Below are positions 1 to 37,832 of a DNA stretch of 37,832 nt, in pieces. Numbering within the stretch: position 1 is the first letter of the stretch; each line of letters begins with the position of its first letter. Under the pieces are notes generated by a model. That model made no database searches. It was not told the origin of the DNA and saw only the letters and a list, made by a program, of their open reading frames with translations. The position numbers and the translations under genes are program-made. The DNA is from an uncultured Lachnospiraceae bacterium. Lineage in GTDB: Bacteria; Bacillota; Clostridia; Lachnospirales; Lachnospiraceae. Location of the stretch: NCBI GenBank assembly GCA_902780465.1, contig CACZFV010000012.1:1-37832 (forward strand), written 5' to 3'.

Positions 1-4
1 GCAG

Positions 5-33
5 TTGAGGTTTTCGCGCGGTTCGGGTACAAT
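5..33 (+). promoter_or_regulatory. SigA-type promoter for the ttcA-like gene
   Basis: TTGAGG at 5-10 and TACAAT at 28-33 are separated by exactly 17 bp. The predicted transcript starts near 40, and a Shine-Dalgarno AAAGGAAG lies at 51-58, seven bases before the ATG at 66. This is a motif match only. Confidence 0.6.
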
Positions 34-65
34 CTGTAACATAAGAATGCAAAGGAAGATCATAA

Positions 66-992
66 ATGTACGATTTTAAACGGTACGATCCGGGGGAGGC
101 TGGTCCCGGTTCGAAGAGAGAGGAAGTGGAGAGCTCTCTCAGAAAAAAGTTCCACACACCGCTGTTTTCAAAGTTCGCGAAGGCGATCCGCGAGTATGAG
201 CTCCTGAAACCGGGAGACAAAGTGGCAGTCTGTATCTCCGGTGGAAAGGATTCCATGCTGATGGCGAAGCTCTTCCAGGAACTGAAACGCCACGACAAGT
301 TTCCTTTTGAACTGGAATTCGTGGTGATGGATCCGGGCTACCGGGAGGAGAACAGGAAGAAGATCGAGGAGAACGCGCGGCTTCTCGGCGTTCCGGTAAG
401 GATCTTTGAATCGCAGATCTTCGACGCGGTGGATGTGATCGAGAAATCGCCCTGTTATCTCTGCGCCAGGATGCGCAGGGGATACCTGTACCGGGCAGCG
501 AAGGAACTGGGATGCAATAAGATCGCCCTGGGGCATCATTACGACGATGTCATCGAGACGATCCTGATGGGGCTTCTGTATGCGGGCCAGTTCCAGACCA
601 TGATGCCGAAGCTGCACAGCACAAATTTCGAGGGGATGGAACTGATCCGCCCCATGTACCTGATCCGGGAAGAGGACATCATCCGCTGGAAGGACTTCCA
701 CGGGCTCTCTTTCCTGCAGTGCGCCTGCCACTTTACGGAGACCTGCTGGACAGTACGGGAGGACGGTACGGCAGTATCGAAGCGGAAGGAAACGAAGCAG
801 CTGATCGCGGAACTGAAAAAAACAAATCCCTATGTGGAGAGCAATCTGTTCCAGAGTGTGACCAACATCAGCCTGAAAACTGTCATTGCATATAAGGACC
901 AGAAGGGTGTGCGCCATCATTTCCTGGAGGAATATGACGGAGGGCCCGGATCCGGAACGGAAACAGCAACGGAACCTCAGACGGAATCTTAA
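66..992 (+). CDS. ttcA: TtcA-family PP-loop ATPase, probable tRNA 2-thiocytidine synthetase
   Basis: This 308-residue protein belongs to the PP-loop ATP pyrophosphatase superfamily. The P-loop SGGKDS is at residues 58-63. A CYLC pair at 130-133 and a cysteine cluster at 219-227 (C219, C221, C227) fit the Fe-S-binding cysteines of TtcA, which thiolates C32 of some tRNAs in the cytoplasm. A GHHYDD motif near 156-161 is also typical. The start at 66 has a good Shine-Dalgarno site at 51-58. The C-terminal tail after about residue 290 is Gly/Thr/Glu-rich and looks like dispensable low complexity. The gene lies 37 bp before a lipoprotein gene and may be cotranscribed with it. Family membership is clear; the exact substrate is inferred, since Firmicute TtcA-like proteins are less studied than the E. 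coli enzyme. Confidence 0.8.
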   Translation: MYDFKRYDPGEAGPGSKREEVESSLRKKFHTPLFSKFAKAIREYELLKPGDKVAVCISGGKDSMLMAKLFQELKRHDKFPFELEFVVMDPGYREENRKKIEENARLLGVPVRIFESQIFDAVDVIEKSPCYLCARMRRGYLYRAAKELGCNKIALGHHYDDVIETILMGLLYAGQFQTMMPKLHSTNFEGMELIRPMYLIREEDIIRWKDFHGLSFLQCACHFTETCWTVREDGTAVSKRKETKQLIAELKKTNPYVESNLFQSVTNISLKTVIAYKDQKGVRHHFLEEYDGGPGSGTETATEPQTES

Positions 993-1029
993 ACAGAAAC
1001 GGAACCTTTTATGGAGGGAGGAGAGGAAT

Positions 1030-3309
1030 ATGACAAAGAAGGGTTTGGGTATCGCCGTGCTCCTGTCCCTGGGGATCGCGGTCCTCAGCGGCTGCGGTGC
1101 GAAGAGTTCGTCACAGGCAGTAGAGCGGGCGATGCCGGCAGCAGAGGCTGCAGCGGAGGAGAAGGCCGGAGAAACGGCAGCGGAAGAGAAGGCCGGAGAA
1201 GCAGCGGAAGCGGCGGCTGAGGAGAAGACCGGGGAGACAGAGAGCAAAATGACGCTGGCTTCCCGGCTGGCGGGTGTGTATTCCTGCGAACAGGATGGGG
1301 AATATCACACACTGGAGTTGTTTGAATTCGACGGAAACCTGCTGGGGCAGGGCGGGATCGCGGAGAAGCCGGAAGGAAATGATCCTGCAGAGCCTTACTC
1401 CTTCTGGGCGCTGGAGGTGGTTCCCGCGGACGCGGAGGCACTGCTCGGCACACAGGGAGATTCCTTTGAAGCGGGCGTCCTTCAGTATTCCATCATGTCC
1501 AACATGGACAGATACTGGGGCGCGCCGGAGAAGACCACCGTCCGTCTGACAGACAAAGGAATCAGCTTTGCAGGATTGGAGTATGTCCGGGAGGACCGGG
1601 AAGGAACGGCCTTTACGGATGTATCGCCTCTGTTCTCGGGTCTGGAGGCAGGGACAGTTCCGGAGAAGCTTCCCGGTCTCTGGAGACAGAAAAACGGCGG
1701 GGACGCGCCGGTCTTCCTTGAGTTTTCTGAGGAGAAGGACGCGGCAGGCGCCGGCGCGCTCCGGATCTACCGGAAAGCGCCCGGGAAGGAGGCTGTTTTC
1801 GGCTGCGGAAAGTTCTTTGTCGACAAGGACGGCAGACTCTTCGCGGGGTCCAGCTTCACTGACAACATGGCCCCCGAGGGGACGATGAATGTGGAAATGA
1901 CCCTCGAGGGGGATGACGCCCTGAAGCTTGTCCCGGAGGAGTACAACAGCCTGTTCGAATCAGCCCTTTCCCTGGAAGGGGAAATCGAATTTGAACGCAT
2001 CGCCCCGGAGGAAGTCCCGCTGACTGTCCTGGCGGAGCCGGATGACCTGGAGGCGCTGCAGGGAACAAAGACTGTGAAGACGGACAGCGGGGAGCGCCGC
2101 ACAGTCAGCCAGTTCCTCGCGACAGAGGACATCGAGAACAACGGCGGTTATTTCGTCAGGGTCGGAAGCCTCATCTTCTTCCGGGACTACAGCGGTGTTC
2201 CGGCAGGACTGACCGGCACCTTTGGTGATTTCCTGCACGACGTTGATCTGGGCAAGGGATCCCGGTTCTGCTGCTTCGACAAGGCTTCCGGAAAGACCAC
2301 GGCCCTCTGGGAGGAGGAAGGGCACGGACCGCTGTACTATGTGAACGGCATGTTTTATTTCAGCGGCAGGACCGTTCTTCCAAATGGTACGGAGTCGGAA
2401 GACGTGTACCGCTGCTGGCCGGACGGAAGCGGAAGAGAAGCTTTCACAGAGGATGATTACGCGGTAGTGGCGGCGGTCTCAGAAACGGGACACAGGGTCC
2501 TGGTCAACAGCTACAAGTACGGAGACAACAGCAGACAGCAGGGGACCCTTACCGACGGAACGATCTACGGAACGGTTCTGGAAATGGACCAGGATCTCAT
2601 TCACTTCTTCTCGGGTTTTGACGGCGACGATCTGATCCTGGGGATCCACGACGACAAGAAGAAGGAAAACAGGATCCTGCGGGTCGACGGGACTACCGGA
2701 GAGGAGACAGTCCTTGGGATCCTTCCGGAAAGCGAAGCGGACGGCTGGGGGTATCCTTCCATCGACCAGATGCTCCGGAAGAACGATGAACTCTGGTTCG
2801 GGGCAGCCTGGTACGGAGGGACAGCCGTTGTCCTCCAGGATTACATGGTCCTGAAGGCGGACGCCCGGAAAGAAAACAGCCTCACCCTGGTGACAGATCA
2901 GTGTCCTGAGGGTTTCGGCGGTGACGGCGACGGAAAAGCGCCCAAGTTCTTCTTCAATTATGCTGACGAGCTGCTGTTTACAAAGCAGGATCCGGAAGGA
3001 GAGGTCATTCTTTCGGAAGGCAGCAGAGGCGACCTGGTCTGTTGCGACAGTCCTCTCAGCGCGCTGGTCCTGCAGAAGGATTTTGTGAAGAAGAACTGGT
3101 ACGACGCGGATGACGGAGAAACTGTACAGGTCCTCCAGAAGGGAGAGATCGTGGGCGGAGATGTGTACCTCATCATGGCGGACGCGGTGCGGACGCCGGA
3201 GGAGGATATCGGATGGCGCCTGGGATTCACCTCCGCCAAGATCTATCAGCAGAGAATTGCTGTGGCGGATGTTCCAAGTTCTGACTATTCAGTGGTACAG
3301 CTCCCTTAA
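1030..3309 (+). CDS. Large secreted lipoprotein of unknown function
   Basis: The start at 1030 is chosen because a GGAGGGAGGAGAGG ribosome site precedes it and the next residues form a classic lipoprotein signal: MTKK, a hydrophobic stretch, then the lipobox LSGC with the lipid-carrying cysteine at residue 22. A longer reading frame opens at 886 but overlaps ttcA without a signal peptide. The mature 738-residue protein begins with an Ala/Glu/Lys-rich linker containing imperfect AEEKAGE repeats (about residues 35-70). The second half, from about residue 375, is rich in short beta-type segments with Tyr/Phe/Gly/Asp turns and resembles a propeller-like surface domain, but I recognise no named family. 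It should sit on the outer face of the cytoplasmic membrane. Function unknown. Confidence 0.75.
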   Translation: MTKKGLGIAVLLSLGIAVLSGCGAKSSSQAVERAMPAAEAAAEEKAGETAAEEKAGEAAEAAAEEKTGETESKMTLASRLAGVYSCEQDGEYHTLELFEFDGNLLGQGGIAEKPEGNDPAEPYSFWALEVVPADAEALLGTQGDSFEAGVLQYSIMSNMDRYWGAPEKTTVRLTDKGISFAGLEYVREDREGTAFTDVSPLFSGLEAGTVPEKLPGLWRQKNGGDAPVFLEFSEEKDAAGAGALRIYRKAPGKEAVFGCGKFFVDKDGRLFAGSSFTDNMAPEGTMNVEMTLEGDDALKLVPEEYNSLFESALSLEGEIEFERIAPEEVPLTVLAEPDDLEALQGTKTVKTDSGERRTVSQFLATEDIENNGGYFVRVGSLIFFRDYSGVPAGLTGTFGDFLHDVDLGKGSRFCCFDKASGKTTALWEEEGHGPLYYVNGMFYFSGRTVLPNGTESEDVYRCWPDGSGREAFTEDDYAVVAAVSETGHRVLVNSYKYGDNSRQQGTLTDGTIYGTVLEMDQDLIHFFSGFDGDDLILGIHDDKKKENRILRVDGTTGEETVLGILPESEADGWGYPSIDQMLRKNDELWFGAAWYGGTAVVLQDYMVLKADARKENSLTLVTDQCPEGFGGDGDGKAPKFFFNYADELLFTKQDPEGEVILSEGSRGDLVCCDSPLSALVLQKDFVKKNWYDADDGETVQVLQKGEIVGGDVYLIMADAVRTPEEDIGWRLGFTSAKIYQQRIAVADVPSSDYSVVQLP

Positions 3310-4494
3310 TTGTGGTATACTTATGAACTCGGCGCGACGCTTGCGGCATGCGGCGGCAGCTCCGGCGGAAGCAGTTCCGGCGGCAGCTCCGGCGGCGGTG
3401 CGGCGGCTTCCGGTGAGAAGGTGGTGAAGATCGGCGTATTCGAGCCTCAGTCCGGCGACAACGGCGCGGGCGGCAAGCAGGAGATCCTCGGCATGGAGTA
3501 CGCAAATGTGCAGACGCCCACCGTGGAGATCGGCGGAGAGACCTACAAGGTCCAGCTTGAGTACGCGGACAATGCTTCTTCCAACGACAAGGCCCCGACA
3601 GCTGCGCAGACCCTGATCTCAAACGGCGTCTCAGTGGTGCTCGGTTCCTACGGATCCGGCGTTTCCATCGCTGCCGGCGACACCTTCCTGAACGCGAAGA
3701 TGCCGGCCATCGGCGTCACCTGCACGAACCCGCAGGTCACTGCCGGATGCGACGTGTACTTCCGCATCTGCTTCCTGGATCCGTTCCAGGGCACGGTCCT
3801 CGCAAACTACGCGAAGAGCATCGGCGCAACCAAGGCTTACTGCCTGGCGAAGCAGGGTGATGACTACTCCGGCGGTCTCTGCAACTACTTCATCGATGCT
3901 TTCGGCAAGGACAACTGCATTTACGAGCAGTTCCCGGAAGGCACATCCGACTACTCCACCTATGTGACCAATGCCCAGAACCAGGGCTGCGACGTCTTCT
4001 TCTCCCCGGTCTCCACTGAGGCTGCGGCGCAGATCATCGCGAAGGCTGCGGCACAGAACATCGGCATGCCGATCCTGGCAGGCGACACCTGGGATTCCAA
4101 CGTCATCCTCGACGCCGCGAAGGATACCGGTCTCGAGATCTGCGTCACCACCTTCTATCAGGAAGGCGCGGATGCTGACTTTGACAAGGGCATCAAGGAC
4201 TGGATCAACAACACCAATACCGCGAAGTCCAACAACGGCGGCAACGACGAGCTGGCAGCGGTCACGGCAATGGGTTATGACGCGTACTACGTGGCGCTGG
4301 AAGCTCTGAAGAAAGCCGGTTCCACGGATCCGGCAAAAGTCCTGGAAGTCCTGCCTTCTGTGGAATATACCGGCGTGACCGGCGCGATCGCATTCGACGA
4401 AGTCGGCGACGCGAAGCGCGACAGCGCGGTGGTCAAGAAATGCAACACCATGAGCGGAAAGTGGGATTTCGTCACGGTGGCAAAGGCAGAGTAA
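3310..4494 (+). CDS. livJ: Branched-chain amino acid ABC transporter substrate-binding lipoprotein, 5' end damaged
   Basis: From about residue 33 to the end this is a complete periplasmic-binding-protein type I domain of the LivJ/Peripla_BP_6 family, which captures Leu/Ile/Val or related amino acids outside the cell and delivers them to LivHMGF. The frame also encodes a lipobox LAAC (Cys at residue 14 of the open frame) and a Gly/Ser linker. The expected start codon, basic n-region and hydrophobic core of the signal peptide are absent: the frame opens at a TTG right after the upstream stop codon, has no ribosome site and reads MWYTYELGAT before the lipobox. An ATG at 3323 is out of frame. As written, the protein could not be exported. 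Either a real deletion or a sequence/assembly error removed the leader. The rest of the gene is intact and is followed by a stable hairpin and livH. Confidence 0.85.
   Translation: MWYTYELGATLAACGGSSGGSSSGGSSGGGAAASGEKVVKIGVFEPQSGDNGAGGKQEILGMEYANVQTPTVEIGGETYKVQLEYADNASSNDKAPTAAQTLISNGVSVVLGSYGSGVSIAAGDTFLNAKMPAIGVTCTNPQVTAGCDVYFRICFLDPFQGTVLANYAKSIGATKAYCLAKQGDDYSGGLCNYFIDAFGKDNCIYEQFPEGTSDYSTYVTNAQNQGCDVFFSPVSTEAAAQIIAKAAAQNIGMPILAGDTWDSNVILDAAKDTGLEICVTTFYQEGADADFDKGIKDWINNTNTAKSNNGGNDELAAVTAMGYDAYYVALEALKKAGSTDPAKVLEVLPSVEYTGVTGAIAFDEVGDAKRDSAVVKKCNTMSGKWDFVTVAKAE
3313..3321 (+). promoter_or_regulatory. Extended -10 promoter element upstream of livJ
   Basis: TGGTATACT (TG at 3313-3314, TATACT at 3316-3321) lies only 4-12 bases after the lipoprotein stop codon. 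No good -35 hexamer stands 17 bp upstream. In an intact locus this would be the livJ promoter followed by a leader and start codon. Here coding sequence for the livJ lipobox begins about 20 bp later, so the leader and start seem to be missing. Confidence 0.45.
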
Positions 4495-4521
4495 AATAGT
4501 CCTGTACTCAGATCGTTCTGG

Positions 4522-4550
4522 AGCAGCGGGGGCATAACGCTCCCGCTGCT
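4522..4550 (+). other. Intra-operon stem-loop between livJ and livH
   Basis: AGCAGCGGG (4522-4530) pairs perfectly with CCCGCTGCT (4542-4550), and three further pairs close a five-base loop. There is no U-run after it, so it is unlikely to be a full terminator. A 3' mRNA-stabilising or partial-attenuation role, giving more binding protein than permease, is usual for such hairpins and is inferred here. Confidence 0.6.
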
Positions 4551-4589
4551 GTTCAAATAACTGTAAGGTGTGCACAGAGGAGTAACAGC

Positions 4590-5516
4590 ATGAGTCTCGG
4601 TCAAACGATTCTCCCTTATATCATTTCCGGAATCTCTGTCGGAGGACAGTATTCCCTGATCGCCATCGGCTATACGATGGTCTACGGCATTCTCCGCCTG
4701 ATCAACTTCGCCCACGGCGATGTGTTCATGGTGGCGGGTCTTATGATGGTCTATCTTGCTGCGGCTCTGCCGCTCTATATTGCAATTCCCCTGGTGATCC
4801 TGTTCACGGTCCTTCTGGGCTTTACCATCGAGCGCGTGGCCTACAAGCCGCTCCGCACGGCTCCCAGAATGTCCGTCATGATCTCCGCCATCGGCGTCAG
4901 CTATCTGCTCCAGAACCTGGCGCTCTACATTACCGGCGGACTGAATAAGAATTATCCCCCGATCCCCTGGATCTCGGATTCCATAAATGTGTTTGGCATG
5001 CAGACCACGCGGGTCACCATCATCACACCGTTCCTGACGGTGTTCCTCTCCGCGTGCCTGGTTTGGCTTATCTCCCACACGAAGCTGGGCATGGCCATGC
5101 GCGCAGTGGCCAAGGACTTTGAGACTTCCCAGCTCATGGGCATCCGCATCAACAACGTTATTTCCGCCACCTTCATCATCGGCACCTTCCTGGCGGCGGT
5201 GGGCTCCATGCTGTTCTTCACGAACTATCCCGGCGTGGTCCCGACCTCCGGCGGTATGCCCGGTCTGAAGGCCTTCGTCGCGGCGGTGTTCGGCGGCATC
5301 GGTTCCATTCCCGGCGCGGTCATCGGCGCCTTTATCATCGGTATCTGCGAGAGCCTGATCAAGGGTCTGGACACGATCCTCCTCACCCGGGGAATCATCA
5401 CGGACCAGGTGGGCTTCGCCACCTTCTCCGATGCGTTCACTTTCGTGCTTCTTATCATCATCCTGGTCTTCAAGCCCACGGGTCTGTTCGGCGAGAAGGC
5501 CACGGACAAGGTCTGA
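4590..5516 (+). CDS. livH: Branched-chain amino acid ABC transporter permease LivH
   Basis: This 308-residue, very hydrophobic protein has about eight membrane segments and the LivH-type start IISGISVGGQYSLIAIGYTMVYG, with RLINFAHGD at about residues 37-45. Near the C-terminus a GGIGSIPGAVIGAF segment is characteristic of this family. It forms half of the inner-membrane channel with LivM. The start has a GAGG ribosome site (AGAGGAGTAAC) just before it. Length matches the family. It lies in the operon livJ-H-M-G-F, 13 bases before livM. Confidence 0.93.
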   Translation: MSLGQTILPYIISGISVGGQYSLIAIGYTMVYGILRLINFAHGDVFMVAGLMMVYLAAALPLYIAIPLVILFTVLLGFTIERVAYKPLRTAPRMSVMISAIGVSYLLQNLALYITGGLNKNYPPIPWISDSINVFGMQTTRVTIITPFLTVFLSACLVWLISHTKLGMAMRAVAKDFETSQLMGIRINNVISATFIIGTFLAAVGSMLFFTNYPGVVPTSGGMPGLKAFVAAVFGGIGSIPGAVIGAFIIGICESLIKGLDTILLTRGIITDQVGFATFSDAFTFVLLIIILVFKPTGLFGEKATDKV

Positions 5517-5529
5517 GGGAGGCGGCAGT

Positions 5530-6714
5530 ATGACTCATTCGGAAAAAACCAGAAACGCCAAGGCGTTTGCCGCTGTATCTTTATTCCTTCTCGTGGTCCT
5601 GATCCTGGACCAGGTCATCAAGCCCACGAGCAGTCTTTCCATGCTGCTCACCGTTCTGCAGAAGGGCTCCGTCTACGCTCTGGCAGCGGTGTCCATGAAC
5701 CTGCTGAACGGCTTTACCGGTCTTTTCTCCCTGGGGCACGCGGGCTTCATGCTGATCGGCGCGTACACTTATGCGATCCTTACCATTCCCGCTTCTGCGA
5801 GAGACTCGGTCTACCAGTACTATGACGCGGTAGTCCGGTTCTCCATTCCCGAGGTCCTGGGCAATGCGGCAGGTCCCCTGGGGACGGTGCTCGGCGTCGC
5901 CCTGGCGGTCGTCATCGCCGGACTCGTGGCGGCGGTCTTCGCCTTTTTCATCGGCCTTCCGGTGCTGCGACTGAAATCTGACTACCTGGCCATCGCCACT
6001 CTCGGTTTCGCGGAGATCATGCGCGCCATCTGTCAGTGGGGCAAGCTGGGCCCGCTGACCAACGGTTCCAACCTGCTGAAGAGCTTTGCAAGAATATCCA
6101 TCTTCAAGCTGGATCTCGGAGGAACGACCTTGAGTTTCTCGACCTTCGTGCCGGTATTCATCGCCACTGTCTGCATCATCCTCATCGTCCTGCTGGTGAA
6201 TTCCACTTACGGGAGAGCCTTCAAGGCGATCCGCGACGATGAGATCGCGGCGGAAGCCATGGGCATCGACCTGGCGAAGCACAAGATGCTTTCCTTCTGC
6301 GTCAGCTGCTTCTTCGCAGGTATTGCAGGCTCCTGCATGGCCATGGTGCTGAGCATTGCCCAGGCCTCCAACTTCAAGTCCGCCATGACCTACGAGATCC
6401 TCCTGATGGTGGTCCTCGGAGGCATCGGCTCCATCACCGGCTCCGTTATCGGCGCCATGCTGTTCATCTCCGCGTCAGAGTGGTGGCTCCGCGGACTGGA
6501 CTCCGGCACCTTTCTCGGCATCACCGCCCCGGGTATCTTCCGGAACGGTTTCCGTCTGGTGACGTTCTCCATCATCATCATGATCGTCGTGCTGTTCTTC
6601 CGGAAGGGCATTATGGGCGACAAGGAGCTTCCGGATGTGATCGATGCGTGGAAAGTGAAAAGGAAACAGAAAGCTGCTGCAGATAAGGAGGTGCATGATG
6701 AGCAAGGTTCTTGA
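5530..6714 (+). CDS. livM: Branched-chain amino acid ABC transporter permease LivM
   Basis: This 394-residue membrane protein is the second permease subunit. The signature region LNGFTGLFSLGHAGFMLIGA lies about residues 59-78, followed by SDYLAIATLGFAEIMRAI and a late GGIGSITGSVIGAM motif matching the one in LivH. The reading frame is open further upstream to 5431, but ATG 5530 has a GAGGGAGGCGG ribosome site and gives a natural cytoplasmic N-terminus. The C-terminal tail is Lys/Glu-rich and cytoplasmic. The 3' end overlaps livG, indicating translational coupling. Confidence 0.93.
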   Translation: MTHSEKTRNAKAFAAVSLFLLVVLILDQVIKPTSSLSMLLTVLQKGSVYALAAVSMNLLNGFTGLFSLGHAGFMLIGAYTYAILTIPASARDSVYQYYDAVVRFSIPEVLGNAAGPLGTVLGVALAVVIAGLVAAVFAFFIGLPVLRLKSDYLAIATLGFAEIMRAICQWGKLGPLTNGSNLLKSFARISIFKLDLGGTTLSFSTFVPVFIATVCIILIVLLVNSTYGRAFKAIRDDEIAAEAMGIDLAKHKMLSFCVSCFFAGIAGSCMAMVLSIAQASNFKSAMTYEILLMVVLGGIGSITGSVIGAMLFISASEWWLRGLDSGTFLGITAPGIFRNGFRLVTFSIIIMIVVLFFRKGIMGDKELPDVIDAWKVKRKQKAAADKEVHDEQGS

Positions 6715-7543
6715 AGTTGAGAATGTCACCATGCAGTTCGGCGGCGTCGTCGCGGTAAACAATCTGAACATGGTGGTCAACAGCGGGGAGATCGTGGCTC
6801 TCATCGGACCTAACGGCGCGGGCAAGACCACGGCTTTCAATGTCATCACCGGCGTTTATCAGCCCACCAACGGAAGAGTCGCCTTCCGGGAGGAGACCAT
6901 CATCCGCAACCATCCCCAGGGGAAGATGAAAAAGCTTTACAAGGGGGAGATCGGAGAGTATTACACCAAGGAAAAGGTCCTGGCGCCGACGCCGGACAAG
7001 ATCACCGCGCTGGGAATGGCCCGGACGTTCCAGAACATCCGTCTCTGGAAGACGCAGACGGTCTTTGACAACGTCCTGATCGCGAAGCATTTCCAGACGA
7101 AGCACAACTTTGTCAGCGCCATGCTGCGGATGAACCAGGATGAAGAGAAGGGCCAGAGAGAACGGGTCCGGGATCTGCTGGAGATCGTGGGACTGTCCGA
7201 CGTACAGAATGAACTTGCCACAAGCCTTCCCTACGGAAAACAGCGCCGGCTGGAGATCGCCCGGGCGCTGGCTGCAGATCCGAAGCTCCTTCTGCTGGAT
7301 GAGCCGGCCGCCGGCATGAACCCGCAGGAGACTGAGGAGCTGACGGAATTCATCGGGAAGATCCGGACGCAGTTCAACCTGACGATCCTTCTGATCGAGC
7401 ACCATATGGACCTGGTCATGGACATTTCCGACCGGATCTACGTTCTGGATTTCGGAAAGCTGATCGCTGACGGAACGCCGGAGCAGATCCAGAACAATCA
7501 GCGCGTCATCGATGCGTATCTGGGGGTGGCTGAGGATGCTTAA
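6698..7543 (+). CDS. livG: Branched-chain amino acid ABC transporter ATPase LivG
   Basis: This is a cytoplasmic ATP-binding subunit. Walker A GPNGAGKTT is near residues 37-45, the family-typical altered signature LPYGKQRRLEIARAL replaces LSGGQ, and Walker B LLLLDEPAAGMNP follows. A roughly 40-residue insertion after about residue 60 (Lys/Glu/Tyr-rich, before ITALGMARTFQN) is longer than in the E. coli protein. Two adjacent ATGs exist at 6695 and 6698; AAGGAG at 6685-6690 is spaced seven bases from 6698, so that one is preferred. The start lies inside the end of livM (17-base overlap). Length is 281 residues. Confidence 0.93.
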   Translation: MSKVLEVENVTMQFGGVVAVNNLNMVVNSGEIVALIGPNGAGKTTAFNVITGVYQPTNGRVAFREETIIRNHPQGKMKKLYKGEIGEYYTKEKVLAPTPDKITALGMARTFQNIRLWKTQTVFDNVLIAKHFQTKHNFVSAMLRMNQDEEKGQRERVRDLLEIVGLSDVQNELATSLPYGKQRRLEIARALAADPKLLLLDEPAAGMNPQETEELTEFIGKIRTQFNLTILLIEHHMDLVMDISDRIYVLDFGKLIADGTPEQIQNNQRVIDAYLGVAEDA

Positions 7544-8249
7544 AATATCGGATCTGCATGTCAACTACGGAGGGATCAACGCCCTCCGGGGAATCAGCCT
7601 GGAGGTGCCGGACGGGGAGATCGTCACACTGATCGGGGCCAACGGCGCCGGAAAGTCCACGACGCTCCGCACCATCACCGGCCTGGTGAAGGCGGCGTCC
7701 GGATCCGTTCTCTGGAACGATACGGAACTTCTGGGGAAGCCTATCGACGAGATCTTCAAATCCGGCATCGCCATGGTGCCGGAGGGCAGAAGAGTATTTT
7801 CCGATCTGACGGTGCTGGAGAATCTCCGGATCGGAGCCTACCTGAGAAAAGACACAGATGGGATAGAGAAAGATATCGAGTGGGTCTACAGCCTGTTCCC
7901 GCGTCTGAAGGAGCGTTACTGGCAGTACGCCGGGACCCTTTCCGGCGGCGAGCAGCAGATGCTGGCGGTGGGCCGGGCGCTGATGTCCAGGCCGAAGCTG
8001 ATGATGATGGACGAGCCGTCGCTGGGACTTGCCCCGCTGGTGGTCCAGGACATCTTCAGCATTATCAAGGAGATCAACCGGCAGGGCGTCACGATCCTCC
8101 TGATCGAGCAGAACGCGAACATGGCGCTCCGCATCGCGGACCGGGGCTACGTCCTTGAGACCGGCCGGATCAGCATGACGGGCACCGGAATGGAGCTCCT
8201 GAACGATGAGTCCGTGAAAGCCGCGTATCTCGGCACAAAGAAGCACTGA
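7536..8249 (+). CDS. livF: Branched-chain amino acid ABC transporter ATPase LivF
   Basis: This is the second ATPase subunit, 237 residues. It has Walker A GANGAGKST near residue 36, signature LSGGEQQMLAVGRAL, Walker B LMMMDEPSLGLAP and the LIEQNANMAL switch region typical of LivF. The frame opens at an ATG at 7512, but the internal ATG at 7536 begins MLKISDLHVNYGG, the standard N-terminus, and overlaps the livG stop by eight bases, as expected for coupled translation. A strong symmetrical hairpin right after the stop ends the operon. Confidence 0.93.
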   Translation: MLKISDLHVNYGGINALRGISLEVPDGEIVTLIGANGAGKSTTLRTITGLVKAASGSVLWNDTELLGKPIDEIFKSGIAMVPEGRRVFSDLTVLENLRIGAYLRKDTDGIEKDIEWVYSLFPRLKERYWQYAGTLSGGEQQMLAVGRALMSRPKLMMMDEPSLGLAPLVVQDIFSIIKEINRQGVTILLIEQNANMALRIADRGYVLETGRISMTGTGMELLNDESVKAAYLGTKKH

Positions 8250-8301
8250 AAAAGGTGTCAGGCACCGTTAAGATTTCTTAACGGTGCCTGACACCTTTTT
8301 T
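8249..8301. terminator. Bidirectional terminator with an 18-bp perfect stem (livF / cysK)
   Basis: GGTGTCAGGCACCGTTAA (8254-8271) pairs with its exact complement at 8278-8295, extended by one G-C pair around a four-base loop. An A-run on the left and T-run on the right make it a terminator for both converging genes. The final T belongs to the cysK stop codon. Each arm contains GGTGTCAGGCACC, itself a small palindrome. Confidence 0.88.
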
Positions 8302-9227
8302 CAATCGAAGAGCTGGGTCGAGAAGTAGCGCTCCGCGGTGTCCGGAAGGACAGTGACCACGGTCTTTCCGGGGCCGAGCTTTTCCGCCAGCTTCAGGGCT
8401 GCGGCGACGTTGGTGCCGCTGGAGATGCCGCACATGATGCCTTCCAGGCGGGAGAGATCCTTTGCGGTCTGCAGGGCCTCTTCATCGCTGACGATATAGA
8501 TGTGGTCGTAGATATTCTGGTTCAGAATGGGCGGGATGATGCCGTCGCCGATGCCCATCTGCAGATGGGTGCCGATGTTGCCGCCCGAAAGGATAGCTGC
8601 GTTCTCCGGCTCAACGGCCCAGATCTCCATATCCGGGTACTGGTTCTTCAGGGTCTCACCGATGCCGGTGATGGTGCCTCCGGTGCCGATACCGGAACAG
8701 AAGCCGTGGATGGGACCTGCCACCTGCTCCATGAGCTCCAGGGCAGTGTGGTTCCGGTGCGTCATGGAATTGTCCGGATTGGCAAACTGCTGGGGGACGA
8801 AGACGCGGGGATCCTTTTTCTCCATGTCCAGCGCCATCTGGAGACATTCGGCGATGCACTTTCCGATGTCCCCGTCGTCGTGGACCAGGATCACCTCAGC
8901 GCCATAGTGCCGGACCAGCTTTCTGCGCTCTTCGCTTACGGAATCGGGCATGATAATGACAGTCCGGTATCCGCGCACGGCGCCCACCAGCGCCAGGCCG
9001 ATCCCCTGGTTGCCGCTGGTCGGCTCCACGATGATGCTGTCCTTATTGATCCTCCCGGCTTTTTCTGCCTGGAGGATCATATTGTATGCGGTGCGGGTCT
9101 TGATGGAGCCTCCGACGTTCAGCCCTTCGAATTTCACCAGGACTTCGGCGCTGCCGGGACGGACCATTTTATTCAGGCGGATGACCGGCGTGTGGCCGAG
9201 GGCTTCCAGAATATTGGAACAGATCAT
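8301..9227 (-). CDS. cysK: Cysteine synthase (O-acetylserine sulfhydrylase family)
   Basis: This 308-residue PLP-dependent fold-type II enzyme would make cysteine from O-acetylserine and sulfide. The PLP lysine is K43 in GGSIKTRTA. The substrate loop EPTSGNQG is at residues 68-75, the phosphate-binding loop GTGGTITG lies near 180, and the C-terminal VLPDTAERY region matches VLPDSGERY of the family. Two usual residues differ: K-D-R is K-T-R after the lysine, and SGNTG is SGNQG. This could mark a sub-family with a different amino-acceptor substrate, so the substrate is less certain than the fold. Start at 9227 follows AAGAGG. Transcribed toward the liv operon and sharing its terminator. Confidence 0.85.
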   Translation of the reverse strand: MICSNILEALGHTPVIRLNKMVRPGSAEVLVKFEGLNVGGSIKTRTAYNMILQAEKAGRINKDSIIVEPTSGNQGIGLALVGAVRGYRTVIIMPDSVSEERRKLVRHYGAEVILVHDDGDIGKCIAECLQMALDMEKKDPRVFVPQQFANPDNSMTHRNHTALELMEQVAGPIHGFCSGIGTGGTITGIGETLKNQYPDMEIWAVEPENAAILSGGNIGTHLQMGIGDGIIPPILNQNIYDHIYIVSDEEALQTAKDLSRLEGIMCGISSGTNVAAALKLAEKLGPGKTVVTVLPDTAERYFSTQLFD

Positions 9228-9272
9228 ATTCAGAACCTCTTTTCTGAGCAGTATTTTGAAAAATGAATAAAC

Positions 9273-9300
9273 ATTTTAAATTTTATTAAGTGTATCAGAA
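9273..9300 (-). promoter_or_regulatory. Candidate cysK promoter
   Basis: On the minus strand TTCTGA (9295-9300) and TAAAAT (9273-9278) are spaced by 16 bp. The -10 matches consensus at five of six positions, but the -35 is poor. The surrounding 9241-9310 stretch is AT-rich compared with the genes. No T-box or SAM-type leader was recognised. Confidence 0.35.
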
Positions 9301-9335
9301 GTATCACAAAAAATCCACGAATAACTGCCGGACTG

Positions 9336-9436
9336 TGGTATTATGATGCCAGGGCGAAAGGCTGTTTTATGCAGGTCCCGCAGAAGGGACTGAAAAACTA
9401 CAGGTCCGCGGAGGCGGACCGGAGAGGACATGGAAA
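9336..9436 (+). promoter_or_regulatory. Extended -10 promoter and structured leader of rfbA
   Basis: TGGTATTAT (TG at 9336-9337, hexamer 9339-9344) is an extended -10 element; the -35 is weak. The leader that follows can form two hairpins: GTCCC/GGGAC at 9375-9390, and GGTCCGC/GCGGACC at 9403-9420 with a GGAG tetraloop. The second hairpin abuts the ribosome site GGAGAGG at 9421-9427. The pair of stems could influence translation start, but I cannot match it to a known riboswitch class. Confidence 0.5.
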
Positions 9437-10324
9437 ATGAAAGGAATCGTACTTGCAGGAGGATCCGGCACACGTTTATATCCGCTTACCAAAGTGACTT
9501 CCAAGCAGCTGCTTCCGATCTATGACAAACCGATGGTCTACTATCCGCTGAGCACGCTGATGCTTGCGGGCATCCGGGAGATCCTGATCATCAGTACACC
9601 GGACGACACACCGCGTTTTGAAGCACTGCTCGGGGACGGCAGTCAGTTCGGCATCTCTCTGTCATATAAGATCCAGCCCAGCCCGGACGGTCTTGCCCAG
9701 GCGTTTCTGCTTGGAGAGGAGTTCCTGGCGGGAGAAGCCGGCGCTATGGTGCTGGGGGACAACATCTTTTACGGAAACGGCTTCGGACGCATTCTCCGCG
9801 CCGCGGCGAAGAACGCGGAGGAGAACGCCCGCGCCACGGTGTTCGGCTATTATGTGACAGATCCGGAGCGTTTCGGCGTCGTGGAGTTCGATGAGGAGGG
9901 CCACGCGGTATCCATCGAAGAGAAACCGAAGGAGCCAAAGAGCAGCTATGCGGTTACGGGACTGTATTTTTATCCGGCGGGAGTGAGCGGCAGGGCAAAG
10001 GAAGTGAAGCCTTCTGCCCGGGGAGAACTGGAGATCACCACGCTGAACGAGATCTATCTGAAGGAAGGGCTGCTGGACGTGCAGCTTCTGGGCCGCGGAT
10101 TCGCGTGGCTCGACACCGGCACGATGGACAGCCTCATCGAAGCCGCGGAATTTGTCCAGACCATCGAAAAGAGGCAGGGCGTCACGATTTCCGCGCCGGA
10201 GGAGATCGCCTACATCAACCGCTGGATCAATAAGCAGCAGCTGCTGGAGAGCGCCGCTGCCTACGGGAAGAGCCCGTACGGAGAGCATCTGAAGGCAGTA
10301 GCGGAAGGAAAAGTCCGCTACTGA
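9437..10324 (+). CDS. rfbA: Glucose-1-phosphate thymidylyltransferase RmlA/RfbA
   Basis: This 295-residue nucleotidyltransferase makes dTDP-glucose from dTTP and glucose-1-phosphate, the first step to dTDP-rhamnose and other wall sugars. The N-terminal signature [16 protein letters not shown] (residues 3-18) with [18 protein letters not shown] is diagnostic. [16 protein letters not shown] and the later GFAWLDTGT segment also match RmlA. The length is normal. ATG 9437 has GGAGAGG nine bases upstream; an ATG at 9430 is in another frame. The partner genes rfbB, rfbC and rfbD are not in the window, so this copy is solitary. The next gene is serA, 36 bases downstream. Confidence 0.93.
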
Positions 10325-10360
10325 CAGGACAAAAAAAGAAATACGGAACCGGAGGCTTTA

Positions 10361-11478
10361 ATGAAAGACAGAAAAATTTACTGCATGAACAACATCGCAG
10401 AGGTCGGAACAGACCAGTTCAGAAAGGGCTATACGCTGACAAAGGACCCTGAGGAGGCAGCGGGTATCCTGGTGCGTTCCGCTGACATGAAGGAGATGAA
10501 GTTTCCGAAAGGGCTACGCGCCATCGCCCGCGCAGGGGCGGGCGTGAACAACATCCCGCTGGAGCGCTGCGCGGAGGAAGGCATCGTGGTGTTCAATACC
10601 CCGGGCGCCAATGCGAACTATGGGTGAAGGAGCACGCCGGCGACCCGGAGATCGCAAAAGCCGGGGAAAAGGCGAAGAAGGCCTTCGCCGGACATGAGAT
10701 CGCAGGCAGGACCCTGGGGATCATCGGACTGGGAGCCATCGGTGTACTGGTGGCGAATGACGCCGTGGCGCTGGGAATGAATGTCTACGGCTATGATCCT
10801 TACCTTTCCATGAAATCAGCCTGGACGCTGAGCTCCCGGGTGGTGCACGCGGAGACGCTGGATGAGATCTGCGCAGTCAGTGATTTCATCACGATCCACG
10901 TGCCGGCAATGGAATCAACAAAGGGCATGATCAGCAGGGAAGTCATCGCGAAGATGAAGGACGGCATCACGATCCTCAATTTCGCAAGAGATATCCTGGT
11001 GGATGAACAGGCCATGGGAGAGGCGCTGCTGTCAGGCAAGGTGCGCCGCTATGTCACTGATTTCCCGAATCCTCTCAGCACGACCATGAAAAACGCCATC
11101 GTGATCCCGCATCTCGGCGCTTCCACGGAAGAAGCGGAGGACAACTGCGCGGTCATGGCGGCCCAGGAGCTGCAGGATTACCTGGACAACGGCAATATCC
11201 GGAACTCTGTGAATTATCCGGATCTGGACGCCGGGATCTGCCAGTCGGAAGCGAGAGTCGCCATTCTCCACCGGAATGTGCCGAACATGATCTCCCAGAT
11301 CTCTTCCTTCTTCGGAAAGAACGGACTGAACATTGAGCATCTGGCTTCGAAATCCAAAGGAAAATATGAGTATACACTGATCGATCTCGGTCATCCAATG
11401 CCGCACGACACGGCGGAAAAGCTTCTGGAGATCGACGGCGTCCTGAGGGTGCGCCGGGTCAGCGAAAGGGGGCAGTGA
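10361..11478 (+). pseudogene. serA: D-3-phosphoglycerate dehydrogenase, disrupted by internal deletion and frameshift
   Basis: SerA oxidises 3-phosphoglycerate in serine synthesis. The gene is in two frames. Frame A (10361-10627, GGAGG at 10351-10355) encodes the first 88 residues and runs to GIVVFNTPGANAN before reading YG and a TGA. Frame B (10624-11478) resumes at WVKEHAGDPEIAKAG, holds the Rossmann motif GLGAIG, the NFARDILVDE and PHLGAST active-site regions and a C-terminal ACT domain (from about 11240). In intact relatives GANAN is followed by about 20 residues (VKELV...) before WVKEH; those are missing here and the frame changes. Frame B could start at a GTG overlapping the TGA (GTGA), but it has no ribosome site and key hinge helices are absent. 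Either a true pseudogene or an assembly error. Confidence 0.82.
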
Positions 11479-11481
11479 CAT

Positions 11482-12870
11482 ATGAGGAATACATGGAAAC
11501 GCATGCTGTCATTTCTCGCTGCAGCTGCGGTGATGTTTGCGTTTGCTTCGGCTCCGGCCTCTGCAGACACGGTTGTCGGCGTCGGACCTGACGGGTCCGC
11601 GGGACAGCAGAGCCAGAGCGCGGGTCCCCAGAGTGCAGGACCGGGCCCCGGGACGGCACAGAACACTGCCGGCACCCCGGCGGCGCAGAATTCCGCCGGA
11701 CCATCCGCGGAACAAGGCAGTGCAGGTGCGCAGGGAGCGGCTTCTTCGGGCGCCGCGGCCTCCTATGACAACAGTTTCGCACTGTCGGCGAACTATGCCA
11801 TGTTTTTCCACAACACTGGCTGGGGAAACTGGTCTCCGGACAACCAGAGAGTCTACAGGACCAGCACCTATCCCACTGCCTTCAAGGCAGTGCTGGCAGG
11901 AGCGCAGCCCGCAACCGTCTCCGGGACCATCCAGTACCAGGTGAATGTCAGCGGGACCGGCTGGAGCGCTGTGGCGGAAAACGGACAGCCTGCGGGAAAT
12001 GAAGGCGGCACGGCTCCGCTGGAAGCGGTCCGCGTCTGGCTGAACGGTGACCTGGCGTCCGGCTTTGATGTCTACACCATGGTGATGACCGGCGGCCAGT
12101 GGGGAAACTGGGTCATGAACGGACAGGACGCAGGGGAGATCGGTACAGGAAAGCATATCGACGGTGTGCGGATCGCCGTAGTAAAGAAGGGAGCGCAGCC
12201 TGCGGAAGTACCGGAGACGGCAGCCGCGGCGGTGTACAGCGGCGGAGGCAGCGTGGATCCCTCCCGGCCCATGATCGCCCTTACCTTTGACGACGGACCC
12301 GCGGCGCCTGACAACAGGATCCTGGCGGCCCTGGAGGCGGTGGGCGGAAGAGCCACCTTCTTCATGGTGGGACAGAACGTCAAAGGCCATCCGGATATCA
12401 TCCGCAGGATGATGGCGGACGGCTGCGAGCTCGGGAACCATTCCTGGAGCCACCCGCAGCTGAACAAGCTGTCCGCGGGAGAGGTGCGGAGCCAGATCAA
12501 CCGGACCAACGACGCTATCGCGGCGGTGGCGGGACACGGCGCCACAGTCATGCGCTGCCCCTACGGCGCCACGGGCGGTTCCGTGAAGTCCGTGCTTGGG
12601 GACATGGGCTACGCGTCCATTCTCTGGAGCATCGATACCCTGGACTGGAAGACCAGAAACGCGTCCAGCACTGTGAGCTCCGTGCTGAATAACGTGAAGG
12701 ACGGGGACATCATCCTCATGCACAGCCTGTACGGCGCGACAGCGGAGGCCGTGGAGACCATGGTACCCGAGCTGGTGCGGCGGGGCTATCAGTTGGTAAC
12801 AGTCAGTGAACTGGCGGCTGCCCGCGGAGGAATGAAAGCGGGAACGAACATCGGGAGCTTCAGAAAGTAA
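11482..12870 (+). CDS. Secreted polysaccharide deacetylase with ChW repeats
   Basis: A 462-residue exported protein. Residues 1-28 form a Sec signal ending ASA. A Gly/Ala/Ser/Gln-rich linker spans about 35-90. Three ChW-type repeats (hydrophobic, conserved Gly-Trp) follow at about 98-137, 149-187 and 193-231; such repeats are thought to act in wall attachment or ligand binding in clostridia. The NodB deacetylase domain covers about 260-445, with TFDDGP (268-273; metal and base Asp 270-271), HSWSHP (320-325; metal His), RCPYG (358-362), DTLDW and LMHS. This set of motifs is complete, so activity on peptidoglycan or another N-acetyl glycan is likely; substrate is not determined. ATG 11482 follows AAAGGGGGCAG. 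Probably cotranscribed with the C11 peptidase 30 bases downstream. Confidence 0.87.
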   Translation: MRNTWKRMLSFLAAAAVMFAFASAPASADTVVGVGPDGSAGQQSQSAGPQSAGPGPGTAQNTAGTPAAQNSAGPSAEQGSAGAQGAASSGAAASYDNSFALSANYAMFFHNTGWGNWSPDNQRVYRTSTYPTAFKAVLAGAQPATVSGTIQYQVNVSGTGWSAVAENGQPAGNEGGTAPLEAVRVWLNGDLASGFDVYTMVMTGGQWGNWVMNGQDAGEIGTGKHIDGVRIAVVKKGAQPAEVPETAAAAVYSGGGSVDPSRPMIALTFDDGPAAPDNRILAALEAVGGRATFFMVGQNVKGHPDIIRRMMADGCELGNHSWSHPQLNKLSAGEVRSQINRTNDAIAAVAGHGATVMRCPYGATGGSVKSVLGDMGYASILWSIDTLDWKTRNASSTVSSVLNNVKDGDIILMHSLYGATAEAVETMVPELVRRGYQLVTVSELAAARGGMKAGTNIGSFRK

Positions 12871-12900
12871 GCGGCCCGGACGGGAGGAAAGGAGAAGCGT

Positions 12901-15429
12901 ATGCCTGAAAACAGACCTCTTGGCAGGAAGAAGAACGTACTGGAAGGAAGCGCGAAGATCGACGCCCACCGGGTCGACGGAGGACCCGCGGGGAGCGGCT
13001 CCGCCATGGGCGGGGGCTCAGGCTCCGGCGGCGGAGGAAAACGGAATTCCGGCAGCAGAATGCCGCTGCCGCTGCTTTTGGTGCTGCTGCTGGCATTTTT
13101 AGGCCGCGGGGGCCTCGGCGGGCTTCTGGGCGGCGATTCCGGAACTGTACAGGAGACAGCGGCGCCTCAGACTCAGGCTGCACAGACTGCGGCACCGACC
13201 ACAGCGCCCCAGCAGTCTTCCCAGGGCAGCTTCGGCTCTCTGGAACAGCTTCTGGGAGGAGGGTCTTTCATGGAAGGCCTTTCCGGAAGCTCCAGCGGAT
13301 GGGGAAGCAGCTCCGGCTCCTTCGGGAGCAGCGGCGCCCCTGCCTACAGCACCACCACGGGCAATACGGGAACGCTCACTGAGAACCAGAGCAGCGGCGC
13401 CCGGGCGCGGTTCACGAAGCTGAAGGGCAATGGAAAAGATGTTGTGACCATCATGGTCTATATGTGCGGCACGGATCTGGAGTCCAGGAGCGGCATGGCG
13501 ACCAGCGACCTGATGGAGATGACGAAGGCGGATCTCGGGGACAATGTCAACCTGATCGTCTACACCGGCGGCTGCAGAAAATGGCAGAACCAGGTGGTGT
13601 CCTCCTCCAAAAACCAGGTGTACCAGGTGGTGGACGGCGGACTGAAGCGGCTGGTGTCGGATGACGGCAGCAAGGCGATGACGGATTACCGGACCCTTGC
13701 CTCCTTTATCCAGTACGGCGCGAAGAATTTCCCGGCCGACCGCAACATGCTGATCTTCTGGGATCACGGCGGCGGTTCCGTGTCGGGTTACGGCTACGAC
13801 GAAAAGCTGGGATCCTCTTCCTCCATGACCCTCGGCGATATCAAGAAAGCACTGGATGCCGGCGGCATCAAGTACGATGTGATCGGCTTTGACGCATGCC
13901 TGATGGCGACAGTGGAGAATGCGCTCATGCTGTCGGATTACGCCGACTACATGATCGCGTCGGAGGAGACGGAGCCCGGGATCGGCTGGTATTATACGGA
14001 CTGGCTGACGAAGCTTTCGAGGAACACCTCCATCCCCACCACGGAACTTGGGAAGACCCTGATCGACAGCTTCATTACTGCCTGCAATTCCCGCTGCCCG
14101 GGTCAGCAGACCACCCTTTCCCTGGTGGATCTCGCGGAGCTCGGCGAGACGGTGGGTGATGACTTCAAGGCCTTCGCCAGCAGCACGGCGGAGCTGATCT
14201 CCGGTGACGGATACCAGACGGTGGCGACTGCACGCGGCCACACCCGCGAGTTCGCGAAATCCACCAGGATCGACCAGATCGACCTGGTCCATTTCGCAAA
14301 GAATCTCCGCACGAAAGAGGGCGACGCGCTGGCGGATGTACTGCTCAGCGCCGTGAAATACAACCGTACCTCTTCCAACATGACGAACGCCTACGGCCTG
14401 TCCATCTATTTCCCCACCAGAAGAGTGGCGTCACTGGACAAGGCACTGAAGACCTACCAGGATATCGGCCTGGACGATGCCTACGGCGACTGCATCCGTG
14501 AGTTTGCGGCCCAGCAGACCACCGGTCAGTATGTCGCGGGATCCCAGCAGGGCTCCTACGGTTCTCTTTTTGAAGCGCTGATGGGCGGCAGCGCCTCCTA
14601 CGGCGGCAGCTCCTCCGGCAGCAGTTCCTCTTACGGCGGTTCTTCCTACGGCGGTTCTTCCGCCCACGGGTCCACCACAGCCTACGGCGGAGGAGAGGAT
14701 CTTGCGGAACTCTTCAGCATGCTGTTCCGCTCCGGCGGAGGCAGCGGTGACCGCGCAATGGCTCCGGAAGCTGCAGAGGCTTACGCGGAAGCCAACAGCT
14801 TCGATCCGGAGCAGCTGGTCTGGACCACGAACGCGGAAGGAAAGCCTGTCATCGCCCTGGATGAGGAGCAGTGGAGACTTCTGACAGAAGTCAATCTGAA
14901 CATGTTCATCGACACCGGAGACGGCTGGTTTGACCTGGGGCTTGACAACCTCTTTGAGATCGGCGACGATGGGACCCTGATCGCGGATACCAGCGGGACC
15001 TGGCTCACGGTGGACGGCATTCCGATGGCGTATTATCACACAGATACCACGGAGAACGACGGGAAGTACACGATCACTGGTTATGTCCCGGCAGTCCTGA
15101 ACGACGAGCGGGTGGACCTGATCCTGATCTTCGACACCGATAATCCCAATGGGTTCTTCGCAGGCGCAAAGCCGCACTACGACGAGCTGACCCAGACGGA
15201 GACTGTCGCGAGGGGCCTTACGGAGCTTCAGAACGGCGACGAGATCCGGCTGCTTTACGATCACTACGGCAAGGACGGGAACTTTGATTCTCTCTATGCT
15301 TCCAACAGCACTGTCACTGTCTCTGATCAGATGACCATCGGCGACATGAAGATGGAAGGGGACGCAATGGCGCTGTATAAACTGACCGATATCTACCAGC
15401 AGAACTGGTGGACTCCGGTGATTCCCTGA
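12901..15429 (+). CDS. Membrane-anchored clostripain-family (C11) cysteine peptidase
   Basis: This 842-residue protein carries a peptidase C11 domain from about residue 178 to 540. The catalytic pair is H289 in FWDHGGGS and C333 in GFDACLMA, both in the expected contexts; clostripain-type enzymes cleave after Arg/Lys and self-process. There is no normal signal peptide: about 50 Gly/Ser/Lys/Arg-rich residues precede a short hydrophobic segment (54-67), then a Gln/Ala/Thr linker, suggesting a type II anchor with the peptidase outside. A second low-complexity Ser/Gly/Tyr linker (about 560-600) leads to a C-terminal region of about 240 residues, beta-rich and Asp-rich, of unknown function. Ribosome site AGGAAAGGAGAAG. 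Located between the deacetylase and yqeC. Confidence 0.85.
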   Translation: MPENRPLGRKKNVLEGSAKIDAHRVDGGPAGSGSAMGGGSGSGGGGKRNSGSRMPLPLLLVLLLAFLGRGGLGGLLGGDSGTVQETAAPQTQAAQTAAPTTAPQQSSQGSFGSLEQLLGGGSFMEGLSGSSSGWGSSSGSFGSSGAPAYSTTTGNTGTLTENQSSGARARFTKLKGNGKDVVTIMVYMCGTDLESRSGMATSDLMEMTKADLGDNVNLIVYTGGCRKWQNQVVSSSKNQVYQVVDGGLKRLVSDDGSKAMTDYRTLASFIQYGAKNFPADRNMLIFWDHGGGSVSGYGYDEKLGSSSSMTLGDIKKALDAGGIKYDVIGFDACLMATVENALMLSDYADYMIASEETEPGIGWYYTDWLTKLSRNTSIPTTELGKTLIDSFITACNSRCPGQQTTLSLVDLAELGETVGDDFKAFASSTAELISGDGYQTVATARGHTREFAKSTRIDQIDLVHFAKNLRTKEGDALADVLLSAVKYNRTSSNMTNAYGLSIYFPTRRVASLDKALKTYQDIGLDDAYGDCIREFAAQQTTGQYVAGSQQGSYGSLFEALMGGSASYGGSSSGSSSSYGGSSYGGSSAHGSTTAYGGGEDLAELFSMLFRSGGGSGDRAMAPEAAEAYAEANSFDPEQLVWTTNAEGKPVIALDEEQWRLLTEVNLNMFIDTGDGWFDLGLDNLFEIGDDGTLIADTSGTWLTVDGIPMAYYHTDTTENDGKYTITGYVPAVLNDERVDLILIFDTDNPNGFFAGAKPHYDELTQTETVARGLTELQNGDEIRLLYDHYGKDGNFDSLYASNSTVTVSDQMTIGDMKMEGDAMALYKLTDIYQQNWWTPVIP

Positions 15430-15440
15430 AAGGCAGGTCT

Positions 15441-16130
15441 ATGATCATTTCTGCGGTCGGCGCAGGCGGAAAAACGACGCTCCTCCGGAAAACGGCGGAG
15501 CGTCTTTCCCTGTGCGGAGAAACGGTCGTACTGACAACGACGACAAAGATCAGGAAGCCGGAGCTGTCCAACATCCGGGAATGGGAAAAGAACGGAGGAA
15601 GGATCCGGGTATTCGGGACACCGGCGGAGGAAGGAAAACTCGCGGCGCCATCAGAGCAGGAATTCCAGGTGCTGTTCCGGCATTTCAGACATGTGCTGAT
15701 CGAGGCGGACGGCGCGAAAAGATTTCCTCTGAAGGTACCGGCAGACCGGGAACCGGTGATCCGGAAAGAGACGGAACTGGTGGTGTGCGTCGCCGGGATG
15801 AGCGCGCTGGGAAGACCGCTGCGGGAGGCGTGCTTCCGTTGGGAGCTTCTGCCGGAGACGCTGCGGGACGGCGGAAGAATCATCACGGTGGAAGATATGG
15901 TCCTGATCCTGGGCTCTGAATGGGGCGGCAGAAAAGGAACTTCCGGGATCCCCTTCCGCGTTTTTCTGAACCAGTGCGACACAGAGAAGCAGCGGGAGAG
16001 CGCAATGCAGATCCTGGAGCTGCTCCGTGTACGCTGGGGAGTGGACGGGGACTGCGGGGCACTGCAAAATGGGGCAGCAGAGCTCCTGCACTGGACGAAC
16101 TGTCCAAAATCAGTGCTGAAAGATATATAA
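15441..16130 (+). CDS. yqeC: YqeC-like putative selenium-dependent hydroxylase accessory protein
   Basis: This 229-residue P-loop protein has GAGGKTT at residues 7-13, TTTTKI near 33-38, and LIEADGAKRFPLK near 89-101, all typical of the YqeC family. YqeC genes are usually found in gene sets for selenium-dependent molybdenum hydroxylases such as xanthine dehydrogenase; the biochemical role is unproven. No hydroxylase or selenium genes are in this window. The frame is open to 15408 but ATG 15441 has AAAGGCAGG and begins directly with the P-loop strand. It starts 12 bases after the peptidase gene and its stop overlaps the region of the nhaC promoter. Confidence 0.75.
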   Translation: MIISAVGAGGKTTLLRKTAERLSLCGETVVLTTTTKIRKPELSNIREWEKNGGRIRVFGTPAEEGKLAAPSEQEFQVLFRHFRHVLIEADGAKRFPLKVPADREPVIRKETELVVCVAGMSALGRPLREACFRWELLPETLRDGGRIITVEDMVLILGSEWGGRKGTSGIPFRVFLNQCDTEKQRESAMQILELLRVRWGVDGDCGALQNGAAELLHWTNCPKSVLKDI

Positions 16131-16131
16131 A

Positions 16132-16160
16132 GTGGCATTTTAGGGAAATTGAAGTATAAT
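16132..16160 (+). promoter_or_regulatory. SigA-type promoter of nhaC
   Basis: GTGGCA (16132-16137; four of six matches to TTGACA) and a perfect TATAAT (16155-16160) are separated by 17 bp. The site begins immediately after the yqeC stop. The leader is about 40 bases, with AAAGGGGG as ribosome site before ATG 16207. Confidence 0.75.
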
Positions 16161-16206
16161 AGTGGTATTGTTTTTTGAAAACTAGTTAAAGGGGGATTTT
16201 TCTGTT

Positions 16207-17724
16207 ATGAGTATGCATGCAACTTTCTGGGCGCTGATTCCGCCTATTGTAGCGATCGCGCTGGCGCTGCTCACCAAAGAGGTGTACAGCTCCCTGTTTC
16301 TCGGGATCCTGGTCGGCGGTCTGTTCTACTCCGGCTTCAGCTTTGAAGGCACGCTGGTCCACATTTTCAACGAGGGACTCATCGCCCAGGTCGCGGATGC
16401 CTACAACGCAGGCATCCTGGTGTTCCTGATCTTCCTCGGGATCATGGTCGCCCTGATGAACAAGGCCGGCGGATCGGCGGCCTTCGGAAAATGGGCTTCT
16501 GAACACATCCATTCCAGGATCGGCGTCCAGCTGGCAACCATCGCTTTAGGATGCCTGATCTTCATCGACGACTATTTCAACTGCCTCACCGTGGGCAGCG
16601 TGATGCGTCCTGTGACAGACCGCCAGAACGTTTCAAGAGCAAAGCTGGCTTATCTGATCGACGCTACCGCGGCTCCGGTCTGCATCATCGCCCCGATCTC
16701 TTCCTGGGCAGCGGCAGTCTCCGGTTTCGCTCCGGAGGGAACGAACGGACTGATGCTTTTTATCCGCGCCATCCCTTACAACTACTACGCGCTTCTCACC
16801 ATCCTGATGATGGTGACCCTGACGATCCTGAAGCTCGACTACGGCCCCATGGCGAAGCATGAGGCGAACGCGCTGAAAGGCGACATCTTCACTGTCGAGC
16901 CTCCGGTGGCGGGCGGTGACACCAGGACAGAAGGCAAAGGGACTGTACTGGATCTGGTGATGCCCATTACGATCCTCATCATCGGCTGCGTCATCGGAAT
17001 GATCTACTCCGGCGGCTTCTTCAGCGGAGAGACCTTCGTGGATTCCTTCGCGAACTCCGATGCTTCCGTCGGTCTTGTGCTTGGCTCCGCCTGTGCTCTG
17101 TTCGTGACGATCTTCATCTACGTGCTGCGCAGAGTCCTGAGCTTCAAGGAGTGCATGAGCTGCCTGACAGAGGGCTTCAAGGCGATGGTCCCGGCCATCA
17201 TGATCCTTTCCCTGGCCTGGACTCTGAAGGCGATGACGGATTCCCTCGGCGCCGCGGAATATGTCGCAGGCATTGTCGAGAACAGCGCAGGAAACATGCT
17301 GGGCTTCCTTCCGGCGATCATCTTCCTGATCGCGGTCGGTCTGTCCTTCGCAACCGGCACCTCCTGGGGAACCTTCGGCATCCTGATCCCGATCACTCTG
17401 AAGGTGTTCCCGCTGGAGAGCGGAAACCCGCTGGCGATCATCTGCGTCTCCGCCTGCATGGCAGGCGCTGTCTGCGGCGATCACTGCTCGCCCATCTCCG
17501 ATACGACCATCATGAGCTCCGCCGGAGCGCAGTGCGACCACATCGCCCACGTCTCCACTCAGATGCCTTACGCCATCACCTGCGCAGGGATCTCCTTCGT
17601 AACATACCTGGTGGCCGGATTTGTGAAGAACGCGGCTGTTTCCCTGGTGATCGGAGCGGCGCTGACCCTGGTCGTCATGTTTACCCTGCACATCGCGCAG
17701 AAAGGCGCGAAGGAAACCGCCTGA
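16207..17724 (+). CDS. nhaC: NhaC-family Na+/H+ antiporter
   Basis: A 505-residue polytopic membrane protein with about 12 hydrophobic segments. Family features include the opening ALIPPIVAIALALLTKEVYSS, the charged IFIDDYFNCLTVGSVMRPV segment (about 118-136), ATAAPVCIIAPISSW, and late FATGTSWGTFGILIPI and CGDHCSPISDTTIMSS motifs. NhaC-type carriers exchange sodium, or in some members an organic acid, against protons; which applies here is inferred only. It has its own promoter and is followed by a strong terminator, so it is probably monocistronic. Confidence 0.88.
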   Translation: MSMHATFWALIPPIVAIALALLTKEVYSSLFLGILVGGLFYSGFSFEGTLVHIFNEGLIAQVADAYNAGILVFLIFLGIMVALMNKAGGSAAFGKWASEHIHSRIGVQLATIALGCLIFIDDYFNCLTVGSVMRPVTDRQNVSRAKLAYLIDATAAPVCIIAPISSWAAAVSGFAPEGTNGLMLFIRAIPYNYYALLTILMMVTLTILKLDYGPMAKHEANALKGDIFTVEPPVAGGDTRTEGKGTVLDLVMPITILIIGCVIGMIYSGGFFSGETFVDSFANSDASVGLVLGSACALFVTIFIYVLRRVLSFKECMSCLTEGFKAMVPAIMILSLAWTLKAMTDSLGAAEYVAGIVENSAGNMLGFLPAIIFLIAVGLSFATGTSWGTFGILIPITLKVFPLESGNPLAIICVSACMAGAVCGDHCSPISDTTIMSSAGAQCDHIAHVSTQMPYAITCAGISFVTYLVAGFVKNAAVSLVIGAALTLVVMFTLHIAQKGAKETA

Positions 17725-17772
17725 GGGAAGCGGACGAAAGATCCGCGGGACAGAATCAAACAGAAAGACTGA

Positions 17773-17804
17773 AAAAAGACCTGGCTGTGCGGCCAGGTCT
17801 TTTT
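17773..17804. terminator. Bidirectional terminator between nhaC and the MATE gene
   Basis: GACCTGGC (17778-17785) pairs with GCCAGGTC (17792-17799) around a six-base loop, flanked by a five-base A-run and a five-base T-run that extend the stem. It serves nhaC on the plus strand and the MATE gene on the minus strand. Confidence 0.9.
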
Positions 17805-17822
17805 CAATGCGGAAGGAAGACG

Positions 17823-19199
17823 TTACATTCCGGGTTCCCCGATACGGCTGATGGTGTTTTCCCAGATGCGGCGGAGGAAGAAAAGCGAGAGGATCAGGGA
17901 TATGACCTCCGCGATGACGTAGGCCCACCAGACCCGGGAGAGCTCCCCGGAGAGGGAGAGAAGATACGCCGCCGGAAGCAGCACTACCAGCTGGCGGCAG
18001 ACAGAGACGACCATACTGTAAACACCTTTCCCAAGGGCCTGGAAGACGGTGCCGCAGACGATGCAGAAGGCGGCGATGGGGAAGGTGATGCCGATGATGC
18101 GGAAGGCGGTGGTGCCGATGGCCATCATGTTGTCGGAGGCGTTGAACATGCGGAAAAACACATGGGGGATCGTCTCGAACAGGATGAAACCCACTGTCAT
18201 GATACAGACGGCGGTGATGCAGGCGAGCTTCATAGTCTGTATGACGCGGTCCTTCCGCTGAGCGCCGTAGTTGTAGGAGATGATAGGCACGGCGCCGCTG
18301 TTCAGGCCGAAGACCGGCATGAAGATCATGCTGTTGATCTTGAAATAGACGCCGAACACTGCCGTGGCCGTGGGCGTGAAGGAGATGAGGATCTGGTTCA
18401 TACCGTAGGTCATGACGGAGCCGATGGCCTGCATGATCACGGAGGGCAGGCCGACAGAGAAGATGCCCCGGAGGACAAACGGGTCCGGACGGAAGCCGCG
18501 CACCTGGAACTTCACCTCATCGTTCTTTTTCAGGTTCAGGATCAGCGCCAGGGTCGCTGCGATGTGCTGTCCCATCACAGTCGCAGCGGCAGCTCCCGCG
18601 ATCCCGAGCTTCGGAGCCCCGAACAGGCCGAAGATCAGGATGGGGTCCATGACGATGTTGAAGATGGCGCCGGTCATCTGGGATACCATGGAATAAAATG
18701 TCCTGCCGGTGGCCTGCAGGATGCGTTCCAGGGTCACTTCCATAAACATGCCCAGGGAACAGCAGCAGACGATGCGCATATAGATGTAGCCGTTGGCGCG
18801 GATGTCCGGGTCGGAGGTCTGGACGTCAAAGAAGGGCTTTGTCAGAAACAGGCCGACCAGCATGAAGGCGGCCATGACCAGCAACTCGATGAAGATGCCG
18901 TTGACAGCGCTCTTGTTGACGTTTTCGAAGTTCTTCTGGCCCAGGGAGCGGGAGAGAAAGGCGTTGATGCCGACCGCCAGTCCCACTGCAAAGGAGATCA
19001 TAAGAGTCTGGATGGGGAAGGCGAGGCTGACAGCGGTCAGTGCGTTCTCACTGATCATCGACACAAAGATGGAGTCCACGATGTTGTAGAGGGCCTGAAC
19101 CATCATGGAGAGCATCATGGGGATGGACATGGAGGCCAGGAGCCGTCCCACCGGCATGGTTCCCATTTTGTTTTCTTTTACTGGTGCGGTCTGAGGCAT
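17823..19199 (-). CDS. MATE-family multidrug or metabolite efflux transporter
   Basis: A 458-residue membrane protein of the MATE family (12 predicted segments in two homologous halves), which exports cations or drugs using a sodium or proton gradient. The N-terminal MPVGRLLASMSIPMMLSMMVQALYNIVDSIFVS and the internal GINAFLSRSLGQ motif are characteristic; GLPSVIMQAIGSVMTYGMNQIL marks the second half. The frame is open to 19286, but ATG 19199 has AAAGGA eight bases upstream and removes a non-homologous 29-residue extension. The substrate is unknown. Transcribed divergently from the fructokinase gene. Confidence 0.88.
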   Translation of the reverse strand: MPQTAPVKENKMGTMPVGRLLASMSIPMMLSMMVQALYNIVDSIFVSMISENALTAVSLAFPIQTLMISFAVGLAVGINAFLSRSLGQKNFENVNKSAVNGIFIELLVMAAFMLVGLFLTKPFFDVQTSDPDIRANGYIYMRIVCCCSLGMFMEVTLERILQATGRTFYSMVSQMTGAIFNIVMDPILIFGLFGAPKLGIAGAAAATVMGQHIAATLALILNLKKNDEVKFQVRGFRPDPFVLRGIFSVGLPSVIMQAIGSVMTYGMNQILISFTPTATAVFGVYFKINSMIFMPVFGLNSGAVPIISYNYGAQRKDRVIQTMKLACITAVCIMTVGFILFETIPHVFFRMFNASDNMMAIGTTAFRIIGITFPIAAFCIVCGTVFQALGKGVYSMVVSVCRQLVVLLPAAYLLSLSGELSRVWWAYVIAEVISLILSLFFLRRIWENTISRIGEPGM

Positions 19200-19266
19200 G
19201 GTGTCGATCCTTTCAGCCGCAGAGGACTCTTCCGGCCCTGCAGCGGCGGCAGATTTTACTGTAATC

Positions 19267-19324
19267 AGTATACATCTTTTGTACATGTGCAGGAATAGAA
19301 AGAATGTCCAAACAATGGTATACT
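19267..19324. promoter_or_regulatory. Divergent promoter pair between MATE and fructokinase genes
   Basis: Minus strand: TATACT (19267-19272) about 68 bases before the MATE start. Plus strand: extended -10 TGGTATACT (19316-19324) about 44 bases before the fructokinase start. Neither has a strong -35. An imperfect 12-bp palindrome TGTACATGTGCA (19280-19291) lies between them and could be an operator; this is only a pattern observation. Confidence 0.4.
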
Positions 19325-19367
19325 GTTGTTAACTATTACCACTACCATATGCAGGAGGATTCACGCT

Positions 19368-20333
19368 ATGATTGAAGTTGCGGCACTGGGAGAACTGCTG
19401 ATCGATTTTGCGGAAAAAAGCGTTGATGCTGACGGGTATCCTACGATGGCGGCACATGCAGGAGGAGCTCCTGCGAATTTCCTCGCTGCCCTGAACCACT
19501 TCGGACACAAGGGTGCGCTCCTTGGAAAAGTGGGTGATGACGCGTTCGGGAAAATGCTGCTGAAGACCCTGGAAGATGCCGGGATCTCGACCGCCGGGAT
19601 CGTGATGGATTCTGACGTGTTCACGACACTGGCGTTCGTGACCTTCGACAAGAGCGGGGACCGCTCCTTCAGTTTCGCGAGAAAGCCCGGCGCGGACACC
19701 TGCCTCAGGTTCGACGAAGTGAATACGGAGCTGATCGATGAGGCGAAAGTATTCCATTTCGGTACCCTTTCCCTGACGGACGAACCGGTCCGCTCCACAA
19801 CCAAGGCCTGCGTCGCCTACGCGAAAGCGGCGGGGAAGATGATCACCTGTGACCCGAATCTCCGACTGAACCTCTGGAAGAGCGCGGAAGAGGCGAAGGA
19901 GCAGATGGAATGGGCGCTGCATCAGGCAGACGTTGTGAAGATCAGCGACGAAGAAGTGGAATTCCTGTGGGGCCTGACTCCGGAGGAAGGCGCGGACAAG
20001 CTGCTGAAGGAATACGGTGTCAGCCTGGCCATGGTCACGCTGGGGCCGAAGGGATGCTATCTGAAGAACCGGACTGCAACTGCGCGGGTCAACAGCCCGA
20101 AGGTCCACCCTGTAGACACCACCGGTGCCGGAGATATTTTCGGCGGCTCCGCTGTGACACAGCTCCTGGAAGCAGGAAAGGCACCGGCGGATCTTGACGA
20201 AGAAGCCCTGATCAAGGTGGGAAGCTTCGCCTCCACCTCTGCGAGCCTCAGCACAGAGTTTTCCGGCGGCATTCCCAGCATTCAGGACCGCGAGACTGTG
20301 GAGAACAGGATCGCTGCGGACCGGAAAGCCTGA
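19368..20333 (+). CDS. scrK: PfkB-family sugar kinase, probable fructokinase
   Basis: A 321-residue ribokinase-family enzyme. The opening ALGELLIDF, the GGAPANFLAAL motif (about 27-37), GKVGDDAFGKML and the C-terminal DTTGAGD (250-256, catalytic Asp 256) closely match bacterial fructokinases that phosphorylate fructose at C6. Specificity for fructose rather than another ketose or nucleoside is inferred. The frame is open from 19326, but ATG 19368 is preceded by GCAGGAGG and gives the conserved N-terminus. No sucrose hydrolase or PTS gene is adjacent. Confidence 0.82.
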   Translation: MIEVAALGELLIDFAEKSVDADGYPTMAAHAGGAPANFLAALNHFGHKGALLGKVGDDAFGKMLLKTLEDAGISTAGIVMDSDVFTTLAFVTFDKSGDRSFSFARKPGADTCLRFDEVNTELIDEAKVFHFGTLSLTDEPVRSTTKACVAYAKAAGKMITCDPNLRLNLWKSAEEAKEQMEWALHQADVVKISDEEVEFLWGLTPEEGADKLLKEYGVSLAMVTLGPKGCYLKNRTATARVNSPKVHPVDTTGAGDIFGGSAVTQLLEAGKAPADLDEEALIKVGSFASTSASLSTEFSGGIPSIQDRETVENRIAADRKA

Positions 20334-20375
20334 GAAACAGAGAAGTTACCACTTTCTTAAGAATTCTGCGGTTCC

Positions 20376-20403
20376 TTGACATCAGGTCGATCCATTTTAT
20401 AAT
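20376..20403 (+). promoter_or_regulatory. Strong SigA-type promoter of the first 3D-domain gene
   Basis: A perfect TTGACA (20376-20381) and perfect TATAAT (20398-20403) are separated by 16 bp. Transcription should start near 20410, about 36 bases before the gene. This is the best promoter match in the window. Confidence 0.85.
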
Positions 20404-20445
20404 AAATGGTGTAACACAAATGTAATAATTTGGACCGGAGGCAGT

Positions 20446-21120
20446 ATGAGAAGACATTTTACAGTGATTCTTTCTATTCTATTGGCGTTGTCAGCAGCCT
20501 CACCTGCTTCAGCAGCCAAGCTGAAAAAGAACAATGTGGAGAATATTGCCGCCAGGGAAGAGCAGGAAGCCAGGGATGCCGTTTCGGGACCCGCAGCAGG
20601 AGAAGCCTCAGGGGAGGAACTGCAGGCTGAGGCAGGCGGAAAGCCTGGCGAAGTGACAGGGAACAGTGCTCCGGAAATGGCAGTGCAGAAAACGGAAGCG
20701 CCTGCGGGAGAGGAACAGGGCGCAGAACCTGCTGAGGAAACAGAGCAGAGTGAAGAGACCGCCGCGGAAGCAGAGAAGGAAACAGAAGCTCCGGCCGCGG
20801 AAGCAGAACAGGAAACGGAAGCCCCGGCTGCGGAAAGAGGAGAGAAGGGGACGTATCTCGGAAACTTCACCACCACCGGTTATTCCAACCCGGACGGCAG
20901 CGCGAGCGCTGACGGCACGATGCCCAGGGCACGACACACCGTTTCCACCGACTGGAAGGTCCTTCCGCCCGGGACCCGGATCCGCTTTGGTGACAGCGAC
21001 ATCATCTACACTGTGGAGGACACGGGCGTACACGGAAACTGGGTGGATGTCTATTATCCCACCCACAGCGAAGCGTGGAGCCACGGTCTGCAGTACAAGG
21101 ATGTGTACCTGGTAGACTGA
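20446..21120 (+). CDS. Secreted 3D-domain protein (cell-wall associated)
   Basis: A 224-residue exported protein: a Sec signal (residues 1-24, ending ASA), an Ala/Glu-rich linker with repeated TEAPAAEAEQE units (about 75-132), and a C-terminal 3D domain (about 136-224). The 3D fold is a small double-psi barrel related to the catalytic core of MltA and to the ends of Rpf/YabE-type wall proteins. The three conserved Asp are visible in STDWKVLPPGT, VEDTG and WVDVYY. Such proteins are thought to cleave or bind peptidoglycan. Unlike its downstream relative it lacks the Cys-containing TAYCPCYQC motif. Start follows GGAGG. Confidence 0.83.
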   Translation: MRRHFTVILSILLALSAASPASAAKLKKNNVENIAAREEQEARDAVSGPAAGEASGEELQAEAGGKPGEVTGNSAPEMAVQKTEAPAGEEQGAEPAEETEQSEETAAEAEKETEAPAAEAEQETEAPAAERGEKGTYLGNFTTTGYSNPDGSASADGTMPRARHTVSTDWKVLPPGTRIRFGDSDIIYTVEDTGVHGNWVDVYYPTHSEAWSHGLQYKDVYLVD

Positions 21121-21122
21121 GA

Positions 21123-21152
21123 TTTATGTAAACTGTAACATTTATGTAAACT
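21123..21152. repeat. Two direct copies of TTTATGTAAACT
   Basis: Copies at 21123-21134 and 21141-21152 are identical over 12 bases and 18 bp apart start to start. They lie just after the stop of the first 3D gene in an AT-rich gap. Possible roles include a regulator site or decay of a duplicated sequence; nothing decides between them. Confidence 0.6.
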
Positions 21153-21192
21153 ATTAAAAAAGCATAAAAACCACATTTGATTCACATAATAT

Positions 21193-21223
21193 GCAGCCCC
21201 TTTACCACAGAGGCTGCTTTTTT
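21193..21223 (+). terminator. Terminator after the first 3D-domain gene
   Basis: GCAGCC (21193-21198) pairs with GGCTGC (21212-21217), with a partly paired loop, followed by six T. It separates the two 3D-domain genes into independent transcripts. Confidence 0.78.
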
Positions 21224-21277
21224 CTGCCAAAAATGCGGAAAATGCCCCCACTTTTTCAAAAAATGAAGTTCCGGCAC

Positions 21278-21308
21278 TTGACATATGACAATCTTATGTT
21301 AATATAAA
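21278..21308 (+). promoter_or_regulatory. SigA-type promoter of the second 3D-domain gene
   Basis: A perfect TTGACA is at 21278-21283. The likely -10 is TAATAT at 21300-21305 (spacer 16) or TATAAA at 21303-21308 (spacer 19). The region is strongly AT-rich. Confidence 0.65.
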
Positions 21309-21350
21309 CGTGTTAGAATATTACACAAATATTAAGAGGTTTTACAAAAA

Positions 21351-22106
21351 ATGTTCAATATCTTGTTGTCTATGAAGAAGGCAGCCATATATATCGTGGT
21401 TCTGGTGCTCGCTTTCTTCCCCGCAGTTTTCATAGAGACCCCGGTGAAGACCTACGCCGCTGGTGTCGCGGAGGAGGAAGTGCAGGCTACGGAGCCGGCA
21501 GAGGCTGCTGAAGCTGTGACGGAGCCCGCCCCTGAGGCAGAGGCTCCCGAAGAGATGGATCTTCCGGACATCGATTTTCTTGACATTCCGGAGATCCAGG
21601 ACGCAAAGATCGACGCGCAGGCAACGCTGATGGCGAAGCGCGAGGATCTGGACCGTGCATGGCTCGAACTGAAAGAGAAAGAGCAGGAAGAGGCGAGGGA
21701 GCGGATGCGTGAAGCCGCCGAGGCAGCTGCCGCAAAGGTTTCTGCGTCAAAGGAGGAAGAGGAAAGCAGAGAAAGCCACAGTTCCGGTTCTGCTGAGACG
21801 GCGGAACATGGAAGCGGAAGAGACCTGGGTCAGTTCAAGCTGACAGCTTACTGCCCGTGCTACCAGTGCTCCGAAGGCTGGGGCCGCATGACCAGTTCCG
21901 GTCATCTGGCGCAGGAGAGGCACACCATCGCAACAGATCCGAGTGTGATTCCGGAGGGAACCAAGGTCGAGATCAATGGTGTCGTCTACACAGCAGAGGA
22001 TATCGGCGGAGGAGTCAGAGGCAACCACATCGACATCTTCTATGAGAGCCATGAGGAGTGCCTGCAGTTCGGCGTCCGTTACGCGGAGGTCTACAAAGTC
22101 AACTGA
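21351..22106 (+). CDS. Secreted 3D-domain protein with coiled-coil stalk
   Basis: A 251-residue exported protein. An N-terminal hydrophobic segment (about residues 9-27) serves as signal or anchor, followed by an acidic Ala/Glu/Pro linker, a charged heptad-like region (about 85-130, many Lys/Glu/Arg) likely to form a coiled coil, and a 3D domain from about 159 to the end. The domain has the classic opening LGQFKLTAYCPCYQC, the ATDPSVIPEGT and AEDIGGG motifs and HIDIFY, so all three Asp positions are present. The expected role is peptidoglycan cleavage or binding at the cell surface. AGAGG precedes the start; the gene has its own promoter and terminator. Confidence 0.85.
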   Translation: MFNILLSMKKAAIYIVVLVLAFFPAVFIETPVKTYAAGVAEEEVQATEPAEAAEAVTEPAPEAEAPEEMDLPDIDFLDIPEIQDAKIDAQATLMAKREDLDRAWLELKEKEQEEARERMREAAEAAAAKVSASKEEEESRESHSSGSAETAEHGSGRDLGQFKLTAYCPCYQCSEGWGRMTSSGHLAQERHTIATDPSVIPEGTKVEINGVVYTAEDIGGGVRGNHIDIFYESHEECLQFGVRYAEVYKVN

Positions 22107-22130
22107 ATAAGACAGATCTGTGAATGAAAG

Positions 22131-22179
22131 GCTGCTGCGCCGGGAGAAGTTATCATGGACCCGGCGCGGCGGCTTTTTT
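22131..22179 (+). terminator. Terminator after the second 3D-domain gene
   Basis: GCTGCTGCGCCGGG (22131-22144) pairs with CCCGGCGCGGCGGC (22160-22173), using two G-U pairs, followed by six T (22174-22179). The loop is 15 bases. Confidence 0.87.
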
Positions 22180-22243
22180 CAATTGTCTTGTTTTTTCGGA
22201 AGAATTGTGTTAAATAAGATTGATGCGGAAGGAGTTATTCCAG

Positions 22244-22966
22244 ATGAACACAATGAACCGATCGGAATTTATGAGAGGAATGCGCCACGGGTGGCCTATC
22301 GGCGTCGGATACTTCGCAGTGTCCTTTGCGCTGGGCATCGCCGCCCGGAACGCGGGGTTTACGGCACTGCAGGCGTCAGTGATGAGCGCGGCCTGCACTG
22401 CCAGCGCAGGTGAATTCGGCGGTGTGACTGTCGCTGCGGCAGGGGGCACGTTCCTTGAAATGGCAATCATGGAACTGGTGGTCAACGCAAGATATCTCCT
22501 GATGTCCTGCGCGCTCACCCAGAAGCTTGAACCGAAGCTGGGTACACTGCACCGTATGATCCTGGCAAATTTTGTGACGGACGAGATCTTCGGCCTGTCA
22601 GCGGCTGTCCCCGGGAAACTGAATCCTTTCTATACCTATGGGATCATCTCTGTCTCATGGCCTGGCTGGATCATCGGCACATGCCTCGGCGTCATCATGG
22701 GAAACGTTCTTCCCGCCAATGTAGTGAGCGCCCTTTCCGTGGGACTGTACGGCATGTTTCTTGCCATCATCATCCCCCCCGTGCGCACCAACCGCGTACT
22801 TGCCTGCCTGGTGCCGCTGTCCATGGCGGCCAGCTGGGTCTTTACAAAAATGAATGATGCGGGCATCATCCGGATCTCCGGAGGCACACGCATCATCCTG
22901 CTGACTGTGGTGATCTCTCTCGCGGCTGCAGTTTTGTTCCCGCGCGGTGAAGAGGAGGATAAATAA
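22244..22966 (+). CDS. azlC: AzlC-family branched-chain amino acid exporter, large subunit
   Basis: A 240-residue membrane protein matching AzlC, with the conserved GYFAVSFALGIAARNAG, CTASAGEFGG and VVNARYLLMS segments and about six hydrophobic spans. With AzlD it exports branched-chain amino acids or analogues such as 4-azaleucine. The frame opens at a TTG at 22220, but AAGGAG (22229-22234) is nine bases before ATG 22244. The stop overlaps the azlD start by one base (TAATG). Opposite in effect to the livJHMGF importer elsewhere in the window. Confidence 0.9.
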   Translation: MNTMNRSEFMRGMRHGWPIGVGYFAVSFALGIAARNAGFTALQASVMSAACTASAGEFGGVTVAAAGGTFLEMAIMELVVNARYLLMSCALTQKLEPKLGTLHRMILANFVTDEIFGLSAAVPGKLNPFYTYGIISVSWPGWIIGTCLGVIMGNVLPANVVSALSVGLYGMFLAIIIPPVRTNRVLACLVPLSMAASWVFTKMNDAGIIRISGGTRIILLTVVISLAAAVLFPRGEEEDK

Positions 22967-23271
22967 TGCATTCGATCTGGTCTTATATCCTGGTGATGGC
23001 GATCGTGACCTACTCGATCCGGGTCCTGCCGCTCACCCTGATCCGGAGAGAGATCAAAAACCGGACCATCCGTTCCTTTTTATATTATGTTCCTTATGTG
23101 ACCCTGGCGGTCATGACCTTCCCGGCGATCATCAATGAGACGGCGACACCGGCCTCCGGCGCCGCGGCGCTCCTTGTCGGCATCGGCCTTGCGTTCATGG
23201 GAAACGATCTGATGATCGTATCCATCGCGTGCTGCGCCACGGTGTTCGTCGCGGAACTCCTGCTCCTGTAA
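22966..23271 (+). CDS. azlD: AzlD-family branched-chain amino acid exporter, small subunit
   Basis: A 101-residue protein with about four hydrophobic segments and the typical TYSIRVLPLTLIRREIKNR start and YYVPYVTLAVMTFPAII core. It partners AzlC. AGGAGG at 22953-22958 and the one-base stop/start overlap show coupled translation. Confidence 0.9.
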   Translation: MHSIWSYILVMAIVTYSIRVLPLTLIRREIKNRTIRSFLYYVPYVTLAVMTFPAIINETATPASGAAALLVGIGLAFMGNDLMIVSIACCATVFVAELLLL

Positions 23272-23292
23272 GCGGCTCGCTTATAAAAAAAT

Positions 23293-23320
23293 GAGACTGT
23301 CATGCGGCAGTCTCTTTTTT
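23293..23320 (+). terminator. Terminator of azlCD
   Basis: GAGACTG (23293-23299) pairs with CAGTCTC (23308-23314), with an eight-base loop and six T. An A-run before the stem would also let it act on the minus strand, for the kinase gene, were the inverted-repeat element not in between. Confidence 0.87.
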
Positions 23321-23503
23321 ATTTAGAGTAGAAGGACGCGTGCCCAAAGGACAAATCGTTCCCGCCGGAGAGTTTCGCGAGCAGCGCGTCGCCGCGACGG
23401 CGACCCAACGATCTTATGGAGCCCAAAGCGGCGTCCGGATCGCTGCGAAGTGAAACCGACAGAGGGAATGTTGTCCTTCGGACACGCGTCCTTCTTTATT
23501 TAG
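23318..23503. repeat. 164-bp MITE-like inverted-repeat element with flanking 9-bp direct repeats
   Basis: The core is 23331-23494. Its outer 24 bases (23331-23354 and 23471-23494) are inverted repeats matching at 22 of 24 positions. The match continues in broken form inward: TTCCC, GTTTC and GCAGCG blocks at 23359-23386 pair with 23441-23468, so the transcript would fold into a long hairpin. The centre holds a perfect hairpin GTCGCCG-CGA-CGGCGAC (23388-23404). TTTATTTAG occurs at 23318-23326 and again at 23495-23503, like a target-site duplication, with four extra bases on the left. The right copy contains the stop codon of the neighbouring kinase gene. No open frame or transposase is present. 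Could be a MITE, a dispersed palindromic repeat or a structured RNA. Confidence 0.65.
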
Positions 23504-24678
23504 TCTAAGATGCGGAGCAGACAGTCGTGGTCATCGTCTGCGTTCAGAATGACGTTCAGGATCCTCAGAGTCAGAGGATCGCCCAGGGTCTCCCGGCTGT
23601 CCTGGAAGTTCTCCCATACAAGTTCGATGGGCTCGCCGTACCTGTGCTTTCCGAAACCTCCGCGCAGGATGTCGTTCAGGGCGTCCAGGTTGTTCCCTGT
23701 CTCCGTGGTGCCGTCGGTCATGAGCTCAGCGATCTTACGGTAGAATCCGGCGGCGTCCCGGAAGCTGCTGCCGTCCAGACGGTAGGTAAGACGTTCCCGG
23801 GCTGCTTCCCTGGCCTTCCGGCTGAGGGGCTCAGGGTGATTCAGACGGCGGACCAGCAGGGGAAGTGCCTTTTCGAACTTCACACCGTACCAGTGGTCCG
23901 GATCGTCCGCGGTCTGCAGGAGGGACTCCACGATGAAATCCGACGCGAGAACGGCGGCGTTGAAAGCGCTGCTTCCCTGCAGCAGGGCTCCGGTGAAGGC
24001 GGCGGCGAAACAGTCCCCCGTACCGTGGGAGCTTCTGACGACTTTGTCGGTGAAGCAGAAGCGTACCTCACCTTTAGCGGCATCGAAGACTGCGTTCCCG
24101 AGTTTTCCTTCTTCAAAAGAAATGCCCTTCAGGATCACGCACCCGGCGCCGAAGGCCGAGAGCTTTTCCAGAAGATCCCTTACATAGGATTCTTCCAGTT
24201 CCCCTTCCATATATTCAGTCCCTGTGAGGAAACACGCTTCCGTCAGGTTCGGGAGCAGGATATCTGCGCATCCGCACAGCCCGGCCATAGCGCGGACGTA
24301 AGTCTCGTCGAAGCCGCGGTACAGTTTTCCGTGATCCGCCATTGCCGGATCCACGATCCGGAGTCCTCCCGGAAGGAGACAGCTGTTCATGATGTCTTTT
24401 ACCATGCTGATCTGGGCAGGGCTGCCGAGATAACCGGTCAGGACGGCGTCAAAAAGGATCCCTTCTTTTTCCCATCGTTCCCGGATCTTCGGGATATCCT
24501 CCGTAAGATCCCGGAACCAGACGTCCTGAAAGCCGCCGGTGTGCGTAGAGAGCACGGCGGAAGGCAGGATACAGGTCTCGATGCCGCAGGCAGAGAGTAT
24601 AGGCTGCGCCACAGTGAGGGAGCACTGGCCGACGCAGGAGATGTCCTGGATCGTAAGTATACGTTTGTTCGTGATCAT
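23500..24678 (-). CDS. Pyridoxamine kinase fused to a C-terminal barstar domain
   Basis: A 392-residue protein with two domains in one uninterrupted frame. Residues 1 to about 280 match PdxK/PdxY-type kinases (ribokinase fold) that phosphorylate pyridoxal, pyridoxamine or pyridoxine: DISCVGQCSLTVAQPIL at the start, AVLSTHTGGF (41-50), and HGTGD (218-222) with catalytic Asp 222. This is already the full kinase length. Residues about 298-392 match barstar, the intracellular inhibitor of barnase-type RNases: GNNLDALNDIL (328-338) aligns with GENLDALWDCL, keeping barstar Asp35 and Asp39 as D332 and D336. LVWENFQDS aligns with LEWRQFEQS, and the last 20 residues align without gaps. Trp38 becomes Asn and Glu76 becomes Asn. 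No barnase or other toxin gene is nearby. GGAGG precedes ATG 24678. Confidence 0.85.
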   Translation of the reverse strand: MITNKRILTIQDISCVGQCSLTVAQPILSACGIETCILPSAVLSTHTGGFQDVWFRDLTEDIPKIRERWEKEGILFDAVLTGYLGSPAQISMVKDIMNSCLLPGGLRIVDPAMADHGKLYRGFDETYVRAMAGLCGCADILLPNLTEACFLTGTEYMEGELEESYVRDLLEKLSAFGAGCVILKGISFEEGKLGNAVFDAAKGEVRFCFTDKVVRSSHGTGDCFAAAFTGALLQGSSAFNAAVLASDFIVESLLQTADDPDHWYGVKFEKALPLLVRRLNHPEPLSRKAREAARERLTYRLDGSSFRDAAGFYRKIAELMTDGTTETGNNLDALNDILRGGFGKHRYGEPIELVWENFQDSRETLGDPLTLRILNVILNADDDHDCLLRILD

Positions 24679-24698
24679 TTCTTTTTCCTCCGTCCTCT

Positions 24699-24707
24699 AT
24701 TGTATCA
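24699..24707 (-). promoter_or_regulatory. Extended -10 promoter of the kinase-barstar gene
   Basis: On the minus strand TGATACAAT combines an extended TG with TACAAT (24699-24704), about 20 bases before the start codon's ribosome site. The -35 region (TTTTCT) is weak. It is back to back with the hrcA promoter. Confidence 0.5.
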
Positions 24708-24757
24708 CCCCTCCGCAGTACAGAAAATACGTTCACAGATTAATCACAAGAAAGGTG

Positions 24758-24827
24758 TTGACAAACTTCCTGCAGGGGCATATATTAGGCATTGAAGATG
24801 TTAGCACTCTCGTGATATGAGTGCTAA
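24758..24827 (+). promoter_or_regulatory. SigA promoter and CIRCE operator of the heat-shock operon
   Basis: TTGACA (24758-24763) and TATATT (24781-24786) are 17 bp apart. The CIRCE element follows: TTAGCACTC (24801-24809), nine-base spacer, GAGTGCTAA (24819-24827), a perfect match to the consensus. CIRCE is bound by HrcA, the first gene product, giving negative autoregulation relieved by heat or unfolded protein. Confidence 0.96.
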
Positions 24828-24844
24828 CAAGAGAGGTGAAGCGA

Positions 24845-25882
24845 ATGGAACTGGATAGCAGAAAGATCATGATCCTGAAGGCCGTGATCAGAAACTATAT
24901 GGAAACCGGTGAACCGGTCGGATCCAGGACCATCTCCAAACTTCCGGAGTGTTCCTTCAGCAGCGCGACGATCCGGAATGAGATGTGTGACCTTGAAGAT
25001 ATGGGATATCTGATCCAGCCGCACACCTCCGCCGGCCGGATCCCTTCCGACAAAGGCTATCGTTTCTATGTGGACGAGATCCTGAGGGAAAAGCAGACGG
25101 AAGTGGAGGAAATGAAGGAACTGATGCTTCAGCGGGTGGACCGCCTGGAGCTGGTCCTGAAGCGTATGGCGAAGCTGATCGCGTCGAATACGAACTACGC
25201 GGCCATGATCAGCGGCCCCAGCGCCCATCAGGCGAAGATCAAGCTTCTGCAGCTCTCCAGGATGGATGAGAAGCGGATGCTGGTCGTCATCGTGGTGGAA
25301 GGAAATATCATCAGCAACAAAATCATCACGGTGGACAGGGAGCTGAGCGACACGGAGATCCTGAACCTGAACATTCTCCTGAACACCAGCCTGAACGGAC
25401 TGACCATCAACGAGATCAACCTGGATGTGATCCGGAAGCTCAAGGAGGACGCCGGGGACAGAAGAGACCTGGTGGAGAATGTCCTGAACGAGCTGGCGGA
25501 GTCGTTCCGGGAGGATGAGGACCTGCAGATCTACACCAGCGGTGCCACCAACATCTTCAAGTACCCGGAACTGACGGACGGAGAAAGTGCGAGCCGGATC
25601 ATCAATACCTTTGAAGAGAAGGACAAGCTGAAGGAGATCCTGAAGGACATGAATCCCCCGGACGGAGAGGACGGGGACGGGATCCGGGTGTTTATCGGAG
25701 AGGAATCTCCGGTGCCGGACATGAGCGACTGCAGTATGGTCACGGCAAATTACGATCTTGGTCACGGTCTGCGCGGCACCATCGGTATCGTGGGACCGAA
25801 GCGGATGGACTATGAGAAGGTGCTTTCAACGCTCAGGACCCTGATGAACCAGCTGGACCAGAATTTCGGAGGGAATCCTTAG
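24845..25882 (+). CDS. hrcA: Heat-inducible transcription repressor HrcA
   Basis: A 345-residue repressor. The N-terminal winged-helix region includes RKIMILKAVIRNYMETGEPVGS and SSATIRNEMCDLEDMGYLIQPHTSAGRIPSDKGYR, the family signature. The rest is the HrcA effector domain, which in other Firmicutes responds to GroEL. The frame is open from 24821 inside CIRCE, but ATG 24845 with AGAGAGGTG just upstream gives the usual start. Binds the CIRCE site immediately upstream and represses its own operon. Confidence 0.96.
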   Translation: MELDSRKIMILKAVIRNYMETGEPVGSRTISKLPECSFSSATIRNEMCDLEDMGYLIQPHTSAGRIPSDKGYRFYVDEILREKQTEVEEMKELMLQRVDRLELVLKRMAKLIASNTNYAAMISGPSAHQAKIKLLQLSRMDEKRMLVVIVVEGNIISNKIITVDRELSDTEILNLNILLNTSLNGLTINEINLDVIRKLKEDAGDRRDLVENVLNELAESFREDEDLQIYTSGATNIFKYPELTDGESASRIINTFEEKDKLKEILKDMNPPDGEDGDGIRVFIGEESPVPDMSDCSMVTANYDLGHGLRGTIGIVGPKRMDYEKVLSTLRTLMNQLDQNFGGNP

Positions 25883-25927
25883 AATCGAATGATCGGAAGA
25901 ACAGAATTCAGGACGGTGGATGAGGAC

Positions 25928-26581
25928 ATGAAAGAATTTTACGAAAATGAAGCGGACAATGTGATCAACGGCATGTCGGAGGAAGCGGAACAGGCTCCGG
26001 AGGAGGCCGCGGAAACGCAGCAGAACGAAGCGGATGAAGCGGAACAGGCCCCGGAGGAAGCCGCGGAACAGGCGGAGCCTCAGGAGGAGACCGCGGAGAA
26101 AGCGGAATCTGAGAAAGAGACCGGAAAAAAAGCCCCGAAGAAAGATCCGAAGGATCAGAAGATCGAGGAGCTTGAGGACAGGCTGAAACGGAATCTTGCG
26201 GAATTCGACAATTTCCGGAAGCGCACGGAAAAGGAAAAGAGCGCCATGTTCGATATGGGCGCAAAATCCATTCTGGAGAAGCTGCTTCCCGTCATAGACA
26301 ATTTTGAACGCGCGTTTTCCACGGTCCCGGAGGACCCGGAAGCCGCGCAGTATGCGAAGGGCATGGAGATGATCTACCGGCAGCTCCTGAAGAATCTTGA
26401 GGATGCCGGCGCGACGCCCATCGACTGCAAAGGAAAGCCCTTTGACCCGAATTATCACAACGCTGTGATGCACGTGGAGGATGAATCCCTCGGAGAGAAT
26501 GTGATCGTTGAGGAATTCCAGAAAGGCTACATGTACAAGGACAGCGTTTTAAGATACAGCATGGTGAAAGTTGCTAACTGA
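25928..26581 (+). CDS. grpE: Nucleotide exchange factor GrpE
   Basis: GrpE releases ADP from DnaK. The protein has a long acidic, repetitive N-terminus (EEAEQAPEEAAE-type units, about residues 15-70), a coiled-coil helix with KRNLAEFDNFRKRTEKEK, and the beta domain ending VVEEFQKGYMYKDSVLRYSMVKVA, which is diagnostic. ATG 25928 is chosen because GGTGGATGAGG lies just before it; ATG 25889 is in frame and would add 13 residues but its GGAGGG is 15 bases away. Start is therefore uncertain. Second gene of the CIRCE operon. Confidence 0.93.
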   Translation: MKEFYENEADNVINGMSEEAEQAPEEAAETQQNEADEAEQAPEEAAEQAEPQEETAEKAESEKETGKKAPKKDPKDQKIEELEDRLKRNLAEFDNFRKRTEKEKSAMFDMGAKSILEKLLPVIDNFERAFSTVPEDPEAAQYAKGMEMIYRQLLKNLEDAGATPIDCKGKPFDPNYHNAVMHVEDESLGENVIVEEFQKGYMYKDSVLRYSMVKVAN

Positions 26582-26588
26582 GCGATAA

Positions 26589-26641
26589 GCGAGCACGTAG
26601 CGAGGAAAACTGCGAAGCAGTTTTCCGAATAAAGCACTCGC
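26589..26641 (+). other. Stem-loop structure between grpE and dnaK
   Basis: GGAAAACTGC (26604-26613) and GCAGTTTTCC (26617-26626) form a perfect 10-bp stem with a GAA loop, enclosed by an outer pairing GCGAG (26589-26593) with CTCGC (26637-26641). No U-run follows, so it is more likely an mRNA processing or stabilising structure ahead of dnaK than a terminator. A second small hairpin TACAG/CTGTA (26662-26674) sits just before the dnaK ribosome site. Confidence 0.6.
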
Positions 26642-26690
26642 GAACAAATAAAAGGAAAGAATACAGTATCTGTACAGGAGGATAAATAAT

Positions 26691-28541
26691 ATGAGCAAGA
26701 TCATCGGAATCGATTTAGGTACGACCAACAGTTGTGTAGCAGTTATGGAAGGCGGAAAGCCTGTAGTTATCCCCAACAGCGAAGGCGCAAGGACCACACC
26801 GTCTGTCGTCGCATTCACCAAGACCGGAGAGCGCCTGGTGGGCGAGCCGGCAAAGCGTCAGGCAGTCACGAACTCCGAACGCACCATCTCTTCCATCAAG
26901 AGACACATGGGCACGGATTACAAGGTCACGATCGACGGCAAGAGCTATACTCCCCAGGAGATCTCCGCAATGATCCTTCAGAAGCTGAAGGCTGACGCGG
27001 AAGCATATCTGGGCGAGAAGGTCACCGAGGCAGTCATCACCGTTCCGGCGTACTTCAACGACGCGCAGCGCCAGGCGACCAAGGACGCAGGCAAGATCGC
27101 AGGTCTTGACGTCAAGCGTATCATCAACGAGCCGACGGCAGCTGCCCTGGCTTACGGCCTGGACAACGAGAGCGAGCAGAAGATCATGGTGTACGACCTT
27201 GGCGGCGGCACCTTTGATGTCTCCATCATCGAGATCGGCGACGGCGTCATCGAGGTCCTCGCGACCAACGGCGATACGCACCTCGGCGGCGACGACTTCG
27301 ACAACATGATCACTGACTGGATGATCAGGGAATTCAAGAACACCGTGGGTGTCGACCTGTCCCAGGACAAGATGGCGCTTCAGAGACTGAAAGAAGCAGC
27401 TGAGAAGGCAAAGAAGGAGCTGTCCGTGGCGACCACCACGAACATCAACCTGCCCTTCATCACCGCCACCAGCGCAGGCCCTCAGCATCTGGACATGACC
27501 CTGACCAGGGCGAAGTTCGACGAGCTGACTGCGGAACTGATCGCCCGGACCACCATCCCGGTGCAGAACGCCATGAGAGATGCCGGCGTCACGAACTCCG
27601 ATCTCGGAAAGGTGCTCCTGGTCGGCGGATCCACCAGAATGATCAACGCACAGGAGAAGGTGAAGCAGCTCACTGCCCACGAGCCCTCCAAGACTCTGAA
27701 CCCGGATGAGTGCGTCGCGATCGGTGCTTCCATCCAGGGCGGCAAGCTGGCCGGCGACGCAGGTGCCGGAGATGTGCTTCTTCTGGATGTGACTCCGCTG
27801 TCCCTGTCCATCGAGACCCTGGGCGGCATCGCCACCAAGCTGATCGAGAGAAACACCACCATCCCGACCAAGAAGAGCCAGGTGTTCAGCACCGCCGAGG
27901 ACAATCAGTCCGCAGTGGATATCCACGTCGTGCAGGGCGAGCGCCAGTTCGCGAGAGACAACAAGACCCTCGGCCAGTTCCGCCTGGACGGCATCCTTCC
28001 GGCGAGAAGAGGCGTGCCGCAGATCGAGGTCACCTTTGATATCGACGCCAACGGCATCGTGAACGTCTCCGCAAAGGATCTCGGCACCGGCAAGGAGCAG
28101 CACATCACCATCACTTCCGGCTCCAACATGTCCAAGGATGATATCGACAAGGCAGTGAAGGAAGCTGCTGAGTTCGAGGCGGCGGATAAGAAGCGGAAGG
28201 AGAACATCGACACCAGGAACGAAGCGGATTCCCTGGTATTCCAGACAGAGAAGGCCATCCAGGAAGTGGGCGATAAGCTGGATCCCACTGACAAGGCAGC
28301 AGTGGAGGCGGATCTCTCCTCGCTGAAGGAAGCGATCAACCGCGCTCCGGCAGAGTCCATGACGGATGACCAAATCTCCGATATCAAGGCCGGCAAGGAG
28401 AAGCTGATGGCATCGGCCCAGAAGCTCTTCTCCAAGGTCTATGAGCAGGCACAGGCACAGCAGCAGGCCGGCGGCGCCCAGGGCGCTCAGGCGAACGCGG
28501 CGGATGACGGCGTAGTGGACGGAGATTTCAAGGAAGTCTGA
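26691..28541 (+). CDS. dnaK: Chaperone protein DnaK (Hsp70)
   Basis: The 616-residue Hsp70 chaperone. Signatures include [14 protein letters not shown] at residues 4-17, [13 protein letters not shown] in the ATPase domain, [10 protein letters not shown], and [14 protein letters not shown] at the start of the substrate-binding domain. The C-terminal tail is Ala/Gln/Gly-rich, ending [12 protein letters not shown]. Like other Gram-positive DnaKs it lacks the extra N-terminal segment of E. coli DnaK near residue 80. AGGAGG (26676-26681) is nine bases before the ATG. It works with GrpE and DnaJ encoded on either side. Confidence 0.98.
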
Positions 28542-28588
28542 CAGAAAGAAAGAAAAACGTCTGAATGACGAAGATCACGATGATCCAG

Positions 28589-28625
28589 GGTCCCGGAGGT
28601 CCGCTGACTGCGGCCCTCCGGGACC
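28589..28625 (+). other. Stem-loop between dnaK and dnaJ
   Basis: GGTCCCGGAGG (28589-28599) pairs perfectly with CCTCCGGGACC (28615-28625), and an inner CCGC/GCGG stem caps it. No T-run follows. It probably protects the dnaK mRNA end or partly limits read-through into dnaJ; this is inferred from position. Confidence 0.65.
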
Positions 28626-28674
28626 TGAAGTGATATATCCGCGCAGTTCATGACAGACGAAAGAAAGGACCACG

Positions 28675-29820
28675 ATGGCAGAACAGAAACGGGATTATTA
28701 CGAGGTGCTGGGCGTCCCGAAGGATGCGGACGAAGCAGCGCTGAAAAAAGCATACCGGGCTCTGGCCAAAAAGTACCATCCGGACGCGAATCCGGGGGAC
28801 AAGGAGGCGGAAGCAAAATTCAAGGAAGCCAGCGAAGCCTATTCGATCCTCAGCGATCCGGAGAAGAGAAGGCAGTACGACCAGTTCGGACACGCAGCCT
28901 TTGACGGACCCGGAGGCGGCGGAGGGGGCGGATTCTACGGCAATGCCGCGGACTTCAGCGATATCTTCGGCGACCTGTTCGGGGACGGCGGAGGGATCTT
29001 CGGCGATTTCTTCACCGGCGGGAGGAGAAGCACGGCTTCCGCGAACGAACCTCAGAAAGGCGCCAATGTCCGCACGTCGGTGCGCCTGACCTTTGAGGAA
29101 GCAGTGTTCGGCTGCGAGAAGGAGATCACGGTCAACTTCAAGGAGACCTGCACTGTGTGCCACGGAACCGGCGCGAAGGCGGGAACGAATCCGGAAACAT
29201 GCCCGACCTGTCAGGGTAAAGGCAAGATCGTCCAGATGTCGAGGACCATGTTCGGAACCATGCAGAACGTGCAGACCTGTCCGAACTGCCGCGGCGCGGG
29301 AAAGGTCATCAAGGAGAAGTGTACCAGCTGCAACGGCACCGGTTACAACCAGAAGAGGAAGACTTTCCGGGTCACCATTCCCGCAGGGATCGACAATGGC
29401 CTGTCCGTCAGGATGGCGGGCGGCGGCGAACCGGGTCTGAACGGCGGCGACCGGGGCGACCTGCTGGTGGAGTGCATCGTCAGTCCGCACCCCATCTTCA
29501 AGCGCCAGGACACCAACATTTTCTCCACCGTGCCCATCAGCTTCGCGAGAGCAGCCCTGGGCGGAACGATCCGTATACGCACCGTGGACGGGGAAGTGGA
29601 GTACACTGTGAAGGCCGGCACCCAGACAGATACCAGAGTGCGGCTCCGCGGCAAGGGAGTTCCTTCCCTCCGCAACAAGAATGTACGGGGCGACCATTAC
29701 GTCACGCTGGTCGTGGATGTGCCCACCAAGCTGACCCAGGCGCAGAAGGACGCCCTGCAGGCGTTCGACGACGCGATGACTGGCGAAGGCAATTCCAGAA
29801 AGAAAGGACTGTTTAAGTAA
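28675..29820 (+). CDS. dnaJ: Chaperone protein DnaJ (Hsp40)
   Basis: A full-length type I DnaJ of 381 residues: J domain (1-70) with HPD at 35-37, Gly/Phe-rich linker (about 78-115), four CxxCxGxG zinc motifs (starting C159, C176, C202 and C216) and the C-terminal substrate-binding domains. It delivers unfolded proteins to DnaK and stimulates its ATPase. AAAGAAAGGA precedes the ATG. Fourth gene of the heat-shock operon. Confidence 0.97.
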
Positions 29821-29827
29821 ACACCCT

Positions 29828-30802
29828 ATGAAGTGGAAAAAGTATACGCTGGAAACGACGACGGACGCGGTGGACATGATCAGCGCCACGCTGGCGGAGC
29901 TGGGGATCGAGGGCGTTGAGGTCGAGGACAATGTGCCGCTGACAGAGAGCGAGACCAAGGGGATGTTCATCGACATCCTGCCGGAGCTCCCGCCGGATGA
30001 CGGGACCGCCCGGGTCAGCTTCTATCTGGACCCGGAGGACGCGGTGGAGGAGAAGCTCTCGGAGGTACGGGAGAGTCTTGAGGAACTGAGACAGTTCATG
30101 GACCCGGGCCCCTGCACGATCTCGGAGAGCGAGACCGAGGATAAAGACTGGATCAACAACTGGAAGGAGTTTTTCCATCCCTTCACCGTGGGCGATATCC
30201 TGATCAAGCCCACTTGGGAAGCACTGCCGGAAGGCGCGGAAGGAAAGACCCTGATCCAGATCGATCCGGGAACAGCCTTCGGCACCGGCGCCCATGAGAC
30301 GACGCAGCTCTGCATCCGGCAGATCGCGAAATACCTGCCGGAGATCCGAAAAAAGAATCCGGAGGTCCGGGTCCTGGACGTCGGGACCGGCAGCGGGATC
30401 CTGGGCATCGCAGCCCTGAAGCTGGGCGCGGCAAGTGTCTTTGCCACGGACCTGGATGACAACGCGGTGGAAGCCGTGGGAGAAAACCTGAAGAGCAACG
30501 GCCTTTCGGAGGACGTGTTCCGGACGGTCTGCGGCAACCTGATCGACGACCCGGAAGTGCAGAAGGCATGCGGCGAGGAGTGTTACGACCTGGCCGCGGC
30601 AAACATCCTGGCACCGGTGATCATCGCCCTGCAGGGGGAGATCGCCCGCCATCTGAAGCACGGCGCCATTTTCATCACCTCCGGTATCATCGATACCATG
30701 GAGGAAAAGGTCGTCGCCGCATTTGAACAGAATCCGGAATTTGAACTCCTCGAGGTGAATCATCAGGGCGAGTGGGTCAATGTGACTGTCCGGAGGATGT
30801 GA
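29828..30802 (+). CDS. prmA: Ribosomal protein L11 methyltransferase
   Basis: A 324-residue class I SAM methyltransferase that trimethylates ribosomal protein L11. The N-terminal recognition domain begins MKWKKYTLETTTDAVDMISATL; the SAM-binding motif VLDVGTGSGILGIAAL is near 180-195, followed by DLAAANILAPVI (motif IV). IDPGTAFGTGAHETT is also characteristic. There is no evident ribosome site; the start lies seven bases after the dnaJ stop, so translation is probably coupled. The position after dnaJ is conserved in Firmicutes. Confidence 0.94.
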   Translation: MKWKKYTLETTTDAVDMISATLAELGIEGVEVEDNVPLTESETKGMFIDILPELPPDDGTARVSFYLDPEDAVEEKLSEVRESLEELRQFMDPGPCTISESETEDKDWINNWKEFFHPFTVGDILIKPTWEALPEGAEGKTLIQIDPGTAFGTGAHETTQLCIRQIAKYLPEIRKKNPEVRVLDVGTGSGILGIAALKLGAASVFATDLDDNAVEAVGENLKSNGLSEDVFRTVCGNLIDDPEVQKACGEECYDLAAANILAPVIIALQGEIARHLKHGAIFITSGIIDTMEEKVVAAFEQNPEFELLEVNHQGEWVNVTVRRM

Positions 30803-30806
30803 CCTG

Positions 30807-31553
30807 ATGCATCATTTCTTTGTGAGACCGGAGCAGATCTCCGGAAAAGAGGCTTATATAGAAGGACCTGACTGGAATCACGCGGCCAATGTGCTTCGCG
30901 TGAGACCGGGAGAACAGGTCCTTTTAAGCGCGGGTGAAGACTGGGACTATCTGTGCACGGTCCGGGAAGTGGACCGCACCGGGCAGAGAGTCCTTCTGTC
31001 CGTGCTGGAGGAGAACCGGGACATCAGAGAACTGCCGGTGAAGATTTCCCTCTACCAGGGTCTGCCGAAAAGTGATAAGATGGAGCTCATCATTCAGAAG
31101 GCAGTGGAGCTGGGGGCAACCAGGGTGATCCCGGTGGAGACCGCGCGCTGCGTGGTGAAGCTGGACCGGAAGAAGGCGGAATCGAAACGGAGCCGCTGGC
31201 AGGCAATCTCCGAGAGCGCCGCGAAGCAGTCCGGAAGAAGTGTGATCCCCGAAGTCGCCATGCCTATGCCCTTTGCTGCCGCGCTGAAAGAGGCGGCGGA
31301 TTCCGATATCCGTCTGATCCCCTATGAGAACGCGGAAGGAATGGAGCGGACCAGGAGGATCCTGGAAAGCGTCGCGCCCGGGCAGAAGATCGCTGTGTTC
31401 ATCGGTCCGGAAGGCGGCTTTGAAGAGACGGAGATCAGGCAGGCGGAAGAAGCCGGGTTTGAAGCCGTGACCCTGGGAAAACGCATTCTCAGGACGGAAA
31501 CGGCCGGTTTTGTGGTGCTGTCTCTCCTGATGGCGCAGACAGAAGGGAAGTAA
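30807..31553 (+). CDS. rsmE: 16S rRNA (uracil1498-N3)-methyltransferase RsmE
   Basis: A 248-residue SPOUT-class methyltransferase. MHHFFV at the start, the N-terminal PUA-like region with HAANVLRVRPGE, the central LYQGLPKSDKMELIIQKAVELGA, and the C-terminal knot region IGPEGGFEETEI and LGKRILRTETA are all typical. It methylates U1498 of 16S rRNA in the small subunit. GGAGG at 30793-30797 lies in the end of prmA. The gene follows prmA as in Bacillus. Confidence 0.95.
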   Translation: MHHFFVRPEQISGKEAYIEGPDWNHAANVLRVRPGEQVLLSAGEDWDYLCTVREVDRTGQRVLLSVLEENRDIRELPVKISLYQGLPKSDKMELIIQKAVELGATRVIPVETARCVVKLDRKKAESKRSRWQAISESAAKQSGRSVIPEVAMPMPFAAALKEAADSDIRLIPYENAEGMERTRRILESVAPGQKIAVFIGPEGGFEETEIRQAEEAGFEAVTLGKRILRTETAGFVVLSLLMAQTEGK

Positions 31554-31554
31554 A

Positions 31555-32724
31555 ATGGCAGTTTATTTTGATAACTCCGCGACGACGCGGGTCTCGGAGC
31601 GGGTGATGCAGCTTGTCGTGAAAACGATGCGGGAAGACTACGGAAACCCGTCCGCGAAGCACCGGATGGGCGTGGATGCCGAGCGGTATGTGAAGGATGC
31701 TGCCGGGAAGATCGCGAAGACGCTGAAGTGTTCCCCCAAGGAGATCATCTTCACCTCCGGCGGCACCGAATCCGACAATCTGGCGCTGATCGGCGCCGCC
31801 ATGGCGAACAAAAGAAAAGGCAAACACCTCATCACCACGTCTATCGAGCATCCGGCCGTCTATCAGCCGCTCCTGTTTCTGGAGTCCATGGGATACGAAG
31901 TAACGGTCCTTCCCGTGGACGCGGCGGGGCATGTGGATCCGGAGGAACTGAAGGACGCGGTGCGGCCGGACACGGTCCTGGTCTCTGTAATGTACGTCAA
32001 CAATGAGACCGGGGCGAAGGAGCCGCTGCCGGAGATCGCCAGGGCGGTCCGGGAGAAGAATCCCGGGACGCTGATCCACGCGGATGCGATCCAGGGGTAC
32101 GGAAAGTACCGGATCTATCCCGCCAGGGAAGGGATCGACATGCTCAGTGTCAGCGGCCATAAGCTACATGCGCCGAAGGGTGTGGGATTTCTCTATGTGA
32201 GGGAGGGTGTGAAGCTGAGTCCTATTCTGTTCGGCGGCGGCCAGCAGGGCGGCATGCGGAGCGGGACCATCAATGTGCCTGGGATCGCCGGCATGGGAGA
32301 GGCCGCGGCGGAGGCATATGAAGACTTTGACCGGAAGATCGCGGAGATCACAGCGGTCAAGGACTACCTGATCGACGAACTGACCGGGGACCCGGAGGGA
32401 CCGCTCTCCGGTATCACCGTGAACTCGGAGAAGGGCAGCGGCTCAGCACCCCACATCGTCAGCATTTCCGTGCCGTCTGTGCGCGCGGAGGTGCTGCTTC
32501 ACGCACTGGAGGACAGGCAGATCTATGTTTCCAGCGGTTCCGCCTGCTCGACGCATCATCCCGGCATCTCGGGAACACTGAAAGGGATCGGGCTCCCGGA
32601 GGAGCTTCTGGACGCCACGATCCGGGTGAGTCTCTGCGAGGAGAACACCATGCAGGACGCGGAACTGTTCCTCACCGCCATGCGGGAGCTGGTTCCCATG
32701 CTTCGGAAGTACACGCGGCGGTGA
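31555..32724 (+). CDS. NifS/IscS-type cysteine desulfurase, likely sulfur donor to ThiI
   Basis: A 389-residue PLP enzyme that takes sulfur from cysteine as a persulfide. PLP lysine is K203 in SVSGHKLHAPKG; the catalytic Cys is C331 in SSGSACST, on a loop followed by HHPGISGTL. FDNSATT at the start and TSGGTESDN (67-75) are family marks. The enzyme begins one base after the rsmE stop and is followed by thiI after 18 bases. In Bacillus a dedicated desulfurase (NifZ) next to thiI supplies sulfur for 4-thiouridine in tRNA, so the same pairing is inferred here. Confidence 0.9.
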   Translation: MAVYFDNSATTRVSERVMQLVVKTMREDYGNPSAKHRMGVDAERYVKDAAGKIAKTLKCSPKEIIFTSGGTESDNLALIGAAMANKRKGKHLITTSIEHPAVYQPLLFLESMGYEVTVLPVDAAGHVDPEELKDAVRPDTVLVSVMYVNNETGAKEPLPEIARAVREKNPGTLIHADAIQGYGKYRIYPAREGIDMLSVSGHKLHAPKGVGFLYVREGVKLSPILFGGGQQGGMRSGTINVPGIAGMGEAAAEAYEDFDRKIAEITAVKDYLIDELTGDPEGPLSGITVNSEKGSGSAPHIVSISVPSVRAEVLLHALEDRQIYVSSGSACSTHHPGISGTLKGIGLPEELLDATIRVSLCEENTMQDAELFLTAMRELVPMLRKYTRR

Positions 32725-32742
32725 GAAAGGAATTATTATTCT

Positions 32743-33930
32743 ATGGAGTTCAAGTCATTTCTGGTGAAGTACGGCGAGATCGGCGTGAAGGGAAAGAACC
32801 GCTTCAAATTTGAGGACGCCCTGATCCATCAGATCCGCCTTGCCCTTCGGAAGACCGGGGCAGATTACGAGATCGTCCGGGAGCACGGAAGGATCTATGT
32901 GGATATGGAGGACGGTTACGACTACGAGGATACGGTGGACGCGCTGAAGCGCGTTTTCGGCCTTGTGACGATCTGCCCCGTGGTGCGTTTTGCCGAGAAG
33001 GATTTCGAAGCAGTGAAGCGTGCTGCAGTGGAGTACATGAAGCAGGTCTACGGCGACCGGAAGATGACCTTCAAGGTGTTCACACGACGCATCGACAAGA
33101 GCTATCCCGGCACCTCCGAGACGATCAGCGCGGACCTTGGAGAAGTGATCCTGAACGGGTGTCCGAACCTGAAGGTGGACGTGAAGAATCCGGAGATCCC
33201 GCTGCATGTGGAGATCCGGAACGAGGGCGTCAGCATCTACTCCATCAGCATCCCCGGACCGGGCGGTATGCCGGTGGGGACGAACGGACGCGCCATGCTC
33301 CTGCTTTCCGGCGGCATCGATTCCCCGGTGGCGGGCTACATGATCGCGAAGAGAGGCGTCCTGATCGAGGCGGTGTATTTCCACGCTCCGCCCTACACCT
33401 CAGAACGGGCGAAGCAGAAGGTGGTGGAGCTCGCGAAGCTGGTATCCCGCTACGCCGGACCCGTGAACCTGCACATCGTCAACTTTACGGACATCCAGCT
33501 GTATATTTACGAGAAATGCCCCCACGAGGAGCTGACCATCATCATGCGCCGCTACATGATGCGGATCGCGGAGATGATCGCCCGGAAAAACGGGAGCAAA
33601 GCGCTGATCACGGGAGAGAGCATTGGCCAGGTGGCGAGCCAGACGGTGGATTCCCTTGTTTCCACCAACGAGGTGTGCACGATGCCTGTGTTCCGGCCGC
33701 TGATCGGTTTTGACAAGCTGGAGATCATCGAGAGGTCCGAGCAGATCGGCACTTATGAGACTTCCATCGAACCCTATGAGGACTGCTGCACTATTTTCGT
33801 GGCGAAGCACCCGGTGACCCACCCGGATGCGGAACGCATCCGGAAGTCGGAGGAGAGCCTCGGCGAAAGGATCAATGAGCTGGTGCAGGAAGCTGTCCGG
33901 ACCAAGGAGCGGATCCTCTGCGAGATGTGA
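32743..33930 (+). CDS. thiI: tRNA 4-thiouridine synthetase ThiI (no rhodanese domain)
   Basis: A 395-residue protein: N-terminal ferredoxin-like and THUMP domains (about 1-165) bind tRNA, and the PP-loop ATPase follows with LLSGGIDSPVAGYM (about 186-199) adenylating U8. The C-terminal rhodanese domain of E. coli ThiI is missing, as in Bacillus, consistent with direct sulfur transfer from the adjacent desulfurase. ITGESIGQVASQT is a conserved ThiI motif. Last gene of the extended heat-shock operon before the terminator. Confidence 0.95.
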   Translation: MEFKSFLVKYGEIGVKGKNRFKFEDALIHQIRLALRKTGADYEIVREHGRIYVDMEDGYDYEDTVDALKRVFGLVTICPVVRFAEKDFEAVKRAAVEYMKQVYGDRKMTFKVFTRRIDKSYPGTSETISADLGEVILNGCPNLKVDVKNPEIPLHVEIRNEGVSIYSISIPGPGGMPVGTNGRAMLLLSGGIDSPVAGYMIAKRGVLIEAVYFHAPPYTSERAKQKVVELAKLVSRYAGPVNLHIVNFTDIQLYIYEKCPHEELTIIMRRYMMRIAEMIARKNGSKALITGESIGQVASQTVDSLVSTNEVCTMPVFRPLIGFDKLEIIERSEQIGTYETSIEPYEDCCTIFVAKHPVTHPDAERIRKSEESLGERINELVQEAVRTKERILCEM

Positions 33931-33951
33931 TCCGGACAGTCAGAGAACAAC

Positions 33952-33980
33952 AAAGCCGCAGGACAGTGTCCTGCGGCTTT
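33952..33980. terminator. Probable bidirectional terminator between thiI and the HPr-like gene
   Basis: AAAGCCGCAGGA (33952-33963) pairs perfectly with TCCTGCGGCTTT (33969-33980) around a five-base loop. The T-run is only three bases on either strand, so termination strength is uncertain, but it sits between converging genes. Confidence 0.68.
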
Positions 33981-34002
33981 GAGACAGTATTCGGAACTTG
34001 AA

Positions 34003-34242
34003 TTATTCGACGATATAGGGCTTCAGAGCCTCAAGGATATCGCTTTCTTCGGAAGAACCGTGGATGTTCAGGTCGATCGGCTTGGAAAGATCCAGACTGA
34101 AAATACCCATGATGGATTTCGCGTCGATGACATATCTGCCGGACACGAGGTCAAAATCTTCATCGTAGCGGGCGATGGTGTTCACGAAAGCTTTCACCTT
34201 GTCGATAGAGTTCAGGGAAATCTTAACTGTCTTCATACTCAT
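34003..34242 (-). CDS. HPr-like (Crh-like) protein lacking the phosphocarrier histidine
   Basis: A 79-residue protein with the HPr fold. The KSIMGIFSL segment (42-50) aligns with the HPr regulatory site, and S43 corresponds to Ser46, phosphorylated by HPr kinase in Firmicutes. The PTS active site is gone: where HPr has GLHARPA, this protein has NSIDKVKAF, with Ser12 at the His15 position and Asp14 at Arg17. It therefore cannot pass phosphate in the PTS. Bacillus Crh is a precedent, having Gln15 with Ser46 kept and acting as a CcpA cofactor. A regulatory role is inferred. AAGGAGG (34253-34259) precedes the start. Monocistronic. Confidence 0.85.
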   Translation of the reverse strand: MSMKTVKISLNSIDKVKAFVNTIARYDEDFDLVSGRYVIDAKSIMGIFSLDLSKPIDLNIHGSSEESDILEALKPYIVE

Positions 34243-34303
34243 TAAAATAACGCCTCCTTATCTGATTGAGATCGGGCCCCAGCGCCCCGTGATCCATATC
34301 TTT

Positions 34304-34332
34304 ATCTTATTTGGAACAGGAAATAAAGTCAA
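34304..34332 (-). promoter_or_regulatory. SigA-type promoter of the HPr-like gene
   Basis: On the minus strand TTGACT (34327-34332) and TAAGAT (34304-34309) are 17 bp apart. The leader (about 55 bases) contains a GC-rich hairpin near 34267-34292. The site overlaps the upstream region of mtaB on the other strand. Confidence 0.65.
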
Positions 34333-34374
34333 GTGCTGAACCCGGACAGAGGTTCGGAAAGAGGGAGTCTGACA

Positions 34375-35733
34375 GTGAAAAGCGCCGCATTTCATACGCT
34401 GGGCTGCAAAGTAAATATTTATGAGACCGAGGCGATGCGCCAGGCTCTGATCCGGGAGGGATACGAGATCCGCTCCTTTGAAGAGGTTGCGGACGTCTAT
34501 GTGATCAATACCTGCTCCGTCACGAATATCGCCGACAGGAAATCGCGGCAGATGCTGCACAGGGCGAGGACGATGAATCCGGACGCGGTGGTCGTGGCAG
34601 CAGGATGCTATGCCCAGGCGGCAGCGGAACAGCTGAAACAGGACCAGGGTGTGGACATCATCCTGGGAAACCGGGAGAAAACAAAGATCGCGGAGATCCT
34701 TGAACAGTGGTTCCGGGAGAAGGAAGAATCGGGAAAACACCAGATGCTGCTGGCAGGAGATATGAAAGAAGCCTTCTGCTATGAAGATCTTTCCGCGGAT
34801 ACCATGGACAGCCACACCCGGGCTTTCCTGAAGATCCAGGACGGCTGCAACCAGTTCTGTACCTACTGCATCATTCCTTATCTGCGGGGGCGGATCCGGT
34901 CCAGGAACGCGGAGGACATCCTGAGAGAAGCGGAGGCATTCGCGGGGAAAGGATACCGGGAACTGGTGCTGACGGGCATCCATCTGTCCTCTTACGGAAA
35001 AGATCTAGAAAACATGGAGATCCGGGGAGATGCACCGGTGAAGGATCTGGGAGATGTGATCCGTCTCCTGGACAGGGTGACGGGGATCGAGCGGGTCCGC
35101 GTCGGATCTCTGGAACCTCGGCTGATCACGGAACCGTTTCTCAGGACACTTTCGGATCTGGAGCATTTCTGCCCCCATTTCCACCTGTCCCTGCAGAGCG
35201 GAAGCGACAGTGTGCTGAAGAGAATGAACCGCAGGTATACGGCGGAAGAATACTACCGGAGCGTATGCCTCCTGCGGGAGTACTTTCCGAATGCAGCGGT
35301 GACGACGGACATCATCACCGGTTTTCCGGGAGAGACAGAAGAAGAGTTTGAGGAGACGCTCCGGTTCGCGGAGAAGACCGGATTCTACGAGATCCATATC
35401 TTTCCCTATTCCGCGCGGAAAGGGACCAGAGCTGCTTCGATGCCCGGACAGCTGCCCAGGGCGGTGAAGGCGGAACGTGCCGCAGCACTGCAGGCTCTGA
35501 CGAAGGAACAGTCCCGCGCCTTCCGGGCCGAGCGCATCGGCACACAGGCGGAGATCCTGACGGAAGAGGAGATCGTGATCGGAGGCGTTCCCTATATGGT
35601 GGGGAGCACAAGGGAATATGTGCGTTGTGCAGCGCCCGCAGGAATGGGGGCGAACAGGCTGGTCAGCGGCACTGCGGCAGGTTTCCTGACGGAGGATATC
35701 CTCCTGCTGGAATCCTGCGGAAAGGAATCCTGA
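34375..35733 (+). CDS. mtaB: tRNA methylthiotransferase MtaB
   Basis: A 452-residue radical-SAM enzyme that converts t6A37 to ms2t6A37 in tRNA. The N-terminal MTTase domain has the Fe-S cysteines in LGCKVNIYE, NTCSVTN and AAGCYAQ; the radical-SAM cysteines are in DGCNQFCTYCIIPYLRGRIRSR; a TRAM domain ends the protein. HTLGCKVN identifies the MtaB subgroup rather than MiaB or RimO. GTG 34375 is chosen as start: GAGGGAG lies seven bases upstream and the conserved N-terminus begins right after; a GTG at 34333 has no ribosome site. In Bacillus mtaB follows rsmE directly, but here three genes intervene. Confidence 0.93.
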   Translation: MKSAAFHTLGCKVNIYETEAMRQALIREGYEIRSFEEVADVYVINTCSVTNIADRKSRQMLHRARTMNPDAVVVAAGCYAQAAAEQLKQDQGVDIILGNREKTKIAEILEQWFREKEESGKHQMLLAGDMKEAFCYEDLSADTMDSHTRAFLKIQDGCNQFCTYCIIPYLRGRIRSRNAEDILREAEAFAGKGYRELVLTGIHLSSYGKDLENMEIRGDAPVKDLGDVIRLLDRVTGIERVRVGSLEPRLITEPFLRTLSDLEHFCPHFHLSLQSGSDSVLKRMNRRYTAEEYYRSVCLLREYFPNAAVTTDIITGFPGETEEEFEETLRFAEKTGFYEIHIFPYSARKGTRAASMPGQLPRAVKAERAAALQALTKEQSRAFRAERIGTQAEILTEEEIVIGGVPYMVGSTREYVRCAAPAGMGANRLVSGTAAGFLTEDILLLESCGKES

Positions 35734-35742
35734 AGGAAGGGC

Positions 35743-35771
35743 TTGAAGAACGGTGTGTTTTAGTTTACAAT
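35743..35771 (+). promoter_or_regulatory. SigA-type promoter of ireB
   Basis: TTGAAG (35743-35748) and TACAAT (35766-35771) are 17 bp apart, immediately downstream of mtaB. AAAGGATAAGG precedes the ireB ATG. Confidence 0.72.
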
Positions 35772-35795
35772 AATGGCAATTGAAAGGATAAGGTT

Positions 35796-36068
35796 ATGGG
35801 CGAAAACTTACACGATACACAATTCTTTCGGGCAGTTCAGGAAAATAAGATGGATGTGACCCAGGTGCTGCAGCTGGTCTATGAAGCGCTGTCTGAAAAG
35901 GGGTATAATCCGGTGAACCAGATCGTCGGATATGTGATGAGCGGTGATCCCACCTATATCACAAGTCATAAAAACGCCAGAAGCCTGATCATGAAGGTGG
36001 AACGGGACGAGATCCTGGAAGAGCTGTTGAGTTTTTACATTGACAAGAAATTTGGCGGCAGTGACTGA
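35796..36068 (+). CDS. ireB: IreB-family regulatory phosphoprotein
   Basis: A 90-residue cytoplasmic protein formerly UPF0297. The core VLQLVYEALSEKGYNPVNQIVGYVMSGDPTYI and SLIMKVERDEILEELL are diagnostic. In Enterococcus IreB is phosphorylated on N-terminal threonines by the PASTA kinase IreK and affects cephalosporin tolerance; here T8 in HDTQFF is the likely counterpart. Next come ruvX and a DUF1292 gene, the same order as yrzL-yrrK-yrzB in Bacillus. Confidence 0.93.
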   Translation: MGENLHDTQFFRAVQENKMDVTQVLQLVYEALSEKGYNPVNQIVGYVMSGDPTYITSHKNARSLIMKVERDEILEELLSFYIDKKFGGSD

Positions 36069-36082
36069 TCACTGCCGTTTTT
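36056..36082 (+). terminator. Terminator overlapping the ireB stop codon
   Basis: CGGCAGTGA (36056-36064) pairs with TCACTGCCG (36069-36077), and the four-base loop contains most of the ireB stop codon; five T follow. As ruvX lies 110 bases beyond with no clear promoter of its own, this may be an attenuator. Confidence 0.8.
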
Positions 36083-36191
36083 AAATGAAAGCCGCGTAAA
36101 TGGCCGTTATGGGCTCGGCCAAACTGAACAGGAAATATCCTTTTCTGATGCAGACACTGTATCGGAATTATTTTGTTGTGCAGGAAAAAAT

Positions 36192-36620
36192 ATGAAAACA
36201 CTGATGGGGCTGGATTACGGCTCGAAAACAGTAGGCGTGGCGGTGAGCGACGCCCTGATGATGACTGCCCAGCCGCTGGAGACGGTCACAAGAGAGAGTG
36301 AGAACAAGCTCAGGAAGACGCTCGCCCGCATTGCTGAGCTGGCGAAAGAGCGGCAGGTTGATCTTTTTGTGCTGGGAAGACCCCTGCACATGGGCGGAAA
36401 CGCCGGAGAGCGCGTCGCGAAATGCGAAGCCTTCAGGGAGCTGCTGGAAAAACGCACGGGGATCCCGGTGGTCTGGCAGGATGAGCGTCTCACTACGGTG
36501 GAGGCGGATGAGATCCTTGCGGAAAGCGGCGTGCCGAAGCAGGAACGGAAAAAATATATCGACCAGGTGGCGGCAAGTCTGATCCTGAAGGAATACATGG
36601 AGTCGCACCCGGCGGAATGA
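36192..36620 (+). CDS. ruvX: RuvX/YqgF-family putative Holliday junction resolvase
   Basis: A 142-residue RNase H-fold nuclease. MGLDYGSKTVGVAVSD at the start carries the first catalytic Asp, LFVLGRPLHMGG the second motif, and VVWQDERLTTVEAD the third; the C-terminal KKYIDQVAASLIL contains the final Asp. Family members resolve DNA junctions or process pre-16S rRNA 5' ends (YqgF in E. coli). AGGAAA precedes the start. The 109 bases upstream (36083-36191) contain no clear feature except a possible TGGCC/GGCCA hairpin. The stop overlaps the next ATG. Confidence 0.92.
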   Translation: MKTLMGLDYGSKTVGVAVSDALMMTAQPLETVTRESENKLRKTLARIAELAKERQVDLFVLGRPLHMGGNAGERVAKCEAFRELLEKRTGIPVVWQDERLTTVEADEILAESGVPKQERKKYIDQVAASLILKEYMESHPAE

Positions 36621-36922
36621 ATGGAGAAAACATGGAAGAGAAAAAGAACGGCGGGAGCGCCGGTATTATTGTGACGGACGAAGACGGACAGGAGATCATG
36701 CTTTACGCGGTGGAGGAGACCAGAATGAACGGCTGCTCCTATCTTCTTGCGGCTGACAGCGAGGAAGGGGACGGAGAATGCTATATCCTGAAGGATGTTT
36801 CCGGCGAGGAAGAGTCGGAAGCAGTCTATGAATTCGTAGAAGACGATGCGGAGGCAGAAAGCATCTTCCGCATTTTTCAGGAACTGATGACAGAGACGGG
36901 AGTGGAACTCTCAGAAAGGTAA
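36617..36922 (+). CDS. DUF1292 (YrzB-like) acidic protein
   Basis: A 101-residue, strongly acidic protein of the DUF1292 family: IIVTDEDGQEIMLYAVEETRMNGCSYLLAADSEE and CYILKD match the family pattern. Function unknown. ATG 36617 overlaps the ruvX stop (ATGA), so coupling is likely; an in-frame ATG at 36632 is the alternative and gives 96 residues. It is the third member of the conserved ireB-ruvX-DUF1292 cluster. Confidence 0.85.
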   Translation: MNGENMEEKKNGGSAGIIVTDEDGQEIMLYAVEETRMNGCSYLLAADSEEGDGECYILKDVSGEEESEAVYEFVEDDAEAESIFRIFQELMTETGVELSER

Positions 36923-36939
36923 ACAGTGATTTGAGCGAA

Positions 36940-37832
36940 ATGGAAAAAAATCCGCTGAATGCCATCCGGAAACTCAGGGAGCGGAGCCGCACCCTGGCCG
37001 GTGGCGAAACAGCAAAAAAGACGAAGAAGCCGGCAAAAACAGAGAAGTCTGTGAAAGCAGAGAAGCCGGCAAAAGCAGGGAAGCTCCCGAAACACGAGAA
37101 GCTCCCGAAACATGAGAAGCTTCCGAAGCACGAGAAGCTTCCAAAACATGAAAAACTTCCGAAACAGGAGAAGCTCCCGAAGCAGGAGAAGCTCCCGAAG
37201 CAGGAGAAGCTCCCGAAACAGGAGAAACTTCCCAAGGCGCAGAAGCTTCCGAAAGCACCGAAGATCCGCCGGGACGAAGGAGCGGTGGTGAAGATCATCC
37301 CGCTGGGCGGCCTGGAACAGATCGGAATGAATATTACGGCCTTCGAGTACGGAGACAGCATCGTCGCAGTGGACTGCGGCATCGCGTTCCCTTCGGAGGA
37401 TATGTACGGCATCGACTGCGTGATCCCGGACATCACCTATCTGAAGGACAATGCCTCCAAGGTAAAGGGATTTGTGATCACCCACGGCCATGAGGACCAC
37501 ATCGGCGCACTGCCCTATATCCTGAAGGACCTGAATGTGCCTGTCTATTCCACAAGACTGACGATCGCGCTGATCCGCCACAAGCTGGAGGAACACCGCC
37601 TGGCGGACTCCGCGAAGCTGTTCGTCGTGAACCACGGGGATACGGTCCCGCTCGGCGACTTTAATGTGGAGTTCATCAAGACGAACCACTCGATCTCCGA
37701 CAGCTCCGCACTGGCGATCTTCTCGCCTGCCGGAGTGATCTTCCACACCGGAGATTTCAAGATCGATTACACGCCGGTCTTCGGAGAAGCCGCAGACCTG
37801 CAGCGGATGGCGGAACTCGGGAAAAACGGCGT
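36940..37832 (+). CDS. rnj: Ribonuclease J, N-terminal part, with a repeat-rich basic extension (runs off the window)
   Basis: 297 codons are visible and the frame is still open at the window end. The metallo-beta-lactamase core starts near residue 116 (VVKIIPLGGLEQIGMN), with the zinc motif THGHEDH at 181-187 and FKTNHSISDS-like and HTGDFKID segments later, typical of RNase J, the 5'-3' exo/endonuclease for mRNA decay and rRNA processing. Ahead of it lies an unusual Lys/Pro-rich extension: about 47 basic residues, then ten six-residue repeats (residues 48-107). Start ATG 36940 is in frame with a TTG at 36931 that lies 11 bases after AAAGG and may be the true start. Confidence 0.92.
   Translation, partial: MEKNPLNAIRKLRERSRTLAGGETAKKTKKPAKTEKSVKAEKPAKAGKLPKHEKLPKHEKLPKHEKLPKHEKLPKQEKLPKQEKLPKQEKLPKQEKLPKAQKLPKAPKIRRDEGAVVKIIPLGGLEQIGMNITAFEYGDSIVAVDCGIAFPSEDMYGIDCVIPDITYLKDNASKVKGFVITHGHEDHIGALPYILKDLNVPVYSTRLTIALIRHKLEEHRLADSAKLFVVNHGDTVPLGDFNVEFIKTNHSISDSSALAIFSPAGVIFHTGDFKIDYTPVFGEAADLQRMAELGKNG
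37081..37260 (+). repeat. 18-bp tandem repeat encoding KLPK-x-x hexapeptides in RNase J
   Basis: Ten uninterrupted 18-bp units fill exactly 180 bp and stay in frame. They encode four KLPKHE, four KLPKQE, one KLPKAQ and one KLPKAP. Units differ mostly at third codon positions, so the array is not a fresh duplication throughout, but the KLPKQE block is more uniform and may be younger. Confidence 0.95.

What the first reader, a model, noticed from the sequence alone, without database searches (positions are those of the whole stretch)
23500..24678. Pyridoxamine kinase fused to a barstar-like RNase inhibitor
One uninterrupted frame encodes a full-length PdxK/PdxY-type kinase (residues 1 to about 280, catalytic motif HGTGD at 218-222) followed by about 95 residues matching barstar. 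The barstar residues that contact the barnase active site, Asp35 and Asp39, align with D332 and D336 in GNNLDALNDIL, and the last 20 residues align without gaps. Barstar proteins normally stand alone as toxin immunity proteins. Joining one to a vitamin B6 salvage kinase suggests a sensor, a housekeeping antidote to an incoming RNase toxin, or use of the fold for another partner. I know of no described system of this type.
Basis: partly seen in the sequence, partly recalled or inferred. Interest (0 to 1): 0.8.

Follow-up and report, generated by a model that had tools for sequence, protein, structure and literature searches.

The report
RNase antidote fused to vitamin-B6 kinase
In one small genus of bacteria, the likely antidote to the cell's own secreted RNA-cutting enzyme sits not beside that enzyme's gene but on the tail of a vitamin-B6 kinase, and a second lineage carries a related tail on a different enzyme.

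Summary
Window 23500-24678 (-) is one frame: a pyridoxamine kinase (NF005491, 263 bits) with a C-terminal barstar domain (PF01337, above cut-off). It is not an artefact: 6 of 7 genus genomes carry the fusion.
All 7 encode a barnase (PF00545) with a lipoprotein-type signal, followed directly by recJ, with no barstar beside it. In 6 of 7 the kinase-fused domain is the only barstar above cut-off. The seventh (G001) has none, and its barnase has lost the catalytic histidine. In the family, 82 of 94 barnase copies have a barstar within 0.5 kb; barnases from barstar-bearing genomes keep the active site in 92 of 92 copies, against 3 of 6 without barstar. The fused domain belongs to a separate barstar clade ("GGFG" type, 18 of 124 rows). 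In a second genus the same clade is fused to a HAD phosphatase (2 of 3 genomes); the third keeps a classical barstar beside barnase.
Most likely it is the cytosolic antidote to the cell's own barnase, relocated onto a housekeeping enzyme: a new variant of the barnase-barstar pair. Binding is inferred; no structure was obtained. Against it: 3 of 10 sampled genomes with GGFG domains lack barnase, and one intact barnase (G262) has no barstar.

The parts
23500..24678 (-). pyridoxamine kinase-barstar fusion gene, 392 aa plus stop
   Evidence: single open frame; same fusion in 6 of 7 genus genomes, own included
23839..24678 (-). pyridoxamine kinase domain, residues 1 to about 280
   Evidence: NF005491 residues 4-276, 263 bits; PF08543; closest solved chain 3mbh, E 8e-46
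24013..24027 (-). kinase motif HGTGD, residues 218-222
   Evidence: position checked; GTGD invariant in 9 of 9 aligned kinases; its catalytic role is recalled
23788..23838 (-). variable linker, residues about 281-297
   Evidence: about 15 residues shorter in L005 and L006 than in the other four fusions
23503..23787 (-). C-terminal barstar domain, residues 298-392, GGFG type
   Evidence: PF01337 37.7-40.8 bits; clade in barstar trees; profile match to solved barstars
23671..23673 (-). codon of D336, equivalent of barstar Asp39
   Evidence: invariant in 12 of 12 aligned domains
23683..23685 (-). codon of D332, equivalent of barstar Asp35
   Evidence: D, S or N among relatives
24686..24691 (-). 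GGAGGA, likely ribosome-binding site
   Evidence: sequence read directly; function inferred

Best explanation
The C-terminal domain is the cytosolic barstar that protects the cell from its own barnase. The barnase is made with a lipoprotein-type signal and would act outside or on the cell surface; copies that fold before export would cut cytosolic RNA, so an inhibitor must always be present. In most of the family that inhibitor is a small classical barstar encoded just downstream of barnase. In this genus a barstar of another clade, now the tail of a housekeeping pyridoxamine kinase, has taken over, and no classical gene lies between barnase and recJ. Shown: the fusion, its conservation, that it is the only barstar found above cut-off, the barnase with intact active site, the missing neighbour barstar, and that loss of antidote goes with loss of barnase integrity. 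Inferred: that the fused domain binds and blocks this barnase, that the kinase still works, that the operon barstar was ancestral to the genus, and that fusion to a constitutively made (in known relatives dimeric, recalled) enzyme secures supply.
For: Fused domain is the only PF01337 match above cut-off in 6 of 7 genus genomes. All 7 carry one PF00545 barnase, a close relative of solved barnases (E about 1e-28, ungapped over 96 residues), with a lipobox-like LGAC, LVAC or LVGC in 7 of 7. In G005, one contig, barnase and fusion lie about 343 kb apart. Family: 88 of 93 barnase genomes have a barstar among 397 genomes (Fisher p 5e-63, not corrected for relatedness), and 82 of 94 barnase copies have one within 434 bp on the same strand, 81 downstream. 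Five genomes have barnase-barstar-recJ; 7 of 7 genus genomes and G355 have barnase-recJ with no barstar between (recJ checked by TIGR00644 in G000 and G004). The residues at E73/R83/R87/H102 are intact in 95 of 98 barnases; the 3 exceptions (G001, G141, G292) are all among the 6 copies from genomes without barstar (p 1.3e-4, not corrected). G001, the one genus member whose kinase lacks the tail, is one of these (His to Gln). Independent repeat: in G355 and G719 the same barstar clade is fused to a HAD phosphatase, with barnase on another contig (G355 tetrad intact, G719 by eye); G720 of the same genus has the bare HAD enzyme and a classical barstar beside barnase. This fits a prediction noted, though for G720 that prediction allowed three outcomes. 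GGFG-type domains form one clade (18 of 124 rows, SH-aLRT 99). Barstar is 'specifically associated' with barnase-like toxins (PMC3482391, passages).
Against: The Asp35 equivalent is not conserved, and the Tyr-Tyr-Gly stretch typical of classical barstars here is absent. Of 10 genomes in the family sample with a GGFG domain, 3 (G368, G349, G160) have no barnase. No convincing covariation between barnase contact residues and barstar type. G262 has an intact lipoprotein-type barnase and no barstar found. The place of G001 within the genus is unresolved, so loss of the tail and decay of barnase cannot be ordered, and G001 may never have had the tail. Stand-alone relatives in L036 and L039 sit among immunity-type genes, which fits a role against incoming toxins. 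Three sub-cut-off PF01337 matches (E 0.28-0.42) in G002, G003 and G004 were not followed up; G003's fused domain itself scores E 0.0012. G000 is 83% complete, so a second barstar could be missed there, less so in G002, G004, G005 and G006, listed as 100%.
Confidence: 0.72

Rival explanations
1. The tail is an immunity domain against barnase-family toxins delivered by other bacteria, made constitutive by fusion to a housekeeping kinase; the cell's own barnase is incidental.
For: Stand-alone relatives in L036 and L039 lie next to DUF2262 and SF0329 genes, in L039 also SMI1_KNR4, UPF0167 and DUF4274; SMI1_KNR4 is a known immunity family, the rest are immunity-like by recall. Three of 10 family-sample genomes with GGFG domains lack barnase (G368, G349, G160).
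Against: Each genome with the kinase fusion also has an intact own barnase and no other barstar above cut-off; absence of the tail goes with a dead own barnase in G001; G720 against G355 and G719 shows exchange with the barnase-operon barstar. The two roles are not exclusive.
Confidence: 0.15
2. The barstar fold has become a regulatory or oligomerisation module of the kinase and no longer binds an RNase.
For: Fused to an enzyme with its GTGD motif kept; barstar-esterase fusions with degenerate barstar exist in genomes without barnase (G009, G136).
Against: D336 and much of the core are invariant across fused and stand-alone forms (21 of 121 alignment columns), while the linker varies; the same domain is fused to an unrelated enzyme (HAD) in G355 and G719; kinases of G001 and of three other genera of the family do without it.
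Confidence: 0.07
3. A neutral read-through fusion: a barstar gene happened to lie downstream of pdxK and the stop was lost.
For: Several N-terminal barstar fusions look like loss of the barstar stop before the next gene (G301, G187, G259, G110).
Against: Kept with both domains intact in 6 genomes whose proteins are 51-67% identical to the window's, and paralleled with another partner. Neutral origin is compatible with present function as antidote.
Confidence: 0.05

Closest known systems
Barnase-barstar pair (PF00545/PF01337), Bacillus type
   Same: Exported-type RNase with conserved active site and a barstar in the same genome; fused domain scores above Pfam's barstar cut-off
   Different: Inhibitor is not a free 90-residue protein next to barnase but the tail of a pyridoxamine kinase at another locus; it belongs to a separate barstar clade; the RNase has a lipoprotein-type signal
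Simple barnase-barstar toxin-immunity gene pairs of the polymorphic toxin survey (PMC3482391)
   Same: Imm-Barstar for a barnase-like toxin; linked pairs are common in the family (82 of 94 copies)
   Different: Toxin and immunity genes unlinked, immunity domain carried by a housekeeping-type enzyme
Pyridoxamine kinase NF005491 (PRK07105)
   Same: Residues 4-276 match above the equivalog cut-off
   Different: About 110 extra C-terminal residues with a barstar domain; the tail-less relatives L008-L011 are 275-286 residues long
HAD phosphatase-barstar fusion of G355 and G719
   Same: Same GGFG barstar clade on the C-terminus of a metabolic-type enzyme, unlinked intact barnase
   Different: Unrelated partner enzyme; separate event

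Membership tests
Barstar (PF01337) | Profile match above curated cut-off | tested here: met
   37.7 and 40.8 bits against 23.4
Barstar (PF01337) | Asp39 equivalent in NLDxLxD motif | tested here: met
   invariant in 12 of 12 rows
Barstar (PF01337) | Asp35 equivalent (DxxxD motif, PMC3482391) | tested here: inconclusive
   Asp in the window's protein; Ser in 2 of 6 fusions, Asn in 3 of 6 stand-alone relatives
Barstar (PF01337) | Barstar fold | not tested
Barstar (PF01337) | Tight binding and inhibition of barnase | not testable with these tools
   needs biochemistry
Barnase-barstar pair | Barnase in the same genome with intact active site | tested here: met
   6 of 6 genomes with the kinase fusion
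Barnase-barstar pair | Barstar gene adjacent to barnase | tested here: not met
   barnase followed directly by a RecJ-type frame in 7 of 7 genus genomes
Pyridoxamine kinase NF005491 | Equivalog score above cut-off, GTGD motif | tested here: met
   263.3 bits against 231; HGTGD
Pyridoxamine kinase NF005491 | Kinase activity on B6 vitamers | not testable with these tools
   needs enzyme assay

The most novel reading that the evidence does not exclude
Antidotes to a cell's own secreted RNase are repeatedly captured by housekeeping enzymes, so that antidote supply is welded to central metabolism; the barnase-barstar encounter may in turn report leaked RNase to the kinase and tune vitamin-B6 supply, making the fusion both shield and sensor.
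Probability: 0.15. Interest if true: 0.85.

Novelty: new variant of a known kind. Interest (0 to 1): 0.65.

Why it matters
Immunity proteins are thought of as small neighbours of their toxins. Here the sole detected antidote seems to have left the toxin operon and become part of a metabolic enzyme, in two genera with different partners. It offers a natural experiment on how toxin-antidote linkage is broken, shows where to look for 'missing' antidotes (as tails of housekeeping enzymes), and makes the dependence directly testable. If the kinase responds to barnase binding, it would also be a new link between RNase leakage and cofactor supply.

Tried and rejected
Sequencing or assembly artefact: rejected, same fusion in 6 genomes including the assemblies named. 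Phage origin: the tail found no relative in the IMG/VR collection (35 stretches matched a pattern, none confirmed). Spread of the kinase fusion outside the genus: a genome-contig scan with one peptide pattern gave 10 loci, 4 with the fusion (all counterparts of genus genomes) and 6 stand-alone; a profile search of 392 order genomes gave 5 hits, of which only the window's own has a long frame; in 391 class genomes 73 have a barstar and, by frame length, no further kinase fusion was seen (only the four other frames of 176 aa or more were read). In the family sample only frames of about 275 aa or more were read for fusions. Coevolution of barnase contact residues with barstar type: 9 against 79 of 98 copies, no convincing signal (left out: G001, G141, G292, G111, G201, G262, G354, G173, G310 and the second copy of G263). 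Order of tail loss and barnase decay in G001: unresolved.

Papers: searches of the open-licence PMC library. No title or abstract start in the listings describes a kinase-barstar fusion or this clade (one search listed 10 of 60 papers). I read only the barstar passages of PMC3482391; the others were seen as listings.

Full report
What is there. The gene at 23500-24678 on the minus strand is a single frame of 392 codons. Its first 280 residues are a pyridoxamine kinase (NF005491, 263.3 bits against a cut-off of 231; nearest solved chain 3mbh) and residues 298-380 match barstar (PF01337, 37.7 bits, 40.8 for the last 120 residues alone, cut-off 23.4). A profile of the tail and its relatives finds only barstars in the PDB (14 sequences, best E 0.0012).

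The fusion is real and conserved. In 61 genomes searched with the protein, the six other members of the genus all have the kinase, and five of them plus the window's own genome have the fused tail: 6 of 7. Counterparts in named records are 'Fusobacterium naviforme' ATCC 25832, Lachnospiraceae KA00044, Lachnospiraceae ACC2 and MAG RUG11135; ACC2 is, from memory, Stomatobaculum longum. G001's kinase has 286 residues and no tail; it lies beside a cysK-like gene, as in L032 and L034 (cysK by TIGR01139 in L032; by eye elsewhere), and is thus probably the positional counterpart. The kinases L009-L011 from three other genera of the family have 275-279 residues.

The partner. All 7 genomes carry one barnase (PF00545, E 1e-17 to 2e-20), 253 residues from the first possible start in the window's genome, with a hydrophobic stretch ending in a lipobox-like LGAC, LVAC or LVGC in 7 of 7 (a loose pattern that also hits 65 of the other 91 copies). 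It aligns without gaps over 96 residues with solved barnase. Upstream lies a thioredoxin-reductase-type gene where it was read (G000, G002, G004, G005; TIGR01292 above cut-off in G004 and just below in G002), downstream recJ, with no barstar between. The fused tail is the only barstar above cut-off in the six genomes with it; at E up to 1 three weaker matches appear in G002, G003 and G004 and were not followed up; G001 has none.

The family background. In 397 genomes of the same family (Lachnospiraceae by the titles), 106 have a barstar and 93 a barnase; 88 have both. Of 94 barnase copies 82 have a barstar on the same strand within 434 bp, 81 of them downstream. Genomes G391, G415, G117, G273 and G214 show barnase-barstar-recJ, the arrangement from which the genus's barnase-recJ could come by loss of the middle gene. 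The 12 unlinked copies are: G000, G004, G005 (kinase fusion), G355 (HAD fusion), G013 and G354 (GGFG barstar elsewhere), G222 (classical barstar elsewhere), and five with none (G262, G111, G201, G141, G292). G111 and G201 are ends of longer frames with a SUKH-type gene next door (PF09346 above cut-off for G111, 31.3 bits, below it for G201, 19.4). The gene after G262's barnase has no Pfam match.

The natural experiment. Adding the four genus copies not in that sample gives 98 barnases. The residues at E73, R83, R87 and H102 (numbering; catalytic roles recalled) are all present in 95. The three exceptions are G141 (broken frame), G292 and G001 (His to Gln). All three come from the six copies in genomes without barstar; 0 of 92 from barstar-bearing genomes are affected (p 1.3e-4, not corrected for relatedness). 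Thus the one genus member without the fused tail is also the one with a disabled barnase. G262 goes the other way: intact barnase, no barstar seen.

A second case. G355 has the same type of barstar on the C-terminus of a HAD phosphatase (PF13419 139 bits, PF01337 42 bits), with barnase against recJ and no barstar beside it. Its genus was then searched: G719 has the fusion, G720 has the HAD enzyme without tail. Before looking I noted the prediction that G719 would have an intact unlinked barnase and G720 no barnase, a dead one, or a separate barstar. G719's barnase is on another contig and intact by eye; G720 has a classical barstar directly after barnase. G719 and G720 are 80% and 73% complete, so absence there is weak.

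Clade. A tree of 97 barstar domains puts 16 sequences picked by a GGFG-type motif on one side of a branch (SH-aLRT 100). With all 114 family matches read (124 rows in all) the group has 18 rows and support 99. Columns are few, so the inner order is weak. Stand-alone members lie among immunity-type genes (L036, L039) or between an IMP dehydrogenase and an HD-type gene (L035, L040, the latter gene weakly supported). No GGFG domain of the family sample or the genus sits just downstream of barnase; G365's lies upstream. Of 10 family-sample genomes with a GGFG domain 7 have barnase (G000, G004, G005, G013, G354, G355, G365) and 3 do not (G368, G349, G160), so the clade as a whole is not tied to own barnase.

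Other barstar fusions. Classical barstars are also found at the N-terminus of a GNAT acetyltransferase (G301), a PLP-dependent enzyme (G187), a DAPG-hydrolase-like protein (G259, below cut-off), a hydrolase (G110, below cut-off) and a PBP-GGDEF protein (G1018), and degenerate ones on esterases in genomes without barnase (G009, G136). So barstar is fused more often than assumed, which tempers the novelty of fusion as such; what stands out is the C-terminal GGFG fusions that stand in for the operon barstar.

Mechanism and limits. I hold that the tail is the cytosolic antidote to the cell's own barnase (0.72). Binding, fold and kinase activity were not tested; the structure server was busy at every attempt. 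The Asp35 equivalent varies, which may mean a shifted interface. Whether fusion serves expression, avidity through a kinase dimer (recalled for the family) or sensing is open.

Noticed in passing
window 23330-23495: 25-nt inverted repeat arms (92% complementary, 116 nt apart) just downstream of the fusion gene; parts of the stretch recur in 4 other places of the genome at 76-88% identity, perhaps a small mobile or structured element; no Rfam match in the window.
   Followed up: partly
window 24801-24827: Sequence TTAGCACTC-N9-GAGTGCTAA (CIRCE operator, by recall) between the divergent fusion gene and hrcA; found before hrcA in 3 of 4 named relatives too (L032, L033, L034, not L041), where other genes lie between it and the kinase.
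   Followed up: partly
L086, L087 (G009, G136): Barstar-like domain lacking the Asp39 equivalent at the N-terminus of an esterase, in genomes without barnase: a possible repurposed barstar.
   Followed up: no
L090 (G187), L089 (G301): Barstar fused to the N-terminus of a PLP-dependent enzyme and of a GNAT acetyltransferase, directly downstream of barnase.
   Followed up: partly
L184 (G262): Lipoprotein-type barnase with intact active site but no barstar detected in the genome; the frame just downstream has no Pfam match.
   Followed up: partly
L025 (G040): Pyridoxal-kinase-like frame with a long insert of apparently repetitive residues in the middle.
   Followed up: no
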